This document shows, in pieces, positions 1 to 64,000 of a stretch of 64,000 bases of DNA. The notes beneath the pieces were generated by a model that saw only the letters and a list, made by a program, of their open reading frames with translations, was not told where the DNA came from and searched no databases. A program made the translations under genes and the position numbers. Within the stretch, counting starts at the first letter, position 1. Each line of letters starts with the position of its first letter. Location: the NCBI RefSeq assembly GCF_002025255.2, contig NZ_CP054587.1, positions 930,001-994,000 of the forward strand, read 5' to 3'. Source of the DNA: Halolamina sp. CBA1230 (GTDB lineage: Archaea > Halobacteriota > Halobacteria > Halobacteriales > Haloferacaceae).

Positions 1-317
1 TGTTCAGTATCGGTAAGGCGAGAAAGTGCTTCCTCGACGATCCACTGCCGTTCGGCACTGGAAATGTGCGTCGCTGACCCGTCGTAGGTGTCTGCCTCGT
101 ATAACTCGTCTACTAACGTACGGAATCGTTCGCATCGAAGCTCAATTGGGGAGCCGTAGGTGTCCCACTGGTCAGCGACAATCCCGTCGTTCACGGATGG
201 CGGTTCAAGATACAGCACAGACTGCGGTACCCCTGAGGAACGTTCGTCGGCCCACTGGAGTATGGCGGCCCGTCCATCTGAGGGAGTAGGTTCCGAGAAC
301 ACCCGGCGTGTCGTCAT
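1..317 (-). CDS. N-terminal part of a large protein, possibly AddB/RecB-like nuclease (runs off left edge)
   Basis: An open frame runs on the minus strand from an ATG at 315-317 to the window edge without a stop, giving about 105 residues. It contains VLYLEPPSVNDGIV, an RFRTLVDEL helix and ISSAERQWIVEEAL near the visible end. A helix of the form F..L...L followed by 'ls..eR..iv..aL' is common near the start of AddB/RecB-type nuclease or helicase subunits, where it precedes the helicase-like core. This similarity is from memory, and most of the protein lies outside the window. The 195 bases between this start and the next gene hold two divergent promoters and no other gene I can support. Confidence 0.5.
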   Translation of the reverse strand, partial: MTTRRVFSEPTPSDGRAAILQWADERSSGVPQSVLYLEPPSVNDGIVADQWDTYGSPIELRCERFRTLVDELYEADTYDGSATHISSAERQWIVEEALSRLTDTE

Positions 318-512
318 TGTGCCATCCTCACGCAACAAACACGTCAAACTTGCGCTGCCGAAAAGACATGTACTGAGTCAGCCGCAGGAAAAGACGGTGA
401 ACACATCACTGATTTTTCTCGACTGTGCCTATCGGTTGGAACCGCTTGAGATGTTTCTGAATATGGGCAATAGAGCTATCTTTTTTGATCGTGACGAGTC
501 TCAGGAGCTCTA

Positions 513-2024
513 ATGAGCGGCCCTAAAGCGCCGAGTTCAGTCGGGCGGCTCCCGACTGCCGTGGCAGATGAAATGGTTCGGCGGCTGTTCGACGATGGAG
601 ACCCGGAATCTGATGACCGGATCTTGTTCCCTGGCGTCGGCCACGGGGAACTCGTTGAAGCGGTGGCTCGATACTGTGAACGCCACGAGCTCGATTTCCC
701 CGAGAGCATCGCCTTGGAGACGAACGAAGAGCTCGTAGAGGAAGCCAGAGAGAAGTTTGACGAATTGCCGCTTGAGGTTCGCCGGCTCGATTTTCTTGGG
801 AGTCTTCCCGACCTCGGAGAGTTTGAATTCATTGTGAGTGACCCACCGGTAGCGAGGCTGCACGAGCTGTCCCAAGAGGTTCGGGAGGATCTTGCAATGC
901 GGTTCGATACGATCTCTGCTGACGGACCTGGACGGGATGAGGACTATTATCTCGCGTTCTTCGAGCAGGGGTTAGGGATACTTGCTGCCGAGGGGCGACT
1001 GGTCTTCGCTACCCCTGACTTCACGAGCAAGCAAGGGCACTCCGCAATTCCTGAACTGAAACGGCGGCTCACAACGTTCCACATTGAGGATATTGATGAG
1101 AGTCCCGTCGAGTCACCGTACGATCAAGCGGAACTGGATATCGTGATTACAACGGTCGCCCACGCAGAGCCCGATTCGAAATATGCATCCGAGGTTGATT
1201 TCGAAGGCGTGCAGGAAGCACTGACGGTCACATACGACATCGGCGTTGCGGACATCATGACGCAAGACCCGGTGGCGTTCTACTCAGACGATGATGTCCA
1301 TAGTGTCTACCTGACTCTCGTTCGGAATGACTACGACGCGGCACCGGTTCGAGACCGGGATACCGGGGAATGCCTCGGGCTCGTGTCGAAAGCCGAGCTC
1401 ACTGGCGCTGATACGGGGACGCTTGCGGACGGGTACATCACGGATCTTGACGAGAGTAGGCTCATCTCTGCTACGGCGTCGTTCGATGAACTGCTGACGC
1501 AGTTACGTGAGAAACGGTTTTGCGTGGTAGGGACTGCTGACGATATTCGAGGGATCGTGACGCGGTTCGACCTCAACAGCATGGAAGTGTATTTCCACTT
1601 GTACGCGAAGTTCGCGCAGTTCGAGATCGGGTTGCGAAACGCCATCCGCGACTACGAAATCGACTGGGATGACGCGCTCTTGGAGGCCGGAATCAGCTGG
1701 ACGGATATCAAGCGACGGCGAAAGGAGTACCGGGAGAAATCTGAAGTCGCACAGGATGTTCTCGACACGCTGCTGTTGTCTGACCTGATCAAGATCGTTG
1801 AGAACAGCAGACTCCAAGCGGAGATTGAATTCGACCGGTCGTCCCTCGGCGTTCGACCTTCGGCTATCAACAAGCTGCGTGGGTCCGTTGCTCACTACCA
1901 GCCGCTAATCCATACGATGGACTCGTTATCGTTGCCGAAGCAGCGAACAGCGGAGAATTTCGGCGAGGTTTATGATGCACTGAACGAGAGCCTTCAGGCT
2001 CTTGAGAGCCGGAACTACATCTAA
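513..2024 (+). CDS. Methyltransferase-like / CBS pair / HEPN fusion protein, putative defence or stress effector
   Basis: The product has 503 residues and three visible parts. Residues 1-220 look like a Rossmann N6-adenine methyltransferase: LFPGVGHGEL (38-47) sits where the SAM-binding motif is expected, and SDPP (109-112) matches the catalytic (N/D/S)PP(Y/F) motif, although Val replaces the usual aromatic residue. Residues 245-350 form two CBS motifs (IMTQDPVAFYSDDDVHSVY, then ISATASFDELL..KRFCVVG), which usually bind adenosine nucleotides. Residues 360-500 are helical, with FEIGLRNAIRDY and an R-x4-H motif (R456-H461), the catalytic signature of HEPN RNases. My inference is a nucleotide-sensing effector. 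A GGAG sequence lies just before the ATG. The gene stands alone in an AT-rich island. Confidence 0.7.
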   Translation: MSGPKAPSSVGRLPTAVADEMVRRLFDDGDPESDDRILFPGVGHGELVEAVARYCERHELDFPESIALETNEELVEEAREKFDELPLEVRRLDFLGSLPDLGEFEFIVSDPPVARLHELSQEVREDLAMRFDTISADGPGRDEDYYLAFFEQGLGILAAEGRLVFATPDFTSKQGHSAIPELKRRLTTFHIEDIDESPVESPYDQAELDIVITTVAHAEPDSKYASEVDFEGVQEALTVTYDIGVADIMTQDPVAFYSDDDVHSVYLTLVRNDYDAAPVRDRDTGECLGLVSKAELTGADTGTLADGYITDLDESRLISATASFDELLTQLREKRFCVVGTADDIRGIVTRFDLNSMEVYFHLYAKFAQFEIGLRNAIRDYEIDWDDALLEAGISWTDIKRRRKEYREKSEVAQDVLDTLLLSDLIKIVENSRLQAEIEFDRSSLGVRPSAINKLRGSVAHYQPLIHTMDSLSLPKQRTAENFGEVYDALNESLQALESRNYI

Positions 2025-2385
2025 CCAGAGGTTGTCTTCTTCACCGCTCCATCTGCTACGCCAACTGAGATAGCCGATCGTCTTGAGTACTGAGAAACCC
2101 ACCGGTGTCGGGGGTTATGGAAAATTCATTACACGGAAGCACCGAGTGTCGCCGATTATACCGGTTGCTTATACTCCGACGGCCAGTGAAGAGGGGGGCG
2201 TCTCCCTCTTCGGAGTGCTGTCGGACCGGACGAACGTACTAGACGTGATTCCCCCACGTTTGACGTCGTGTCGTTCGGTCTGCCGCGTCTGAGTCGTGAG
2301 TGCCGGCGACGTGCGCCGATACCGGACGGGGTACTCAGGGCTAACCGTTTAAAGTGGGTGGTTACTCTCATTCTGTGGTCGAATC
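2025..2385. other. Non-coding gap with promoter for the next gene pair
   Basis: I see no convincing gene here. An open frame of about 69 codons (2083-2292) has no family resemblance and no clear promoter. Near the right end, GTTTAAAG at about 2347-2354 is a TATA-like box about 30 bases before the ATG at 2386, so the downstream pair is probably transcribed with almost no leader. Confidence 0.5.
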
Positions 2386-2670
2386 ATGACAGCGAACAAC
2401 GAGACCGGTCGAATTGCGAAACTGGACGAAGTAAAGGAACTCCTCGCGCGGTTAGAGGAGGAGAAAGACATGAAGTTAGGCGGTCCACGTGGAGCGCTGA
2501 TGCGGGCGGGGCAGAGCGTGTCGGTAGAATCGGCGTACATGAACCACATGCAGAAAGCGGCTGGGCAGATTACTGGGCTTGCGATCGAAGGTGGGTACGA
2601 TGAGACTGCATCGGACGTCGCCGCCCTGATCGATGAACTCGAAGCTGCGAGTCGAGGTGGGTCCGAATGA
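2386..2670 (+). CDS. Small acidic hypothetical protein, first of an overlapping pair
   Basis: The product has 94 residues and a family I do not recognise. It is charged and predicted helical (KLDEVKELLARLEEEKDMKLGG at the start and VAALIDELEAA at the end) with no signal peptide, membrane segment or cysteine. A TATA-like box about 30 bases upstream supports the ATG at 2386. The stop overlaps the start of the next gene by four bases (ATGA), so the two are probably translationally coupled and act together. The helical, pairwise arrangement would suit a small regulatory or toxin-antitoxin-like pair, but no motif proves this. Confidence 0.65.
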   Translation: MTANNETGRIAKLDEVKELLARLEEEKDMKLGGPRGALMRAGQSVSVESAYMNHMQKAAGQITGLAIEGGYDETASDVAALIDELEAASRGGSE

Positions 2671-2942
2671 GTGAGTCGAACAGTGACTTGTCTGCGGAGG
2701 AGAAGTTCGTCGGGATCGTCAACGCGGCGATGGCGAAGGGGGTGCAGAACGGTGTTGACCCGGACCTGATGGCTCGCGTCTGCCTGAACACCGCCCGCGA
2801 ACTGTATGATTACTACGGTGCTGGGGAAGAGCACACGAACTACCTCGCGTTCGTGACCGACGCGCAGTTCGAGCAAGCCGAAATCGAAGAGTGGCTGGAT
2901 CACGTCGAAGCCCGGGAATGGCGAGACGGCAAGCGGAACTAG
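2667..2942 (+). CDS. Small acidic hypothetical protein, second of an overlapping pair
   Basis: The product has 91 residues and a family I do not recognise. It has AEEKFVGIVNAAMAKGVQNG near the start, CLNTARELYDYYGAG in the middle and a charged tail ending WRDGKRN. It has no membrane segment or signal peptide. Its ATG lies inside the end of the preceding gene (four-base overlap), which supports both the start choice and co-expression. The 155 bases after it contain no gene. Confidence 0.65.
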   Translation: MSESNSDLSAEEKFVGIVNAAMAKGVQNGVDPDLMARVCLNTARELYDYYGAGEEHTNYLAFVTDAQFEQAEIEEWLDHVEAREWRDGKRN

Positions 2943-3097
2943 CCCTGAGTCGGTTCGACGTGATTCAGCTTATCGGTAGGAAATTTCCGTTCATACCCAA
3001 CGCAGATGGTCTTCGGAGGAAGACTGGGTCGATATCGAGTTCGCAATCGGTTGGATGCGAGATTTAAGATAGTGCCCTAAGCCACGGTGAAGCTGAA

Positions 3098-3283
3098 TTA
3101 CTTCACTTCGGTTACATCGGCTTCGTCCGCGCCAGCCTTTACTGCTTTAATACCCTGTTTTGCCTTCGATTTTGTCGCATATCCTTCGCCGCTGTCAGCG
3201 ACGATGTTCCCGTTATCATGCCGTAATCGCCATCTCCACTGACCTGCCCCATCCTCGAATATCTCAAACGAGAGTTTGCTCAT
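3098..3283 (-). CDS. DUF1508/YegP-family small protein
   Basis: The product has 61 residues and matches the DUF1508 pattern: KLSFEIFEDGAGQWRWRLRH, then GNIVADSGEGYATKSKAKQGI, then a short acidic tail. Members usually carry one or two copies of this 50-60 residue beta-rich unit; this one has a single copy. Many haloarchaea encode such a protein and its molecular function is unknown. I chose the ATG at 3281-3283 because the family begins there; a longer frame adds 27 residues without family character. The upstream region is shared with the divergent gene at 3368, only 84 bases away. Confidence 0.8.
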   Translation of the reverse strand: MSKLSFEIFEDGAGQWRWRLRHDNGNIVADSGEGYATKSKAKQGIKAVKAGADEADVTEVK

Positions 3284-3367
3284 ACAGGGGCTACCACATG
3301 CAGCGTAGAAATGGTTTGGGCGTACGTTAGAACTAAGCGACTGGTTCCCGTTTTGTTCTGACAACAG

Positions 3368-4168
3368 ATGTCCGAGAATACAGGTGAAGAGATTCCCGAG
3401 GGCATCATTGAACCCGACTGGGAGTCAACCATTTGGCGTTATATTGACTTCTACCAGTTTGTCTCGTTGGTCCAGAGGGAAAGCCTGTATTTCAACAGAG
3501 CGGATCGGTTTTCTGATCCATTTGAAGGATCCCTACCCCTTCCGAATGCGAGGGAAAGACAGGAGATCATTGACGAGTTCGAATTAGCGGAGACAGCTGA
3601 CGACGTTGACGAGCTAGCCTCCTCTGCTTATGAATCATATCGCAAATTCACGTTCCTCAACTGTTGGCACTCCCGGGATCGAGAATCAGCATTTATGTGG
3701 GAGTTGTATTCTGACCAAGCAATCGCACTGAAGTCTACAGCAGGTCAGCTCCGCGAAGCACTCACAGAATCTGGAGAGGACGTGCAAATCAGCAAAGTTC
3801 GGTATATTGACTACCAAGAGTCGAAAATTGATGAGGAAGATACCTTCAGTCCGTTCGTTCATAAACGCCTGAGTTACGAAAACGAGAACGAAATTAGAGC
3901 ACTCATTCAACAGCCACCTGACGTTCGTCCACAGCGTGAATCAGATGATTCTCCGGGTGTCTACGTCCCCGTCGGTGATGACGTGACCGACGCGATGCTG
4001 ATCCCAGGAAAATTCGTATCAGTAAATCTCCCCGAACTGATTTCAGAGATATACATTTCCCCATCAAGAGGAGAGAAATTCGAAGAGCTAGTCAAAATGC
4101 TAGTCTCCGATGCTGGACTAGACATAGAGGTTAAAAGATCTGAGCTTGACTCTGACCCGGTCTATTAA
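3368..4168 (+). CDS. DUF2971-like protein
   Basis: The product has 266 residues. It starts with an aromatic-rich stretch (IWRYIDFYQFVSLVQR), then LYFNRADRFSDPFEGSLP, then NCWHSRDRESAFMWELYSD followed by IALKST. This order (a W/Y-rich opening, 'radrF.DpfEG', 'CWh.r..ES..MW..Y....iaikSt') is the pattern I associate with DUF2971. The function is unknown; members occur sporadically and often in variable regions, which fits this island. There is no signal peptide or transmembrane segment. The gene is AT-richer than the chromosomal core. The 222 bases after it have no gene, but they hold a TTTATTAG box about 30 bases before the recombinase start. Confidence 0.6.
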   Translation: MSENTGEEIPEGIIEPDWESTIWRYIDFYQFVSLVQRESLYFNRADRFSDPFEGSLPLPNARERQEIIDEFELAETADDVDELASSAYESYRKFTFLNCWHSRDRESAFMWELYSDQAIALKSTAGQLREALTESGEDVQISKVRYIDYQESKIDEEDTFSPFVHKRLSYENENEIRALIQQPPDVRPQRESDDSPGVYVPVGDDVTDAMLIPGKFVSVNLPELISEIYISPSRGEKFEELVKMLVSDAGLDIEVKRSELDSDPVY

Positions 4169-4390
4169 TGCGACAAGCAGGCCGATTATCCTTGTCACGG
4201 TTCCAGCGATTACTGGCCATCGGTTTCCCATATTCTCGTGAGATGCTTGCTATGCGGAGCAGTGTGCTTCGGTAATTGTTGTAGGCTTCAGCACAGTAGT
4301 GGGACTGGCCCTGTTCATGGACACATGTCCGTGTACAGGTTGTACACGACTTTCCTCTTTTATTAGTGGATCAAACCCAGATATGGGTGT

Positions 4391-5146
4391 ATGAGAGACA
4401 CCGAGAATGTCGCCAGTTACGTCCGGTCGAGCAGCGACCAACAAGAGGAAGCCCACCAGATTGACGACATCGATGCGTGGGCGGAGAACCACGGCATCGA
4501 CCCGCGAGATATCGACCGGTACGCTGATATCGCTCAGTCAGGGGCCGACCCAGGACGCGAGCAGTTCCGCGAACTAATCGACACGATCGAAGCGGGCGAG
4601 TACGACCGAGTCATCATCTGGGAAATCAGCCGGCTGGCACGACTCGGCAGCACTTACCAGCGGTTCTTCGAGGCAGCTGGCGATGCAGGGACGATCGTGA
4701 ATATCACGAACGGGTGGACGGACACGGTCAAACCGGACGGCACCGGGAAGCTCATCGCAGACATCAGCGCCGCGGTAGCAGAGGAGGAGCGACGGAAGCT
4801 CATCAATCGCGTTGAGTCAGGCATCAGGCGCGCTCGGAAGGAAGGGAAGTGGCTGGGGGAAGTGCCGGTCGGGTTCGAGCGGAACAACGAGGGATACCTT
4901 CGCCCGGTCATCGATCCGGAAGGGAACGAGGATGGGTACTTGGAACTCCGCGCCGCGCTGCAGGACATCGAGGACGGAGAGTCCTACCGTGCCGCCGCCG
5001 ACGGTCTCAATACGACCCGGCAGACGCTCAGTCGAATCCACCAGGACGAGGATCGCCGGCAGTGGTACCTCGATGCGGAAGCGGGCGACGATCGTGTTGC
5101 GGAGGCGCTGCAGGACGTCGCCACAGGCACGAGGACCGACTCATAG
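4391..5146 (+). CDS. Serine recombinase (resolvase/invertase family)
   Basis: The product has 251 residues. ASYVRSSSDQQEE near the N-terminus matches the resolvase 'YxRxS..Q' signature, with Ser14 the expected nucleophile. IIWEISRLARLGS carries the conserved Arg residues of the catalytic pocket, and AEEERRKLINRVESGIRRARKEGKWLG is the long connecting helix. The C-terminal part (SYRAAADGLNTTRQTLSRI) looks like a helix-turn-helix that binds the crossover site. Such proteins act in integration, resolution or inversion of mobile DNA. The gene has its own TATA-like box at about 4351-4358. It is the only recombinase seen in the island, so it is a candidate for moving part of it. Confidence 0.88.
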   Translation: MRDTENVASYVRSSSDQQEEAHQIDDIDAWAENHGIDPRDIDRYADIAQSGADPGREQFRELIDTIEAGEYDRVIIWEISRLARLGSTYQRFFEAAGDAGTIVNITNGWTDTVKPDGTGKLIADISAAVAEEERRKLINRVESGIRRARKEGKWLGEVPVGFERNNEGYLRPVIDPEGNEDGYLELRAALQDIEDGESYRAAADGLNTTRQTLSRIHQDEDRRQWYLDAEAGDDRVAEALQDVATGTRTDS

Positions 5147-5234
5147 TGGCGCGAGGGGTGGTTCGAGTTACGATACCCGCGAGTTTGTCAACTACAGCGA
5201 CGGAATGTGGCTGTTGAAGTGACTCGGTGCAGTG

Positions 5235-5279
5235 ACATTACCCGCCGCCCGAATGGGGCGGCGGGCGGAGAGAGTGACG
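5235..5279. repeat. Stem-loop repeat, copy 1 (perfect 10-bp stem)
   Basis: CCCGCCGCCC (5241-5250) and GGGCGGCGGG (5256-5265) form a perfect 10-base-pair stem with a GAATG loop, followed by a purine tract ending GAGAGAGTGA. A second copy with the same stem and tail but a different loop lies at 6941-6981. It could be a transcription terminator after the recombinase or the mark of a small mobile sequence. The rest of the 5147-5385 gap holds no gene; GTTGTCAACACG (5324-5335) also recurs at 6792-6803. Confidence 0.7.
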
Positions 5280-5385
5280 ACGGGCAGATGACGCTCGCAG
5301 GCTACTGACAACGGCCTTCTTGTTGTCAACACGACCCGTTCCCCCCGGAGCCGGATTTATCAAACTGAGAACCACACAGTCACCC

Positions 5386-5592
5386 ATGGCCGACGACGAC
5401 GAAGAGAACGACACGAAGGAGAGCGAAAACATGCAGGAAGAAGGAGAAGAGGAGTCACTTAGCCGGTCCTTTGTCGCCGAAACTCCAGACGAAGATCCGC
5501 GGTTTGAGACGGCCGGTACAGACACGTCAGATCACGGTAGCGAGAACACCAGTGATGGGAGCGATGAACAACCCTGTGAGAGCGACGAGTAA
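5386..5592 (+). CDS. Tiny acidic protein with VAETP..DPR core (family member 1)
   Basis: The product has 68 residues, very rich in Asp, Glu, Ser and Gly, with no predicted fold of its own. Its only conserved part is FVAETPDEDPRFE in the middle. The next three small genes carry the same core as VADTP followed by DPR. I chose the ATG at 5386 because a TATA-like box (GATTTATC, about 5354) sits about 30 bases upstream and the family homology starts nearby; an upstream in-frame start would lie inside the promoter. This gene is separated by 82 bases from the next member and seems to have its own promoter. The function is unknown. Confidence 0.65.
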   Translation: MADDDEENDTKESENMQEEGEEESLSRSFVAETPDEDPRFETAGTDTSDHGSENTSDGSDEQPCESDE

Positions 5593-5674
5593 CCAATACA
5601 CGGTCTGAAATTGCAGGGTTTACTTCCAGTCCGCGGCGACGGTTTTTACCCACGTAGCAACCACTAATGGGTAC

Positions 5675-5815
5675 ATGACCGACGATAACGGGGATTCTGA
5701 GTCCGAGTCGGACTCACCGACTACAAGTGTTGATCGGAAAGCGAGAGTTGCGGATACACCAGAGGATGACCCGCGTGGGTCATCAAGCGACGGTGATTCC
5801 TCCGGAGACGAGTAA
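5675..5815 (+). CDS. Tiny acidic protein with VADTP..DPR core (family member 2)
   Basis: The product has 46 residues, starting MTDDNGDSESESDS and containing RKARVADTPEDDPRGSSS. It is a paralogue of the flanking small genes, sharing the acidic serine-rich opening, the basic step (RKAR), the VADTP..DPRG core and the acidic tail. GTTTTTACC at about 5641-5649 is a TATA-like box about 30 bases before the ATG. The stop is two bases from the next start, so members 2-4 form one transcription unit. The gene is short enough to be missed by most gene finders. Confidence 0.6.
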   Translation: MTDDNGDSESESDSPTTSVDRKARVADTPEDDPRGSSSDGDSSGDE

Positions 5816-5817
5816 CC

Positions 5818-5979
5818 ATGTCTGACGATAACGGTGATTCGAGTTCGAGTGGTGACGGGAGCAAACAAAGTGCGAACAGGAAAGCGCAAGTCGCCGACAC
5901 ACCAGATTCCGACCCGAGAGGTGGGAACGACGGTGGTGGCGACGGTGGGTCGAGCTCCGGAGAGGGAGGTGAAGACTAA
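5818..5979 (+). CDS. Tiny acidic protein with VADTP..DPR core (family member 3)
   Basis: The product has 53 residues: an acidic Ser/Gly-rich start, then NRKAQVADTPDSDPRGGN, then a Gly/Ser/Asp-rich tail. It is most similar to member 2, with which it shares DDNGDS at the start and RKAxVADTP in the core. It starts two bases after the stop of member 2 and ends one base before the ATG of member 4. It is probably unstructured apart from the core, and its role is unknown. Confidence 0.6.
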   Translation: MSDDNGDSSSSGDGSKQSANRKAQVADTPDSDPRGGNDGGGDGGSSSGEGGED

Positions 5980-5980
5980 T

Positions 5981-6127
5981 ATGAGCGACGATGACAACGG
6001 CGATGAATCGGGCAACCGGCGAGAACTAGAGAAAGCGAGGGTAGCAGACACGCCAGACAAAGACCCGCGAGAACAATCTGCAGAGGCTGCGCAGGCTGAC
6101 ACGGCCGAGAACGACAGCGACGAGTAA
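5981..6127 (+). CDS. Tiny acidic protein with VADTP..DPR core (family member 4)
   Basis: The product has 48 residues, starting MSDDDNGDESGNRRELEKAR and continuing VADTPDKDPREQ, then an Ala/Glu-rich tail. It keeps the family layout but its flanks differ more from members 2 and 3, so the conserved core (basic residues, VADTP, then DPR) is probably the functional peptide. It lies one base after member 3 and 21 bases before the membrane-protein gene at 6149, which may belong to the same operon. Confidence 0.6.
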   Translation: MSDDDNGDESGNRRELEKARVADTPDKDPREQSAEAAQADTAENDSDE

Positions 6128-6148
6128 CTCCGCAGAGGACGCCTTGGA

Positions 6149-6766
6149 ATGGTCTTCAACCTCCCTGTTCTCGATCTGATATTCGCGTTCCTATTCCTTG
6201 TCCCTGGATTTCTCACTTATCGTCTCGCGCGGCACTTCGGGAAAATCACGGTTCAGACGGATTCATTCAACAAGACAGCGTACGCGTTGATTGCGAGCGG
6301 AGTGGCGATATCGATCACGTGGATTGTATCGACACTATTGTTCGATATTCCATTTTCGGCGCTTGTTCAGCTTGATTTGAATGTCTTCCAGTTGGCGTGG
6401 TTTTACCTTGGGATTGTCGGGGTATCATCCGTTCAGGGTGTGATCGTAGGTGTGGCGGTGGATCGGGGGCTACGCCGTAACCATCGAGATAAACGAGAGC
6501 GAGTGTGGACGTTAGCATTCAATGGGTCTGACCAGCCGATTGAAGCGCGTGTGGTGACAGCAGGAGGCGACGAGATTCACGGTTACGTGCAGTCCTGGGA
6601 CAGTGTCGGTCACGGGAAGGATATCTTGCTGAGATACCCGAGGCGGCTTGATGATGAATACGAGGAAATCGGCGACGACGACGGTCTGTTTATCGGGGAG
6701 TACGTGTTGCTGAATGAGGCTGACGTCTCGCAGATTTACTTCGAAGAAGACATCGAGATTGACTAA
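6149..6766 (+). CDS. Membrane protein with cytoplasmic C-terminal domain (DUF6338-like)
   Basis: The product has 205 residues. Three hydrophobic segments are visible: about 7-27 (LDLIFAFLFLVPGFLTYRLA), 43-66 (TAYALIASGVAISITWIVSTLLF) and 75-100 (VFQLAWFYLGIVGVSSVQGVIVG). A soluble domain of about 100 residues follows, with VWTLAFNG and IHGYVQSWDSVGHGKDILLRYP and an acidic end. This layout resembles DUF6338, an uncharacterised family; I am only moderately sure. It sits 21 bases after the VADTP cluster and may be co-transcribed with it, which makes the small acidic proteins possible partners. Confidence 0.65.
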   Translation: MVFNLPVLDLIFAFLFLVPGFLTYRLARHFGKITVQTDSFNKTAYALIASGVAISITWIVSTLLFDIPFSALVQLDLNVFQLAWFYLGIVGVSSVQGVIVGVAVDRGLRRNHRDKRERVWTLAFNGSDQPIEARVVTAGGDEIHGYVQSWDSVGHGKDILLRYPRRLDDEYEEIGDDDGLFIGEYVLLNEADVSQIYFEEDIEID

Positions 6767-6846
6767 CTCTTGACCGTTCCCCGGGACGGCGGGAGTTGTC
6801 AACACGTGTTACCTCTCTCTTGAGGGTCCTCCCCTTACCCGTAGAC

Positions 6847-6981
6847 ATGCGAATCAGGCAGAGACACGCAGTCACAGCACTGCTAATCCTCCTGGCGCTC
6901 ACCGTCCCAGGAGCCGCGCAATCAGACACCGATACTGAAACATCACCCGCCGCCCATCCGGGCGGCGGGCAGAGAGAGTGA
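6847..6981 (+). CDS. Short exported peptide or 3'-truncated gene
   Basis: The frame gives 44 residues. RQRHAVTALLILLALTVPGAAQ looks like a signal peptide with cleavage after GAAQ, leaving about 20 residues. The coding end (SPAAHPGGGQRE, stop) lies entirely within stem-loop repeat copy 2, so the original 3' end may have been replaced when that repeat arrived. I chose the ATG at 6847; an upstream in-frame start adds 17 residues without signal-peptide character. Confidence 0.4.
   Translation: MRIRQRHAVTALLILLALTVPGAAQSDTDTETSPAAHPGGGQRE
6941..6981. repeat. Stem-loop repeat, copy 2 (perfect 10-bp stem)
   Basis: CCCGCCGCCC (6946-6955) and GGGCGGCGGG (6960-6969) form the same 10-base-pair stem as copy 1 at 5241-5265, here with an ATCC loop, and are followed by the same GAGAGAGTGA tail. 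The two copies bracket the VADTP cluster and its membrane protein. Confidence 0.7.
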
Positions 6982-7281
6982 TTCCGGGATGATAGCGCGG
7001 AATCGTGCGGGCGGTGGTGCGCCCGCATGGCGGGCTATACACGTTAAAGGTCGTAGTTTTTGCGAAATCAGTGTGGCCACGAACGGTTACCGCACACAGT
7101 GACCGCGCAGTGTTATCGCCCCCACCGGACACAGGGAGTGGACACGAACACAGGGTACAATTAGCAGGACGGTGGGCGGACTGCCAGCACGACTATACTA
7201 CCGCGAACACGCAGTAGGCGGCCTGAACCGGGCGTCTGAGGGCAGGGTTTTAAACGTGACAGCAGGTTACTGACGGGTACG
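6982..7281. other. Non-coding gap with a hairpin and promoter
   Basis: No gene can be supported. GCGGGCG and CGCCCGC at about 7007-7027 form a 7-base-pair hairpin. TTTTAAAC at about 7247-7254 is a TATA-like box for the gene starting at 7282. A GTG-initiated frame of about 70 codons inside has no family resemblance. Confidence 0.5.
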
Positions 7282-7602
7282 ATGCCGCCCTCCCTCGAAA
7301 TCGACCAGGTCATCCGCATTGAAATCGGCGACCCCGTGAACGACGACAACGACGACGGCGACGCCAACAGGTACCACGGCCGGGCAGTCCACCCCGAACA
7401 CGTCACACCCGTCACTGTGGATCCGCACGCAATCCTGCGCAGCATCCGGCCCGGCGACACGGTCACTGCGGCCGCGTACGACCGCGAGACACTCGGTGCG
7501 CTGCTAACGCCCGCAGACGCCGACGGCAGCGTGGAGGTGGAACAGCAGGAAAATTGGCAGAGCACACTCGGCTACACCGCCAGTACCAACATCGAACAAT
7601 GA
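7282..7602 (+). CDS. Hypothetical protein, first gene of a three-gene mini-operon
   Basis: The product has 106 residues and is not recognised. It starts MPPSLEIDQVIRIEIGDPV, has an acidic low-complexity stretch (NDDNDDGDAN), then RYHGRAVHPEHVTPVTVDP and a C-terminal half that could be a small beta domain. A TATA-like box lies about 30 bases upstream. The stop overlaps the next ATG (ATGA), so it is translationally coupled to the gene at 7599. It has no membrane segment or cysteine. Confidence 0.6.
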   Translation: MPPSLEIDQVIRIEIGDPVNDDNDDGDANRYHGRAVHPEHVTPVTVDPHAILRSIRPGDTVTAAAYDRETLGALLTPADADGSVEVEQQENWQSTLGYTASTNIEQ

Positions 7603-7700
7603 CACGAATCGACTCAATAACCCACGTTCCGAACGAACGAGTCGAAATCAGCATCGAGCGAGACAACGGTGACGAAGAGACTATCTCCGTGTCAATGTAG
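7599..7700 (+). CDS. Very small protein, second gene of the mini-operon
   Basis: The product has 33 residues (starts MTRIDSITHVPNERVEI, ends ETISVSM). Its ATG overlaps the previous stop by four bases, and its TAG is directly followed by the ATG at 7701. Such tight packing on both sides argues that it is translated despite its size. It is probably a short beta strand-rich peptide; no family is recognised. Confidence 0.5.
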   Translation: MTRIDSITHVPNERVEISIERDNGDEETISVSM

Positions 7701-7892
7701 ATGGAGCAGCTGCGCGGTATGGCCAGTCACGCAGTCATGGACGGCACGACCCTCATGCCGAGCGGCGAGGGCGTCAGTGCTGCAACAGTCGGCCGTGATC
7801 CCACGCACGAACGAATCAGGGATGTGCTCGCAGACCTCGATATCGGTGACGATGTCCGGCAGACAGTACAGGCTGTGTGCCTACAAGCATAG
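7701..7892 (+). CDS. Small hypothetical protein, third gene of the mini-operon
   Basis: The product has 63 residues starting MEQLRGMASHAVMDGTTLMP, with a helical C-terminal half (HERIRDVLADLDIGDDVRQTVQAVCLQA). It begins immediately after the stop of the preceding gene with no spacer. I do not recognise a family. Three tightly linked tiny genes in an island are typical of virus- or plasmid-derived cassettes, but nothing here is diagnostic. Confidence 0.55.
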   Translation: MEQLRGMASHAVMDGTTLMPSGEGVSAATVGRDPTHERIRDVLADLDIGDDVRQTVQAVCLQA

Positions 7893-7939
7893 ACCAGTTC
7901 TACTACCAGAAAGATTCTACAGAATCAGTAGATTAGATC

Positions 7940-8296
7940 TTAGTTATCTTCAAACTCGAAGCGGTCATTTCTGCCTTCGTCTTCGGGAGACATGTCGAGG
8001 ACGACGAAGGTAGCAACATCTCGCTCATTAGTCCTCCCACTCGTCGCTTCGACATAGAGACCATTCCCAATTTTACCGGTGTCAAACCCTTGTGAGGGGG
8101 ATGGTGAGGGGTTTGCGTCTATGTTATATCGGACGGTGAATGGGTATAACGTCTGTCCGTAGTCGTTCTCTTCTTCTTCGGAGTACTCTAAGAATTCCAC
8201 AGTTACGTCTTCTTTAGATAATTCCTCTCTCGCAACGAGAAACGCCTGTTCGCAGATAGTTTCGCACTCCTCTGGTGAGGGCTTGAGGGGTTCCAT
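7940..8296 (-). CDS. Acidic hypothetical protein
   Basis: The product has 118 residues, is acidic and cytoplasmic, and is not recognised. It opens MEPLKPSPEECETICEQAFLVAREEL, has VTVEFLEYSEEEEND and YPFTVRYNIDANPSP in the middle, and ends with VATFVVLDMSPEDEGRNDRFEFEDN. The alternation of strands suggests a small alpha/beta domain. It converges with the 7282-7892 mini-operon and lies just outside the left IS-like repeat at 8335. Confidence 0.6.
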   Translation of the reverse strand: MEPLKPSPEECETICEQAFLVAREELSKEDVTVEFLEYSEEEENDYGQTLYPFTVRYNIDANPSPSPSQGFDTGKIGNGLYVEATSGRTNERDVATFVVLDMSPEDEGRNDRFEFEDN

Positions 8297-8432
8297 CGAC
8301 AGAGAACATGGACTGTTTGAGAATAGTGTTTGGGGGCTTTGTTGAAATCGTCACCAGCTATCAGGAATAGTGCCCGACTCACTAAGTACAGAGCACTCAT
8401 CGGTCGGCCGTGGAATCACACGGCCGTTGCGG

Positions 8433-8909
8433 TTATGCTCCCGAATTCGGTGGAAATAGACGGTGTGATCCTTTGCCGAGAACGAACGCCGTAGTTCCAG
8501 CTATGAGCGCCACCAGAAGTGCGAGAATCGGTCCGTATTTGAGTCCGAACATCAGTTCGGAGTAGGGATCCATGCCCACTACAGACGGACGCAGAACATG
8601 GTAATTTCGTTCACCGAAACTGTCGCCTTGGAGATACGCCACCAGCGGAGGGACGACGTATAACCACAGGGCGGCGAGAAAGACGGCCAGCCACCCACTG
8701 AGGAGTCCACCGTTGTTCCGGCCTGCATAACCAGCCAACCCCAGTGCAAAGACGATCAATCCATCCCAGAGATACCATCGAAGGCTATGGAGTATCGTAT
8801 CCACTTGGAGAATAATTGGCAGTGAAGCGACGATTGTTGCGATGACGGCTATTCGCACAACCCGAAGGGAGGACTCTTTATCGCCAAGAAACGGGGACTT
8901 GATATCCAT
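8433..8909 (-). CDS. Small integral membrane protein
   Basis: The product has 158 residues from the ATG at 8907-8909. Four hydrophobic segments are visible: VVRIAVIATIVASLPIILQV, WYLWDGLIVFALGLAGYAG, LSGWLAVFLAALWLYVVPPL and GPILALLVALIAGTTAFVLG. I chose this start rather than the ATG 48 bases upstream because an archaeal TATA-like box (CTATACAT, complement of about 8930-8938) lies at the right distance for a leaderless message and would fall inside the longer frame. No family is recognised. It lies inside the IS-like inverted repeats. Confidence 0.6.
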   Translation of the reverse strand: MDIKSPFLGDKESSLRVVRIAVIATIVASLPIILQVDTILHSLRWYLWDGLIVFALGLAGYAGRNNGGLLSGWLAVFLAALWLYVVPPLVAYLQGDSFGERNYHVLRPSVVGMDPYSELMFGLKYGPILALLVALIAGTTAFVLGKGSHRLFPPNSGA

Positions 8910-9048
8910 GTGATTCTCTTTGCAACAATCATGTATAGTTGTTCGGTTGATTTGCATACCTACTGAGCGGCTATTTCACACCCACTCAGGTGGTTAGAAC
9001 CCGCCTCGATGTGCTACGTCACTTCGGTAAGTACAGACGAGCCGCCAA

Positions 9049-9237
9049 TCAGTCTGCGTAGAAGAGAACTCTATTGCAGTCCGGACAGACGTGTGCGTCA
9101 ATAGTAGTCGCACTCTTGAATCCAAGCGTCCCAAGGACGCCCTGATCGTTCGGTATTCGGAGCATGTCCCCACGACTATTCACGTCATAATCAATGCGCT
9201 CAAGTTCCACATCACAGTCGGGGCAAGTCCGAGGCAT
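9049..9237 (-). CDS. Small zinc-ribbon protein
   Basis: The product has 62 residues with two CPDC knuckles, one at the N-terminus (MPRTCPDCDVEL) and one near the C-terminus (HVCPDCNRVLFYAD), enough to bind one zinc ion. The middle (LGTLGFKSATTIDAHVCPDC) resembles many small haloarchaeal zinc-ribbon proteins. It could be a nucleic-acid-binding or adaptor protein; nothing more specific is visible. It shares the IS-bounded segment with the membrane protein at 8433 and has its own AT-rich upstream region. Confidence 0.7.
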   Translation of the reverse strand: MPRTCPDCDVELERIDYDVNSRGDMLRIPNDQGVLGTLGFKSATTIDAHVCPDCNRVLFYAD

Positions 9238-9439
9238 ACAGTTAATTAACGAATCCGATTAGAAAGAATATTCGATACAGTAGTACGCATAGAGAGAATC
9301 ACATTATTGGTTCGCAACCCCACTTACCGGCTGTTTCACTGAATATAGTGTCTAACTAAGAGGATTTCAACAAAGCCGTGTATTCCTATCGGAAGGCAGA
9401 GATAGCTGCCTAGACAGGCCCGAGGCGACGTCGCCCTAA

Positions 9440-9898
9440 TCACGTCGGGGCCTGTTCCTCGCCATTGCGCGCTCCGACGAGTTCGACATCAAGGTGGATA
9501 CGCTCGTAGGGCAGGTACGGCCGCTTCGCCTTCCCCTCCTCGATGACGAACAGCAGCCCGTAGTCGGCGAGCAGCGAGACGTCGTCGTGGACCGTCCGGT
9601 AGTCCCTATTGAGGTCCTCCGCGAGTGCGGTAATACTCTCGGCCGCCCCCTCGGTCCCCATGAGCGTTTGAAGGAGTTCGAGTCGGCGGTCGGTGAGGAT
9701 CTTCCGCAGCTCACTGACAGTTGGGAACGACACGACTGCGGGCTGTTCCTCGCCTTCGCTAAGAGCACTAACGGTATCGAGGGTGTCCTCACGCATTTCA
9801 CCGAACGACTCCACAGTGACACGGAGCACGCTAGGGTGGGGGCGGTCACGAGGATCGCTGTACTTGTCGGGCCATCCGTCGTCGGTGGGGTCAGTCAT
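9440..9898 (-). CDS. HVO_A0114-family winged-helix antitoxin/regulator
   Basis: The product has 152 residues. The C-terminal two thirds carry a winged helix: RRLELLQTLMGTEGAAESITALAEDLNRDYRTVHDDVSLLADYGLLFV, then a wing with KAKRPYLPYERIHLDVEL. The N-terminal part has HPSVLRVTVESFGEMREDTLDTV, typical of the haloarchaeal HVO_A0114 group found next to TumE toxins. It overlaps the toxin gene upstream by eight bases. By family knowledge it should neutralise TumE and repress the shared promoter. Confidence 0.8.
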   Translation of the reverse strand: MTDPTDDGWPDKYSDPRDRPHPSVLRVTVESFGEMREDTLDTVSALSEGEEQPAVVSFPTVSELRKILTDRRLELLQTLMGTEGAAESITALAEDLNRDYRTVHDDVSLLADYGLLFVIEEGKAKRPYLPYERIHLDVELVGARNGEEQAPT

Positions 9899-10196
9899 TG
9901 GTTGTGTCCTCGGTGTGAGTGAGGTAGGCGACTTCCTGAAGGAAGCGAGCGACGTGCGCGGTTATACTCCGGAACTTGATCTCGTTGTCCTCCCCGAAGC
10001 GGACGTGTCGGTGATGCCAGCCGAGATCGTCGTCATCGTGAGCGTTGTCGAAGCGCAGTATCTCTTCCTCTTCCGGGTGGTAGTACTGGAACCGGTAGAA
10101 CCACCCACCCGGGTATTCGTCATCGGGGATAGCGAACATTTCCACGCGACCGCCAGGGACCGCGCGGTTTAGTTCAAGCGGGTGGTTCCCGGCCAT
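9891..10196 (-). CDS. TumE-family toxin
   Basis: The product has 101 residues with the TumE-like pattern: WFYRFQYYHPEEEEILRFDNAHDDDDLGWHHRHVRFG, that is an aromatic strand, an acidic turn, RFDN, then a cluster of histidines, followed by a helical C-terminus (ITAHVARFLQEVAYL). The family is annotated as the toxin of the TumE/TumA system; its biochemical target is not known to me. It is the promoter-proximal gene of the pair with the winged-helix gene at 9440-9898, an order seen in haloarchaea. The pair sits in the island between mobile-looking segments. Confidence 0.8.
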   Translation of the reverse strand: MAGNHPLELNRAVPGGRVEMFAIPDDEYPGGWFYRFQYYHPEEEEILRFDNAHDDDDLGWHHRHVRFGEDNEIKFRSITAHVARFLQEVAYLTHTEDTTND

Positions 10197-10325
10197 CCTC
10201 TACCTAGCTATGGTCTATGACCTCATAAGACATAAAGATAGCTGGACCGGGTATTCCAGAACATCACCTGCCCCCGAAAGAATAGAAATGGTACCGACTC
10301 AATTATCTTTGAAATCTGTTCACAG

Positions 10326-11756
10326 CTAAGAATCGAAGTTCGACCTGATTCTCTCATCAAGGTCATCCCCCATATCATCATGATACGCCAAGTATGTCTC
10401 AGCGTTCCTCATCCAACCTTTCAAACCAGAAGGACTGGCTTCTGGGGACTCGATAATAACCGAGCGAAGTTCAGAACAGATAGTCTCGATCACCTCTATC
10501 AGTTCTTCAGAGTTCATCGTGGATAAGGTCCAATCCGGCGTCTCGAAACCGTCGGCTGTGGTAGTACCCGTGGCCCTCAAAGCATGATCGGGTTCCGACT
10601 CTTCTGCACACCGAAGGACGATTGAACCGTGGCCTCTGTAGGAATGGTTGTTCATCCCTGTGTAGTCTACGAGTTGCTCAACAGTTGATTCTGAACCGAG
10701 GCAGGCCAAGAGCTGCCCCAGATACAGCGTATGGTTGCTCTCCATAGAACGGATATTGGTGTTCTCGATTGCATGGAGAAGCGGTTCCTTCGACTCCATC
10801 TTCCACACCCAGAAAGAGCCGAGATGGCCGTTGTTCCACGAACTCTGAACAAGGAATGCCAACTGCTCCTCAGCGAGATCTAGCTGGCCTGTGTTGAGGT
10901 AGTAGTCGTACAGACTTTCTTCACTACAGCTGTGTCGATTCCTGCGCCTCCACTTGGTCACGTCCGCGTTCAATTCCCGGGATACGCTGTCCAGTTCGAT
11001 AGGATTAATCAAAGAGGATTGAATGTCTGGTCCGTCTTCGCCAGGACTCACCGGGATCACGTTATCATCATCTTCTGCCTCAACTTCCCGAACTTGGCCC
11101 AGATCCCTGAGGTAGTCGATATTCATCCCGACCACTTGCTCGATCCCATCCGTGATGTAGTCCCGCTCTTTCTCTAAGTGAAATTGAACGAAGTCCAGAT
11201 AGTCCTCTCGTCGGGCCGGACGGTTTCTGTCCCCATCTCGAATGTAGACATCTCCCCGCGACAGTTCAGACCCCAGCTCCCGATTGATAGTGACCGGAGG
11301 TGAATCATGAGCCTCAATGACGATCAAGCACAGGTATGGCTCCGTATCGTCGTACTTGTGGATCTCGACATCAGGGGTCGGTGTCAGGTAATCTGCCAGT
11401 GTGTTCTGAGGCGTAGAAGTATCGACATCCAATAGACTGGTATATCCACTTAGTTGCTCCGTGGTTCCGACTATGTCGCCGGAGTCGTCTACTCCGACCA
11501 GAATGTATCGTTCGTCCTCGTTCAGGAAGCGCAGGCCATAATCTGGCTGTAGAGAGACTGTGTTAGCCATCGCGGCGACATCCTTGATGAAATCCGCTTT
11601 CTTCTCGTTTCCACGGTCCTCGTTGATAGGATAGTGATGTTTCAGGTCAACCCAAGTGTGTTCGTCCCCGGTAAGGTTGCCGGCCAGCTGTTCTACCTCC
11701 TCCCTGAGCATCTCGTATTTAACCAACAAATCTTGGCCACCATATCTGTTGTGCAA
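10326..11756 (-). CDS. Schlafen/AlbA_2-domain protein
   Basis: The product has 476 residues. Residues 30-180 carry the AlbA_2 (Schlafen-like) fold: TWVDLKHHYPINEDRGNEKKADFIKDVAAMANT, then YILVGVDDSGDIVG, then PYLCLIVIEAHDSPPVTI and a YIRDGDRNRPA loop. This domain occurs in putative nucleic-acid-binding and nuclease-like proteins. The rest (about 200-476) is helical, with several W/H-rich stretches and no recognised domain, and could be a sensor or effector. The gene is AT-rich, monocistronic and at the inner edge of the island. A defence or stress role is an inference from family and location. Confidence 0.75.
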   Translation of the reverse strand: MHNRYGGQDLLVKYEMLREEVEQLAGNLTGDEHTWVDLKHHYPINEDRGNEKKADFIKDVAAMANTVSLQPDYGLRFLNEDERYILVGVDDSGDIVGTTEQLSGYTSLLDVDTSTPQNTLADYLTPTPDVEIHKYDDTEPYLCLIVIEAHDSPPVTINRELGSELSRGDVYIRDGDRNRPARREDYLDFVQFHLEKERDYITDGIEQVVGMNIDYLRDLGQVREVEAEDDDNVIPVSPGEDGPDIQSSLINPIELDSVSRELNADVTKWRRRNRHSCSEESLYDYYLNTGQLDLAEEQLAFLVQSSWNNGHLGSFWVWKMESKEPLLHAIENTNIRSMESNHTLYLGQLLACLGSESTVEQLVDYTGMNNHSYRGHGSIVLRCAEESEPDHALRATGTTTADGFETPDWTLSTMNSEELIEVIETICSELRSVIIESPEASPSGLKGWMRNAETYLAYHDDMGDDLDERIRSNFDS

Positions 11757-12056
11757 TATACTTCTTTATTTACTATATGGAATGGTTAGAATATTATGGT
11801 GAAATATCCTTTTGGGGGAACGGATTGTGGGTACCTAATGTACACCCATTCTCACAAAGATGCGCCAGATGTTCGGCTCGGAATGAGGAACATCTGGGCC
11901 TCAGAAGCCCGATAACCCTTTTTCAGCCGCTCTCTCCTTCCACGTTCCGTAGCTCCCGCCAGGGATCCACGTTGGGTCGTGTGCCCGACAGCGGCGTCCA
12001 ACTCCGGCAGTTGCGACGGTCGTCCAACTGGGCGGTCGAAACCGTGTGGCGTCGGC
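11757..12056. other. Gap at the island edge with a 10-bp inverted repeat
   Basis: There is no gene. CCAGATGTTC (11865-11874) and GAACATCTGG (11888-11897) form a perfect 10-base-pair stem with a 13-base loop. Composition shifts from AT-rich (left) to GC-rich (right) within this gap, so it probably contains the island boundary. No tRNA fragment is visible. Confidence 0.55.
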
Positions 12057-12281
12057 TCAGTCGCTACCGACGCCGCCCGGACGCGCGGCGACGAACACGC
12101 GCATCTCGATCTCGTCGGGGCAGGTTCGCTCGACCGCCCGGACGACGTCGAGCGACTCGTATTCCTCGGCGGCGTAGTTCGGGTCGTGAAGCCCGACGGC
12201 CGCAGTGCCGTCGGCCGTACCGTCGACGACCCGATCTGTTCGCCGCTGGAGTTTCGTTTTGAGCTCTTCGCGGGGGCCCAT
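12057..12281 (-). CDS. Small conserved-looking haloarchaeal protein
   Basis: The product has 74 residues: MGPREELKTKLQRRTDRVVDG, then AVGLHDPNYAAEEYESLDVVRAVERTCPDEIEMRVFVAARPGG. The last part reads like a small alpha/beta domain. CTATTAGT (minus strand, about 30 bases before the start) is a good TATA-like box and supports the start. I do not recognise a named family. It is the first gene with core-like composition after the island. Confidence 0.55.
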   Translation of the reverse strand: MGPREELKTKLQRRTDRVVDGTADGTAAVGLHDPNYAAEEYESLDVVRAVERTCPDEIEMRVFVAARPGGVGSD

Positions 12282-12584
12282 AACCGGAACTTTTCGTGTG
12301 CTGAACTAATAGCGCTTTCGGGGGATTCGGCCTGGAGAGCGCCGCAGCATGCTCGGTTACGCGCGACGCGTTCCCGACAGCCGTCGCTGTACCGCTCGTC
12401 ACAACCGCCCCGTTGTGTACGTCCTCCGCGAGCGCTCGGGAGTTCGATCACGACGACCGGCAGTCACGTTACAGCGCGTTCCTGACAAACAGCTAATCGG
12501 ACGGCAGAGCGCCCCGTAACCGCCGCGTCGGTCCTTGGTACTCCGACTCAGAGTAAGGTTATAACCCTCCGGCCGATATAGCCG
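12282..12584. other. Non-coding gap with divergent promoters
   Basis: I see no gene. The left end holds the promoter of the minus-strand gene at 12281. The right end has GGTTATAACC at about 12557-12566, a TATA box about 25 bases before the gene at 12585. Confidence 0.5.
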
Positions 12585-12830
12585 ATGACCATGAAGAAGC
12601 AGGAGCTCATCCACCTGCACGGCCTTCTCGCGGAGCTTCAGAGCCAGTTCGACGCAGCGGGGGAGACTGTCTCCGAGGAGTACCGGGAGCTGGGCGTGCA
12701 GCCGACATCGATCCACCGATCGAAAACTGACCACAAAGCCGCCGTGTTCGCACTGATCCACGGCGTCACCGACGAACTCGAAGACGACGGCGAGGCGGAG
12801 ACGGAGACGATCGCCGCCACCGCCGACTGA
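12585..12830 (+). CDS. UPF0058 family protein
   Basis: The product has 81 residues. MKKQELIHLHGLLAELQSQF is the family opening, followed by YRELGVQPTSIHRSKTDHKAAVFALIHGVTDEL and a Glu/Thr tail. The HLHG and DHKAAVF.L.H residues are conserved in UPF0058, a small helical family of unknown function found throughout haloarchaea. Two in-frame ATGs (12585 and 12591) both fit the TATA box. The second matches the usual family start exactly, so the true protein may be two residues shorter. Confidence 0.85.
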   Translation: MTMKKQELIHLHGLLAELQSQFDAAGETVSEEYRELGVQPTSIHRSKTDHKAAVFALIHGVTDELEDDGEAETETIAATAD

Positions 12831-12993
12831 GTCCTCCGGACTGCCGTCCGATCCCGTCCACAGACCCGCCAGCGACTGCGTTCTCGACGGTCTCGGGGAG
12901 TTCGATTCACGCCCGTCCGTACTGAAGCGTTTATCTGTCTACCGTGCGTACCGTTCGGTGAGGCGCGCCGGCAAGCGCCGAAGAGGGACCACC

Positions 12994-13179
12994 ATGAGTG
13001 TACGACAGACACAATCGGGCGACCTGCTCGCATCGTACCCCGACTTCGGGCTGAGCTGTCTGTACGACGACGACGAGAACCCATCGGAAGTCACCGTCTT
13101 CCCCGGGGAGGAGATGTCGACCACCGAGTGGGTCACCGCCGACGTCGACAGCGCCGTCTCGCTCGACGAGCTCCGGTAG
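12994..13179 (+). CDS. DUF7511-like small protein
   Basis: The product has 61 residues: SGDLLASYPDFGLSCLYDDDENPSEVTVFPGE, then STTEWVTADVDSAVSLDELR. The pattern 'ydddenPsevTvFp..e..TTEWvtad..avsLdelR' recurs in many haloarchaea and I associate it with DUF7511; the function is unknown. I chose the ATG at 12994 because the preceding 12 codons of the longer frame lie in the probable leader, downstream of a TTTATC box at about 12930. Confidence 0.65.
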   Translation: MSVRQTQSGDLLASYPDFGLSCLYDDDENPSEVTVFPGEEMSTTEWVTADVDSAVSLDELR

Positions 13180-13321
13180 CCGGCGCGACCGTTTTTCCGT
13201 GCTTCGACGACGCTGGTGCTCCAATCAGGCGAGGAGAGCGTCCACCTGCCGCTGTTCTAGCTGCCGGATCGCTCCCCCGCAGAAGATAGCGGTGAACTAC
13301 CCCTCCCTACTCGCTCGGGTA

Positions 13322-14010
13322 GTGTTCAGATAAGCTGGTTCCATGCGAAGGCGAACGCTTGAAACCAATTTTCGACGGTGTTTGGTTCGGCGTGACTGAA
13401 ACAGTTTGAGAACTGGTTGGTTCGTCGTTTTAGTTCTCGGAAGACACGTTCGACGCTGTTCCGATTACCGTGTTTCTCGTATCTGTAATCGAGGCCGTGT
13501 CGATGGAGTGCAGCTTTCAACCAGGCTGCAGAATCGACGAGAAAGAGTGCGTCATCAACGAGATGTTTGTCGCGGAGTTCAGCGAGGAATATCTCGGTAA
13601 TCGCTTGATTTCTCGTTGTAGAGAGCTTGACGTGCAGGAAGCGGTTCGTTGCAGGATCGACTGCCGCGTACAGCCAGAACCGTTCGTCGTTGAGTTGGAT
13701 CACGGTTTCGTCAACCGCGACGTGATCCGGGTTCGCACCGTCGAGGGGCTGTAGATCGGCCTTCTGCACCCAGTTGTGAACGGTCGTGCGACACCGTTCG
13801 ACACCCAACATATCGAGAACCGAGATGGTATCCGAAAGTGATAGTCCAGCCAGATGGAGCCGGATACCGAGCTTCATCGCGGGCTCGGGTGTCGCCTCTC
13901 GCTCCAGAAAATCTAACTCGAAGCAGTCGCTACCTCCGTTGAGGCGGGCGATTTCGAGCATGAACCACTCAAAGATCGTCCCGCCTCACTCTTCATCCTT
14001 ATCTGAACAC
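13322..14010 (-). mobile_element. IS6-family insertion sequence (complete)
   Basis: GTGTTCAGATAAG at 13322-13334 and its complement CTTATCTGAACAC at 13998-14010 form 13-base terminal inverted repeats around a single transposase gene. The total of 689 bases is typical of haloarchaeal IS6-type elements. I found no perfect 8-base target duplication right at the ends, so the element may have come by recombination or be old. Frame and catalytic residues of the transposase are intact. Confidence 0.88.
13326..13961 (-). CDS. IS6-family DDE transposase
   Basis: The product has 211 residues. After an N-terminal helix-turn-helix-like part (LAGLSLSDTISVLDMLGVERCRTTVHNWVQ) it has the DDE core: VAVDETVIQL (D84), ALFLVDSAAWL (D143) and HGNRNSVERVFRELKRR (E171 seven residues before K178). 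It ends FQAFAFAWNQLI at the left terminal repeat, where the stop codon overlaps the repeat. The length and motifs are complete, so it is probably active. It moves the element at 13322-14010. Confidence 0.93.
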   Translation of the reverse strand: MLEIARLNGGSDCFELDFLEREATPEPAMKLGIRLHLAGLSLSDTISVLDMLGVERCRTTVHNWVQKADLQPLDGANPDHVAVDETVIQLNDERFWLYAAVDPATNRFLHVKLSTTRNQAITEIFLAELRDKHLVDDALFLVDSAAWLKAALHRHGLDYRYEKHGNRNSVERVFRELKRRTNQFSNCFSHAEPNTVENWFQAFAFAWNQLI

Positions 14011-14096
14011 CGCCACTCGCTCGGCTCCGCTCACTCCTTGAGGAAGGGGACTTAGACCTAATAACAGTTAAACGGGAGGCGCCGATAGCGGCCCGT

Positions 14097-14522
14097 ATGA
14101 GCGACGACCCGTCAGCCGCACTTATGTCGCATTTGCTCGTTCCGGTCGCTACTGAAAAGGACGCTCGGGAGACGGCAGTCGCGCTGGCACCGTACGCCCC
14201 CGAGCGCGTGACGGTGGTTCACGTCGTCGAGAAGGGGGGCGGCGTGCCGGACAAGACGCCGGTCGAGCAGTCCGAGTCCGTCGCCGAGGCCGCGTTCGAG
14301 GCGTTTCGCGAGCGGTTCCCCGACGCGGAAACCGAGACCGTCTACCGCCGCGACGTCGTCGAGGGCGTCATCGATGCTGCCGCCGAGATCGGCGCCAGCG
14401 CTATCGCGTTCCAGCCCCGGGAGGGGAGCCGACTCCAGCAGTTCCTCGCGGGCGACCGGACGCTCCGGCTGGTGACCGAGGCCGACCGCCCGGTGATCAC
14501 GCTGCCGGGGCGCACTGAATGA
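14097..14522 (+). CDS. Universal stress protein (UspA domain)
   Basis: The product has 141 residues: [37 protein letters not shown] at the start, a helical middle and [43 protein letters not shown] at the end. This is a Usp fold. The usual ATP-binding G-2x-G-9x-G(S/T) stretch is altered ([16 protein letters not shown]), so nucleotide binding is uncertain. AATAACAGTTAAAC about 30 bases upstream is AT-rich and promoter-like. The stop overlaps the start of the permease-Usp gene (ATGA), so the two form an operon. A second start nine codons in (MSHLLVP) is possible. Confidence 0.88.
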
Positions 14523-16756
14523 ACGACGAGGAGCTGGCGAAGGACCTCGGGCCGCTCGCGGCGCTGACGATCGGCGTCGGGACGATGATCGGGGCGGGGA
14601 TCTTCGTCCTCCCGGGCGACGCGATCGAGGGCGCCGGCTCCTTCGCAGTGCTTTCGTTCCTGCTCGGTGGCGTGATCGCGCTGTTGACCGCACTCTCGGC
14701 CAGCGAGCTCGGGACGGCGATGCCCCGGTCCGGTGGCGCGTACTTCTACGTCAACGAGGCGCTCGGGCCGCTGTTCGGGAGCGTCGCCGGGTGGGCGAAC
14801 TGGTTGGGGCTGGCCTTCGCCAGCGCGTTCTACATGGTCGGGTTCGGCGACTACGTCGCCACTATCGCCGGCCTCCCCGACGGGTTCGTGGTCGCGAGTG
14901 TCACCGTGTCCTGGATCAAGCTGATCGCGTTCTTCGCCGCGGCGCTGTTCGTCCTGGTCAACTACGTCGGCGCCAAGGAAACCGGGAAGCTCCAGAACGT
15001 CATCGTCGTCCTCCTGGTGTTGATTCTCGCGGTGTTCACGCTGTTCGGCCTCACGGAGGCGCAGGTCGCGAACATCCCCGAGGCACAGGGACTGACCCCT
15101 ACCCTCGAGACGACCGGCCTGATCTTCGTCTCCTACCTCGGCTTCGTCCAGATCACCAGCGTCGCCGAGGAGATCAAGGATCCGGGAAAGAACCTCCCCC
15201 GGGCGGTGATCGGCTCGGTGGTCATCGTGACGCTGATCTACGCGCTCGTGTTGCTCGTGATGAGTGCGGCCGTCCCCGAGGGGTTCATCGCCGAACAGTC
15301 CGCGATGGACAACATCGCGATCGTCGAAGTCGCTCGCGTGGTGATGGGTCCGCTGGGGGCGGGATCGATGCTGTTCGCGGGGCTGTTGGCGACGGCCTCC
15401 AGCGCGAACGCGTCGATCCTTGCGTCCTCGCGCATCAACTTCGCGATGGGCCGGGACCGGATCGTCACGCCCGACCTCAACGAGATCCATCCCCGCTACG
15501 GCACGCCGTACCGCTCGATCGCGCTGACGGGGGCGTTCATCCTCGTTTTCATCGTCGCGATCTCGAACATCGGCACGCTCTCGAACATCGGGAGCTTCCT
15601 TCACCTCGTCATCTACGGGCTACTCAACGCGGCGTTGCTGGTGATGCGCGAAGCTGACGGCGTCGACTACGAGCCGGAGTTCGAGGTACCGCTGTACCCG
15701 ATCACACCGATCGTGGGCGGGCTACTCTCGTTCGCCCTGATCTACTACATCGACCCCTTCCCACAGCTGATCGGTACCGCCATCGTCATCTTCGCGACGG
15801 GATGGTACCTCCTCCACGCCCGGAGCCGCACCGACAAGCAAGGGTTGTTGAGCGAGTATATCCTCTCCCGATCCGAGGAGATGCCCGACGCCGCCGTCGA
15901 CGCCGCCGAGAGCGTCCAGCCCACCGGTGACAACCAGTACCGCGTGATGGTGCCGCTCGCGAACCCGGCCCACGAGAAGGAGCTCATCACGCTCGCCAGT
16001 GCGATCGCCAAGCAGCGCGGCGGGGTCGTCGACGCGGTCCACGTCATCACCGTCCCGGATCAGACCTCGCTGAGCTACGCCGCCGACCACGTCGACCGGC
16101 TGGAGGAGGACCACCGATCGGTGCTCGAAGACGCCGAGCGGGACGCCGAGACGTTCGGCGTCGACGTCGAGACGCGCACGATCATCTCCCACCGCGGGAT
16201 CGGCGAGGTGTTCGACGCCGCCGCGGACCACGAGGCCGACCTCGTGGTGATGGGCTGGGGGCCCGACAGCGGCGGGCGCGTCGAGGGTGCGGTCGACGAG
16301 GTGGCAGGCGACCTGCCCTGTGACTTCCTCGTGCTCAAGGACCGCGGGTTCGACGCCGAGCGGGTGCTGATCCCCACCGCGGGCGGCCCGGACTCGGAGC
16401 TCTCCGTCGAGATCGGGAAGCTGCTCCAGGCGGAGTTCGGCTCCGAGCTAACGCTGTTACACGTCGCCGACGACGAGGCGGCCGGCGAGGCGTTCCTGAC
16501 CGAGTGGGCCGAAGCCCAGGGGGTCGACGCCGACCTGCGCGTCGAAACCGGTGACCCCGGGACCGCGATCGAGGACGCCGCCGCGGACGCCTCGCTCGTC
16601 ATCCTCGGGGCAACCGAGCGCGGCGTGCTCTCGCGGATGCTCACCGGCTCGCTGGTGCCCGACGTGGTCAAGGACGTCGACTGCTCGGTGCTGCTGGCCG
16701 AACGCAAGCGGGACCGCAGCGTGTTCGAGCGGCTCCGCGGGCTGCTCCGGCGGTAG
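14519..16756 (+). CDS. APC-superfamily amino acid permease fused to two Usp domains
   Basis: The product has 745 residues. Residues 1-440 are an APC transporter with about 12 transmembrane helices; [15 protein letters not shown] near residue 20 is the substrate-site helix-1 signature. Residues about 465-600 are a first Usp domain ([24 protein letters not shown] .. [13 protein letters not shown]). Residues about 610-735 are a second ([21 protein letters not shown] .. [22 protein letters not shown]), with a good ATP-binding G..G-type loop. Such fusions are common in haloarchaea and are thought to couple amino acid uptake to cell state. The substrate cannot be told from sequence. It is co-transcribed with the single-domain Usp gene before it. 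Confidence 0.9.
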
Positions 16757-17638
16757 CTACCCCGCCGACTCGATCTCGGACTCGATCACGTCGACGTCGC
16801 CGTCGACGGTCAGCCGCAGCCGTTCGTCCCCGACCCGACAGCTGACTTCGACGCGCCAGGGGTCCTGTGAGAGCACGCGGTCCTCGGCGTACTGGCAGAT
16901 CGACCACGGGTGACGATCGAAGATCTCGATATCGTGGTCGTGGAAGAAGCTGACCACCGCCGGCTCGATGTTCAGCGCGAACGGGACGCCACAGTGCATC
17001 GACCAGCTACACCGCCGGCAGCGGAATCGGGCGACCGAGGCGTAGACGCGCTCGTTGAACTCCTCGAGCTTCCCGCCGTCCTCGGCGAGTCGGCTCTCGA
17101 CCTCGCCGGCGCAGTACGGGCAGATCCCCTGCCGCATCGCCGCCTGGTCCCGTAGGATGTACGCCCCGCCGGCCGCGAGCAGCGACTCGGGCCGGTTGCG
17201 GTCGAAGCTCGCGGGCGGGATCGGGTACCTGATGACGAGGTTCTCACACGCGCGACAGCCCAGGTGGAACTGACTGTCCGCGTACCACGCTGCCGCGTCC
17301 GCGCCGCAGTACGGGCAGCGCTCCCCGTCGACGGGGACGGGATCGGTGTCGCCGTCCTCGGCGTACGCGCCGGAGACGATCGATTGGTAGATGTTGTTCC
17401 CCGACGGCTCGAGCTCGTACCCGTCCTCGCGTTTGGCGACGAGCCGATCGGTCAGCTTCGTGAGATGGTAGTTGAAGCGGCCGTTGTCCTCGACGCCGAC
17501 ACGGCGCTGGAGGTCGGTGAAGGAGAGCGGCGCGTCGTCCTCGGCCATCGCCTCGCCCAGCGTCCGCAGGATGTCGAGTCGGACCTCGTTCGACAACAGG
17601 TCGAACGTCTCGATCGGTCCGTCGAGGTCGCCGCTCAT
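16757..17638 (-). CDS. ArsR-type winged-helix regulator with two zinc ribbons
   Basis: The product has 293 residues. FDLLSNEVRLDILRTLGEA through DLQRRVGVEDNGRFNYHLTKL is an ArsR-like winged helix (residues 10-75). Two zinc knuckle pairs follow: CPYCGADAAAWYADSQFHLGCRAC at about 108-131 and CPYCAGEVESRL .. RCRRCSW at about 174-213. The C-terminus has a beta-rich region (WRVEVSCRVGDERLRLTVDGDVDV). This architecture is widespread in haloarchaea; its ligand is unknown. GATATAAACC on the minus strand, about 30 bases before the start, is the promoter. The gene converges tail-to-tail with the permease-Usp gene, whose stop directly abuts it. Confidence 0.85.
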   Translation of the reverse strand: MSGDLDGPIETFDLLSNEVRLDILRTLGEAMAEDDAPLSFTDLQRRVGVEDNGRFNYHLTKLTDRLVAKREDGYELEPSGNNIYQSIVSGAYAEDGDTDPVPVDGERCPYCGADAAAWYADSQFHLGCRACENLVIRYPIPPASFDRNRPESLLAAGGAYILRDQAAMRQGICPYCAGEVESRLAEDGGKLEEFNERVYASVARFRCRRCSWSMHCGVPFALNIEPAVVSFFHDHDIEIFDRHPWSICQYAEDRVLSQDPWRVEVSCRVGDERLRLTVDGDVDVIESEIESAG

Positions 17639-17814
17639 TCGTTGGATCGCTACACCGTGATGGTTTATATCTTCTGTTATCTGTTACGTTTCTAAAATAA
17701 CACGGACGCGTGAGTATCGCCGCAGGCGGGTACGTCGGGCGATTTTTCTCGGCCGGTGTAGTGAAACGCAGTTCACCGAGCGCTTTTGATCGGTGATACC
17801 GAACGGGGAGACGC

Positions 17815-18065
17815 GTGCGTGAGGGATCTGCCTCTGACAGATCACCACCCCTCTCCGCACGAGGCGAGCCCCTCGCCACCTTCCGGTGAGGGGCCAGTAC
17901 TCACTAGCTTTACCAGAGGGCAAACGCCCCTCTGGGTTGGGCAACGGTCAGCTTGCCCTGAAGTCGGGGACGTTGAACGTGAGCGACGTGTCCAACGTCC
18001 ACTCCAGTCTGGAGTTCGAACGGGAGTCCACCGACAAGCCCACCCCTTCAGGGGTGGGTCGCTGA
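17815..18065 (+). ncRNA. Candidate structured RNA: run of seven hairpins, omega/sot-RNA-like IS200/IS605 relic
   Basis: Seven consecutive inverted repeats tile this stretch: 17815-17860 (GTGCG/CGCAC, GAGGG/CCCTC and GATCTG/CAGATC in one long arm), 17869-17893, 17913-17935 (CCAGAGGG/CCCTCTGG), 17939-17958 (GGGCAA/TTGCCC), 17968-18000 (GGACGTTG/CAACGTCC), 18001-18015 (ACTCCAG/CTGGAGT) and 18039-18058 (CCCACCCC/GGGGTGGG). The last hairpin with TTCA loop followed by GTCGCTGA resembles the right end of haloarchaeal IS1341-type elements. In such elements an RNA overlapping the 3' end of tnpB guides TnpB. No tnpB is present here. It has not been tested; strand is inferred from the reading-frame remnant. 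Confidence 0.55.
17937..18065 (+). pseudogene. TnpB-tail-like reading frame remnant
   Basis: The frame from about 17937 reads LGNGQLALKSGTLNVSDV, then VHSSLEFERES, and ends TDKPTPSGVGR before TGA at 18063-18065. It resembles the proline/serine-rich tails of haloarchaeal IS1341-type TnpB proteins, which are encoded over the element's terminal hairpin. The catalytic RuvC and zinc-ribbon parts are absent. The assignment rests on recall of such tails and needs a database search. Confidence 0.4.
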
Positions 18066-18102
18066 CGGGAACGTTTTACCCCACGCCGGCGTAATCGCCG
18101 CC

Positions 18103-18153
18103 ATGGATCGACTCCAGTTCGAACGCCGGCGCCACTCCGGAGGGCGAGCGTGA
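18103..18153 (+). CDS. Possible 16-codon upstream ORF coupled to the hydrolase gene
   Basis: An ATG at 18103 opens 16 codons (MDRLQFERRRHSGGRA) ending in a TGA that overlaps the GTG start of the next gene (GTGA, 18150-18153). CGTTTTAC at about 18071-18078 is a TATA-like box placed for transcription to start almost exactly at this ATG. The mini-gene would therefore be the leaderless first cistron, and the hydrolase would be reached by termination-reinitiation. Alternatively it marks an old frameshift in a longer hydrolase N-terminus. Confidence 0.4.
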   Translation: MDRLQFERRRHSGGRA

Positions 18154-19067
18154 GCGGCAGCCACGCCGGCCGCGGGAAACCGAGCCGCTACGCGTTCTCG
18201 ACCCGCGAGCTGGCGTTCGAGGGTCGTCGCGGCCACCTGTTCACCCCCGACCGGCCCGCCGACGCCCCCGTGGTCGTCCTCGCCCCCGGCGCAGGGCTGT
18301 CGTGGCGTCCGGCGCTCGAACCAACCGCCGAGCGACTCGCGGCGCGGGGGTACGCAGTGCTCGCGTTCGACCACCGCGGCTTCGGCGCCGTCGGCGAGGA
18401 TCGCCTCCTCTCCCCGACCCGCCAACGCGCGGATCTCGACGCTGCGATCGAGGCTGCGCGGGACGCCCCGGAAGTGGACGGCGACCGCCTCGCACTCTGG
18501 GGGATGGATCTCTCGGCGGGCACGGCGTTGTCGGCCGCCGCGGACTCGTTCGGCGTCGACGCCGTGATCGCCCGGTTCCCCGTGCTCGCGGGGTCGGGGC
18601 TGCTCCCTTCGTGGGTCCGCCCTCGACTCCGCGGACTGGCTCGCGGTGTCGCGGACTACCCCGCCTCGGCGCTGGGTCGGCTCCGCGGCGTCGACGCCGA
18701 CGAGCGCGGGATGCGTGTGCCGCTGTTCGGCGACGCCGGCGAGGTGGCGGCGGTCGCCGCGTCCGGCGTCTCGTGGAGCGTGCGCGACCTGCTCGGGCGC
18801 GAGCCCGGAACCACGCCCGCGCGCTCGCTCATGAAGCTCCAGCGTCACGACTTGCGGGCGGCGGTGGCGGAGGTGAACTGTCAGACGCTGTTCGTCGCCG
18901 GCGAGCACGACACGGTCGTGCCGCCGGCGTCGGTTGTCGAAGCGAGCGAGCGGGTTCGGGACGCCTCGCTGGTCCGGGTGCCGGTGTCGCACTACGCGGC
19001 TCTGGAAGGGCCGGAGCTGGATCGCGTGCTGAACCACGAGCTGGCGTTCCTGGACGCGGAGCTGTAG
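18150..19067 (+). CDS. Alpha/beta hydrolase with Asp at the nucleophile position
   Basis: The product has 305 residues from a GTG start. It has VVVLAPGAGLSWRPALEP (oxyanion region), YAVLAFDHRGFGAVGEDRL, then LALWGMDLSAGTAL at the nucleophile elbow, GEHDTVVPP (acid) and VSHYAALEG (His). Relatives usually read W-G-x-S-x-S-G-G at the elbow; here Asp120 stands where the serine is expected. Asp nucleophiles are known in haloalkane dehalogenase-type members of this fold, so the enzyme may act on C-halogen or other bonds, or be inactive as a serine esterase. The protein is cytosolic, with no signal peptide. Confidence 0.8.
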   Translation: MSGSHAGRGKPSRYAFSTRELAFEGRRGHLFTPDRPADAPVVVLAPGAGLSWRPALEPTAERLAARGYAVLAFDHRGFGAVGEDRLLSPTRQRADLDAAIEAARDAPEVDGDRLALWGMDLSAGTALSAAADSFGVDAVIARFPVLAGSGLLPSWVRPRLRGLARGVADYPASALGRLRGVDADERGMRVPLFGDAGEVAAVAASGVSWSVRDLLGREPGTTPARSLMKLQRHDLRAAVAEVNCQTLFVAGEHDTVVPPASVVEASERVRDASLVRVPVSHYAALEGPELDRVLNHELAFLDAEL

Positions 19068-19137
19068 GGATTCTCGCGATTCGGTGGAACAGTTCCTCGG
19101 GATCGGGGTTGGATTTTCGGAGGGTTTCTTTCGGGAA

Positions 19138-19512
19138 CAGCAACAGCATCTCGTTCGTAGACCACTTGCGACCGCACCGCCCGGTACGGCCCACACACCT
19201 CCCCAACCGATTCGCTCCTTCGCTACGCTCAGTCGCTCATCCCTCGCGCTAGCTCGTCCACGGAGGGACTCGCGATACGCGCCGACAGCCACGGCGGTGC
19301 GGTGGCGGTGCGGTGGCGGTGGACACCTCGCGGGCGCGACGGTCGCGCCCGCGGGGGGAGGGGTGGGGACTCGGCGCTGCGCCGTTGACGAGAGCCGCAG
19401 GCTCTCGTCTGCCAATCAGAAATCTCCGATTTCTGATGACGGACCTCGTGCCCGGCGCACTGCGGTCGCAAGTGGCCATCGAGATGCTGTCGCTGTCGCA
19501 GTTGCGGTAGTC
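19138..19512 (+). repeat. Large palindromic intergenic element, copy A
   Basis: The ends are inverted repeats: AGCATCTCG plus CCACTTGCGACCGCA on the left (about 19144-19175), matched by TGCGGTCGCAAGTGG plus CGAGATGCT on the right (19461-19487). The core has the shared GGTGCGGTGGCGGTGGAC and GGGGGAGGGGTGGGGAC tracts. Between them lies a 12-base-pair hairpin at 19329-19353. A 54-base two-hairpin module (19387-19440) has landed inside the arm of the last hairpin. The reading frames in this stretch are by-products of symmetry. It fills most of the 19,068-19,679 gap; the rest is simple GCGGT-rich DNA. Confidence 0.8.
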
Positions 19513-19679
19513 AACACTACGTCGTCGCGGTTGCGGTAGTCGACATCACGCCGTCGCGGTAGTCGGCGACCGATCACCCTCCTTCCAACTACCGACACTC
19601 CACACACCATCCACCGTTCACTCAACGAGCGACCCAACAGCACACAAAGCACTTGTAGGGCTCACGAGACGTTCCAGCC

Positions 19680-20675
19680 ATGGACAGCCAACGAGCCCTC
19701 GCCGGCGGCGCCGTCGTGGTCGTCGCCGTCGCCCTCCTCTCGGCCGCCGTGGTCCCCGGCGCGGTCGCACCCCCAGACGACGGCCCGCTCCGTCCCGGAC
19801 CGGTGCACGTCGTCGACGCGGACATCGCGACCGGAGAGATCACGGGCCAGACCGCCGAGCTAGAACTGTTCGCGACGCTCGCCCACCGCGGTAACCCCGC
19901 CGAGAACGTGACCGTGCGGTTCGAGGCGACCGACGCCGAGTCCGGCCTGCTCGAGGCCGCCGAGGAGGTCAGCGTCGGCGATCTGACTGCCGAGGGCGAG
20001 CGCCGCGTCTCGACCACGCTCACCGTCCCCCGCGAGGGTGGGTACGAACTCGAGGGCGTGGTGTACCGCAACGGCACCCGGGTCGACGAGTTCACGCGAC
20101 AGGTGAGCGGCGTCGAGGCGCTAACGCCCGCCTACGCCGAGTCGAACGTGAGCTTCGTCGACGATCCCATCCTCGAACCGGTGACGGTGTCCATCGTCGA
20201 CGCCGGCGAGAACCGCACCACGCTGGAGCTGGGTAGCTGGCTCACCGCCGTCGGCCCGAGCGAGGCCGACTCGCTGTCGGTGACGTTCATCGTCCGCCAG
20301 GCGGAGTCGAACGTCGTCGCCGCGCGGACGAGCGTCGACGCCGGCGGCCTGCAGGAGGGCCGCAGCGACACCGTCACCGCCGAGGTGTCCGTCCCCAGCG
20401 AGTACAACTACTACGTCGACGCCGTGCTCACCCGGGACGGCGTGATCGTCGACACCGCCGGCGGCGTCGTCAACCTCGACCCCACGGAGACCATCGACCG
20501 CGATCAGACCGAACAGGAGGTCGAGTTCGACGCCAGCGACTTCGAGAGCGACGACGGGCCACCGGACCGACCCGAGGGGACCGAAGCAACCGCGGCACAG
20601 ACGCCCGGGTTCGGCCCGGTCGTCGCCGTGGTCGCACTCCTGAGCGCGGGGCTGCTCGCGCGGAGGCGACGATGA
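19680..20675 (+). CDS. Secreted surface protein with PGF-CTERM-like anchor (DUF7490-like)
   Basis: The product has 331 residues. An N-terminal signal/anchor segment (GGAVVVVAVALLSAAVVPGAVA) is followed by two repeated beta-sandwich units of about 115 residues (each with 'v.a.i..g.....L.l...' and '..tt.v.vP.e..Y...', near 40-145 and 155-270). A Glu/Asp/Pro-rich linker and TPGFGPVVAVVALLSAGLLARRRR at the end form a PGF-CTERM-like sorting tag processed by archaeosortase A. The doubled unit resembles what is annotated as DUF7490. It overlaps the next gene by four bases. Confidence 0.82.
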   Translation: MDSQRALAGGAVVVVAVALLSAAVVPGAVAPPDDGPLRPGPVHVVDADIATGEITGQTAELELFATLAHRGNPAENVTVRFEATDAESGLLEAAEEVSVGDLTAEGERRVSTTLTVPREGGYELEGVVYRNGTRVDEFTRQVSGVEALTPAYAESNVSFVDDPILEPVTVSIVDAGENRTTLELGSWLTAVGPSEADSLSVTFIVRQAESNVVAARTSVDAGGLQEGRSDTVTAEVSVPSEYNYYVDAVLTRDGVIVDTAGGVVNLDPTETIDRDQTEQEVEFDASDFESDDGPPDRPEGTEATAAQTPGFGPVVAVVALLSAGLLARRRR

Positions 20676-21034
20676 GCGACCGCGATCCCCCGGACGACGA
20701 ACCGAGCGAGGACGAGGAGATCGAGCGAACCCGAACGGAGGACACCATGACCGAGATAGCCGACGAGACCGACGACACGGGAACCGACGAACGACCGCAG
20801 CGGGCCGACGACACCGGCCGCGACCTCCGGCGCACCCTCAACTACGTCCTGCTGGCGGGGCTCTCGCTGGTGGCGCTGATCGCGACGCTACAGCTGTACT
20901 TCAACGTCTCCACCGCGATCAACCAGTGGGTCAGCCAGGAGTACCGTCCGCTGTTCCAAGCGGCGTTCAGTCTCGCCGTGCTGCTGCTGGTCGGGTCGGC
21001 GATGGTCTGGCAGGTGCGACGGCTCCAAGAGTAA
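20672..21034 (+). CDS. Small two-helix membrane protein with acidic N-terminus
   Basis: The product has 120 residues. The first 55 are extremely acidic and probably unstructured. Two transmembrane helices follow (TLNYVLLAGLSLVALIATLQLYFNV and LFQAAFSLAVLLLVGSAMVWQV). It begins inside the stop codon of the surface-protein gene (ATGA overlap), so the two are co-expressed and may work together at the membrane. It may fall in a haloarchaea-only DUF family; I cannot name it with confidence. Confidence 0.7.
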   Translation: MSDRDPPDDEPSEDEEIERTRTEDTMTEIADETDDTGTDERPQRADDTGRDLRRTLNYVLLAGLSLVALIATLQLYFNVSTAINQWVSQEYRPLFQAAFSLAVLLLVGSAMVWQVRRLQE

Positions 21035-21037
21035 CGG

Positions 21038-21889
21038 CTACTGGATTCCGGAGACTGCGACCCAGAGAAGCGCCACCACACCCCCGCCGAGCAGGGTCGA
21101 CGCCACCGCGTGGAGGCGGAGGCGATCGAGCACCGCGTGGGCGTCGCCCTCGATACTCAGCGCCTCGTGGACCTCGCTGCCCAGTTCACACCGCGGCAGG
21201 AAGTCCATCGCGACGTGGAGGAACACGCCGGTCGCGAAGCCGAACACCAGCCCGTTCGCCGGCGCCGAGGCGGGCAGCGCGACCGCGCTCGACAGCACCG
21301 CGACGACGCCGACCCCCGCCGCGGGCAGCAGGATCGGGTACCACGACCGCCCGTTGCGCTGCAGGCGGTCCGCGGCGGCGTACCCCGCCGGCCCCTTGTG
21401 CGAGACGATCGCGACACCCAGCAGCGGCCCGAGTTCGGGCATGTTGCCGTAGACGACGCCGATGATCGCCCCCGCCGCGGCGGCGTGGGCGGTCAGCTGG
21501 GCGACGGTCGCGTCCATCGGCAGGTCGACGTGGGAGAGCCGGTGGCCGATCGCGTGGGCGGCGAAGCCGACGATCACGCCGGTCGCGACGCCCAGCCCGC
21601 CGAACTTGGGGTGGTGGTTCAGCGCGTCGGGGAGCAGAAAGAGGCCGACGCTGACGATCATCGCGCCGCTGGCCAGCCCGGAGCCCCAGACCAGCGTCGC
21701 CGGCCGCTTCTCGCCGGCCCGCCGGGAGAGCGCCACGCCGCCGACCATCGCGACGAACGCGACCCAGCCGATCCCGACGGGCTTCGTGGCGCCGATCCCG
21801 ACGCCGATCCCCGTGGCGGCGAGCAGCGCCAGCACGCCGGCCGCGCCCACAACCAACTCGCTCCGTCGCGAACTCCGCTCTGTCTCCAT
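21038..21889 (-). CDS. ZIP-family divalent metal transporter
   Basis: The product has 283 residues and about eight transmembrane helices. The hallmarks of ZIP helices IV and V are HAIGHRLSHVDLPMDA and GVAIVSHKGPAGYAAADR, with VFLHVAMDFLPRCE further on. The H/D/E residues in these helices line the metal path of ZIP proteins. The substrate is probably zinc or another divalent cation. Two bases separate its stop from the convergent gene at 20672-21034. AATAATCGCG and TTAATAAG just upstream of the start are AT-rich and promoter-like. Confidence 0.85.
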   Translation of the reverse strand: METERSSRRSELVVGAAGVLALLAATGIGVGIGATKPVGIGWVAFVAMVGGVALSRRAGEKRPATLVWGSGLASGAMIVSVGLFLLPDALNHHPKFGGLGVATGVIVGFAAHAIGHRLSHVDLPMDATVAQLTAHAAAAGAIIGVVYGNMPELGPLLGVAIVSHKGPAGYAAADRLQRNGRSWYPILLPAAGVGVVAVLSSAVALPASAPANGLVFGFATGVFLHVAMDFLPRCELGSEVHEALSIEGDAHAVLDRLRLHAVASTLLGGGVVALLWVAVSGIQ

Positions 21890-21953
21890 CTGATTGTGAA
21901 TAATCGCGTCGAAGTTAATAAGTCCTCGTAGTCGAGCGGTGCCGTGGGCGACC

Positions 21954-23234
21954 CTACCGCGGGAGCTTCCCCGGTTCGCCGTCCTCCCGGATGTACTCGA
22001 CGGCGATGCCCGTGATCGGCGCGTCGGAGGCGTCGGCGGCGTCCCGCGCCGCGTCGAGGTACGACTCCGTGATCGAGACGACTGCGTCGTACGCCGCGGC
22101 GTCGCTCTCCGCGAGCAGGTACTCCGCCGTGACGGGGGTGAGCTGCCCCTCGCGCACGTCGGCCGCGAAGTCGTCGACGTCGTCGAGCCAGACCTGCGCG
22201 CCGATGATCGACAGCACGACCGCGCGCTCGAACTCCGGCGAGAGCTCGATCCCGGCCTCGCGGAACATCTCGATCATCCCGTGGTAGATCACGCCCACGC
22301 GGCCGTACTGGGTGACGAGGTAGGGGAGATCGAGCTCGGCTTCCTCGAACAGCTCCGGGGTTTCGTCGAACGCGGCGTGTTTGTACTCCTCGCGCAGCGC
22401 CTCGCGGGCCTCGTCGGGGTCGCGTTCGCTGGCCTCGGCGTTCGCCCCCTCGACGGTCACGTCCGCGACCGCGTCGGCCTCCGCGCCGGCGACGGCGTCG
22501 GCCATGAGTTCGCGGAAGTACGGATCGCGGTCCTGGTGGGCCTCCGAGCGCTCGACTGCGGCGTCGTACGCCTCCCTGACGGCGTCGGGGAACGCCGCGA
22601 ACTGCTCCTGGACGGCAGCCTGGAGCACCTCCTGAGCGATCTTCGCGACGCGTTCGCGGTCCTCGGGGGCGACGTCGAAGTCGGCCTCGAAGTCCTCGTA
22701 CTCGCCGTCGTTGATCGCGTCGCGCATGTCGCCGTCGAGCAGCGCGACGACGACCAGCTCCGCCACCTCGCGGGCACGGCGCGTCTCGCGGACCAGTTCT
22801 CGGGGCTCGGCGTCGCTTTCGGATCGGTGCCGACGGAGCCGGGAGATCGGGTCGGTCGCCCGCCGGCCCGAGACCGGGTCGATGCCGGGCGCGGCCGCCT
22901 CGCTGGCCCGCCGGTAGACGTGGGCGAGCGTGAGTTCGACCGGCATCGTGAGCTTGGTGTCGTAGGCGAACTCGACCGATTCGCGACCGAACTCGGCGGC
23001 GAGTGCGGCTTCCACGTCGGCGTAGGCGTCCTCGACCATCCGATCGACCTCGTCTTCCACGCGCTGCTGCAGTCGGATCGCCCTGAGTTCGAGCGAGCCG
23101 CCGGCGGCGTAGTGGCTGAACACCGCGCGGGCGGGCGTCGGGAACGCGTCGACGCCCGCGAGACGGTCGGCGACCCCGCGGAGCGGTCCGGACATGGCCG
23201 TGGGTGGGCCGACCAGCGGTTTGAAGCTGTCCAT
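21954..23234 (-). CDS. Conserved haloarchaeal protein of unknown function
   Basis: The product has 426 residues from the ATG at 23232-23234. It is soluble, highly acidic and mostly helical. Recognisable stretches are ARAVFSHYAAGGSLELRAIRLQQRVEDEVDRMVEDAY, VEFAYDTKLTMPVELTLAHVYRR, VAELVVVALLDGDMRDAIND and LVTQYGRVGVIYHGMIEMFREAGIELSPEFERAVVLSIIGAQVWLDDVDDF. The last looks like a membrane-peripheral or lipid-enzyme-associated helical bundle, but I know no named family. I rejected the longer frame because its first 111 residues are a shadow of the divergent gene. It is 45 bases from, and divergent to, the GGGP-synthase-like gene. Confidence 0.65.
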   Translation of the reverse strand: MDSFKPLVGPPTAMSGPLRGVADRLAGVDAFPTPARAVFSHYAAGGSLELRAIRLQQRVEDEVDRMVEDAYADVEAALAAEFGRESVEFAYDTKLTMPVELTLAHVYRRASEAAAPGIDPVSGRRATDPISRLRRHRSESDAEPRELVRETRRAREVAELVVVALLDGDMRDAINDGEYEDFEADFDVAPEDRERVAKIAQEVLQAAVQEQFAAFPDAVREAYDAAVERSEAHQDRDPYFRELMADAVAGAEADAVADVTVEGANAEASERDPDEAREALREEYKHAAFDETPELFEEAELDLPYLVTQYGRVGVIYHGMIEMFREAGIELSPEFERAVVLSIIGAQVWLDDVDDFAADVREGQLTPVTAEYLLAESDAAAYDAVVSITESYLDAARDAADASDAPITGIAVEYIREDGEPGKLPR

Positions 23235-23279
23235 CCCCGAACCGCCCGGGTTTTTGCCGCCCCGCAGCGAGGTGCCCGT

Positions 23280-24536
23280 ATGCGACGGGACCTCGCGGCG
23301 CGGGGCGAGCGCGCGGTCGACACCGTGCGGCTGCTCGCCCGGAGCGCGCTCGACACCAATCCGGTGCCGGACTGGGAGCACGTCACGAAAGTCGATCCGG
23401 AGGGCGCGAAGAAGCTCCCGCTGCTGTACCCGCTCTGGCTCGCGGAGACCGACGCCGTCTCCGTCGGTGGCTCCGCGGACGTGACCCCCGCGAACACCGA
23501 GGCCGCGTTCGACCTGCTGGCGCCGCTGTCGACACCGGTCTGTCACGAACCGAGCGGCGCGGACCACGTCACCCGCCGGAGCCAGGAGACCGCCGACCTA
23601 CTGCTCGTCCCGGAGGTGCTCAACGGCGACACCGAGGCGCTCGTGGGGACCCTCGGCGTCGCGATCGAGAGCGTCCGGGAGGAGTTGGCTCCCCGCCTCG
23701 TCTCGCAGAAGGCGCCGTGGCTCCCCGACCGCATCGCCGACTGGCTGGCGAGCGTCGCCACCTCGCTGCTGCTCTCGGAGGCGGCGTTCGAGGCGTACAT
23801 CGTCCAGAACCCCGACAGCGCCGCCGCCCGGGAGGCCGGCGTCGACGAGTCGGACGTGCTCGATCCGACGACGGCCAAGCGACGGGCGATGGCGGCCGAC
23901 CGGCACCTAGAGTCCGAAATCGTCTACCTCGAGTACTCAGGGACGTTCGGCGGCGACGAGGCGATCGAGATCCTCGACCGACTCGACGACTCGCTGGTCC
24001 GCTCGCGGCTCTGGTACGGTGGCGGGCTCGCGGACGGCGAGGACGTGCGGGCAGTCCGGGACGCAGGGGCGGACACGGTCGTCGTCGGCGACGCGTTCCA
24101 CCGCGTGGCCGAACGCGAGGCCGACCTGCTGGAACAGGCAACGGCCGACCTCGGCGACGACGCCGACCCGGAGACGATCCGCGAGTGGGTCGCCGAGCGC
24201 GTCGACGCCGAGGGGCCGGGCGCACGCTTCCTCGCGACGGTGCCGGGCGTCGACGACCCGGTCGCGCTCGCCCGTGAGTACACCGGCGCGACGGTGCGTG
24301 CCTGGCTGGAACTGCGTGCCCGCCGGGAGCGTGCTCGCGAGAACGCCGACGGGGTTCCCGTGATCGACATCCAGGGGACGGCGCTCCGGGCCGCGCTCGC
24401 GCCGGTCGTCGACGACCCCGACGCGCTGGCGGCGACGATCGCCCGCGCGGCGTTTTCCGGGGCCGGCAAGGGGAACGGCGAGGCCGAGGGCGAACAGCTC
24501 AGCGCCTCGCTGGTCGACGGCGGAGCGTCACACTAA
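23280..24536 (+). CDS. Geranylgeranylglyceryl phosphate synthase-like (PcrB family) protein with C-terminal extension
   Basis: The product has 418 residues from the ATG at 23280. The TIM-barrel motifs are present: DWEHVTKVDPEG, LAETDAVSVGGSADVT, EIVYLEYSGTFGG, LWYGGGLADGEDVRAV and AGADTVVVGDAFHR. These are the substrate-phosphate and polyprenyl-binding loops of GGGP synthase, which makes the first ether bond of archaeal lipids. The family is normally about 210-250 residues. This one has a long helical insertion before the YLEYSG strand and a tail of about 140 residues containing PVIDIQGTALRAALAPVVDD. It may be a paralogue with a different prenyl or acceptor substrate. Confidence 0.75.
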   Translation: MRRDLAARGERAVDTVRLLARSALDTNPVPDWEHVTKVDPEGAKKLPLLYPLWLAETDAVSVGGSADVTPANTEAAFDLLAPLSTPVCHEPSGADHVTRRSQETADLLLVPEVLNGDTEALVGTLGVAIESVREELAPRLVSQKAPWLPDRIADWLASVATSLLLSEAAFEAYIVQNPDSAAAREAGVDESDVLDPTTAKRRAMAADRHLESEIVYLEYSGTFGGDEAIEILDRLDDSLVRSRLWYGGGLADGEDVRAVRDAGADTVVVGDAFHRVAEREADLLEQATADLGDDADPETIREWVAERVDAEGPGARFLATVPGVDDPVALAREYTGATVRAWLELRARRERARENADGVPVIDIQGTALRAALAPVVDDPDALAATIARAAFSGAGKGNGEAEGEQLSASLVDGGASH

Positions 24537-24562
24537 CGTAGTCGGCCGTCGGTAGCGCCGGT

Positions 24563-24739
24563 ATGGTCGATCTACCGGACGCTGCCTTCGTCCTCGGCTT
24601 CGGACTGCTCGCCTGGCTCGGTGCCGTCACGTTCACCGACGGCTGGAGCGAGCCGGTCGTCGCCGTCTGGGGTGCGGTGCTCACCCTCGGCGTCGCCGCC
24701 GCGTTCCTCGTCGCCGACGAACTGGAACTGACAGGCTGA
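24563..24739 (+). CDS. Small two-helix membrane protein
   Basis: The product has 58 residues: two hydrophobic helices (AAFVLGFGLLAWLGAVTF and PVVAVWGAVLTLGVAAAFLV) separated by TDGWSE, ending ADELELTG. Codon third positions are strongly GC, as in the neighbours, which supports coding. It lies between the GGGP-synthase-like gene and uridine kinase on the same strand, 26 bases after the former. No family is recognised. Confidence 0.6.
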   Translation: MVDLPDAAFVLGFGLLAWLGAVTFTDGWSEPVVAVWGAVLTLGVAAAFLVADELELTG

Positions 24740-24795
24740 CCCGCAAGCGACCGAAAAGGCAGGTTTGAAACGCGGCGCTCTCCTCGGATCGTCCG

Positions 24796-25485
24796 ATGAC
24801 CATCCCCTCGTTCGTGGTCGGTATCGCCGGCGGCACCGGCGCCGGCAAGACCACGGTCGCCCGCCTGATCACCGAGAGCGTCGGGGAGTCGGTGACCCGA
24901 ATCCCGCTCGACAACTACTACAAAGATCTGAGCCATCTCGACCGCGCGGAGCGCGAGGAGGTCAACTACGACCACCCCGACGCGTTCGAGTGGGAGCTGC
25001 TGCGGGAACACCTGCGACAGCTCTCGGAGGGGCAGGCCGTGGAGATGCCCCAGTACGACTTCGAGATCCACAACCGCAAGGACGAGCGCGTGACGGTGAT
25101 CCCGACCGACGTGATCATCGTCGAGGGGATCCTCGCGCTGTACGACGAGAACATCAACGACATGATGGATCTCCGGCTGTACGTCGAGACCGACGCCGAC
25201 GTGCGCATTCTTCGGCGGATCAAGCGCGACGTGATCCAGCGCGGCCGGGAGCTGGAGGACGTGATCGACCAGTACCTCTCGACGGTGAAACCGATGCACG
25301 AGCAGTTCATCGAGCCGACGAAGAAACACGCCGACCTGATCATCCCCGAGGGGGCGAATTCGGTGGCGGTGAACCTGTTGGAGGAGAAGATCCAGGCCGA
25401 GATCGAGGGCGAGGGGACCCGGACGTGGGAGCGCGGCGCGCTCGAACAGCAGTTGGGCGAGCGGATGTCGCTGGACGAGGAGTAG
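24796..25485 (+). CDS. udk: Uridine kinase
   Basis: The product has 229 residues. GIAGGTGAGKTTVA (about 9-22) is the Walker A loop. IPLDNYYKDLSHL carries the nucleoside-binding Asp/Tyr pair, NYDHPDAFEW the family 'YDhPdAfd' box, PQYDFEIHNR the next substrate loop and VIIVEGILALYDE the Walker B strand. It phosphorylates uridine and cytidine with ATP or GTP in pyrimidine salvage. The length is standard. An Asp/Glu-rich tail follows the core. Repeat element B starts about 110 bases after its stop. Confidence 0.93.
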   Translation: MTIPSFVVGIAGGTGAGKTTVARLITESVGESVTRIPLDNYYKDLSHLDRAEREEVNYDHPDAFEWELLREHLRQLSEGQAVEMPQYDFEIHNRKDERVTVIPTDVIIVEGILALYDENINDMMDLRLYVETDADVRILRRIKRDVIQRGRELEDVIDQYLSTVKPMHEQFIEPTKKHADLIIPEGANSVAVNLLEEKIQAEIEGEGTRTWERGALEQQLGERMSLDEE

Positions 25486-25593
25486 TTTCTGGTTGGTTGT
25501 GTCGTAGAGGAGTGTTCTCAGGATCGGGGTCGATTCGAGTGATCGCGTGCTCGGGAATTCGTTGGTTCGGTTGGAAACAGGACCGCGGAGTGA

Positions 25594-26130
25594 GCTAGAC
25601 CACTTGTGACCGCAACCACCCCGCACAGCCCTCACGGCTCGCGGCTTCGCCGCTCGCTTCGAGGCAGTTTCCCGCTCCCGTTGGTCGCGTTTTCCCGCCT
25701 CGTTCCCTCCCCAGCCGACTCACTCGCTCACGTTCGTTCGCTCCTTCGTCCCTCACGCGCTCGTTCGCGCACGGAGGCGTCGTGCGGGCGACCCACGCGT
25801 CGCCCGCACTGCCAGCGAGACCTCCGGTCTCGCCCTGCTCACGTCGCGCGCCGACCGCGGCTGCGGTGGCGGTGGACGCGAGGGCTCGCCATCGGTCGGC
25901 GAGCCCGTGGGGAGGATGGCGCGGCCGACCAGCGCAGGACCGAAGGTCCTGCAGGCTGCACGGGCGACTCGCGGGTCGCCCGTGCAACGACGGGAGGCCG
26001 CGGAAAACCGAGCGGGGAACGGAGTGACCCGCGAGGATGCGGGGAAGACCATCGCGGTGCTGTGCGGTCGCGGTTGCGGTACAAGTGGTCATGCGTCGAG
26101 ATGCTGTTGCTGTCGCGGTTGCTGTCTCAG
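25594..26130. repeat. Large palindromic intergenic element, copy B (longest, two modules)
   Basis: The ends are GACCACTTGTGACCGCAACC (about 25598-25617) on the left and its inverted relative GGTTGCGGT.ACAAGTGGTC plus GTCGAGATGCTGTTGC on the right (26072-26110). Inside are GTGCGGGCGAC/GTCGCCCGCAC, TGCCA and GCGAGACC/GGTCTCGC hairpins. Further on lies a second hairpin pair in reverse order (CAGGACC/GGTCCTG, then GCACGGGCGAC/GTCGCCCGTGC). The copy lies between the convergent genes udk and 26186 and fills the gap. No gene is supported within it. Confidence 0.75.
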
Positions 26131-26185
26131 AAGTCAACGATCGAGAGTTGCTGGCGACCAGCCGGACTAAACCACACTCCCGAAC

Positions 26186-26974
26186 TCACCCACACCGCGT
26201 CAGATACGCCCGAACCGCCCGCTGACACTCCTCAATCAGGTCGTACAGCCGCGTCACGGTCGACAGCACCGGGAAGACGACCGGCAGCGGTTCGTAGAGA
26301 TACCGAACCAGCGCCCGATGACTCACGTCGGCCGATCGGTTCCGGCCCGTCGTCGACAGCAGCAACGCCTGGCGCTCGGCGAGCAGTTCGCTACAACGTT
26401 CCCGGTACTCCGCCAGCCGGTCGTGCCGTTCACGAAGTTCCTCGAACCCCAGTTCCGACAGCGGCGTCTCGTCGGCGTCGGTGACCCACTCGGTGATCTC
26501 CGTCACGGTTTCGCCGACCTCGCGGAGCGACGCGGCTTCGCTGTCGAGGGAGTCGACCGTCGCCTCGATCTCCCGTTCCCGTTCGCGGGCCGCCGTGAGC
26601 ACCGCCCGCTTCGTCTCGGCGGTGAACCCGGCACCGGTCGTCGGCGCCAGCGCGAGCGCGATGCCGTCGCCGAACTCCGCCCGGATCGTCTCCAGCAGCG
26701 ACTCCTCGCCGTCGACGTCGGCGACGCTGTGGGGGCGGATCGTCTCGTCGAACGCCTCCCGGACCTGCTCGCAGGCGCCGGCGCCAGCGTCGGTGCGGCC
26801 GGCTCGGACCGCGACCGCACCCTGTGCAGCCCCGCCCGTTGCCTGGCGCATCTCCGTCGCCGACACCGACGACACCTGGCGACGGAACTGCTCGTAGGCC
26901 GCACGCTCCGCCTCGAGCACCGACCGCTCGCGCTCGACCGCCGTCCGCGCCCGGTCGACGTGGGTCTCGATCAC
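26186..26974 (-). CDS. DUF7260-like coiled-coil protein
   Basis: The product has 262 residues from a GTG at 26972-26974 that overlaps the stop of the upstream gene by four bases. It opens IETHVDRARTAVERERSVLEAERAAYEQFRRQVSSV, a coiled coil, followed by AFDETIRPHSVADVDGEESLLETIRAEFGDGIALALAPTTG, another long helical region and a hydrophobic C-terminus (YLYEPLPVVFPVLSTVTRLYDLIEECQRAV). Haloarchaea encode families of such proteins, which I recall as DUF7260; the function is unknown. I rejected the 370-codon frame because its first 108 codons shadow the neighbouring gene. Confidence 0.7.
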   Translation of the reverse strand: MIETHVDRARTAVERERSVLEAERAAYEQFRRQVSSVSATEMRQATGGAAQGAVAVRAGRTDAGAGACEQVREAFDETIRPHSVADVDGEESLLETIRAEFGDGIALALAPTTGAGFTAETKRAVLTAAREREREIEATVDSLDSEAASLREVGETVTEITEWVTDADETPLSELGFEELRERHDRLAEYRERCSELLAERQALLLSTTGRNRSADVSHRALVRYLYEPLPVVFPVLSTVTRLYDLIEECQRAVRAYLTRCG

Positions 26975-27252
26975 CGTCGGGCCTCCGATGACCGCCCCGT
27001 CGTCCCGACCTCGGGAGTCTGCCGCACGACGATGTCGTACCGCGGGACCTCCGGGTCGTAGTTCCTCAGCAACGATCGATACTCCTCGGTCAGCCGCGCA
27101 GCCCGCTCGGCGGACTGGCGGCTCTCGAACCGACAGTCCGCCGCCGGGACCGGCCGGTCGCCGTACTGACCGCAGACGAGGTAGTACTCCCCGCGCTCGC
27201 TCGCGAGCGCCTCGATCCGCTTCCGGAGGGGACAGAGTTCCCCTTCGGTCAT
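26971..27252 (-). CDS. DUF7552-like small protein
   Basis: The product has 93 residues: CPLRKRIEALASERGEYYLVCGQYGDRPVPAADCRFESRQSAERAARLTEEYRSLLRNYDPEVPRYDIVVRQTP. One cysteine in the opening and the 'YYLVCgryGdrPVPvadl.F' strand-turn pattern recur in haloarchaeal genes placed before DUF7260-type genes. I chose the ATG at 27250-27252; the longer frame adds 41 residues of promoter-region translation. It is the first gene of a two-gene operon, with a leader of about 100 bases and a palindromic operator-like site at 27355-27370. Confidence 0.7.
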   Translation of the reverse strand: MTEGELCPLRKRIEALASERGEYYLVCGQYGDRPVPAADCRFESRQSAERAARLTEEYRSLLRNYDPEVPRYDIVVRQTPEVGTTGRSSEARR

Positions 27253-27354
27253 CGTCCCACCCCGCGTCGGCGCCGTCCGGCGAGCGGTGCATCCCCACCG
27301 GTCCCCCCGAGGCTGTGAGGTAGCTCGACGTGGCGGCCTGCGGTTCGCATACTC

Positions 27355-27370
27355 TTTAGGTTTGCCTAAA
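27355..27370. promoter_or_regulatory. Palindromic operator-like site (DtxR/SirR-type candidate)
   Basis: TTTAGGTTTGCCTAAA is a perfect TTTAGG-N4-CCTAAA inverted repeat about 105 bases upstream of the minus-strand operon 27252-26186. It resembles the TTAGG..CCTAA core of DtxR/IdeR iron-regulator boxes. A second, weaker AAAG-ended palindrome around GGCCGGCC lies at about 27387-27407. Regulation by iron or manganese is inferred, not shown. Confidence 0.5.
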
Positions 27371-27461
27371 ACCACTTAGTCGTTCCGGCTTTTAGGCCGG
27401 CCGAAAGCGTTCGAGTCGCGAACCGCCGGCCTCGGGGTGGGTGAACGGAATGGGCAGCAGT

Positions 27462-27785
27462 TCAGGCGTCGGCGAACTGCTCGGCGCCCTCGTAGAACCA
27501 GTAGCCGGCGTCGCGCATCGCCGCGCCGACGACGCGGTGGAACTCGACGAAGTCCTCGAACTCCTCGGCGTCGACGTGCTCGAAGATCTCCTCGACGGAG
27601 ACGACCTGTTGGTAGCTGATCCGGATCGGGTGGTCGCCGTAGTCGGCGACGTACTCCTCGGCAGTCAGCGGGAAGTCCTCCTCCTCGTCGATCTTCTTGG
27701 CCAGCACGGCGTGCCCGTACTTGCGCCGGCCTTCACTGCCCTCCTCGCCGTCCGGGTCGTGTGGCCAGTCGTCGGCGTCGCTCAT
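27462..27785 (-). CDS. DUF5785-family protein
   Basis: The product has 107 residues: DWPHDPDGEEGSEGRRKYGHAVLAKKIDEEEDFPLTAEEYVADYGDHPIRISYQQVVSVEEIFEHVDAEEFEDFVEFHRVVGAAMRDAGYW. This is close to the haloarchaeal DUF5785 consensus as I recall it. It is acidic and soluble, with no metal motif. I chose the ATG at 27783-27785 since the family starts there; the longer frame runs back into the tRNA gene. It lies just downstream of tRNA-Ser on the same strand. Confidence 0.75.
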   Translation of the reverse strand: MSDADDWPHDPDGEEGSEGRRKYGHAVLAKKIDEEEDFPLTAEEYVADYGDHPIRISYQQVVSVEEIFEHVDAEEFEDFVEFHRVVGAAMRDAGYWFYEGAEQFADA

Positions 27786-27881
27786 TACGCGGCCGTTCGC
27801 CCGACCCGCCCAAAGCCTTTGCGTTCGACGGAGTGAGGGACGACTGCGTGAGTCAGGGGAGAGTCGCGTGTCGCAGAACGA

Positions 27882-27963
27882 CGGTGGGACTGGGATTCGA
27901 ACCCAGGAGGCTGACGCCACCGGTTTTCAAGACCGGCGCAATAGGCCACTCTGCCATCCCACC
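27882..27963 (-). tRNA. tRNA-Ser(UGA)
   Basis: On the minus strand GGTGGGA (5') pairs with TCCCACC (3') as a 7-base-pair acceptor stem, with G as discriminator. CCGGT-CTTGAAA-ACCGG forms the anticodon arm with TGA in the loop. A long variable arm (GGCGTCAGCCTCC region) marks a class II tRNA. GGGTTCGAATCCC is the T arm. CCA is not encoded and there is no intron. Confidence 0.95.
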
Positions 27964-28012
27964 GCGCGTTCGGTCGTTCTCGCTCGGGTGGGTTGAACCT
28001 ACCGCTCCGGCC

Positions 28013-28270
28013 TCACTCCCCGCCGGCGTACCGGACTCCCAGCCAGAACGCGGCCGCGGGGACGAACAGGTACGTGTAGGCGTTGCCGAGCAGCGAGTAC
28101 GCCACGACGGTCTCCCCGACGGTACCGAACGTCGGCAACCACCCCGGGAACCCCGACGCGACGGCACTGTCGACGAGGACGCCCAGCGCCACGTCGAGGG
28201 CGAAGATCCCCACGACGAGGGCGACGACGCCGAGCGGGTAACGCAGACGGCGATGATTGCTAACGGACAT
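28013..28270 (-). CDS. Small membrane protein
   Basis: The product has 85 residues from the ATG at 28268-28270. It has a basic start (MSVSNHRRLRYP), a first helix LGVVALVVGIFALDVALGVLV, a loop, and a second hydrophobic region ETVVAYSLLGNAYTYLFVPAAAFWLGV. CTTTTACC on the minus strand about 28 bases upstream fits a leaderless message and argues against the ATG seven codons earlier. No family is recognised. Confidence 0.65.
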   Translation of the reverse strand: MSVSNHRRLRYPLGVVALVVGIFALDVALGVLVDSAVASGFPGWLPTFGTVGETVVAYSLLGNAYTYLFVPAAAFWLGVRYAGGE

Positions 28271-28313
28271 ATCCCTCAGTTCCGGGCACACCGGTAAAAG
28301 CCTTGTCCGGAGG

Positions 28314-29060
28314 TTAGCGCCGCGCCAGACCGTCCTCGTCGACGACCAGCCCGTACTCCTCGATCAGCGCGGTGGTGAACTCCGGCACGACCCGGTCGGC
28401 GGCGACGCGGGCGCGGATCTCCGCGACCACGCTCGCGAGCTCGTCGCCGGTCCGGACAGTCGGCCGGGTCGGCAGGAACTCGGTGTCGTGGCCCTCGCCG
28501 CGGGCCAGTTCCGCGAGCGTGTTGAGCGCCGGCGGCGTCAGCGCGTCGCTGAAGTCGACCGTGTCGGTGAAGCCGGCGTAGTACACCGCGCCGCCGGCGC
28601 CCGGCCCGAGCACGACCTCGTTGCTTCGGAGCTTCATCGCCGAGGAATCGATGCCCGACCGCGTGACGAACGGCGTGTTCCCGGGCAGGACCGCGACGGA
28701 GCCGGCCTCCTCCTCCTCCTTGAGCAGGTGGGTAACGGTGTTGCCCACGCGGGCGCTCTGGGTGGAGCCGACCTGTGGCTCGAAGCGCACGTCGCTCACG
28801 TCCTCGACGGCGTCGGCGGCGAGCGCGCGCATCTCCGCCTCCGGCGAGGCGTCGATCCGGTGTGCCTCGTCGAGCGAGTCGTCCGGACGGTAGTTCACCA
28901 GCAGATCGGCGCCGGAGCGCTCGACGGCCCGCATGGCGTCCCTGTCCATCGCGGCCGCGAGTTCGGCCGCCTCCGACCCGCTCAGCGGGCTCGTCGCCGC
29001 GAGGTCGGGAAAGCGGAGTCCGGGGCGTGGCGGGTCGGCGAGCAGCACGACGACTGTCAT
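28314..29060 (-). CDS. DUF2064-type nucleotidyl/glycosyltransferase-like protein
   Basis: The product has 248 residues. It starts MTVVVLLADPPRPGLRFPDLA and contains ADLLVNYRPDDS, then FEPQVGSTQSARVGNTVTHLL, VAVLPGNTPFVTRSGIDSSAMKL and NEVVLGPGAGGAVYYAGFTDTVDF. The order (p-loop-like start, 'Q.G...a.R', 'v.pgD.P.l....l..A', 'vvlGPa.dGGvy.iG') matches DUF2064 (TIGR04282), a GT-A-fold family related to sugar nucleotidyltransferases. The metal-binding GxDxP appears as GNTP, so catalysis may be altered. The biological role is unknown. Confidence 0.65.
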   Translation of the reverse strand: MTVVVLLADPPRPGLRFPDLAATSPLSGSEAAELAAAMDRDAMRAVERSGADLLVNYRPDDSLDEAHRIDASPEAEMRALAADAVEDVSDVRFEPQVGSTQSARVGNTVTHLLKEEEEAGSVAVLPGNTPFVTRSGIDSSAMKLRSNEVVLGPGAGGAVYYAGFTDTVDFSDALTPPALNTLAELARGEGHDTEFLPTRPTVRTGDELASVVAEIRARVAADRVVPEFTTALIEEYGLVVDEDGLARR

Positions 29061-29152
29061 CGTCGACTCTCGGCTCGCGGCGCGCTTGAATCCGGCGGGT
29101 CGCGGTCGAGAGCGAGCGCCGGGCTTAAGCGACTTCCCGCCGACCCGACAGT

Positions 29153-29362
29153 ATGCTCGACGCTCGCACCGCCGGCCTGCTCGCGGCCGGGATCACCTCG
29201 GCGCTCGCACTCGGCGGGCTGGGAACGTTCCTGCGACGGCTGCCGAACTCGGCGACGCTCGCCCCCACGGCCGCGGCGTTCGTGCTCGTCGTCGTGGCCG
29301 TCATGGCGGGTGTCGTCGTCGGAACCCGCGGCGTTCCGGGCGGGACGGCGTACTGGGAGTAG
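29153..29362 (+). CDS. Small two-helix membrane protein
   Basis: The product has 69 residues: GLLAAGITSALALGGLGTFLRRLPN, then LAPTAAAFVLVVVAVMAGVVVGT and a short tail. GCTTAAGC at about 29125-29132 is a TATA-like box at the right distance, and the gene is divergent from 29060. The family is unknown, though similar tiny membrane proteins are common in haloarchaea. Confidence 0.6.
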   Translation: MLDARTAGLLAAGITSALALGGLGTFLRRLPNSATLAPTAAAFVLVVVAVMAGVVVGTRGVPGGTAYWE

Positions 29363-29392
29363 ACCATCGACGGTCGCACGGTCACGGCGAAC

Positions 29393-30028
29393 TCAGCGAC
29401 TTCTCCTGCCCTTCGTCTGCCGGTAGTCCCGCGAGAACACGTTCTCTTTCACGTGCTCGACGAACGCGGCCTCCTGCTCGTCGGTCTGCTCGGCGGGGGG
29501 GATCATCGGCACCAGTTCGAATCCTCGGCCCCGGACGGTGGTGGCGTGCTCCTCAAACACGTCGAAGCTCTCCGGCGCGCGGGTGGTGTACTCGACGGCG
29601 AGTTCCTCCAGCACGCGGTCGCCGATGGGGACGATGATGTGGGGGTTGATCATCCGGAGTTCGGCGTTGAGGAACGGCTCGCAGTTCCGGACCTCCTCGT
29701 CGGTCGCCGCGCGCTCGGGGTGACGACAGCGCGTGAGGTAGGTGAGGTAGACGTTCTGGACGTCGGGGTCGTCGGCCTCGGGCGGGGAGCGGGAGAAGCC
29801 GAGTTCGCCGAGGATGCGCTGGATCCGTTCGTCCGCCGCGTCGCCGGTGAACGGCACGCCCGTTTCTTCGGCGCCGGCAGAGGGTGACTCGCCGAGGAAG
29901 ACGAACTCCCCGCCGGCGTCGCCGTAGCCGTGGACCACCTGCTCGCGGCAGTCGGCGAGGGCTGGACAGTTCCGGCAGTCCTCGTCCATCGCGAACGGGT
30001 TCGAGAGTTCCTCTTGGTGGGCGTCCAC
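29393..30028 (-). CDS. Uracil-DNA glycosylase superfamily protein
   Basis: The product has 211 residues. CRNCPALADCREQVVHGYGDAGGEFVFLGESPSAGAEETGVPFTGDAADERIQRIL is the N-terminal half of a family 4/5-type UDG, with cysteines for an Fe-S cluster (C18, C21, C27 and one expected downstream: C101 in YLTRCRHPE or C116 in RNCEPFL). INPHIIVPIGDRVLEEL follows. The C-terminal 'HPS' loop of canonical family 4 enzymes appears as VPMIPPAEQT, so uracil-excising activity is uncertain and the enzyme may be a haloarchaeal branch. It would act in base-excision repair. Confidence 0.8.
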   Translation of the reverse strand: MDAHQEELSNPFAMDEDCRNCPALADCREQVVHGYGDAGGEFVFLGESPSAGAEETGVPFTGDAADERIQRILGELGFSRSPPEADDPDVQNVYLTYLTRCRHPERAATDEEVRNCEPFLNAELRMINPHIIVPIGDRVLEELAVEYTTRAPESFDVFEEHATTVRGRGFELVPMIPPAEQTDEQEAAFVEHVKENVFSRDYRQTKGRRSR

Positions 30029-30125
30029 TACGTGTGGTGTGGTTTGGCGCGTGGAAAAACGGTTCGCTACTCGTGATCGATTGGTTCAGTTGGATAGGTG
30101 ATCGTCGACGGCACCGCGACCGCGA

Positions 30126-30430
30126 ACAGCGACAGCATCTCGAAGCATGACCACTTGTGACCGCGAAGTGCCGAGCACGAGGCTCGGCACAGTTCGGAGT
30201 CCCCACCCCTCCCCCCGCGGCCGCCAGCGGTCGGCGGCCGCGAGGCGTCCACCGCCACCGCACCGCGGTCGCGGTTGGCGCGAAACGCGAGTCCCTCCGT
30301 GGACGAGCCAGCGCGAGGGATGAAGGAGCGAACGAACGTGAGCGAGTGAGTCGGCTGGGGAGGTCTGTGGGCTGTGCGGGGCGGTCGCAAGTGGTCTACG
30401 ATCGAGATGCTGGTGCTGTCTCAGTTGCCA
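30126..30430 (-). repeat. Large palindromic intergenic element, copy C (reverse orientation)
   Basis: Read on the minus strand, this is the plainest copy, with no inserted module. The ends are AGCATCTCGAAGCATGACC plus ACTTGTGACCGC (30134-30164) and GCGGTCGCAAGTGG plus ATCGAGATGCT (30381-30411). The ctcgt-looped hairpin has a GTGCCGAGC/GCTCGGCAC stem (30168-30190), and the hairpin in the G-rich core (30217-30243) has two mismatches. It lies between the UDG gene and 30526. The gap from 30029 to 30525 has no gene. Confidence 0.8.
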
Positions 30431-30525
30431 ACGATCGAGCTGCTGTTGCTGTTCGCCGTTCCAGTCTACGAGCACACACCGTAGCAACACGCAAACTCCA
30501 AACCGACAGAAAACGGAAATTGCCG

Positions 30526-30804
30526 CTACTCTTCGGGATCCAATCCGCCCTGCTCCCGGACCTCCAGGATATGCCGCATGTTCATGTAGATCTCCGGGAT
30601 CGACGTCTCCTCGCCCTCCTTGTACAGGTCCGACACCCGATAGAGGAAGGCACCGATCTGGGACGCCTCGGAGGAGTCGTCGCGGGCCCGGATCTCGTCG
30701 GCGACCGCCCGCAGCGTCTCCCGCTTCGCCGCATCCTCGGGGAAGCTCCCCTCCCCCTCGGGCGCCATCTCCCAGTCCGTGTCGTCGCCGTCCTCACCAG
30801 CCAT
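30526..30804 (-). CDS. Conserved small protein next to mrp
   Basis: The product has 92 residues: an acidic N-terminus (MAGEDGDDTDWEMAPEGEGSF), then AAKRETLRAVADEIRARDDSSEASQIGAFLYRVSDLYKEGEETSIPEIYMNMRHILEVREQGGL, a helical domain. It overlaps the end of the Mrp gene by 11 bases, so it is probably made together with it. The fixed pairing with a Fe-S carrier suggests a role in Fe-S delivery or metabolism, but there is no cysteine and I know no named family. Confidence 0.7.
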   Translation of the reverse strand: MAGEDGDDTDWEMAPEGEGSFPEDAAKRETLRAVADEIRARDDSSEASQIGAFLYRVSDLYKEGEETSIPEIYMNMRHILEVREQGGLDPEE

Positions 30805-31837
30805 GCTGCTGGACGCCCTGCCGGCGGATCACGCCGACGTTGTTGGCGACGTTCTCGGTCAGCACGCGGAACGCGTCGGCGGTCTCGCCCTCCCGCAGCA
30901 CGACCGGCCTCCCCTCGTCGCCGCCCTCGCGGATCTCGGGGTCCAGCGGGATCCCGCCGAGGAACGGCAGGTCGTTCTCGTCGGCCAGCGAGCGACCGCC
31001 GCCCTCGCCGAATATCTCGTGCTCGTTCCCACAGTCCGGACAGCGGAACGAGGACATGTTCTCGGCGATCCCCAGCACCGGCGTCTCGTGCTTGCCGAAC
31101 ATCCGCAGCCCCTTGCGGGCGTCGTCGACCGCCACCTCCTGTGGCGTCGTGACGACGACGGCACCCGTCAGCGGCAGCGTCTGGAGGATCGTCAGCTGGG
31201 TGTCGCCCGTCCCCGGCGGCAGGTCGAGCACCATGTAGTCGAGTTCGCCCCACTCCACGTCCTCGACCAGCTGCGTGAGGAGCTTGTGGACCATCGGGCC
31301 CCGCCAGATCACGGGGTCGTCCTCGCCCGAGAGGAAGGCCATCGACATCAGCTTCACGCCGAACTTCTCGGGCGGGATGATCGTGTCGTCGTCGGTCGCC
31401 CGCGGCGCCTCGTCGGCGTCGAGCATCCGCGGCACGTTCGGCCCGTACACGTCGGCGTCGAACAGCCCTACCTCGGCGCCGAGTTTCGAGAGGCCGGCGG
31501 CGATGTTGACCGCCATCGTCGACTTGCCGACGCCACCTTTCCCGGAGGCGACGGCGATGATGTTCTTCACGCCCGGCAGCACCTGATCCTCGCCCTCCTG
31601 GTCGTCGGGGATGCTGGCCGAGAGCTCCACCTCCATCCCGGCGTCCTGCAGTTTCTCCCGGACCTCCGCCGCGATGGCGGACTCGTGAGGCGCGTAGGGC
31701 GCCCCGAGCGCGAGCGAGACCCTCGCGGTCCCGTCCTCGACCTCGATGGCGTTGACCAGTCCCAGCGACACCAGGTCGTCGCCGAGGGAGGGGTCCTCGA
31801 CCTCCGCGAGCAGGTCGCGTACGGCGGCTTCGTCCAT
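30794..31837 (-). CDS. Mrp/Nbp35-type Fe-S cluster carrier ATPase
   Basis: The product has 347 residues. Residues 1-80 are a MIP18/FeoA-like N-terminal domain (VRDLLAEVEDPSLGDDLVSLGLV). VASGKGGVGKSTMAVNIA (about 96-113) is the deviant Walker A motif with both lysines, and LDYMVLDLPPGTGD is the Walker B/switch. CPDCGNEHEIFG is the C-x2-C pair that holds the bridging 4Fe-4S cluster between subunits. It delivers Fe-S clusters to apoproteins. It is divergent from moaA, itself an Fe-S enzyme, with a 170-base shared promoter region. Confidence 0.93.
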   Translation of the reverse strand: MDEAAVRDLLAEVEDPSLGDDLVSLGLVNAIEVEDGTARVSLALGAPYAPHESAIAAEVREKLQDAGMEVELSASIPDDQEGEDQVLPGVKNIIAVASGKGGVGKSTMAVNIAAGLSKLGAEVGLFDADVYGPNVPRMLDADEAPRATDDDTIIPPEKFGVKLMSMAFLSGEDDPVIWRGPMVHKLLTQLVEDVEWGELDYMVLDLPPGTGDTQLTILQTLPLTGAVVVTTPQEVAVDDARKGLRMFGKHETPVLGIAENMSSFRCPDCGNEHEIFGEGGGRSLADENDLPFLGGIPLDPEIREGGDEGRPVVLREGETADAFRVLTENVANNVGVIRRQGVQQHGW

Positions 31838-32007
31838 AGCTGAAGGTGGCGCGTTCCGCTAATGAGGGTTTTGAAGCCGGCTCCCTCGAACGGGGCCGGT
31901 TTCGTGCCCATCGATACCGTCTCGACCGCGGGTACGAAACCTCGAACGGTTACATTTCGGGTGATACCACCCGGAGGCTTAAGCCCGTCCGGACGAACCA
32001 TAAGCCA

Positions 32008-33039
32008 ATGCCGCTCTCGGACGAGTTCGGCCGCGAGGTGACGGGCGTACGGGTCTCGCTCACCGACCGGTGTAACTTCGACTGCGTCTACTGTCACAAC
32101 GAGGGGTTGGGGGACACCCGGGGGCCGATGGAGCCGGGCGACGACGAGATGGGGACCGACGACGTGGTCCGCTTCCTCGACGTCGTGTCGGAGTACGGCG
32201 TCGACTCGGTGAAGCTCACCGGCGGCGAGCCGATGCTCCGACAGGATCTGGAGGAGATCATCCGCCGCGCGCCCGACGAGATGGAGGTGTCGATGACCAC
32301 CAACGGGACGTTCCTCCCCGGCCGCGCCGAGGAGCTGAAAGAGGCGGGGCTCGACCGCGTGAACGTCTCCCAGGACGCGCTCGACCCCGACGAGTTCGCC
32401 GAGATCACGAAATCCGGCGCCTACGAGAAGGTGATGGAGGGCGTCCAGGCCGCCGTCGACGCCGACCTCGCGCCGGTGAAGCTCAACATGGTCGTGTTCG
32501 AGCACACCGCCGGCTACGTCGAGGGGATGGTCGACCACGTCGCCGAGAACGAGGGGCTCCAGCTCCAGCTGATCGAGTACATGCCCGAACTCACGGGCAA
32601 GCCGGAGTGGAACATCGACATCGGGCGCGTCCACGACTGGCTGGAGGACATTTCCGACCACGTCGAGCACCGCGAGATGCACGACCGCAAGCGCTACTAC
32701 GTCAACCCCGAGGCGGCCGAATCCGTCGCCGCCACCCCCGAGCCGGCCGAGCTCGACGAGTTCCAGGGCGGGATGGTCGAGATCGTCGACCCCGTCGAGA
32801 ACGAGGAGTTCTGTGCCAACTGCGGCCGGGTCCGCGTGACCCACGAGGGGTACCTGAAGGGCTGTCTCAACCGCAACGACGACCTGAAGTCGATGGGCGA
32901 GATGAGCCGCGCGGAGATCCGCGAGACGTTCGAGGCGGTCGTCGCCGACCGCGTCCCCTACTACGGCGAGTACCTCGTCGAGAACGACCGCGGCGAGTAC
33001 GAGATCAACGAGAAGTACATCAGCGGCGCCGCGGACTGA
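32008..33039 (+). CDS. moaA: GTP 3',8-cyclase MoaA (molybdenum cofactor biosynthesis)
   Basis: The product has 343 residues from the ATG at 32008. [13 protein letters not shown] is the radical-SAM C-x3-C-x2-C motif, [10 protein letters not shown] the SAM-binding GGEP and MTTNGTFL the next strand. The C-terminal cluster ligands are [20 protein letters not shown]. It opens GTP to 3',8-cyclo-GTP, the first step to molybdopterin. The family usually ends GG; this protein ends with YISGAAD, so the terminal GG is not evident. CTTAAGCC at about 31978 is a TATA-like box. Longer in-frame starts read through the divergent promoter. Confidence 0.9.
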
Positions 33040-33048
33040 AACCGATCG

Positions 33049-33306
33049 CTACGTCTCCGAGTCGTCGTCGGCCACCTCGGCGATCTCCGCGGCCACATCC
33101 TCGACGTGCTGTTTGTGCGCCGCCGACGTTCCGGCGTCCTGGGCGGCCTCGAGTTGGTCGTCGACCACGGCGTTCTGCTGCGGCCCCCACTTCTCGGGCG
33201 GTTCGGACTGGATGTACGCCACCCACCGCTTGATCGCCGCGATGCGCTGCTCGCGGTTCCGTTCGTGTTTCGCGTGCAGGCCGTCAGGCTCGTTCGAGTC
33301 GGTCAT
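33049..33306 (-). CDS. Small helical partner of the nucleotidyltransferase
   Basis: The product has 85 residues: LHAKHERNREQRIAAIKRWVAYIQSEPPEKWGPQQNAVVDDQLEAAQDAGTSAAHKQHVEDVAAEIAEVADDD. It is helical, charged and without cysteines. Its ATG (33304-33306) lies within the last codons of the upstream nucleotidyltransferase gene (23-base overlap), so the two are translationally linked. A small helical partner encoded with an NTase-fold protein is the layout of MNT/HEPN-type and AbiE-like toxin-antitoxin pairs, but no R-x4-6-H HEPN motif is visible. Confidence 0.65.
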   Translation of the reverse strand: MTDSNEPDGLHAKHERNREQRIAAIKRWVAYIQSEPPEKWGPQQNAVVDDQLEAAQDAGTSAAHKQHVEDVAAEIAEVADDDSET

Positions 33307-33886
33307 ACTCGTCTTCGACTCCGAGTCGACGTACCCACTCTTCGAGCCGAGAAACACTAAGGCTTTGCTCGAACAGCGTGTAGAGGTGGACGGCGTCTTC
33401 GAGATCCTTCTGTGCCCCGAGATGCAGCTTGTAGGCGATCTGGAGCTCCAGCGGACCGATCGGGATCTCGTGACCGCCGATCCGTGCCGTGATCGCGTTC
33501 TCGAGGGAAGCACGGTCGAACTCGTCCCGGACGAACTTCAGTTCGATATGGGGCGTGACCTGATCCTCCGGCGCCACCCAGACGTGGTCGCCGTGTGAGA
33601 GCATCTCGTACGTCGACGATAGCGGCATCGCTGCACCCCAGAACCCCTCCTCGTCGAGTCTCGTCGCTAACTGATCGGCCGTCGCCTCGTCGATTCGCTC
33701 GATGAGGACGTCGACGTCTTCGGTCGACCGAGCACGGCCCGCGAGGATCGAGACGTACCCCGCGACGAAGACGTGGGTAACGCCCATATCGTCGAGGATC
33801 TCGGAGAACTCGATCGCCAGTTCGTCGAGTCGGTTCGGCTCGCGACCGACGAACAGGGTTTCGTCCCGAAGCTCGATGCCGCCCAT
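33284..33886 (-). CDS. Nucleotidyltransferase-fold protein (DUF6036/AbiEii-like)
   Basis: The product has 200 residues. THVFVAGYVSILAGRARSTEDVDVLIER holds the G-x-x-A-x-x-x-x-G..R.T.D.D pattern of minimal and AbiEii-like nucleotidyltransferases, with two of the catalytic Asp residues in EDVDVLI. HIELKFVRDEF could supply the third acid. IGPLELQIAYKLHLGAQKDLEDAVHLYTL is the helical substrate-binding part. These proteins add nucleotides to RNA or protein, often as toxins or antitoxins. It pairs with the overlapping helical gene at 33049-33306. Confidence 0.75.
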   Translation of the reverse strand: MGGIELRDETLFVGREPNRLDELAIEFSEILDDMGVTHVFVAGYVSILAGRARSTEDVDVLIERIDEATADQLATRLDEEGFWGAAMPLSSTYEMLSHGDHVWVAPEDQVTPHIELKFVRDEFDRASLENAITARIGGHEIPIGPLELQIAYKLHLGAQKDLEDAVHLYTLFEQSLSVSRLEEWVRRLGVEDEYDRLERA

Positions 33887-33978
33887 ACCAGCGACTCGTC
33901 TGTCGAGTGGATAAATCGGTCGGGGGAGTGAGCGCCCTTCGGTCCCGATCTACTGCCAACGACGCCGAAGTTGGAGGG

Positions 33979-34164
33979 TCAGCGTAGCGACCAGCCACCC
34001 AACATCGATCCGTACCGCTCGACCAGCGTCGACGCCAGCCGCCGCTCGACCGGAGTGAACCCCAGCGTCTTCAGCGTCGCGGCGAACGCGATCAGCCCAA
34101 CCAGTGTTCCGGGCACCGCGGCGGCGACGACGCCGACGAGCACCAGCGACGTGTGGTGTGCCAC
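33979..34164 (-). CDS. Small membrane protein
   Basis: The frame gives 61 residues from a GTG start: SLVLVGVVAAAVPGTLVGLIAFAATL forms one long or two short transmembrane segments, followed by TPVERRLASTLVERYGSMLGGWSLR. Its codon composition matches the neighbours. It is divergent from 34204 with 39 bases between. The family is unknown and coding is likely but not certain. Confidence 0.5.
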   Translation of the reverse strand: MAHHTSLVLVGVVAAAVPGTLVGLIAFAATLKTLGFTPVERRLASTLVERYGSMLGGWSLR

Positions 34165-34203
34165 CGAAGGTAGCTTGATGGATGGCCGGCACTACCTTCG
34201 CCT

Positions 34204-34464
34204 ATGCCCGACACCTGCGAGTTCCTGGAGCGCCGGACGGCCGGCGACGACGGCGAGGCGTTCGACGAGGCGCGGCCGTACTGCACCGCCGTCGACGCGT
34301 TCGTCCAGCCGATGCGGGCGGACGTCTGTGCGAAACGCTACGGCCTCGACCCCGAGACCGACTGCGAGTTCTACCGCGAGGCGAAGGATCTCGGGTCGAT
34401 AACTGGGTTCGACGGCGTGGACAGCGAGGACGGAGATACAGCGACGGAGGGGGCCGACTCGTGA
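34204..34464 (+). CDS. Small cysteine-containing protein before the BKACE gene
   Basis: The product has 86 residues: MPDTCEFLERRTAGDDGEAFDEARPYCTAVDAFVQPMRADVCAKRYGLDPETDCEFYREAKDL. Four cysteines (C5, C27, C42, C54) could bind a metal or Fe-S cluster. The stop overlaps the GTG of the next gene by four bases (GTGA), so it is coupled to it. No named family comes to mind. Confidence 0.7.
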   Translation: MPDTCEFLERRTAGDDGEAFDEARPYCTAVDAFVQPMRADVCAKRYGLDPETDCEFYREAKDLGSITGFDGVDSEDGDTATEGADS

Positions 34465-35297
34465 GCTACGACGACTACCGCGACGGGAAGCCGCTGATCG
34501 TCACCGCGGCGCTGACGGGCGGCGTCCACGGGAAGGAGGCCAACCCCAACGTCCCCGAGACGCCCGCGGAGGTGGCGGAGGCCGCGGCGGCCGCGGAGGA
34601 AGCGGGCGCGAGCATCCTCCACCTCCACGCCCGCGAGGACTCCGGGGAGCGCGCGTTCTCGACCGAGCGGTTCCAGGAGCTCACCGACGCGGTCCGCGAG
34701 GCGACCGACGACGTGGTGATCCAGCACTCCACCGGCGGGACGGCGGCGCCCGACGCGCTCCGGGCCGAACCGCTTCGGACCGACCCCGCGCCGGAGATGG
34801 CGTCGCTGGACATGGGACCGCTCAATCGCTACCAACACCTCACCAGCGAGAACACCCGGGCGCTCGTCGACGCGCTCCACGAGGAGATGCAGGCCCGCGG
34901 GATCAAGCCCGAACTGGAGGTGTTCAACGGCGGCCACCTCAACGAGTCGCTGCGGATCTGGGACGACCTCGACGAGCCGCCGTACGTCAACCTCGTGTTC
35001 GGCGGCGGGACGACGACGATACCCAGCCCGCGGAACCTGCTGAACATGGTCGAGAACGTCCCCGACGGAGCGGAGTTCAACGTTCTCGCGTTCGGCCCGC
35101 ACCAGCTCCCGCTGACGACGATGGGGATTCTTCTCGGTGGGCACGTCCGGGTGGGGCTGGAGGACAACCTCTACTACAGGAAAGGCGAGCAGGCCGAGAG
35201 CAACGCGCAGTTGGTCGAGCGCACCGTCCGGATCGCCGAGGAGCTCGGGCGGCCCGTGGCGTCGACGGCGGAGGCGCGGGAGATACTGGGACTGTAG
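34461..35297 (+). CDS. BKACE-family (beta-keto acid cleavage) enzyme
   Basis: The product has 278 residues from a GTG at 34461. LIVTAALTGGVHGKEANPNVPETPAEVAEAA is the family opening, and ILHLHAREDSG carries the zinc-binding HxH. HSTGG, NGGHLNESL and LVFGGGTTTIPSPRNLLNMV follow, and GHVRVGLEDNLYYRKGE is the C-terminal signature. The enzymes cleave a beta-keto acid with acetyl-CoA (the type member degrades 3-keto-5-aminohexanoate). The substrate cannot be read from sequence. The start is fixed by the GTGA overlap with the small Cys protein. Confidence 0.88.
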   Translation: MSYDDYRDGKPLIVTAALTGGVHGKEANPNVPETPAEVAEAAAAAEEAGASILHLHAREDSGERAFSTERFQELTDAVREATDDVVIQHSTGGTAAPDALRAEPLRTDPAPEMASLDMGPLNRYQHLTSENTRALVDALHEEMQARGIKPELEVFNGGHLNESLRIWDDLDEPPYVNLVFGGGTTTIPSPRNLLNMVENVPDGAEFNVLAFGPHQLPLTTMGILLGGHVRVGLEDNLYYRKGEQAESNAQLVERTVRIAEELGRPVASTAEAREILGL

Positions 35298-35343
35298 CGA
35301 CGGAAAGAAAACACTTTCCGGCCGACGGCTGTGGGGCGAAAGG

Positions 35344-35844
35344 ATGGACGAACAGCGGGTACTTCGGCTCGGAACGCTTGCGCTCGCGCCGTTGGGGTTG
35401 CTGTTGGTCGCTCTGGGACTGGTGGTGGGCAACACCGTAATGGCAGGGGTAGGTGTCGGGGTGACTGTTCTCGGCGGCGTACTCTCCGTGGTGTTTCGTC
35501 GGGCCGACTTCGATCCGGCGTCGCTGGGTCGGGGCGGACGGGCAACGACGCACGCCCTCACGACCTCAGGGCTGTTCGGTTGTCTCGCATACCTGTTCGG
35601 GTCGGGCCCGATACTGATCGTCCCGCCCATCGGCGCAGCCGCTGTGGGAACCCTACTCGGACTCCTCACCGTCGCGGTCCAGTCGTGGCTGTTCGGCCGC
35701 GACCCGCTCGGCCGCGTAATCCCCCTCCCGACGGCCGTGTCGTTCGTCGCGCTCCTGTTGGTCCTCCCCGCGGCGTGTCTCTCCTACGCCGTGGTCACCG
35801 TCGTCGGTGGAACGGTTGCCGTCGGCTGGCAGGCCGTCAAGTGA
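35344..35844 (+). CDS. Integral membrane protein
   Basis: The product has 166 residues and about five transmembrane segments (LALAPLGLLLVALGLVVGNTV, GVGVGVTVLGGVLSVVF, LTTSGLFGCLAYLFGSGPILIV, PIGAAAVGTLLGLLTVAVQSWLF, TAVSFVALLLVLPAACLSYAVVTVVGGTV). There are no catalytic motifs or known family. The ATG at 35344 is taken because the longer frame overlaps the BKACE gene. It lies before tRNA-Ser. Confidence 0.65.
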   Translation: MDEQRVLRLGTLALAPLGLLLVALGLVVGNTVMAGVGVGVTVLGGVLSVVFRRADFDPASLGRGGRATTHALTTSGLFGCLAYLFGSGPILIVPPIGAAAVGTLLGLLTVAVQSWLFGRDPLGRVIPLPTAVSFVALLLVLPAACLSYAVVTVVGGTVAVGWQAVK

Positions 35845-36012
35845 TCGACGGCGCGAACAGCGGTCCGACGCCGGCCCCGATGTTCCGCTCTCACACACCC
35901 ACCCGGGTTCCGTGATGTTTAAGTGTACACTCCCGGAATCGGTGTATGTAGTGAACTGTAGGGGCGCGGCGTCCCGAGTCCGACGACGTCGGGCGACGAT
36001 ACCAGCACGCGG

Positions 36013-36097
36013 GTTGCGGTAGCCTAGCCTGGCCCAAGGCGCAGGGTTGCTAACTCTGTGGCGCACAGCCTCCGGGGTTCAAATCCCCGCCGCAACG
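36013..36097 (+). tRNA. tRNA-Ser(GCU)
   Basis: GTTGCGG pairs with CCGCAAC as the acceptor stem, with G as discriminator. CAGGG-TTGCTAA-CTCTG is the anticodon arm with GCT. A long variable arm (TGGCGCACAGCCTCC) marks class II, and GGGGTTCAAATCCCC is the T arm. It sits 22 bases before rps13 and may share its transcript. Confidence 0.96.
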
Positions 36098-36119
36098 CTC
36101 GCACCGACACCAACCAGAT

Positions 36120-36635
36120 ATGAGTGCAGAAGAACCAGCGGACGGCGAGACGGAGGGGGACGAGGACCTCCAGTACTTCGTCCGGATCGGGCAGTCCGAC
36201 CTGGACGGGACCAAATCCGTCGAGCGGTCCCTCAGCGAACTCAAAGGCATCGGCAAGCGCATGGCGCGCATCGTCGCCGACGAGGCCGAAGTCGATCGGC
36301 AGGCGACGTTCGGACGCCTCGACGAGGACGAGATCGACGACGTCGTCGACGTCGTCGAGAACCTCGGCGATCACGTCCCCGAGTGGATGGCAAACCGGCA
36401 GAAGGACTTCTTCACCGGCGAGACCACCCACGAGACCGGGGGCGACCTCGAGGAGTCCCGGCGCCACGACATCAACCGCATGAAGATGATCAGCTCCTAC
36501 AAGGGCGTCCGCCACGAGCGCGGGCAGAAGGTCCGCGGACAGCGGACCAAGTCCACGGGTCGAACCGAGGGGACCATCGGGGTCAACATCGAGGAGATCC
36601 GCGAGGAGATGGAAGAGGAAGGTGAAGAAGAATGA
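36120..36635 (+). CDS. rps13: 30S ribosomal protein S13 (uS13)
   Basis: The product has 171 residues. [33 protein letters not shown] is the uS13 core, and the later [32 protein letters not shown] is the rRNA-binding tail. An acidic N-terminal extension (about 20 residues) and acidic C-terminus are typical of halophiles. It is the first gene of the conserved archaeal rps13-rps4-rps11-rpoD operon; its stop overlaps the rps4 start (ATGA). Confidence 0.96.
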
Positions 36636-37162
36636 CGACCGGCAACGCGACTAAACGCTACGAGACGCCGAACCACCCGTTCCAGGGCGAGCGTATCGCC
36701 GAGGAGGCCGGGCTGGTCGACCGCTACGGGCTCGAGAGCAAGGAGGAGCTCTGGCGCGCGCAGTCGCGCCTCCGCGACTTCCGTCGCGAGGCCCGACGGC
36801 TGCTCGGCGCCGCCCAGGGTGACGTCGAGGCCGCAAACGCGCGCGGCGAGGAGTTCGTCGCCCGGCTCCGGAAGATCGGCATCCTCAACGAGAACGACGA
36901 CATCACCGAGGTGCTGAGCCTCGACGAGACCGACGTGCTGGAGCGCCGCCTCCAGACCGTCGTCTACCGGCAGGGGCTGGCGTCGACGCCCCAGCAGGCT
37001 CGGCAGTTCCTCGTCCACGGCCACGTCACCGTCGACGGCGCTCGGGTCACCGAGCCCTCGAAGTTCGTGACCGTCAGCGAGGAGGACGCGATCGAGTTCG
37101 ACGAGAACTCGGTGCTGTCCGACGAACTCCACCCCGCACGCGCGGAGGGTCAAGACGAATGA
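36632..37162 (+). CDS. rps4: 30S ribosomal protein S4 (uS4)
   Basis: The product has 176 residues. [31 protein letters not shown] is the archaeal opening. [44 protein letters not shown] is the S4 RNA-binding domain. It is a primary 16S rRNA-binding assembly protein. It overlaps its neighbours on both sides by four bases. Confidence 0.96.
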
Positions 37163-37563
37163 GCCAGAGCGAGTCCACAGCCGCTGACGACGAGAAGTGG
37201 GGCATCGCACACGTGTTCGCGTCGTTCAACAACACGCTGATCACGGTGACCGACGCCACCGGCGCGGAGACGGTCGCGAAATCCTCCGGTGGGACGGTCG
37301 TGAAGCAGAACCGCGACGAGGCGTCCCCCTACGCGGCCATGCAGATGGCCGAGGCGGTCGTCGACGACGTGAAGGCCGCCGGCATCGGCGGCGTCCACGT
37401 CCGCGTCCGCGGCCCGGGCGGCAACGACACGAAATCCCCCGGCCCCGGTGCACAGGCGACGATCCGTGCGCTCGCCCGTGCGGGTCTGGAGATCGGTCGA
37501 ATCGAGGACGTCACTCCGCTCCCCCACGACGGGACGCGCGCACCCAAGAAGAACCGACTGTAA
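37159..37563 (+). CDS. rps11: 30S ribosomal protein S11 (uS11)
   Basis: The product has 134 residues. [32 protein letters not shown] and [46 protein letters not shown] are the standard uS11 sequence lining the platform near the mRNA exit. The C-terminus [13 protein letters not shown] is complete. The gene lies between rps4 and rpoD. Confidence 0.96.
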
Positions 37564-37566
37564 CAC

Positions 37567-38328
37567 ATGGCAGACGAATTCGACGTCGAGTTCATCCGAG
37601 GCGACGATCGCGAGGCGCGGATCCTCGTGCGCGGTCTCACCCCGGCCTTCGCCAACGGGCTGCGCCGGGCGATGATCGCGGACGTGCCCACGCTGAGCAT
37701 CGACACCCTCCACGTCGTGGAGAACTCCTCGGTGATGTTCGACGAGATGATCGGGCTCCGACTGGGCCTCGTCCCGCTGACGACGCCCGACGACTTCGAG
37801 TACGGTGATACCGTCACCCTCGCGCTCGACGTCGAGGGGCCGGACACGGCGTACTCCGGGGACATCGAGTCCTCGGATCCCGACGTCAAGCCCGCCGACG
37901 AGGACATCCCGATCATCCAGCTGAACGAGAACCCCAGCGGCGAGAACCAGCGCATCGAGCTGGAGGCCGAGGCCGTCCTCGACGACGGCAAGAGCCACGC
38001 CAAGCAGTCGGGCGGCGTCGCGGTCGGCTACCGCCACCTGCGAACGGTGTCGGTCGTCGGCGACCGCGGCGAGTTCGACGAGGAGGAGACGAACATCCTC
38101 CGTGGGGTCATCGAAACCGAGGACGGGGAGCTGATCCCCACCGACGAGTTCGATCACGACCTGACCGAGCGCTACCCCGGGAAGGAACTCGAAGTCGAGG
38201 ACGTCCCCGGGGCGTTCGTGTTCCACGTGGAGACGGACGGCTCGATGACGGTCGAAGAACTGGTGCTCCGCGGGATCGACTCGATCGAGTCGCGCGCGGA
38301 CGAACTGCAAGAGAAAGTCGCAGTCTGA
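37567..38328 (+). CDS. rpoD: DNA-directed RNA polymerase subunit D
   Basis: The product has 253 residues. [51 protein letters not shown] is the alpha-like dimerisation domain, which pairs with subunit L to start RNAP assembly. The inserted domain (about 90-180) keeps none of the four Fe-S cysteines found in some archaea, as is usual in haloarchaea. It follows rps11 by three bases. Confidence 0.95.
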
Positions 38329-38445
38329 TGGCCTGGAACCCACGACACCCCGACGCTAGCCCCCGATCCGGGAGCCCCGGCGCCGGCGAGTCGTGGGTGC
38401 GGACCGAAACCGCTTTGAAGGGCCATCCAGTATCCGAGAGTGCAG

Positions 38446-38530
38446 GCAGGGATAGCCAAGTCAGGCCAACGGCGCAGCGTTCAGGGCGCTGTCCTGTAGA
38501 GGTCCGCAGGTTCAAATCCTGCTCCCTGCA
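38446..38530 (+). tRNA. tRNA-Leu(CAG)
   Basis: GCAGGGA pairs with TCCCTGC, with A as discriminator. CAGCG-TTCAGGG-CGCTG is the anticodon arm with CAG in the loop. The variable arm (TCCTGTAGAGGTCC) is long, and GCAGGTTCAAATCCTGC is the T arm. It separates rpoD from rpl18e in the operon, a common archaeal arrangement. CCA is not encoded. Confidence 0.96.
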
Positions 38531-38604
38531 TTTCTCGGATCGATCGAACCGGAGAGCCCTGTACTCTCAGTTTTCGGAGGCAACTCCACTTCAGAGGTCA
38601 ATCC

Positions 38605-38961
38605 ATGAGTAGCAACAAGACGAACCCGAGACTAGGGAGCCTCATCGCCGAGCTCAAGTCGGTCTCCCGCGACGTCGGTGCCAACGTCTGGGCCGACGTG
38701 GCCGAACGACTTGAGAAGCCGCGCCGCACGCACGCAGAGGTCAACCTGGGCCGCATCGAGCGATACGCCCAGGAGGACGAGACGGTCGTCGTGCCCGGCA
38801 AGGTGCTCGGCAGCGGTGTGCTCCAGAAAGACGTCACCGTCGCCGCGGTCAACTTCTCCGGCACCGCCCGGAAGAAGATCGACCAGGTCGGCGAGGCGGT
38901 ACAGCTCGAACAGGCACTCGAAAACAACCCCGAAGGCAGCAACGTGCGGGTGATCCGATGA
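38605..38961 (+). CDS. rpl18e: 50S ribosomal protein L18e (eL18)
   Basis: The product has 118 residues. [51 protein letters not shown] and [32 protein letters not shown] are the L18e core (uL15-like fold). It ends NVRVIR and overlaps rpl13 by four bases. Confidence 0.95.
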
Positions 38962-39395
38962 GCGTCGCCGAGTGGGAGGCCGACCTCGTCGTCGACGCCC
39001 GCGACTGCATCATGGGTCGCGTCGCCAGCGAGATCGCCCAGCGCGCTCTCGACGGCGACCGCGTCGCCGTGATCAACGCCGAGCAGGCGGTGATCACCGG
39101 CAACGAGGAGGCCACGATGGAGACCTACCGCACGCGAGCGGAGCTGGGCTCCGACTCGGGGCCGTACTACCCCAAGCGCCCGGACCGCATCTTCAAGCGC
39201 TCCGTGCGCGGCATGCTGCCGTACAAGCAGGATCGCGGCCGCGAGGCCTTCGAGAGCATCCGCATCTACGTGGGCAACCCCCACGACCGCGACGGGGAGG
39301 TGCTCGAGGGCACCTCGCTCGACCGGCTCTCGAACATCAAGTTCACCACGCTCGGAAACATCTCCGAGACCCTCGGCGCCAACAAGACATGGTAA
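38958..39395 (+). CDS. rpl13: 50S ribosomal protein L13 (uL13)
   Basis: The product has 145 residues. [39 protein letters not shown] and [31 protein letters not shown] are the uL13 signature, ending [13 protein letters not shown]. The stop overlaps the rps9 start (ATGGTAA). It belongs to the rpl18e-rpl13-rps9-rpoN-rpoK unit. Confidence 0.96.
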
Positions 39396-39787
39396 CGAAC
39401 ACGTCCGGCAAGAAGAAGACGGCCGTCGCCCGCGCCACGGTGAGCGAGGGCGAGGGTCGCGTTCGCATCAACTCCCAGCCCGTCGAGCTGGTCGAACCGG
39501 AGCTCTCGCGGCTCAAGATGCTGGAGCCGTTCCGCATCGCCGGCGACGACCTCCGCTCGGAGATCGACATCGACGTGTCGGTCTCCGGCGGCGGGTTCGC
39601 GGGGCAGGCCGACGCCACCCGCACCGCCATCGCGCGCGGGCTGGTCCAGCACCTGCAGGACGCCGAACTCCGCGACGCGTACATGGAGTTCGACCGCTCG
39701 CTGCTGGTCAACGACTCCCGGCAGTCCGAACCGAAGAAGTGGGGCGGGCCCGGCGCGCGTGCTCGCTACCAGAAGTCCTACCGCTGA
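39389..39787 (+). CDS. rps9: 30S ribosomal protein S9 (uS9)
   Basis: The product has 132 residues from the ATG at 39389, which overlaps the end of rpl13 by seven bases. [29 protein letters not shown] and [23 protein letters not shown] are uS9. The C-terminus ([13 protein letters not shown]) is the basic tail that reaches the P-site tRNA. Confidence 0.96.
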
Positions 39788-39799
39788 GGTGATCCAACC

Positions 39800-39994
39800 A
39801 TGATGATACCCGTCCGGTGTTTCTCGTGTGGCAAAGTTATCGGGGAACACTGGGAGGAGTTCGAGGAACGAGCGCGTGACGGCGAGGAGGACCCCGCAGC
39901 GGTGCTCGACGACCTCGGCGTCGATCGGCACTGCTGCCGGCGCATGATGGTGAGCCACCGCGACCTGGTGGACGTCGTCTCCCCCTACCAATGA
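39800..39994 (+). CDS. rpoN: DNA-directed RNA polymerase subunit N
   Basis: The product has 64 residues. [12 protein letters not shown] and [12 protein letters not shown] supply the C-F-S-C and C-C zinc ligands of the Rpb10/RpoN zinc-bundle. It is a standard archaeal RNAP assembly subunit. Twelve bases separate it from rps9, and it overlaps rpoK by four. Confidence 0.95.
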
Positions 39995-40173
39995 GCACGG
40001 ACACGGAGTTCAACCGGTACGAGAAGGCCCGCATCATCGGCGCCCGAGCGCTGCAGCTGTCGTACGGCGCGCCGGTGCTGGTCGAGACCGACCGGACCGA
40101 GCCGTACCTCATCGCGGCACAGGAGTACGACGCCGGTGTCCTGCCGTTCACCGTTCGACGGGAGGGTAAATGA
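39991..40173 (+). CDS. rpoK: DNA-directed RNA polymerase subunit K (omega/Rpb6)
   Basis: The product has 60 residues. [26 protein letters not shown] and [20 protein letters not shown] are the conserved omega/Rpb6 fold ([15 protein letters not shown].mGAP). It overlaps both rpoN and eno by four bases. Confidence 0.95.
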
Positions 40174-41369
40174 CGCGCATCAGCGGCGTCTCGCTCCGGC
40201 GCGTGCTCGACTCGCGTGGCAACCCCACGGTCGAGGCCGACGTGCTGACGCGGTCGGGCGGCTTCGGCCGCGCGACGGCCCCCTCCGGGGCCAGCACCGG
40301 CGAGCACGAGGCCGTCGAGCTCCCGCCCGGCGAAGCGATCGCTGCGGCTCGGAAGCACGCGGTCCCCCGACTCGTGGACGAGGTCCACGCGGGGAACCAG
40401 CGCGAGGTCGACGCGGCGCTGCGTGGCGCCGACGGCACCGAGGAGTTCTCGGAGATCGGCGCCAACAGCGCGGTCGCGATCTCGATGGCGGCGGCGAAAG
40501 CCGGCGCCGACGTGCTCGGGGCGCCGCTGTACCAGCATCTCGGCGGCGCGTTCCGCGGGGACAACTTCCCCGTGCCGCTGGGCAACGTCGTGGGCGGCGG
40601 CGAGCACGCCGCCGACGCGACCCACATCCAGGAGTTCCTCGCGGCGCCGGTCGGGGCCCCCTCCGTCGCGGAGGCGGCCTTCGCCAACGCCGCGGTCCAC
40701 GAGACCGTCGGCGAACTACTCACCGAGCGCGGCGTGCCAGCCGCGAAAGGTGACGAGGGCGCGTGGGCGCCGTCGATCGACGACGCGGAAGCGTTCGAGA
40801 TCGTCGCGGCGGCCTGCGAGACGGTTGCCGAGGACGTCGGTTTCGAGATCAGCTTCGGTCTCGATATGGCCGCCTCGGAGCTCTGGGACGGCGACGCCTA
40901 CCAGTACGGCGACCGGGCCCGGAGCCCCGACGAGCAGATCGACTACGTGGCCGACCTGGTCGAGGAGTACGAGCTGGCGTACGTCGAGGACCCCCTGGAG
41001 GAGAACGACTTCGAGGGGTTCGCCGACCTGACGGATCGGGTCGGCGACGAGACGCTCGTCTGCGGTGACGACCTGTTCGTCACCAACACCGAGCGGCTCC
41101 AGCAGGGTATCGAGCAGGGGGCTGGTAACAGCATCCTGATCAAGCCGAACCAGATCGGGACGCTCTCGCTGGCGGTCGACGCCATCGAGACCGCGACCCG
41201 CAACGGGTTCACGCCCGTGATCTCCCACCGTTCGGGAGAGACCGAAGACACGACGATCGCACACCTCGCCGTCGCGACCGGCGCGCCGTTCATCAAGACG
41301 GGCACCGTCGGGGGCGAGCGAACCGCCAAACTCAACGAACTCATCCGCATCGCGGAGGACGCTGTATGA
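40170..41369 (+). CDS. eno: Enolase
   Basis: The product has 399 residues. [16 protein letters not shown] and [15 protein letters not shown] are the N-terminal substrate loops, [13 protein letters not shown] follows, [19 protein letters not shown] and [10 protein letters not shown] carry the magnesium ligands. [21 protein letters not shown] holds the catalytic lysine, and [28 protein letters not shown] closes the barrel. It converts 2-phosphoglycerate to phosphoenolpyruvate. Its place between rpoK and rps2 is the usual one in archaea. Confidence 0.96.
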
Positions 41370-42124
41370 GCGAAAGCGAGAACGACGAGACAGAACCCGC
41401 CGAGGAGGAGGTGGCCGACGAGGCCACCGAGACCGAGGCGGCGGTAGAGACCGCCTCCGACGAGGAGGCAGAGACAGAGCAGGCCGACGAGGCCGAGGAA
41501 GAGGAGTCCCGGTTCGACGAGAACGTCATGCCGGACGAGGAGGAGGCAGACCTCCTCATCCCCGTCGAGGACTACCTCTCCGCTGGGGTCCACATCGGGA
41601 CCCAGCAGAAGACCAACGACATGGAGCGGTTCATCCACCGCGTCCGGGACGACGGGCTGTACGTGCTCGACGTGAGCCAGACCGACGGCCGGATCCGGAC
41701 CGCGGCGGAGTTCCTCTCCAACTACGACCCCGAGCAGGTGCTCGTCACCTCCTCGCGGCAGTACGGCCGGTTCCCGGCCGAGAAGTTCGCGGACGCCATC
41801 GGCGCCCGCGCACGCACGGGTCGGTTCATCCCGGGCACGCTGACGAACCCGAAGTACGACGGCTACATCGAGCCGGACGTCGTGGTCGTCACCGACCCGA
41901 TCGGCGACGCCCAGGCGGTGAAGGAGGCCATCACGGTCGGCATCCCCGTCATCGCCATGTGTGACTCGAACAACGCCGTTTCGAACGTCGATCTGGTCAT
42001 CCCGACCAACAACAAGGGTCGACGCGCGCTGTCGGTCGTCTACTGGCTGCTGGCCAACGAGACGCTCGACCGCCGCGGCGCCGAGCCCAGCTACGCCCTC
42101 GAGGACTTCGAGGCCGGGCTCTAG
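41366..42124 (+). CDS. rps2: 30S ribosomal protein S2 (uS2) with long acidic N-terminus
   Basis: The product has 252 residues. About 55 residues of Glu/Ala/Asp/Thr-rich sequence precede the core, which starts near [27 protein letters not shown]. It continues [65 protein letters not shown] and ends [22 protein letters not shown]. The acidic tail is a halophilic feature. It overlaps eno by four bases and is the last gene before repeat element D. Confidence 0.95.
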
Positions 42125-42231
42125 GCCCGTCGAGATCCTTTCTGCGTTCAGTTCTTGCGTGGGTAGCGGTGGTGCTCGGCAGCGACTATTTGGCTGGGTA
42201 TTCGGATGTTTGATAGTGGCTGCGACGGCGA

Positions 42232-42650
42232 CAGCAACTCGATCGTTGACCACTTGCGACCGTGACCACCGAGGAGACGGACGTCGTGTTCCACTTCAGC
42301 AACTCGATCGTTGACCACTTGCGACCGCAACCGCACCGCACAGGCCTCATACCTCCCCAGCCGACTCACTCGCTTCGCTCGTTCGTCCCTCGCGCTCGGC
42401 TCGCGCACGGAGGCGCTCGCGCTTCGCGCCGACAGCCACGGCGGTGCGGTGGCGGTGGACGCCTCGCCGGCGCCGACTGTCGGCGTCACCAGAACGCTCC
42501 GCGTTCTGGTTGGCAGACGAGAATCGCCGATTCTCGTCGACGCCGGCGGGGGGAGGGGTGGGGACTCGGTGCTGGGCCGGACCTCGTGTCCGGCCCACTG
42601 CGGTCGCAAGTGGTCTAGCACCGAGATGCTGTTGCCGTCGCGGTTGCTGT
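42232..42650 (+). repeat. Large palindromic intergenic element, copy D (duplicated left end)
   Basis: A 31-base left end occurs twice as an exact direct repeat (42232-42262 and 42297-42327; it includes GATCGTTGACCACTTGCGAC). The right end is GCGGTCGCAAGTGGTCTAGC plus CGAGATGCT (42600-42629). The ctcgt-looped hairpin has a GGGCCGGAC/GTCCGGCCC stem (42574-42596). The first core hairpin is split by a 54-base two-hairpin module in reverse orientation (42485-42538). The element occupies the gap between rps2 and the cupin gene, and no gene is supported in 42,125-42,786. Confidence 0.82.
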
Positions 42651-42786
42651 CCCGGTTGCCACCGAACGAGAGGCTGTCGCCATTCCGGCAGTCGACACCA
42701 CGACCCCGTAGCGAAGCCACGACGCGCCTCCCTCCTCATCACACCGCCGACGACGGGCTTTTCCTGACTCTCATCCAGATGCACCC

Positions 42787-43164
42787 ATGGGCTACCGAAC
42801 CGTGCGAACGCGGGACGTCGAACCGACTCCTGACCGACCCTGCGAGCTCCGGCGGCTGACCGCCGCCGCGGGGCTCGAGGCGGTGGCACTCAACCGCTAC
42901 AGCGTCGACCCCGGCGAGGAGATCCCGCTGGCGTACCACTACCACGACGAGCAGGAGGAGGCGTTCTTCGTGATCTCGGGAACGATCGAGATCGAGACGC
43001 CCGAGGGGACGTTCGTGGTCGGCGCCGACGAACTGTTCGCGGCCGATCCCGAGAGCCCGCACCGCGCGTACTGCCCCGATGACGCCGACGAAACTTCGGA
43101 GGTGCTGGCCGTCGGAGCGCCCCAGACCGAAGGTGACGTGCACGCCTACGGCCCCGACGAGTAG
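42787..43164 (+). CDS. Single-domain cupin protein
   Basis: The product has 125 residues. YSVDPGEEIPLAYHYHDEQEEAFFVISG supplies the first cupin motif (G-x5-H-x-H-x3-4-E, here HYHDEQEE) and TFVVGADELFAADPESPHRAY the second (P-x-H). One divalent metal is expected. The catalytic role is unknown. It stands 42 bases before the mevalonate kinase gene on the same strand. Confidence 0.82.
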   Translation: MGYRTVRTRDVEPTPDRPCELRRLTAAAGLEAVALNRYSVDPGEEIPLAYHYHDEQEEAFFVISGTIEIETPEGTFVVGADELFAADPESPHRAYCPDDADETSEVLAVGAPQTEGDVHAYGPDE

Positions 43165-43205
43165 CAGTCGGAACGACTGTAACCGTCGAGAGCGAGCGTC
43201 CGGAC

Positions 43206-44219
43206 ATGACGACTTCGAGCGCCCCCGGCAAGGTGTACCTGTTCGGGGAGCACGCCGTGGTGTACGGCGAGCCCGCGGTGCCCTGCGCGATCGAGCGCCG
43301 GGCGCGGGTCAGCGTCGAGCCACGCGACGACCACCGCGTCCGCGTCGAGGCCGACGAGCTCACCCTCGACGGCTTCACCGTGGAGTGGGGCGGCGACACC
43401 GACCAGAAGCCCGACGTCGACGTCCCCTCGAACCTCGTGGAGGCCGCGACGGGGTACGTCGACGAGGCGCTGGCACAGGCTCGCGACGCGCTTTCCGACC
43501 CCGAGGCGGGGTTCGACGTGACGATCGAGAGCGAGATCCCGTTGGGGGGCGGACTCGGCTCCTCGGCGGCGGTGGTCGTCGCCGCCATCGACGCCGCGGT
43601 CCGCGCCCGCGGCGAGTCGATCGATCCCGAGGAGCTGGCCGACCGCGCGTACCAGGCCGAAGCGACCGTGCAGGGCGGCGAAGCGTCCCGCGCGGACACC
43701 TACTGCTCGGCGATGGGCGGCGCGGTCCGCGTCGAAGGTGACGACACGCGACCGATCGAGGCGCCGGAACTCCCGCTCGTCATCGGCTACGACGGCGGCG
43801 CGGGCGACACGGGCGAGCTGGTCGCCGGCGTCCGCGCGCTCAAGGAGGAGTATTCGTTCGCCGCCGACACCGTCGAGACCATCGGCGACCTCACTCGCGA
43901 GGGCGAGCAGCTACTGGCCAACGCGGACCCCGGCGAGGAGCCGGGCCCGGTCCTGCTCGACGAACTCGGCGAACTGATGAACTTCAACCACGGGCTGCTG
44001 TCGGCGCTGGGCGTCTCCTCGCGCTCGCTGGATCGGATGGTCTGGTCAGCTCGCGAGGCGGAAGCCGAGGGCGCGAAGCTGACCGGTGCGGGTGGCGGGG
44101 GCTGTATCGTCGCGCTCGACCGCACGCAGGCCACCCGGCGTGCGCTGGAGTACTCGCCGGGCTGCGAGCAGGCGTTCCGCGCCGAACTCGCGACCGAGGG
44201 GGTGCGCGCGGAGGAATGA
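43206..44219 (+). CDS. mvk: Mevalonate kinase
   Basis: The product has 337 residues. APGKVYLFGEHAVVYGEPAVPCAIERRARV is the GHMP opening, PLGGGLGSSAAVVVAAIDA the ATP-binding P-x3-G-L-G-S-S-A loop, and KLTGAGGGGCIVAL the C-terminal GHMP motif 3. It phosphorylates mevalonate at the start of archaeal isoprenoid synthesis. It overlaps the next gene by four bases, and the two act in the same pathway. Confidence 0.94.
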   Translation: MTTSSAPGKVYLFGEHAVVYGEPAVPCAIERRARVSVEPRDDHRVRVEADELTLDGFTVEWGGDTDQKPDVDVPSNLVEAATGYVDEALAQARDALSDPEAGFDVTIESEIPLGGGLGSSAAVVVAAIDAAVRARGESIDPEELADRAYQAEATVQGGEASRADTYCSAMGGAVRVEGDDTRPIEAPELPLVIGYDGGAGDTGELVAGVRALKEEYSFAADTVETIGDLTREGEQLLANADPGEEPGPVLLDELGELMNFNHGLLSALGVSSRSLDRMVWSAREAEAEGAKLTGAGGGGCIVALDRTQATRRALEYSPGCEQAFRAELATEGVRAEE

Positions 44220-44974
44220 GTCCGACGATCCTCAAACTCGGCGGCTCGGTGATCACCGAGAAGGACCGTGCGGAGACGCTGGACGGCCCGGCGCTGGACG
44301 CGGCGGCCGACGCAGTCGCCGAGGCGATGGAGGGCGGCGACGTGTCGGAACTGGTGCTGGTCCACGGCGGCGGGAGCTTCGGCCACCATCACGCCAGCGA
44401 GGCGGGGGTGACGACCACCGACGGCAGCGGCGACGCCACGGACGCGATCGCGATCCACAGCGCGATGAAGACGCTCAATCAGTTCGTGCTCTCCCGCCTC
44501 CACGAGCGCGGCGTGCCGGCGCTGCCGGTCCATCCGCTCTCGGCCGGCGCGCGCGACGCAAACGAGGATCTCGATATGCCGATGAACCAGACCGCGACGA
44601 TGCTCGGTGAGGGGTTCGTCCCCGTCCTCCACGGCGACGTGATCGCGACCGAGGGGGAGGGCGTGACGGTGCTCTCTGGTGACGAGATCGTCACCACCGC
44701 CGCCGAGCACCTCTCCGCGGACCGCGTCGGCCTCTGTTCGACGGTGCCGGGGGTGTTCGACGCCGACGACGAGGTGATCCCGGAGATCACGGCGTTCGAC
44801 GACGCTTCGGACACGCTCGGCGACAGCGACGCCGACGACGACGTGACCGGCGGGATGGCCGCGAAGGTTCGTGAACTGCTGGATCTCGGCGCGCCGGCGT
44901 CTGTGTTCGGGCCCGAGGAGATCGGCGCGTTTCTGGGGGGAGAGAACCCCGGGACGACGATCCGCGGACGGTGA
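44216..44974 (+). CDS. ipk: Isopentenyl phosphate kinase
   Basis: The product has 252 residues. TILKLGGSVITEKD is the amino-acid-kinase opening, and LVHGGGSFGHHHASEAG contains the His characteristic of IPK, which binds the phosphate of isopentenyl phosphate. VPVLHGDVI and VLSGDEIVTTAAEHL follow, and DDDVTGGMAAKVRELLDLG is the ATP site. It makes isopentenyl diphosphate in the archaeal (alternative) mevalonate pathway. The last codons lie in a 38-base tandem repeat. Confidence 0.93.
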   Translation: MSPTILKLGGSVITEKDRAETLDGPALDAAADAVAEAMEGGDVSELVLVHGGGSFGHHHASEAGVTTTDGSGDATDAIAIHSAMKTLNQFVLSRLHERGVPALPVHPLSAGARDANEDLDMPMNQTATMLGEGFVPVLHGDVIATEGEGVTVLSGDEIVTTAAEHLSADRVGLCSTVPGVFDADDEVIPEITAFDDASDTLGDSDADDDVTGGMAAKVRELLDLGAPASVFGPEEIGAFLGGENPGTTIRGR

Positions 44975-45134
44975 CGGCCAACCGTTCCGGTGCAACGATC
45001 CGTGGACGGTGACGGCCAACCGTTCCGGTGCAACGATCCGCGGACGGTGACGGCCAACCGTTCCGGTGCAACGATCCGTGGACGGTGACGGCCAACCGTT
45101 CCGGTGCAACGATCCGCGGACAGTGACTGCCAAC
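44968..45134. repeat. 38-bp tandem repeat starting at the ipk stop codon
   Basis: Four units of exactly 38 bases begin at 44968, 45006, 45044 and 45082, with a degraded fifth from 45120. Each contains GGTGACGGCCAACCGTTCC and GTGCAACGATCCG. Only one base varies, alternating T/C (GATCCGTGG, GATCCGCGG), so the array grew by doubling a 76-base pair. Each unit begins with a copy of the last bases of ipk including the TGA. It is non-coding and is not a CRISPR, since there are no spacers. Confidence 0.92.
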
Positions 45135-45171
45135 TATTAACACGGCCGGGTCCCATCTCTAGCCGACCCCC

Positions 45172-45846
45172 ATGGCGGACGTCGACCGGCGCCCCGAGGC
45201 GGAGGCCGAGTACCGGGACCACCTCGAGCGCAGCGCGACCGTCTGGGACCGGTGGAGCGACTGGTACGGGATGAGCGAGCGCGACTTCGAGCCGATCCGC
45301 GAGGAGCTGCTCGCCCAGCTCGACCTCCAGCCCGGCGACCGCGTGCTGGATCTCGGCTGTGGACCCGGCGTCAACTTCACCCCGATCATGGAGGCGATCG
45401 GCGACGAGGGGCGACTCGTGGCGGTCGACTACAGCCCGGAGATGGTCGCGAAAGCGGAGGCACGCGTCGCCGACCACGGCTGGGAGAACGTGGCGGTCGA
45501 GCGCGCGGACGCGACGACCGCGGATCTCGGCGGCCCGTACGACGCCGCGGTCGCGACACTCTCGCTGAGCGTGATGCCGGACGTGGAGCGTGCCGTCGCG
45601 AACGTCCACGGGGCGCTCGAACCCGGCGGCTCGCTCGCCGTGCTCGACCTCCAGCCGTTCCAGTCCGGGCGGCGGCAGGCGTTCAACCCTCTCCTGCGGC
45701 GCTTTCTCCAGTGGTACGCCAACTGGAACCCCGACGGCGACGTGCGCGGGGCGATCGACGACGTCTTCGGCGGGTACGAACTGCTCGGCGAGGAGCTGCT
45801 CGGGACGGCGTACACGCTCGAGGCGACGCGTTCGCCCGATCGGTGA
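45172..45846 (+). CDS. Class I SAM-dependent methyltransferase
   Basis: The product has 224 residues. VLDLGCGPGVNFTPIMEAIGDEGRLVAVDYSPEMVAKAEARV holds SAM motif I and the acidic residue of motif II, VERADATTADLGGPYDAAVATLSLSVMPD motifs III-IV, and ALEPGGSLAVLDLQPF motif V. The substrate is unknown; it resembles the ubiquinone/menaquinone-type (Methyltransf_11/25) group. It follows the tandem repeat by about 40 bases. Confidence 0.85.
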   Translation: MADVDRRPEAEAEYRDHLERSATVWDRWSDWYGMSERDFEPIREELLAQLDLQPGDRVLDLGCGPGVNFTPIMEAIGDEGRLVAVDYSPEMVAKAEARVADHGWENVAVERADATTADLGGPYDAAVATLSLSVMPDVERAVANVHGALEPGGSLAVLDLQPFQSGRRQAFNPLLRRFLQWYANWNPDGDVRGAIDDVFGGYELLGEELLGTAYTLEATRSPDR

Positions 45847-45898
45847 GGCGACGACCCAGTTCAGCAACCCTTTACCCCTCCCCTCCCGGGGTTCGACC

Positions 45899-46486
45899 AT
45901 GCACGAGATCACCGGGAGCGGCTTCATCGAGGTCGTCACCGGCTCGATGTTCTCGGGGAAGACCGAGGAGCTGTTGCGGCGCCTGCGCCGGGCGGAGATC
46001 GCCGGCCAGGACGTCGCCGCGTTCACCCCGGCCATCGACGACCGCTACGGCGAGACGACGATCGGCTCCCACGAGGGCCGGCAGTGGGACGCACGGGTGA
46101 TCGACAACGTCGGCGACGGCGTCTGGGAGCTGCAGGACCACCTCAACGGCGAGGAGGTGGTGGCGATCGACGAGGCGAACTTCTTCGATCGGGACCTCGT
46201 CAACGTCTGTAACGTGCTCGCCAACGACGGCCGGCGCGTGATCGTCTCCGGGACCGACATCACGTTTCGCGGGGAGCCGTTCACGCCGCTGCCGGAGCTG
46301 ATGGCCGTCGCCGAGTACGTCGACAAGCTGCAGGCGATCTGTACGGTGTGTGGCGAGCCGGCGACCCGGAACCAGCGGCTGGTCGACGGCGAACCGGCCC
46401 ACGTCGACGACGAGACGATCGTCGTCGGCGCCGAGGAGTCCTACGAGGCACGGTGTCGGAACTGTCACACCCTGCGAACCGACTAA
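45899..46486 (+). CDS. tdk: Thymidine kinase
   Basis: The product has 195 residues from the ATG at 45899. FIEVVTGSMFSGKTEELLRRLRRA is the Walker A region. VVAIDEANFFDRDLVNVC carries the catalytic Glu/Asp, and VIVSGTDITFRGEPFTPLPELMAVAEYVDKL the lasso region. CTVCGEPA and CRNCH are the zinc ligands. This is type II thymidine kinase in the pyrimidine salvage pathway. The length is standard. Confidence 0.95.
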   Translation: MHEITGSGFIEVVTGSMFSGKTEELLRRLRRAEIAGQDVAAFTPAIDDRYGETTIGSHEGRQWDARVIDNVGDGVWELQDHLNGEEVVAIDEANFFDRDLVNVCNVLANDGRRVIVSGTDITFRGEPFTPLPELMAVAEYVDKLQAICTVCGEPATRNQRLVDGEPAHVDDETIVVGAEESYEARCRNCHTLRTD

Positions 46487-46508
46487 GTACGATGGAGGAA
46501 CGCCGTCG

Positions 46509-47111
46509 ATGACCCAGTGGATCGGGAACCCCGAGGGCGGGCGCGGCCGCGGGCCGCGAGCGCTCGCTCGCGCGTGGGCGGAGGTGCTCGTCCGGCCGCG
46601 GCGGTTCTTCCGGAACGGGATCGCACCCGCGGACCAGGCGCCGGGGCTGGTCTTCGGCGTGCTCGTCGCGCTGGGCGCCGTCGGCGGCCGGCTGGCGACG
46701 GGTGACATGCCCACCTTCGAAACTGTCGAGGTTGCGCCGCCGTTCGGCCTCGGCAGCGGTCCGCTGGGCGCCGTGCTGGTGCTGTTGGGCGTCGGCCTGT
46801 TCCTCGCACCGGCGGCGTTCCACCTCTCGGCGGCGCTGGAGACCGTCGGGCTGGCGCTGCTGGCACCCGACCGCGCGGGTGTGAGCGAGACGGTGCAGGT
46901 GATCGCGTACGCGACCGCACCCTGCCTGCTGACCGCCGTTCCGTGGGCGCCGCTGCGGGTGGTCTGCTGTCTGTACGGCGCAGGGCTGCTGATCGTCGGA
47001 ACCGCGGTCCGGCACCGGACGTCGATCCCGCGGGCGGCGCTGGCGGCGGCGCTGCCGGCCGTCATCGTGTTCGGCTACGGCTACGGCGGGTTCGCGGCAG
47101 CGGGACTCTGA
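46509..47111 (+). CDS. YIP1-family membrane protein
   Basis: The product has 200 residues from the ATG at 46509. The soluble start (WAEVLVRPRRFFRNGIAPADQAPGLVFGVLVALGAVG) with 'vl..P..FF....' is typical of Yip1-domain proteins. Five hydrophobic segments follow, among them LGAVLVLLGVGLFLAPAAFHLSAAL and VSETVQVIAYATAPCLLTAVPWAPL. The function in archaea is unknown. It lies 22 bases after tdk. Confidence 0.8.
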   Translation: MTQWIGNPEGGRGRGPRALARAWAEVLVRPRRFFRNGIAPADQAPGLVFGVLVALGAVGGRLATGDMPTFETVEVAPPFGLGSGPLGAVLVLLGVGLFLAPAAFHLSAALETVGLALLAPDRAGVSETVQVIAYATAPCLLTAVPWAPLRVVCCLYGAGLLIVGTAVRHRTSIPRAALAAALPAVIVFGYGYGGFAAAGL

Positions 47112-47182
47112 GTCGGTGTCGCGAGGTCGGTTGCGGTGGCTTTCGACAACGCCTTTAGGGCGGACCCAGTTTGTTCTCACAA

Positions 47183-49402
47183 ATGGGTAACTGTATCATC
47201 TGTGGCGCCGACACCGAGGGCCACATCTGCCAGTCACACGAGGAAGACGTCGTTTTCGAGTTCCGTGGCGACAGTCCGGACCAGCTCGTCGAGAACCGCT
47301 TCTACCGCGGGGTCGTCGACGGCTACGCCGACTTCGGCGTGTTCGTCGACCTCTCGCCGAACGTCACCGGGCTGCTCCACCGCTCGGAGCTCGACGGCCG
47401 GCTCGAGAGCCTCGAGTGGGAGGCCGGCGACGCCGTCTTCGTCCAGGTGAAGAACGTCCGCGACAACGGCAACGTCGACCTGACCTCCTCGATCCGGCAG
47501 GCCGACCGCGAGTTCCGCGGCACGCTGATCCAGGAGGGGACCGAGGAGCTGCTCCCCGAGGAGGACGAGAGCGACGACGAGACCGAGGAGGTCGAAGAGG
47601 GAAACGGGCGTAAGCGGGACGGCGAAGCGACGAGCGAGGAGCCGACGCCGGCTCCCGAGACCGACGGCAGCGGCGCCGAGACCGCGGCCGAGGAGGAAGC
47701 GGAGACCGAGGCCGCCGAAACGGAGAGCGAGCCCGCCGAAACGGAGAGCGAGCCCGCCGAAACGCAGAGCGAGCCCGCCGAAACGCAGACCCAGCCCGTC
47801 GAAACGACGACGGGCGGGGCGTCGGACGCGGCCGAGGCCGACACCGAGGAGACCCCCGCGGCAGCCGAGCCCGAGGAGCCGACTCGCCGCGACATCGGCG
47901 AGCTCTCCGATCGCGTGGGCGAGGAAGTCCGCATCGAGGGCGAGGTCGTCAGCGCGCGGCAGACCGGCGGCCCGACCGTGTTCGAGCTCCGCGACGAGAC
48001 CGGCGTGGTCGACTGCGCGGCGTTCGTCGAGGCCGGCGTGCGCGCCTACCCCGAGATCGAGGTGGGCGACATCGTCCGGCTCGACGGCGAGGTCGAGGTC
48101 AGGCGCGAGGAGCTCCAGGTCGAGACCGAGGCGCTGGTCGAACTCGAGGGCGAGGAGCGTGAAACCGTCGAGCGCCGGCTGGCCGAGGCGATGACCGAGC
48201 GTGCCCGCCCGGACGACCCGACGCTGGTCGCCGACGACGACGCCGTCGCGGCGGCCGACGAGGGGCTGCTCGACGCCGCGGAGGCGATCCGCCGCGCGGT
48301 GTTCGAGTCCCGCCCGATCGTGGTCCGGCACGCCGCGACCGCCGACGGCTACGTCGCCGGGGTCGCACTCGAACGCGCGATCCTCCCGATGGTGCGCGAG
48401 GAGCACGCCGAGAGCGACGCCGAGTACCACTACGTGAACCGGCGCCCGCTGGAGGAGTCGGTGTACGAGATGAACGACGCGACCAACGACGTCACCAGCA
48501 TGCTGCAGGACCGCGACCGGCACGACGAGAAGCTGCCGCTCGTGGTGCTGGCCGGCACCGCCTCCACCGCCGAGAGCGAGGACGGGCTGGAGATGCTGGG
48601 GATCTACGGCGCCGAGCGCGTCGTCGTCGACGCCGCGCCCGCGGACACGGAGATCGCGGACGTCTCGGACGTGCTGGTCAACCCCGACGCCGACGGGCTC
48701 TCGACGGGCGCGCTCGCCTCGTCGCTGGCGACGACGGTGTCGCCCGACGTGCGCGAGGAGATCGCCCACCTGCCGGCGGTCAGCTACTGGGAGGACACCC
48801 CCGACGCCTACCTCGACGCCGCCCGCGAGGCCGGCTTCGACGAGGAGGCCGTGACCGAGCTCCGCGAGGCGATCGCGCTGGAGGCGTACTACCAGTCCTA
48901 CGACGAGAAGCGCGAACTGATCGGCGACCTGCTGTTCGGCGAGAGCCCCGAGGCCGTCGCCGCGGGCGCGCCCGGGGACGTCGCGGAGAGCGAGACGCTG
49001 GCGGGCCACATCGCCACCCAGTTCCGTGAGAAGATGGACACGGAGGTCGAGACGGCCGAGGCCAACATCGAGCGCAGCGAGAGCGAGGGCGTCGAGGTCG
49101 CGGTGCTCGACACCGAGGAGTACACCCACAAGTACGACTTCCCGCCGAGTTCGCTGCTGCTCGACGAGCTCCACCGCCGCGGCGACGCGGACGTGACGAT
49201 CGGCATCGCGATGGACGAACTGTGGGTCCGCGCGGACACGGACGTGGATCTGCGCGAGGTCGCGCGCGAGGCTGCCGCGAACGCGGCCAACGCCGGGGTC
49301 AGCGCTGCGGGGCTGCGCGAGGGTCGGATCGAGTTCCTCTCCGGCGCGCGTGATGAGGTCGAGATCGCCGTGGTTGGGGCCGTCGTCGAGCAGTTCGACT
49401 GA
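47183..49402 (+). CDS. RecJ-like DHH-superfamily protein with zinc finger, S1 and OB domains; catalytic motifs degenerate
   Basis: The product has 739 residues from the ATG at 47183. CIICGADTEGHICQSH (C4, C7, C16, H19) is a zinc finger. FYRGVVDGYADFGVFVDLSPNVTGLLHRSEL is an S1 domain. A Glu-rich linker holds three to four repeats of ETESEPA. GEEVRIEGEVVSARQTGG onward (about 240-325) is an OB fold. The rest is the DHH/DHHA1-type core. The expected metal sites are altered: motif I reads HAATADG (H383, D388) instead of H-x-D-x-D-G, and the DHH motif reads VVVDAAPAD (D483-A-A). It may therefore be a non-catalytic, nucleic-acid-binding relative of RecJ, as Cdc45 is. Haloarchaea have several RecJ paralogues. 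Confidence 0.8.
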   Translation: MGNCIICGADTEGHICQSHEEDVVFEFRGDSPDQLVENRFYRGVVDGYADFGVFVDLSPNVTGLLHRSELDGRLESLEWEAGDAVFVQVKNVRDNGNVDLTSSIRQADREFRGTLIQEGTEELLPEEDESDDETEEVEEGNGRKRDGEATSEEPTPAPETDGSGAETAAEEEAETEAAETESEPAETESEPAETQSEPAETQTQPVETTTGGASDAAEADTEETPAAAEPEEPTRRDIGELSDRVGEEVRIEGEVVSARQTGGPTVFELRDETGVVDCAAFVEAGVRAYPEIEVGDIVRLDGEVEVRREELQVETEALVELEGEERETVERRLAEAMTERARPDDPTLVADDDAVAAADEGLLDAAEAIRRAVFESRPIVVRHAATADGYVAGVALERAILPMVREEHAESDAEYHYVNRRPLEESVYEMNDATNDVTSMLQDRDRHDEKLPLVVLAGTASTAESEDGLEMLGIYGAERVVVDAAPADTEIADVSDVLVNPDADGLSTGALASSLATTVSPDVREEIAHLPAVSYWEDTPDAYLDAAREAGFDEEAVTELREAIALEAYYQSYDEKRELIGDLLFGESPEAVAAGAPGDVAESETLAGHIATQFREKMDTEVETAEANIERSESEGVEVAVLDTEEYTHKYDFPPSSLLLDELHRRGDADVTIGIAMDELWVRADTDVDLREVAREAAANAANAGVSAAGLREGRIEFLSGARDEVEIAVVGAVVEQFD

Positions 49403-49520
49403 TTCTCGGTTCGCCGCGGTTCGATTCCTGCAGTTTTCGCTCGTTCGATAGTCGGTTCTGGGTTCAGCTACTGCAACAGCAACCGCGACAGCAGTTGGAT
49501 CGGCAGTAACTGAGACGGCG

Positions 49521-49802
49521 ACGGCAACAGCATCTCGATCGTTGGCAACTTGCGACCGCAGTGCGCCGGGCCCTGTGCCCGGCGCAGCACCGAGTCCCCA
49601 CCCCTCCCCCCGCGGCCGCCGACGGTCGGCGGCCGCGAGGCGTCCACCGCCACCGCACCGCCGTGGCTGTCGGCGCGAAGCGCGTGCGCCCTCGTGGCGC
49701 ACGTCAGCGCGAGGGACGACTGAGTGAACGCAGTGAACGAAGGAGTCGGCTGGGGAGGCCTGAGGGCTGTGCGGGGGGGTCGCGGTCACAAGTGGTCATG
49801 CT
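49521..49802 (-). repeat. Large palindromic intergenic element, copy E (reverse orientation)
   Basis: Read on the minus strand it has no inserted module. The ends are AGCATCTCGATCG plus CAACTTGCGACCGCA (49528-49560) and CGGTCACAAGTGGTCATGC (49783-49801). The terminal hairpin has a 10-base-pair stem TGCGCCGGGC/GCCCGGCGCA (49562-49586) with loop CCTGT. The core hairpin (49611-49637) has a 13-base-pair perfect stem. An AACAGCAACCGCGACAGCAG stretch before it (about 49475-49494) looks like another decayed end. The gap after recJ-like is otherwise non-coding. Confidence 0.8.
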
Positions 49803-49910
49803 CACTCCGCGGTCGTGTTTGCGGTCGCGGTAGTCGTCGCGGGTTAATCACCGAAATCGGCAGCTCGTGAGCCACTTCGTTCGCTGAGTTTCCCGCCTCG
49901 CTCGCATCCT

Positions 49911-50270
49911 CACGGTTCGCTGACGCTCACCGTTCGGTTTTCGAGGCGGTTTGCCGCTCACTTCCGTTCGCGTTTTTCCTCGCTTCGCTCCACAACTCGC
50001 GGTTCGCTGTCGCTCACCGCTCGTTTAACGAGGAAGTTTGCCGTTCAGTCACTTCGTTCCCTCACGTTTACCCCCTCACTCGCAGGCTCACGGGTCGCTG
50101 ACGCTCCCCGTTCGCCTTTCGAGGCTGTTTGCCGTTCACTCGCTCCGTCGGAGCAAGCTCCGACGTGCTCTCGCTCGCTGCGCTCGCGAGAACTTCGCTC
50201 GTTCACGTTTTCCAGCCTGCTCACGGTTCGCTGACGCTCACCGCTCGTTTAACGAGACAGTTTGCCGTCG
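49911..50270. repeat. Four imperfect 50-bp repeats upstream of elp3
   Basis: Related 50-base units start at about 49911, 49998, 50089 and 50222. Each has CGGTTCGCTGACGCTCACCG or a close variant, then TTCG or TTTAACGAG and GTTTGCCG. Each begins with a small inverted repeat (CGGT..ACCG). Between units 3 and 4 lies a 9-base-pair hairpin CGTCGGAGC/GCTCCGACG (50145-50164). The array fills the 400 bases before elp3 and holds no gene; the open frames are by-products. Confidence 0.7.
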
Positions 50271-50341
50271 TTCCCTTCGGTCACGACGTTTCCCTGTCTC
50301 GCTCGCAACCCTTAACCCCGAAAACCCCCCACCCAACGATA

Positions 50342-52069
50342 ATGAGTACGGACGCCGCCGAGACCGAGGACGGCGACCCCCCCGCCTTCGTCGACGCCTG
50401 CGAGGAGCTCTGCCGCCGCATCATCGAGGAAGACCTTGAACGCGACGACCTCGAAGCAGCCAAACGCGAGGTCTGCAGCGACACCGGCGCGCGCAAGGTC
50501 CCCACCAACGGCGACATCCTCAGCTACGCCCCCGACGACCGCCGTGACGACGTAAAGGAGGTCGTCCAGCGCAAGCCCGTCCGCACCGCCTCGGGCGTCT
50601 CCCCGATCGCGATCATGACCTCGCCGCACATGTGCCCACACGGGAAATGTCTCTACTGCCCCGGCGGGCCCGCCTCGGAGTTCTCCTCCGCGCAGTCCTA
50701 CACCGGCCACGAACCCGCGGCCGCCCGCGGCGAGCAGAACGACTACGACCCGTACGGGCAGGTCCGACTCCGCCTCGAACAGCTCCGCGCGATCGGCCAC
50801 CCCGTCGACAAATGCGAACTCATCCTGATGGGCGGAACGATGACCGCCCGCAGCCACGACTACCAGGAGTGGTTCGTCAAGCGCGCGCTGCAGGCGATGA
50901 ACGAGTACGACCTCGACTCGGACCCGAACCCCAACCAGACCGAGAGCTTCGCCGAGCCGCCCGAACAGCAGGAGTTCGAGTATCTCGAGGACGTGATCGC
51001 CCGGAACGAGACCGGCGACATCCGCGTGACGGGGATCACCTTCGAGACCAAGCCCGACTGGTGCGATCCCGAGCAGATCGACCGCATGCTCGATCTCGGC
51101 GGGACGAAGGTCGAGGTCGGCGTCCAGACCACCTACGAGCGGATCAACCGCGAGATGCACCGCGGCCACGGCACGCAGGCGAGCATCGACGCCAACCGCC
51201 GCCTCCGGGACTCGGCGTTCAAGGTCGGCTTCCACATGATGCCGGGCCAGCCCGGGATGAGCCAGGAGATGTGCCGCGAGGACTTCCGACAGCTGTTCGA
51301 CTCCCCGAAGTGGCGGCCGGACTACCTCAAGATCTACCCCACACTCGTCGTCGAGGGCACCCGCGTCTACGACATGTGGAAGCGCGACGACTTCGAGCCG
51401 CTTGACAACGAGACCGCCGCCGACGTGGTCGCCGACGCGATGAACGAGATCCCGAAGTACTGCCGGCTCCAGCGCGTCCAGCGGGACATCCCCGCGGACT
51501 TCATCGAGGGCGGCGTCTGGAAGTCGAACCTCCGACAGCTCGCCCAGCAGCGCGCCGAGGAGAAGGGGTACGAGATCCGGGACATCCGCGCCCGCGAGGT
51601 CGGCCACAACGAGGAGGATCCCGACCCCGCGGAGATCACGCTGGACACGATCGAGTACGAGGCCGGCGGCGGCACCGAGCGGTTCATCTCCTTCGAGGAC
51701 CCCGTCCGGGACCTGCTGATCGGCTTCTGTCGGCTTCGGTTCCCCAACGATCCGGTCCGGCGGGAGCTCGAAGACGCCGCACTCGTCCGGGAACTCCACG
51801 TGTACGGCACGGAAGCGACGTTCGACGGCGAGGGGGACGACTCCGGGAAGAGCGAGGCGCCACGCGCCTCGGAAACGCGAGCGGCGGAGCCGCGAGCAGA
51901 GTGGCAGCACCGCGGCTACGGCCAGCGGCTCGTCGAGGAGGCGGAACGGCAGGCACGCGACGCCGGCTACGGGAAGCTGAGCATCATCTCCGGCATCGGC
52001 GTCCGGGAGTACTACCGCGAGAAGCTGGGGTACCACCAGGACGGCCCGTACGTTTCGAAACGCATCTGA
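50342..52069 (+). CDS. elp3: Elp3-family tRNA uridine(34) carboxymethyl-type modification enzyme
   Basis: The product has 575 residues from the ATG at 50342. PHMCPHGKCLYCPGGPASEFSSAQSYTGHEPAA contains the C-x4-C-x2-C radical-SAM cluster. ELILMGGTMTARSHDYQEWFVKRALQAMN, TFETKPDWC and VGVQTTYERINREMHRGH are Elp3 signatures, and the last 170 residues form a GNAT domain (WQHRGYGQRLVEEAERQARDAGYGKLSIISGIGVREYYREKLGY). It adds a carboxymethyl-type group to U34 of tRNAs and so tunes decoding. The start is set by family length; longer frames run into the repeat array. Confidence 0.93.
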   Translation: MSTDAAETEDGDPPAFVDACEELCRRIIEEDLERDDLEAAKREVCSDTGARKVPTNGDILSYAPDDRRDDVKEVVQRKPVRTASGVSPIAIMTSPHMCPHGKCLYCPGGPASEFSSAQSYTGHEPAAARGEQNDYDPYGQVRLRLEQLRAIGHPVDKCELILMGGTMTARSHDYQEWFVKRALQAMNEYDLDSDPNPNQTESFAEPPEQQEFEYLEDVIARNETGDIRVTGITFETKPDWCDPEQIDRMLDLGGTKVEVGVQTTYERINREMHRGHGTQASIDANRRLRDSAFKVGFHMMPGQPGMSQEMCREDFRQLFDSPKWRPDYLKIYPTLVVEGTRVYDMWKRDDFEPLDNETAADVVADAMNEIPKYCRLQRVQRDIPADFIEGGVWKSNLRQLAQQRAEEKGYEIRDIRAREVGHNEEDPDPAEITLDTIEYEAGGGTERFISFEDPVRDLLIGFCRLRFPNDPVRRELEDAALVRELHVYGTEATFDGEGDDSGKSEAPRASETRAAEPRAEWQHRGYGQRLVEEAERQARDAGYGKLSIISGIGVREYYREKLGYHQDGPYVSKRI

Positions 52070-52106
52070 GCGGGGTGTTTTTGTCGGCGTGGGCCGACCT
52101 CCGGGT

Positions 52107-52520
52107 ATGAGCGACGCGCGCGGGGAGCAGGACTCGGTCGGCCAGCGCCTCCGGGAGAACGTGGTGGGGGTCGTGAGCACGCTCGTCACCGCAGTCTGGA
52201 TGGGTGCACTGTTCACCGACCAGAGCTGGTGGCTGGCGGCGTTACTCGTGGGGTACATCGCGATCGTTCCGATCACCGCGATGCTGTTCGGCGACGAGGA
52301 GGAGCAGGAGGAGTGGCTGGACGAGGACGGCGACGACTCCGAGAGCAACGAGACGGAGGAGACGCCGCTCGAAACCCTCCGCCGGCGGTACGCCGAAGGG
52401 GAACTCAGCGAGGCGCAGTTCGAGCGCAAACTGGATCAGTTGCTCGAGACCGAGACGATCGAGGACGTCGAGGACCGCGCGCGGCGAGAGCGCGACCGGG
52501 CGACCGAACGCGAGCGGTGA
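52107..52520 (+). CDS. SHOCT-domain membrane protein
   Basis: The product has 137 residues: two transmembrane helices (LRENVVGVVSTLVTAVWMGALF and WWLAALLVGYIAIVPITAMLFG), an acidic linker, then LETLRRRYAEGELSEAQFERKLDQLLE, a SHOCT motif (short C-terminal oligomerisation helix pair). Such proteins are numerous in haloarchaea; their role is unknown. Confidence 0.78.
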   Translation: MSDARGEQDSVGQRLRENVVGVVSTLVTAVWMGALFTDQSWWLAALLVGYIAIVPITAMLFGDEEEQEEWLDEDGDDSESNETEETPLETLRRRYAEGELSEAQFERKLDQLLETETIEDVEDRARRERDRATERER

Positions 52521-52572
52521 CGACGGGCGCTTCCCGAAACGCCTAACCGCCGGCCGGCCGCAGTCGGCGACG

Positions 52573-52974
52573 ATGCCACCCCGCGACGCCGTCGACACGC
52601 TGCTGTTCGGCGAGGAGCCCGCGCTGTCGGCGCAGTTGGTCCGCGTGGCCGGGGGGCTGTTCTTCGTCGCGCTGTTCGCCCACCTGCCCGTCCGCTACCT
52701 CGGATCGACGAGCGACACCGTCGTCGTCGGTGCGGTCGCAGTCGCGATGTTCGCGGTCGCCGCCGGCGCCGCCTACGTCAACGACGGGCTGCTCGTCTCG
52801 ATCGCGCTCGCCGCGGGGATCGGCGTCGGCTTCTACGCGCCGGCGATCCTGTTCGAACTCCGCGATCCGGGCAACGCCACGCTGTGGATACTCGCCGTCG
52901 GCTCGTTCTCCTCGCTCGTGGCGGGAGTCCTCGGGTTCGCGGTCGGCGGGGGCGCGCGTCGCCTGCGGGAGTGA
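52573..52974 (+). CDS. Membrane protein with four helices
   Basis: The product has 133 residues from the ATG at 52573. It contains LVRVAGGLFFVALFAHLPVRYL, VVVGAVAVAMFAVAAGAAYV, LLVSIALAAGIGVGFYAPAILF and LWILAVGSFSSLVAGVLGFAVGGGARR. No family is recognised. It lies between the SHOCT gene and rqcH on the same strand, with 45 bases to rqcH. Confidence 0.7.
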   Translation: MPPRDAVDTLLFGEEPALSAQLVRVAGGLFFVALFAHLPVRYLGSTSDTVVVGAVAVAMFAVAAGAAYVNDGLLVSIALAAGIGVGFYAPAILFELRDPGNATLWILAVGSFSSLVAGVLGFAVGGGARRLRE

Positions 52975-53019
52975 GCCCCGAACGGAACGCCCTTCCCGGT
53001 CGCCCGAGAAATCCGGCCC

Positions 53020-55179
53020 ATGGAGCCGAAACGCGAACTGTCGAGCGTCGACCTCGCGGCGCTTTCGACCGAGCTCTCCCGGTACGAGGGAGCCAAGCTC
53101 GACAAGGCGTATCTCTACGACGAGGACATGCTCCGGCTCAAACTCCGGGATTTCGACCGCGGTCGGGTGGAGCTGCTGATCGAGGTGGGTGAGAACAAGC
53201 AGGCCCACGTCGCCGACCCCGAGCGCGTGCCCGACGCGCCCGGGCGTCCCCCGGAGTTCGCGATGATGCTGCGCAACCGCATCGAGAGCGCCGACCTCGT
53301 CTCCGTTTCCCAGTACGAGTTCGACCGCATTCTCGTGTTCGAGTTCGAGCGCCCCGACCAGAACACCACGCTCGTCGTCGAACTGTTCGGCGACGGCAAC
53401 GTCGCCGTGCTGGACGAGCACGGCGAGGTCGTGCGCTCGCTGGAGACGGTGCGGCTCAAGTCCCGTACGGTCGCGCCGGGGAGCCAGTACGAGTTTCCCC
53501 AGTCCCGGCTCAACCCCCTCGACGTCGACTACGACACGCTCGAAGCCCGGATGGAGCAGTCAGACACCGACGTGGTGCGGACGGTCGCGACCCAGCTCAA
53601 CCTCGGCGGGTTCTGGGGCGAGGAGCTCTGTCGCCGCGCGGGCGTCGAGAAGGCGATGGACATCGCCGACGCCGGCGAGGCGGAGTACCGCGCGATCCAC
53701 CGCGAACTGATGGATCTCGCCGACGCGCTCCGGAGCGGGCAGTTCGACCCCCGGGTGTACGTCGAACTCGACGAGGACGGCGAGGGGACCGCCGCCGATG
53801 AGGACGAGGACCGCCCCCTGACCGAGCGCGGGCGCGTCGTCGACGTGAGTCCCGTCGTGCTGGAGGAGCGGTCCGACCTCCACGCTCGGGCGTTCGACTC
53901 GTTCAACGCCGCGCTCTCGGAGTACTTCTACCGGCTCAAAGAGCAGGCCCAGCGCGAGGAGGAGGGCGGCGGCCGCGAGCGGCCGGACTTCGAGGCCGAG
54001 ATCGAGAAGGAGAAACGCATCATCGAACAGCAGGAGGAGGCGATCGAGGGGTTCGAGGCGGAGGCCCAAGAACTGCGCCGGAAAGCCGAGATCTGCTACG
54101 CGCGCTACGACCTGATCGACGAGGTGCTGTCGACGATCCAGCGGGCCCGCGAACGGAACACGCCGTGGGACGAGATCGAGGAAACTCTCGAGGCGGGCGC
54201 CGAGCAGGGGATCCCCGCCGCCGAGGCGGTCGTCGACGTCGACGGCGCCGAGGGGACAGTGACGGTCGAGGTGGATGACGAGCGCATCACCCTCGACGCG
54301 ACCACGGGCGTCGAGAAGAACGCCGACCGCCTCTACCAGGAGGCCAAACGCGTCGAAGGGAAGAAGGAGGGCGCCCGCGAGGCGATCGAGGACACCCGCG
54401 AGCGCCTCGAGGCCGTCAAACAGCGCCGCGAGGAGTGGGAGAGCGAGCCCGAGACGGAGCCTGAACCGGAGGAGGAGCAGGAGGATATCGACTGGCTCGC
54501 CCGGCAGGACATCCCCGTGCGTCAGCCCGAACACTGGTACGAGGAGTTCCGGTGGTTCCACACCAGCGACGGCTACCTCGTGATCGGCGGCCGCAACGCC
54601 GACCAGAACGAGGAGCTGGTGAAGAAGTACCTCAACAAGCACGACCGCTTCTTCCACACGCAGGCCCACGGCGGCCCGGTGACGATCCTGAAAGCCAGCG
54701 GCCCCTCGGAGCCGTCCAGCCCCGTGGACTGGCCCGACTCCAGCCTGGAAGAGGCCGCGCAGTTCGCGGTCGCGTACTCCTCGGTCTGGAAGGACGGCCA
54801 CGGCGCCGGCGACGCGTACATGGTGGAACCGGATCAGGTGAGCAAGACGCCCGAGTCCGGCGAGTACCTGGAGAAGGGTGGGTTCGCGATCCGGGGCGAC
54901 CGGGAGTACTTCCGCGATCTGGCCTGTCGAGTGAAAGTCGGGATCACCTGCGAGGACGAGACCCGCGTGATCGGCGGCCCACCGAACGCGATCGAACCGA
55001 AGGCGGAGACCACGATCACGCTCGAACCCGGGAAGTTCGCGCAGAACGACGCCGCCGTGAAGTGCTACCGGGAGTTCAAATCGCGGTTCGCCGACGAGTC
55101 GTTCGTCCGCAAGATCGCCAGCGCCGACCGGATCCAGGAGTTCCTGCCGCCGGGCGGGAGCGACCTGGTGGACGTGTAA
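53020..55179 (+). CDS. rqcH: RqcH (NEMF/Tae2 family) ribosome quality-control protein
   Basis: The product has 719 residues. KRELSSVDLAALSTELSRYEGAKLDKAYLYD is the NFACT-N opening. The helix-hairpin-helix part is around residues 180-230, and a long coiled coil follows (about 315-380 and 430-490, with an acidic linker). WYEEFRWFHTSDGYLVIGGRNADQNEELVKKYLNKHDRFFHTQAHGGP is the NFACT-R domain. RqcH binds stalled 50S-peptidyl-tRNA complexes and in bacteria recruits tRNA-Ala to add C-terminal alanine tails. It lies 2.2 kb from pelota, another rescue factor. Confidence 0.92.
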   Translation: MEPKRELSSVDLAALSTELSRYEGAKLDKAYLYDEDMLRLKLRDFDRGRVELLIEVGENKQAHVADPERVPDAPGRPPEFAMMLRNRIESADLVSVSQYEFDRILVFEFERPDQNTTLVVELFGDGNVAVLDEHGEVVRSLETVRLKSRTVAPGSQYEFPQSRLNPLDVDYDTLEARMEQSDTDVVRTVATQLNLGGFWGEELCRRAGVEKAMDIADAGEAEYRAIHRELMDLADALRSGQFDPRVYVELDEDGEGTAADEDEDRPLTERGRVVDVSPVVLEERSDLHARAFDSFNAALSEYFYRLKEQAQREEEGGGRERPDFEAEIEKEKRIIEQQEEAIEGFEAEAQELRRKAEICYARYDLIDEVLSTIQRARERNTPWDEIEETLEAGAEQGIPAAEAVVDVDGAEGTVTVEVDDERITLDATTGVEKNADRLYQEAKRVEGKKEGAREAIEDTRERLEAVKQRREEWESEPETEPEPEEEQEDIDWLARQDIPVRQPEHWYEEFRWFHTSDGYLVIGGRNADQNEELVKKYLNKHDRFFHTQAHGGPVTILKASGPSEPSSPVDWPDSSLEEAAQFAVAYSSVWKDGHGAGDAYMVEPDQVSKTPESGEYLEKGGFAIRGDREYFRDLACRVKVGITCEDETRVIGGPPNAIEPKAETTITLEPGKFAQNDAAVKCYREFKSRFADESFVRKIASADRIQEFLPPGGSDLVDV

Positions 55180-55246
55180 ATCGGACCGCGGCACGGGGAG
55201 CCGTGGTCGGAGAATCGGACCGCGGCACGGGGAGCCGCGGTCGGAA
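55178..55246. terminator. Two tandem hairpins between convergent genes (34-bp repeat)
   Basis: A 34-base unit starting AATCGGACCGCGGCACGGGG occurs twice (55179-55212 and 55213-55246), differing only by T/C in GCCGTGG versus GCCGCGG. Each unit is a hairpin; the second has a perfect GACCGCGG/CCGCGGTC stem. It lies exactly between the tails of rqcH and mptE. A bidirectional terminator is likely. The duplication with one T/C difference echoes the ipk repeat. Confidence 0.6.
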
Positions 55247-55249
55247 CGA

Positions 55250-55942
55250 CTACCGTCCGTCTTCTGCCGGCAGCCGCAGTCCGTCCCGCCGCTCGTCGAG
55301 CACCGCGAACCGCTCCCCGCGCCGTGTTTCGAGCCAGTACAGCAGTCGTGCCGCCCAGCGCAGTTTCTTCGCCTTCAGCTCGCTCACGTCCGGATCGTCG
55401 AACTGCCAGCCGACGAACGTGAGTCGGTCGGCGCCCAGCGCGTCAGCGAGAAACGCCGCGCGGTCGCCGTCGGTGACCCCGCCGAAGTTCCGGACGGGGC
55501 CCGCGGGCGCAGCCTGCGTCGTCGGTAGGAGTCGCTCGTCGGCGAACGCCGGCACCCAGCGCTCGAGCGCGTCGACGTTGTCGCCGTGGGCATGGACCGC
55601 GACGGGGAGCCCCTCGTCGCTCGCGGCCGCGAGGCGTTCCGGGGTCCCGTCGAGATCCGTCACTGCGAGATCGACATCGACGCCGGCGTCCCGGAGCGTC
55701 GTCGCCGCAGAGGAGGCGGCGATCACGCGGTCCGCTGCGGCGGCGGCTTCCGCCTCGGCGTCGAGGGTCGGGCCTGCACCGGCGACGGCGACAGTTTTCC
55801 CCTCGAACGCGGGGAGGGAGTCGAGATCGAACGGGCCGACCATCGACGCCAGCCGGTCGCGGGCGCGCTCGTCGGCCGCGCGGTCGAAGCCGAACTCCGC
55901 GAGGATACGTTCGTACACTGGCTCCCAGACGTGGAACTCCAT
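55250..55942 (-). CDS. mptE: MptE-type 6-hydroxymethylpterin diphosphokinase (DUF115)
   Basis: The product has 230 residues from the ATG at 55940-55942. WEPVYERILAEFGFDRAADERARDRLASM is the family opening. KTVAVAGAGPTLD and ADRVIAASSAATTLRDAGVDVDLAVTDLDG carry the DUF115 core with the conserved TDLDG. VHAHGDNVDAL, TTQAAPAGPVRNFGGVTDGDRAAFLADALGA and LTFVGWQFDDPD follow. It transfers diphosphate to 6-hydroxymethyl-dihydropterin in archaeal pterin (folate/tetrahydromethanopterin) synthesis. The longer frame upstream is rejected because it covers the neighbouring promoter. Confidence 0.88.
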   Translation of the reverse strand: MEFHVWEPVYERILAEFGFDRAADERARDRLASMVGPFDLDSLPAFEGKTVAVAGAGPTLDAEAEAAAAADRVIAASSAATTLRDAGVDVDLAVTDLDGTPERLAAASDEGLPVAVHAHGDNVDALERWVPAFADERLLPTTQAAPAGPVRNFGGVTDGDRAAFLADALGADRLTFVGWQFDDPDVSELKAKKLRWAARLLYWLETRRGERFAVLDERRDGLRLPAEDGR

Positions 55943-56139
55943 ACGGTGTAGCCGTGGCTGATGGACGTGAATACTGCGGAGATGAGTGGGCCGGCGTGGT
56001 ACCGAAGTACCCCTACCCAGGTACCGTACCGGCGTCCACCCGTGGCTTTCTGCGGACCCGGTATAAGCTTTCTTGTCCCCTCCGGCGGGACGGGTAGGCT
56101 GCCCGTAACCTTGATGCGCTGGCTGACGCTGGATACCCC

Positions 56140-57357
56140 ATGGACCTCTACCGCACCAGCGAGTCGGGACTGGTCGCCGTACAGCCGCTCGACCTCGGGG
56201 AGACGGCCGGCCTCGCCGGCGCACTCCTCCAGGGCCCTGGGGGTGAACTCGGCGCCGAGGACGTGCTGTTCGTGACGACGGCCGACGACGACGGCAGCGC
56301 GACGGCGCTGGCGCTCGACGCCGAGGGGGCGACCGTCGTCGTCCGGGCCGCCGACGGCGAGGTAGGGAGCGACGCCGTCACGAACGCGCTCGAGCGCGCC
56401 AGCGCGGTCGCAGACCGACCCTACGAGGCGTTAGACGAACAGTACGACGGGGAGTTACGGGAGGCCCACGCCGACTACTTCGATCGGGAGCCGCTGGCGC
56501 CCGAGGCGTTCAACCGCGATCAGCACGTCCGCCTGCTCGGCACGGCGTTCGCCGACGAGGCGCTCGATCTGGCGACGTTCCTGAGCGACCGTGAGGTGGC
56601 GGTCGACCCGGTCCGCGTCGAGGCGTTCGGCGCCCCAGCGAGCGAGGAGTACCTCGTTCGATTCGCCGGCGGGGACGGTGAAACAGTCGATGCGGACGAG
56701 GCGGAGCCCGTGGTTGCAGACGGTTCCGAGCAGTGGGTCGCCGGCACGGACTCGGGGGCGTCGGCCGAAGCGGCCGCGGGCGTCGACGAGTCCGGCGAGC
56801 GCGACAGCAGTGAGGGGTCGGGCGCGTCGAGTCACGAACCCGGGCTCGGGGCGAGCGAGGACGGCGCGGGTGAGACGGGAGCCGACGACGCCGACGGGGC
56901 GGACGAACCGAGCGGGGACGCGGAGGATCTCGAACTACCCGTGCTGCTCGAAGCCGTCGCCGAGGGGGTACAGGACCGCCTCGTCGGCACGTTCGAGGGC
57001 GACCCCGAGGATCTGGTCTCCGTCGAGCGCGGGAACGAGATGCTGGTCCGCCCCGACCATCCGGCCTACGCCGGCGGCGTGCTCCGCTACCGACTGCGGG
57101 TCCAGCCCGAGGGGGACGTCGATTTCGAGGTGAGCATCTACGGCGGCAGCGAGGCCGAGAAGGAGCAGATGCGCGCGGTGATCCGCGAGAACGCGGACGC
57201 GATCGAGGAGGAACTGGGGTACGAGGTGGCCGAGGACTACGGCGGGTTCTCGGGCACCCGGGAGTTCGCGAGCTACGACCAGGTGGCGGCCGCCGAGATC
57301 GTCGACGAGTTCGATCGGCTCGTCCGCTTCTTCAACCCGCGCGTGATGCGGGCCTGA
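56140..57357 (+). CDS. Large acidic haloarchaeal protein of unknown function
   Basis: The product has 405 residues. An N-terminal domain (about 1-180: [27 protein letters not shown] .. [21 protein letters not shown]) is followed by a low-complexity acidic Ser/Gly/Glu linker (about 190-265). A C-terminal domain (about 268-405) contains [50 protein letters not shown] and [15 protein letters not shown]. The modular layout is clear but I recognise neither domain. GTATAAGC at about 56071 is a TATA-like box, giving a leader of about 40 bases. It precedes pelA by 46 bases. Confidence 0.65.
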
Positions 57358-57403
57358 CGCCCAGAAGGAAAGAGACGTGACCCCGGGGGCCGGAGTTCAC
57401 CCC

Positions 57404-58474
57404 ATGCGAATCGTCCAGCGCGGTCACGGCGCGGAGGGCCGTGACCGGGTGACCCTCGTCCCCGAGACTGTCGACGACCTCTGGCATCTCTCACACGTCC
57501 TCGAACCGGGCGACCTGGTCGAGGGCGACACCACTCGCCGGATCCAGCGCAACGACGACCAGATGCGCGACACCGGCGGCGAGCGCGAACACCTCCACGT
57601 CACCCTCGAAGTCGAGGACGTGGAGTTCGCCCGCTTCGCCAACCGCCTCCGGGTGGGTGGCGTGATCCAGCACTGCTCGATGGAGGACCAGATCGGCCTC
57701 CACCACACGATCAACGTCGAGACCCACGAGGAGCTCACGATCGAGAAGTACCTCAAGCCGGACCAGCGCGACCGGATCGAGGAGGCCGCGGAGGCCACCG
57801 ACGCCCCGGACGTCGCGGTCGTCACCGTCGAGGAGGGCGAGGCGTACGTCCACACGGTCCAGCAGTACGGCACCGACGAGTACGTCTCGCTCACGGCCCC
57901 GACGGGGAAGGGGGAGTACGCCCAGCCGCGGAACCGCCTGTTCGAGGAACTCGGGTCGGCGCTCCAGCACGTCGACGCCGAGGCGATCATCGTCGCCGGC
58001 CCGGGGTTCACGAAGCGCGACGCGCTCGACTACCTGAAAGAGGAGTACCCCGAGGTGGCCGAGAAGGTCGCGACGACGGTCGACACCGCCTCGGCGGGCG
58101 ATCGCGGCGTCCACGAGGTGCTCAAACGCGGCGCGGTCGAGGACGTGCAGGACCAGACACGGATCGCCCGCGAGAGCGAACTGATCGACGAGCTCACCGA
58201 GCGCATCTCGACCGGCGAGAAGGCGACCTACGGCGTCGAGGAGACCGCCGAGGCCGCGGAGTTCGGCGCGGTGGAGACGCTGCTGGTCGTCGACGAGCGA
58301 CTGCGGACCGAGCGCCAGGACGGGGGCGACTGGGACCGGGACGCAAACGAGATCATCGAGACCGTCGAGCAGAAAGGCGGGGAGGTGGTGGTGTTCTCCT
58401 CGGAGTTCCAGCCCGGCGAGCAGCTGTCGAACCTGGGCGGGATCGCGGCGCTGCTGCGGTACCGGATTCAGTGA
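57404..58474 (+). CDS. pelA: Pelota (aPelota, mRNA surveillance/ribosome rescue)
   Basis: The product has 356 residues from the ATG at 57404. [33 protein letters not shown] is the Sm-like N-terminal domain. [25 protein letters not shown] and [23 protein letters not shown] form the middle domain, and [24 protein letters not shown] the C-terminal one. As in all pelota proteins and unlike release factor aRF1, no GGQ is present. With aEF1A and ABCE1 it splits stalled ribosomes. Confidence 0.95.
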
Positions 58475-58597
58475 TTCTTCGGACCCTGATGCTTTGCTCG
58501 TGGTGTTTGGAAAGTCACTTCGGTAGTAACTGCCCACAGCTCGCGAGAATCGTGTGGCCTGCGAGTAATCGACGACGGTCGGTTCGCTGCTTCTGCG

Positions 58598-59138
58598 GTC
58601 AGTAACACCGTGAAAGCCCCTGTCGGCTCGACTCCCGGGACTCGTTGCGCTCCTCGCTCCGCTGTCGTTCGAGAGAGCGAAGCTCTCTCGTGATGACGAG
58701 AGACGCCTTCGGCGTCTCTCGAACCACGGTGCTTACTTCGTCCGGGTTCGTCGAGCCGACAGCCCCTTTCAGTCCCACCCAACTGCACAGCCCACACGCC
58801 TCCCCAGCCGATTCGCTCCCTTCGGTCGCTCATCCCTCACGCTGAGGCGTCGACGAGAGCCGCAGGCTCTCGTCTGCCAATCAGAAATCTCCGATTTCTG
58901 ATGACGCGGCACAGGGCCGCGCCCGTTTCGCGCCACTGCAGCTGCGGTGTAATGGTAGCATCGGCGCCGACGCGCGAGCGAGCGCCGGCGCCAATGGGGA
59001 GGAGTGGGGACGCCACGCTGCGCCGGGCCTCGTGCCCGGCGCGTCCTGTGGGTGTTCCCGTGAACGAAGCGAACGGGAGCCAGCGAGACGCTTCGCGTCT
59101 CGCGTGGGACTGAAAGGGGCTTTCACGGTGTTTCTGAC
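58598..59138 (+). repeat. Large palindromic intergenic element, copy F (distinct ends, nested palindromes)
   Basis: The outer ends are a 23-base inverted repeat matching at 22 positions (58598-58620 and 59116-59138; includes AACACCGTGAAAGCCCC). Inside, an 18-base perfect inverted repeat (AGCCCCTTTCAGTCCCAC at 58761-58778; complement at 59104-59121) bounds the shared core. A further 13-base pair (CTGTCGGCTCGAC, 58620-58632 and 58750-58762) bounds two hairpins. The 54-base module (58852-58905) is identical to that of copy A. No gene is supported between 58,475 and 59,257. Confidence 0.8.
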
Positions 59139-59257
59139 CCAATCAGTAGCGCCACTCAAACGGGCAGGACCGTCGAACAGTACCTCGAACCCACGAACCC
59201 ACGATCAGTCGAATCACGGACAAAACTTTACCACTGTCCCCCTGTTCCGTACTGCCA

Positions 59258-61651
59258 ATGGACAGAGAAACGACTCGCCGAGCCCTCCTCTCCGTCGTCC
59301 TCGGCGCGGGCGTCGGCGGGATGGCGCTTCCCCAGGCACGCTCCTACCTCCGGCGGTTCGCCCCCGGCTCCGGCAGCGTCTGGGGCGCCGCGACCGGCAG
59401 CGCCCCCGACGAACTCTCGAGCCCGTACGGGCCGGCCACGGTCCGCTACGACGACTACGGCGTTCCGCACGTCGAGGCTGAGAGCGAGCGCGCGGCCTAC
59501 TACGCGACGGGCTACTGCCACGGCGCCGACCGCTACTTCCAGATGGATCTCTACCGCCGGCGGATGGCCGGCCACCTCTCCGAGGTCGTCGGGACGGCGA
59601 CCGTCGACTCCGACGCGTTCCACCGGCAGATGGATTTCGAGGGGGCCGCCGAGGCGACCTGGGAGCGCGCCGAGGGGACCGAAACCGGCGACGTGGTCGA
59701 TGCGTACGTCGAAGGGGTCAACCACGCCCGCGAGGCCGAACCGACGCCGATCGAGTACGGGCTGCTGGAGTTCGAGCCACAGCCCTGGACCCCGACGGCG
59801 ACGCTGCTGGTCCAGAAACAGATCTCGTGGGGGCTGACCGGCTCGTTCCGCACGCTCCGGCGCGCGCTGGCGCGTGACCGCCTCGGCGCCGACGCGACCG
59901 AGACCCTCTACCCCCGGATCATGGACCACGAGACGCCGATCCTCCGCGGCGGCGAGCCGGCGGCGGCGATGGACGGCCCGGACGCGACGACGCCCGATCC
60001 CGGGATGGTCTCCTGGCTCGCGAACTTCGAGACCGACCCCGGGATCGGCTCGAACTCCTGGGTCGTCGCCGGCGAGCACACCGCCTCGGGGGACCCGATC
60101 GTCGCCAACGACCCGCATCTCCAGCTCTCGGTGCCGCCGATCTGGTACGAGCAGCACGTCGTCGGCCCCGAGTTCGACAGCCGCGGCGTGGCGTTCCCGG
60201 GGGTCCCGTTCGTCGTGATCGGGCAGAACCACGCCGGCGCGTGGGGGTTCACCAACGCCGGCGCGGACGTGATCGACTTCTACGCCTACGACACCGTCGA
60301 CGGCGGCGACGGCTACGAGTACGGCGACGGCGTCCGGCAGTTCGACACGCGAACGGAGACGATCGAGGTCGCCGGCGGCGAGAACGTCGAGATTCAGGTG
60401 AAGCGGTCGGTCCACGGCGCCGTCCTGAGCGGCTACCCCGACGGCGACGGGTTCGAGACCGCCGACGAGCTCGGCGTCGCCTGGACCGGGCTGTCGGCCA
60501 CTCGAACGGTCGAGGCAGTCCGCGAACTCAACCTCGCGGACGGCCTCGACGACGCCGAAGCGGCGATCCGGAAGTTCGACGAGCCGACACAGAGCTTCGT
60601 CTACGCCGACCGCGACGGGAACACCTACTACTGGGTCACCGGCCAGATCCCCATCCGCACGGTCGACGGCGAGCCGGCCCGGGGGACGCGGATCTTCGAC
60701 GGCTCCGCGATGGCGGGCGAGTGGGGCGAGGGGTACGAACCGTACGGCGAGTCCTCGTGGGCGGGGTTCGTCCCCTACGAGGAGAAACCCGGCGTCCGCA
60801 ACCCCGACTACGTCGCGACCGCGAACCAGCGGATCACCAACGACCCCGAACGGTACCTCTCGGAGGGGTACGCACCGCCGTTCCGCGGGCGACGGATCTA
60901 CGACCGCCTCGACGCCCGCGCCGAAAGCGAGGCGCCGATGGACGCGGCGTTCCACCGCGACCTCCAGACCGACGTCGTCGACGCACGCTACGACCTGTTC
61001 CGGCCGATCGTCGCGGAAGCGGTCGAGACTGGCGACACGGGTGGGGGCGACCTCGACGCTCCCGACGCCGAATCGCTGCTCGATTGGGACGCCGAGATGC
61101 GGCCCGACGCCGCCGAACCGCTGTTGTTCGATCAGTGGCTCCGGGACTTCCGCGAGCGGACGTTCGGCGGCGCGTTCGACGACGCCGGCCTCCCAGAGGG
61201 GTTCCCGCGGCCGAACTTCTGGGTGCTCGAGACCCTCCCCCCGGACAGCGAGTGGTTCGACGGCGACCGAGCGGCAGCGGCGGCGGACGCGATAGCGAAG
61301 AGCCGCGAGCGAATCGACAGCGAGGGGTGGGAGACGTACGGTGACTGGAACCGCGTCCGGTTCACTCACCCGTTCGACCAGTCGTTCCTCAACTACGAAC
61401 AGCGCCCCACCGCGGGCTCGCCCGGGACGGTCCGGAACTTCCACAGCGAGGCGTCGACGGGCGCGAGCTGGCGGATGGTCGCCACGTTCGACGGCGACTC
61501 GCGAGCGGTGCTCCCCGGCGGGAACTCGGGCGACTACTTCTCGCAACATTACGACGACCAGCTATCGATGTGGGCCGACGGCGAGTACAAGTCGATGGCG
61601 CGGACGCTGCCGGATGGCGTCGATCTGGCGTTCGAGGAGGGGGAGCGATGA
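59258..61651 (+). CDS. Penicillin acylase-family Ntn hydrolase, probably Tat-exported
   Basis: The product has 797 residues. TTRRALLSVVLGAGVGGMALP at the N-terminus is a twin-arginine-type export signal. VRYDDYGVPHVEAESERAAYYATGYCHGADRYFQMDLYRR opens the alpha chain. DPGIGSNSWVVAGEHTASGDPIVANDPHLQLSVPPIWYEQHVV is the family cleavage site: the Ser of GSNSW becomes the N-terminal nucleophile of the beta chain after self-cleavage. FVVIGQNHAGAWGFTNAGADVIDFY follows. Such enzymes cleave acyl amides, including acyl-homoserine lactones and beta-lactam side chains. The next gene overlaps its stop by four bases. Confidence 0.9.
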   Translation: MDRETTRRALLSVVLGAGVGGMALPQARSYLRRFAPGSGSVWGAATGSAPDELSSPYGPATVRYDDYGVPHVEAESERAAYYATGYCHGADRYFQMDLYRRRMAGHLSEVVGTATVDSDAFHRQMDFEGAAEATWERAEGTETGDVVDAYVEGVNHAREAEPTPIEYGLLEFEPQPWTPTATLLVQKQISWGLTGSFRTLRRALARDRLGADATETLYPRIMDHETPILRGGEPAAAMDGPDATTPDPGMVSWLANFETDPGIGSNSWVVAGEHTASGDPIVANDPHLQLSVPPIWYEQHVVGPEFDSRGVAFPGVPFVVIGQNHAGAWGFTNAGADVIDFYAYDTVDGGDGYEYGDGVRQFDTRTETIEVAGGENVEIQVKRSVHGAVLSGYPDGDGFETADELGVAWTGLSATRTVEAVRELNLADGLDDAEAAIRKFDEPTQSFVYADRDGNTYYWVTGQIPIRTVDGEPARGTRIFDGSAMAGEWGEGYEPYGESSWAGFVPYEEKPGVRNPDYVATANQRITNDPERYLSEGYAPPFRGRRIYDRLDARAESEAPMDAAFHRDLQTDVVDARYDLFRPIVAEAVETGDTGGGDLDAPDAESLLDWDAEMRPDAAEPLLFDQWLRDFRERTFGGAFDDAGLPEGFPRPNFWVLETLPPDSEWFDGDRAAAAADAIAKSRERIDSEGWETYGDWNRVRFTHPFDQSFLNYEQRPTAGSPGTVRNFHSEASTGASWRMVATFDGDSRAVLPGGNSGDYFSQHYDDQLSMWADGEYKSMARTLPDGVDLAFEEGER

Positions 61652-61977
61652 ACGCCCTCGACGATCTGCGGTGCGACCGCCGGACGCGGCTCGCGGCGAC
61701 GGTCGCCGCCGTCGCCATCGGGCTCGGGTTCGCCACCCTCCACTGGGCGGGGCTGCTGGCCGCGGGGGCGCTGGTGGCGCTCCCACAGCGCTCGGTCGGG
61801 CGCGGCGTCGCCGCCGGCGTCGGACTGGGCGTGTTGGTCGTCGTCGCCTTCCTCGCACGCCTCGCGCTCGCGGGGACGCTTGGGTCCGTGCTCGCGATGG
61901 GGCAGCCGACGTGGCTCGCGCTGGGGATCGGACTGCTGCTCCCGCCGTTCGGGTCGCTGCTGCGCGGGGTCGTCTGA
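61648..61977 (+). CDS. Small membrane protein coupled to the acylase
   Basis: The product has 109 residues. The basic start (LDDLRCDRRTRLA) is followed by about four hydrophobic stretches (ATVAAVAIGLGFATLHWAGLLAAGALVAL, GVAAGVGLGVLVVVAFLARLALAG, PTWLALGIGLLLPPFGSLLRGVV). It starts within the acylase stop (ATGA overlap) and so is co-translated. The family is unknown. Confidence 0.7.
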   Translation: MNALDDLRCDRRTRLAATVAAVAIGLGFATLHWAGLLAAGALVALPQRSVGRGVAAGVGLGVLVVVAFLARLALAGTLGSVLAMGQPTWLALGIGLLLPPFGSLLRGVV

Positions 61978-62044
61978 TCTTCCGGCGCGGTGAGTAAACC
62001 CCAGTCCGTGGTGAGTTGATGCGGATCCAACACGAAGCCCGTGT

Positions 62045-62648
62045 ATGACCGAGTCGGAGGTGATCGAGGAGCGCTACGGCGACGAACTCGACGAGGACAG
62101 CGAGGAGTTCCTGGAGGTTGCCGTCGACGGCGCCGAGCGGATGAAGGCGATGATCGACGGGCTGCCGAGTTCTCCCGCGTCGAAACCCGCGCAACCCTCT
62201 CGAACCGACCGATCTGGCGTCGGTGCTCGACGACGTGCGGACCGATCTCCAGCTCCGGATCGAGGAGACCGGCGCCGAGATCACCGCGGACGAGCTCCCG
62301 ACCGTCGAAGGCGACGAGGGACAGCTCAGACAGGTGCTCCGGAACCTCGTCGAGAACGCGATCGAGTACAGCAGCGACGACTTCCCGGCGATCGAGATCA
62401 CCGCCGAACGCGAGGGTGACCGATGGCGGATCGACGTGACCGACGACGGCGTGGGAATCGATCCCGACGATCAGGACCGGGTGTTCGAGGTGTTCCAGCG
62501 GCTCCATGCCCGGAGCGAACACGACGGCACCGGGATCGGGCTGGCGCTCTGCAAGCGGAGCCTGGAGCGCCACGGCGGCGACATCTGGGTGGAGTCCGCA
62601 GCTGGCGAGGGGGCGGCGTTCTCGTTCACGCTGCCGGCCGTTGAGTGA
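62045..62648 (+). pseudogene. Decayed sensor histidine kinase (5' truncated, two frameshifts)
   Basis: The remnant begins IEERYGDELDEDSEEFLEVAVDGAERMKAMIDGL, the part of a HisKA helix pair after the phospho-accepting His, which is missing together with any sensor domain. The frame then shifts to EFSRVETRATLSNRP near 62165 (apparent loss of one base) and again to LASVLDDVRTDLQLRIEETGAEITADELP near 62212 (apparent loss of four bases, CGAT, from a repeat). The HATPase_c domain is intact (N box LRNLVENAIEYSS, D-x-G-x-G in DDGVGIDPDD, GTGIGLAL). The last 140 codons are still an open frame from 62223. Confidence 0.85.
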
Positions 62649-62811
62649 GGGCGCCCCCGAATCCCTCTAAAGACCTCGTTCCGCGCGACCGTGAGCGATG
62701 GGAAAACGGCACTCCATCCGCGGAAGCGCACCGAACGCTACCACCTCAGCGTCGACGGTAACTGAACCTGCCAGTCAGGAACCTTTTCAGTAGCCATCGA
62801 GAATAGCGCTC
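62649..62811. other. Non-coding gap before the sulfatase
   Basis: There is no supported gene. A 24-codon GTG frame at about 62690 has no family. AACCTTTTC at about 62780-62788 is a TATA-like box about 30 bases before the GTG at 62812. Base composition turns AT-richer from here. Confidence 0.45.
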
Positions 62812-64000
62812 GTGCAAACAGTCCTTATAACCGTCGACTCACTTCGAGCGGACCATCTCGGACAGTACGGCTATGATCGGGATACGATGCCGGTGCTTGA
62901 CGAACTTCTCGACGGGGGTACTCGGTTCGAAAACGCGTTCGCTAACGCACCCTACACCCGGATATCCGTTCCCTCCCTCCTCACTTCCGAGTATCTTGCC
63001 TACGACGACCTCGAGCGAACACCGACCATCGCGTCACGTCTCGAAGACGAGGATATCACTACAGCGGTTATCGGGACACAAACCGGTATCGGCCTCGTTG
63101 ATGGCGACTTCAATTTCGGCGAGACCATCGACCTCGGGCGGGATTCCTACCACGAGGAAGCGAACACGGAAACATCCGCGATGAAACGCGTACAGCAGGA
63201 ACTGAGCAGCCTGGCCGTCTCAGCTAGTGACTGGCTGCAGGCGAAAGGAGCGACGGGGGTGAACAAACGTCTCCGTGGGATCTATCGGACGTTCTTTGGT
63301 GGCATGGGGTTCAACCACCTTGGCTACACGAGCGCCGAGAAGGTCACGGATCGGGCTATCGAATGGGTGAACGAACACGCCTCCGAGCCGTTCTTCCTGT
63401 GGCTCCACTACATGGAAGCCCACCGTCCGTACGGTGTTCACGACGAGAACCCAGCGTATCTGGATCGACAGCTGTCCGAAGAGAGGATAAAACAGTTGAT
63501 GGAGTCGGCCGGCACAGCCCCTGAGCAGGTGGCTGAGGAGGAACGGCAGCTACTGATAGATCTCTACGACTCGGACGCACGCTACTGCTCGCGGCAGCTA
63601 TCGAGACTGTTCGATTCGTTTCGTTCGGCCGGTCTCTGGGACGACGCGAACATCGTCTTCACGAGCGATCACGGCGAAGAGTTCCGTGAACACGGGTCGT
63701 TCTTCCATCGGAACTACCCGTACGACGAGCTTACACACGTCCCCCTGATTACTCGAACACCCGATCAAGGAACACCCGATGACGTCTCCGAACAGCGTGA
63801 ACTGCTCGACGTCACGCCGACAGTATGTGACCTCCACGACATCTCACTCGAAGACGCCACCCTCTGTGGCCGATCGCTGTTTGACGAGAGCGAACGGGAG
63901 AGACTGTTCGCGCTCGGACAGCCGATCGGTGAACCATCTGCCGTCGCCGTTCGCACCGACAGGTGGAAGTACGTCCACTCCGCGGAGACCCGCCAGCTGT
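62812..64000 (+). CDS. Sulfatase/alkaline-phosphatase-superfamily hydrolase (C-terminus beyond window)
   Basis: About 396 residues from a GTG start are visible. VLITVDSLRADHLGQYGYDRDTMPVLDEL holds the first metal Asp residues, and FFLWLHYMEAHRPYG and IVFTSDHGEEFREHGSFFHRN carry the later metal ligands. At the nucleophile position canonical sulfatases have C/S-x-P-x-R; here the loop reads NAPYTRISVPSLLTS, with no C-x-P-x-R, so a formylglycine sulfatase is unlikely and Thr or Ser may serve as nucleophile. Members of this branch occur in cell-surface glycan clusters. Composition is AT-richer than the core. Confidence 0.85.
   Translation, partial: MQTVLITVDSLRADHLGQYGYDRDTMPVLDELLDGGTRFENAFANAPYTRISVPSLLTSEYLAYDDLERTPTIASRLEDEDITTAVIGTQTGIGLVDGDFNFGETIDLGRDSYHEEANTETSAMKRVQQELSSLAVSASDWLQAKGATGVNKRLRGIYRTFFGGMGFNHLGYTSAEKVTDRAIEWVNEHASEPFFLWLHYMEAHRPYGVHDENPAYLDRQLSEERIKQLMESAGTAPEQVAEEERQLLIDLYDSDARYCSRQLSRLFDSFRSAGLWDDANIVFTSDHGEEFREHGSFFHRNYPYDELTHVPLITRTPDQGTPDDVSEQRELLDVTPTVCDLHDISLEDATLCGRSLFDESERERLFALGQPIGEPSAVAVRTDRWKYVHSAETRQL

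Follow-up and report, generated by a model that had tools for sequence, protein, structure and literature searches.

A hairpin row in Halolamina sp. CBA1230 joins an IS1341-type tnpB remnant to an older candidate RNA gene with a loop complementary to the rosR start

INTRODUCTION

Seven hairpins stand side by side between positions 17815 and 18065 of the DNA analyzed here, a window of 64,000 nucleotides from Halolamina sp. CBA1230 to which all bare positions refer. Does this row form one genetic element, or does it bring together sequences of different origin? In haloarchaea, an RNA known as sotRNA or omega RNA overlaps the tnpB gene (PMC12558985), and an earlier note on this DNA had read the whole row as such a TnpB-linked RNA or as an IS200/IS605 element.

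RESULTS

The hairpin row is composite

The inverted repeats seen in the row are real, and the seven hairpins could be located at approximately 17814 to 17861 (with a nested ATCTG/CAGAT), 17868 to 17894, 17913 to 17935, 17939 to 17958, 17968 to 18000, 18002 to 18014, and 18039 to 18058. Folding of the region confirmed their strength, since a 261-nt stretch reached -125.8 kcal/mol, compared with -104.9 +/- 5.3 kcal/mol for dinucleotide shuffles (z of -3.9; 0 of 200 shuffles as low). Each half also folded significantly by itself, with a z of -4.0 for 17812 to 17899 and of -3.98 for 17905 to 18066, and folding of the promoter stretches flanking the two halves was not significant. The proposal that the row is a single unit was refuted by the congeners, in which 17812 to 17899 occurs without 17905 to 18066. 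The row is a composite, in which a tnpB remnant adjoins an unrelated and older candidate RNA gene. The TnpB-linked, IS200/IS605 reading holds for the right 162 bp and fails for the left hairpins, about one-third of the claimed unit, which are separate and older. The tnpB part also carries a caution, namely, that the hairpin-rich end of an IS605 relic beside an unrelated RNA gene can mimic one element by eye.

The right part is a relic of an IS1341-type element

The remnant (17905 to 18066, plus strand, 162 bp) comprises the last 53 tnpB codons, the right tip ..GCTGAC, and an omega-RNA-like fold, and it encodes LALPEGKRPSGLGNGQLALKSGTLNVSDVSNVHSSLEFERESTDKPTPSGVGR. As had been claimed, a reading frame ending STDKPTPSGVGR is present, with its stop codon TGA at 18063 to 18065. 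The right 162 bp come from an IS200/IS605 (IS1341-type) element, of which they represent the tnpB 3' end and the right tip; the fold is kept and tnpB is gone. The remnant contains neither an intact tnpB nor a tnpA; its first 364 tnpB codons are missing, and the insert begins inside tnpB with no left end or left-end hairpin. It shares 97% identity with the last part of a tnpB-containing frame in the same genome (G000:C3:76280-76441) and 90% with an intact tnpB at C3:123365. Phage records contained no match. The frame that contains its closest relative (G000:C3:76281-77339, minus strand; L009:2282-3340) joins a universal-stress-protein-like N-terminal part to a TnpB C-terminal part.

In an alignment of 16 full-length relatives, all 16 end in ..TGAC, followed by unrelated flank, and TCAC precedes 13 of them. 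The remnant was found in the same arrangement, 3' of the short target TCAC (17901 to 17904, plus strand), with no duplication and with the tip ..TGAC. The empty site could be identified in four Halolamina congeners, which have the same intergenic region without 17905 to 18066, and in this alignment the TCAC is native sequence. One of these congeners reads ..GGGGCC-N5-TTCAC|GGGAACGTTTTAC.., where CBA1230 reads ..GGGGCCAGTACTCAC|[162 bp]|GGGAACGTTTTAC.., and the other three have variable bases just before the junction. In genome G001, which has the candidate RNA in the same gene order, hairpin 2 likewise runs straight into ..ACGGGAACGCTTTAC. According to the empty-site alignment, the insertion cost no native sequence.

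The fold of the parent family consists of 25 pairs, with 99.3% of cells paired and 49 cells with two-sided changes, compared with at most 52% of cells paired in sliding controls, and the remnant retains this covarying fold at the tnpB 3' end. Comparison with the Rfam sotRNA models, as the earlier note had advised, gave no match of the remnant to RF02656 or RF02657 at E values up to 10. The intact relatives were likewise unmatched by these models, and RF02656 does match other loci of this genome. Two functions suggested for the remnant, use in trans with a distant TnpB and retention as a regulator of the hydrolase, were unsupported, since the site is empty in four congeners and neither this genome nor the relatives examined yielded a second copy with the same left end. 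Most likely, the remnant is an inert relic, an inserted element minus its left end and core that has damaged neither the RNA gene nor the hydrolase promoter; in itself, it is ordinary.

Origin of the short insert

The left junction is exactly TCAC|TAGC, and the native flank is complete. A deletion could explain this junction if it ran through a short (T)AGC repeat that some left tips have in common with tnpB; IS605 elements that lost their core are documented from Haloquadratum (PMC3119063). Alternatively, the 162-bp piece may have been inserted directly as a short form, through an aberrant TnpA-type event that took an internal hairpin as the left end, with no deletion from a full element. The exact junction and unharmed flank would suit such an event, as would the length of the truncated copies found, 12 of 19 being 115 to 262 nt. 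However, almost no other truncated copy begins at TCAC, the donor-like copies lack TCAC ahead of TAGC, and the (T)AGC-repeat deletion is equally simple and of a kind already known for IS605 cores (PMC3119063). We therefore regard direct insertion as doubtful, though worth keeping in mind.

Many 5'-truncated tnpB copies keep the right tip (L015, L049, L053, L020, L062, L098, L122-L126, and others), and the share of them that is only 115 to 262 nt long exceeds the expectation for evenly spread left ends. This excess of short right-end fragments was not used as evidence, because their left ends differ and decay could produce it. A reverse-transcribed guide RNA was rejected as the source of the insert, which ends exactly at the DNA right tip and is followed by native sequence with no donor flank.

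The left part is an older candidate RNA gene

The left half of the row corresponds to a candidate structured RNA gene (17812 to 17899, plus strand) with two stem-loops, at 17814 to 17861 and 17868 to 17894. We aligned five Halolamina sequences over the two stem-loops and added a sixth, from G001, by a covariance-model match at which the gene order is the same as in CBA1230. Across the six sequences, 98.3% of cells were paired and two pairs showed two-sided changes. At this locus, genome G004 has neither the DUF7351 gene nor the candidate RNA. A search of the region and its relatives with Rfam found no family matching the native RNA. Of the weak covariance-model matches outside Halolamina, the four that were inspected lacked the loop motif, looked coding-like, and were rejected as chance; a promoter-plus-loop pattern, and not the covariance model, led to the RNAs in other genera.

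Upstream of the first stem lies a TATA-like box, CTTTTGA (17783 to 17789, plus strand). The stretch of approximately 25 nt between this box and the first stem is constant in length and variable in sequence in the six Halolamina genomes and so resembles the spacing between a promoter and its start. Clearer TATA boxes stand at the same place in other genera (TTTATG, TTATAA, and GTTAAT). The BRE of this putative promoter is overlapped by a palindrome, GTGAAACGCAGTTCAC (GTGAA..TTCAC; 17761 to 17776, plus strand), which is conserved in the congeners and takes a varied form in G001 and Haloparvum; it is a candidate operator. A divergent winged-helix regulator (DUF7347/DUF7351 by Pfam; 16757 to 17638, minus strand) is a candidate for binding it.

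Haloparvum sedimenti again has the palindrome, a TATA box, and the loop motif, here with another stem, beside a regulator that is 39% identical. Stems around the loop motif differ in sequence between genera yet still pair. In Halorubrum, other genes neighbor the candidate RNA, which argues that it is not tied to the regulator or to the hydrolase. The structure is thus conserved independently of the neighboring gene, in six Halolamina sequences and in other genera with other stems and neighbors. We conclude that the candidate gene at 17812 to 17899 is older than the remnant and occurs not only in Halolamina but also in further genera of the same family.

The loop is complementary to the start of rosR

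The loop motif of the candidate RNA, CTGCCTCTGACA (17828 to 17839, plus strand), is complementary to the rosR start (C1:2601883 in this genome), with which the 17812-to-17899 RNA has a common run of 13 nt. The rosR gene encodes an oxidative-stress regulator, and the protein in question is PadR-type and RosR-like (phmmer E value of 4e-43 to hsRosR). OxsR was rejected as the target because it is a TrmB-type protein.

The pattern of promoter plus motif, TTCACCGA-N(45-75)-GCCTCTGACA, was searched for in 392 genomes of the order and found in 20, nearly all of one family, compared with 2 matches for the backward control; a few of the 20 (G281, G424, and G219) look like chance. Matches to the pattern in viral contigs were set aside as chance, since individually they lacked a promoter box or stem context. 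The bare motif, TGCCTCTGACA, occurred 62 times in 18 genomes (17 with the promoter-plus-motif pattern, and G004), compared with 25 times for the backward control. Forty-four of these matches lie outside rosR, and some of them will be chance, given the yield of the backward control.

In all 18 of these motif-carrying genomes, one match is antisense to the start ATGTCAGAGGCA (ATG TCA GAG GCA) of the same gene, rosR, which is unlinked to the candidate RNA. The loop (C/G)UGCCUCUGACA is complementary to the start-codon region over 11 to 15 nt; perfect complementarity extends over 12 to 13 nt in Halolamina (two chance-looking loci left out) and reaches a maximum of 15 nt in genera g4 and g16. All 18 rosR genes encode serine at codon 2 with TCA, a codon used for 0 of 83 later serines of these genes and for 1 of 142 serines in six genes of the window. 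AT-rich codons directly after the start are generally common, which tells against the antisense reading. Directly before the motif, 16 of 18 Halolamina loci carry C, whereas 25 of 26 loci in other genera carry G, and codon 5 of rosR correspondingly begins with G in Halolamina and with C elsewhere (Fisher P = 6e-9, a value that overstates the case, as orthologous loci are related). Few independent events underlie this covariation of RNA and target, but within a genome several unlinked loci have the same base in front of the motif. In several genera, a TATA box stands very close to the rosR ATG, so the rosR mRNA should be leaderless there and pairing would cover its 5' end.

On this evidence, we consider it probable, though well short of assured, that the locus belongs to a multilocus family of trans-acting antisense RNAs that mask the rosR start codon, with a dead IS605 remnant next to one of the copies. 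The candidate RNA would act in trans: by pairing with AUGUCAGAGGCA(G/C), where the rosR mRNA has its first codons, its loop would hinder translation initiation. The palindrome in the RNA promoter may serve as an operator that sets the time of RNA production.

The main rival is a shared DNA-binding motif, according to which a regulator would bind (C/G)TGCCTCTGACA as double-stranded DNA, at the rosR start and at the other loci alike, with no RNA pairing. Such a site would show the identical genus-level change of the neighboring base. It would also accommodate the occurrence of both orientations relative to a TATA-like box and the mostly weak outcome of the single-locus stem tests, in which enclosure of the motif in a stem was significant at only 9 of 44 loci. 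However, the stem-loops that carry the motif have different stems in different genera and these still pair, the motif is not itself palindromic, and wherever the conserved promoter accompanies it, it invariably lies in antisense. We consider a DNA site unlikely, and the antisense reading preferable.

Within the antisense reading, five orthologous Halolamina motif loci (L223, L184, L187, L204, and L216) have a TATA-like box on the opposite strand, which suggests that not every motif locus need produce the antisense strand. A transcript from these loci would resemble the rosR start and might be a decoy for the antisense RNAs or have another function. We propose, more tentatively than the masking itself, that the Halolamina and Halorubrum family forms an antisense-and-sponge circuit, in which unlinked stem-loop RNAs would all expose a loop over the rosR start codon and rosR-like transcripts would act as decoys. 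In one genome (G079:C2), three copies of the motif lie within approximately 400 bases (L211:322, 571, and 729), two of them enclosed by clear stem-loops that differ in their stems.

The hydrolase has a probable promoter of its own

The sequence GGGAACGTTTTAC (18067 to 18079, plus strand), directly beyond the remnant, is the probable BRE/TATA of the downstream operon; it is undisturbed by the insertion and is conserved in all congeners at a fixed distance from the next ATG. An upstream open reading frame of 16 codons follows (18103 to 18153, plus strand), the stop of which overlaps the GTG of an alpha/beta hydrolase gene (18150 to 19067, plus strand; Pfam). The length and overlap of this small frame are kept in congeners, and it apparently starts a leaderless mRNA.

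This arrangement bears on the reading that the structured RNA is no independent small RNA but forms the 5' leader of the mRNA for the hydrolase, in the manner of a riboswitch or attenuator. The position of the RNA upstream of the hydrolase in six Halolamina genomes and the lack of a U-run after hairpin 2 speak for a leader, but a second conserved promoter with its own start follows (GGGAACG-TTTTAC-23 nt-ATG) and the neighbors in Halorubrum differ, making this reading improbable. That the whole row is one TnpB-guide RNA or a nonautonomous IS605 element served by a TnpB encoded elsewhere is very improbable: the 162-bp part does share the omega-RNA-like fold and the target rule of its parent family, and about 50 TnpB-type and about 10 TnpA-type matches occur in the genome, but the left half predates the remnant, which has no left end, no second copy with the same left end, and no match to the sotRNA models.

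DISCUSSION

To our knowledge, targets are known for few archaeal small RNAs. In this case, the sequence itself points to a putative target, its contact site, and covariation at the genus level, with several loci per genome, and 17812 to 17899 is a candidate for a new family of antisense RNAs aimed at rosR. If the proposal is true, there would be direct control at the RNA level over a regulator whose role reportedly differs between haloarchaeal species. A literature search found no RNA regulator of rosR, and the locus suggests an unreported RNA switch in salt-loving archaea.

Both parts of the row can be compared with known systems. Like the PATEs and core-deleted IS605-type elements of Haloquadratum walsbyi, especially HqIRS71 (PMC3119063), the remnant is a short noncoding derivative with part of the tnpB C-terminal coding region, no target duplication, and no transposase. 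PATEs occur as several copies sharing both ends, whereas in this genome and the relatives examined the remnant is a single copy without a normal left end, a form that does not demonstrate mobility. With the haloarchaeal sotRNA or omega RNA (PMC12558985; RF02656 and RF02657), it shares its position relative to tnpB, its richness in hairpins, and the covarying fold of its parent family; it differs in lacking tnpB and a match to an Rfam model.

The proposed target is a homolog of RosR of Halobacterium salinarum, for which structures have been solved (6QFD and others) and roles are cited (PMC5892119, PMC12482152); the role of RosR is reported to vary among species (PMC12482152).

As for the candidate RNA itself, it resembles trans-encoded antisense small RNAs in general, which can mask a start codon or a ribosome-binding site, in having a stem-loop with an exposed loop that is complementary to an unlinked gene at its translation start. 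It differs from them in that several loci per genome expose the same loop and in that the target mRNA appears to be leaderless in several genera.
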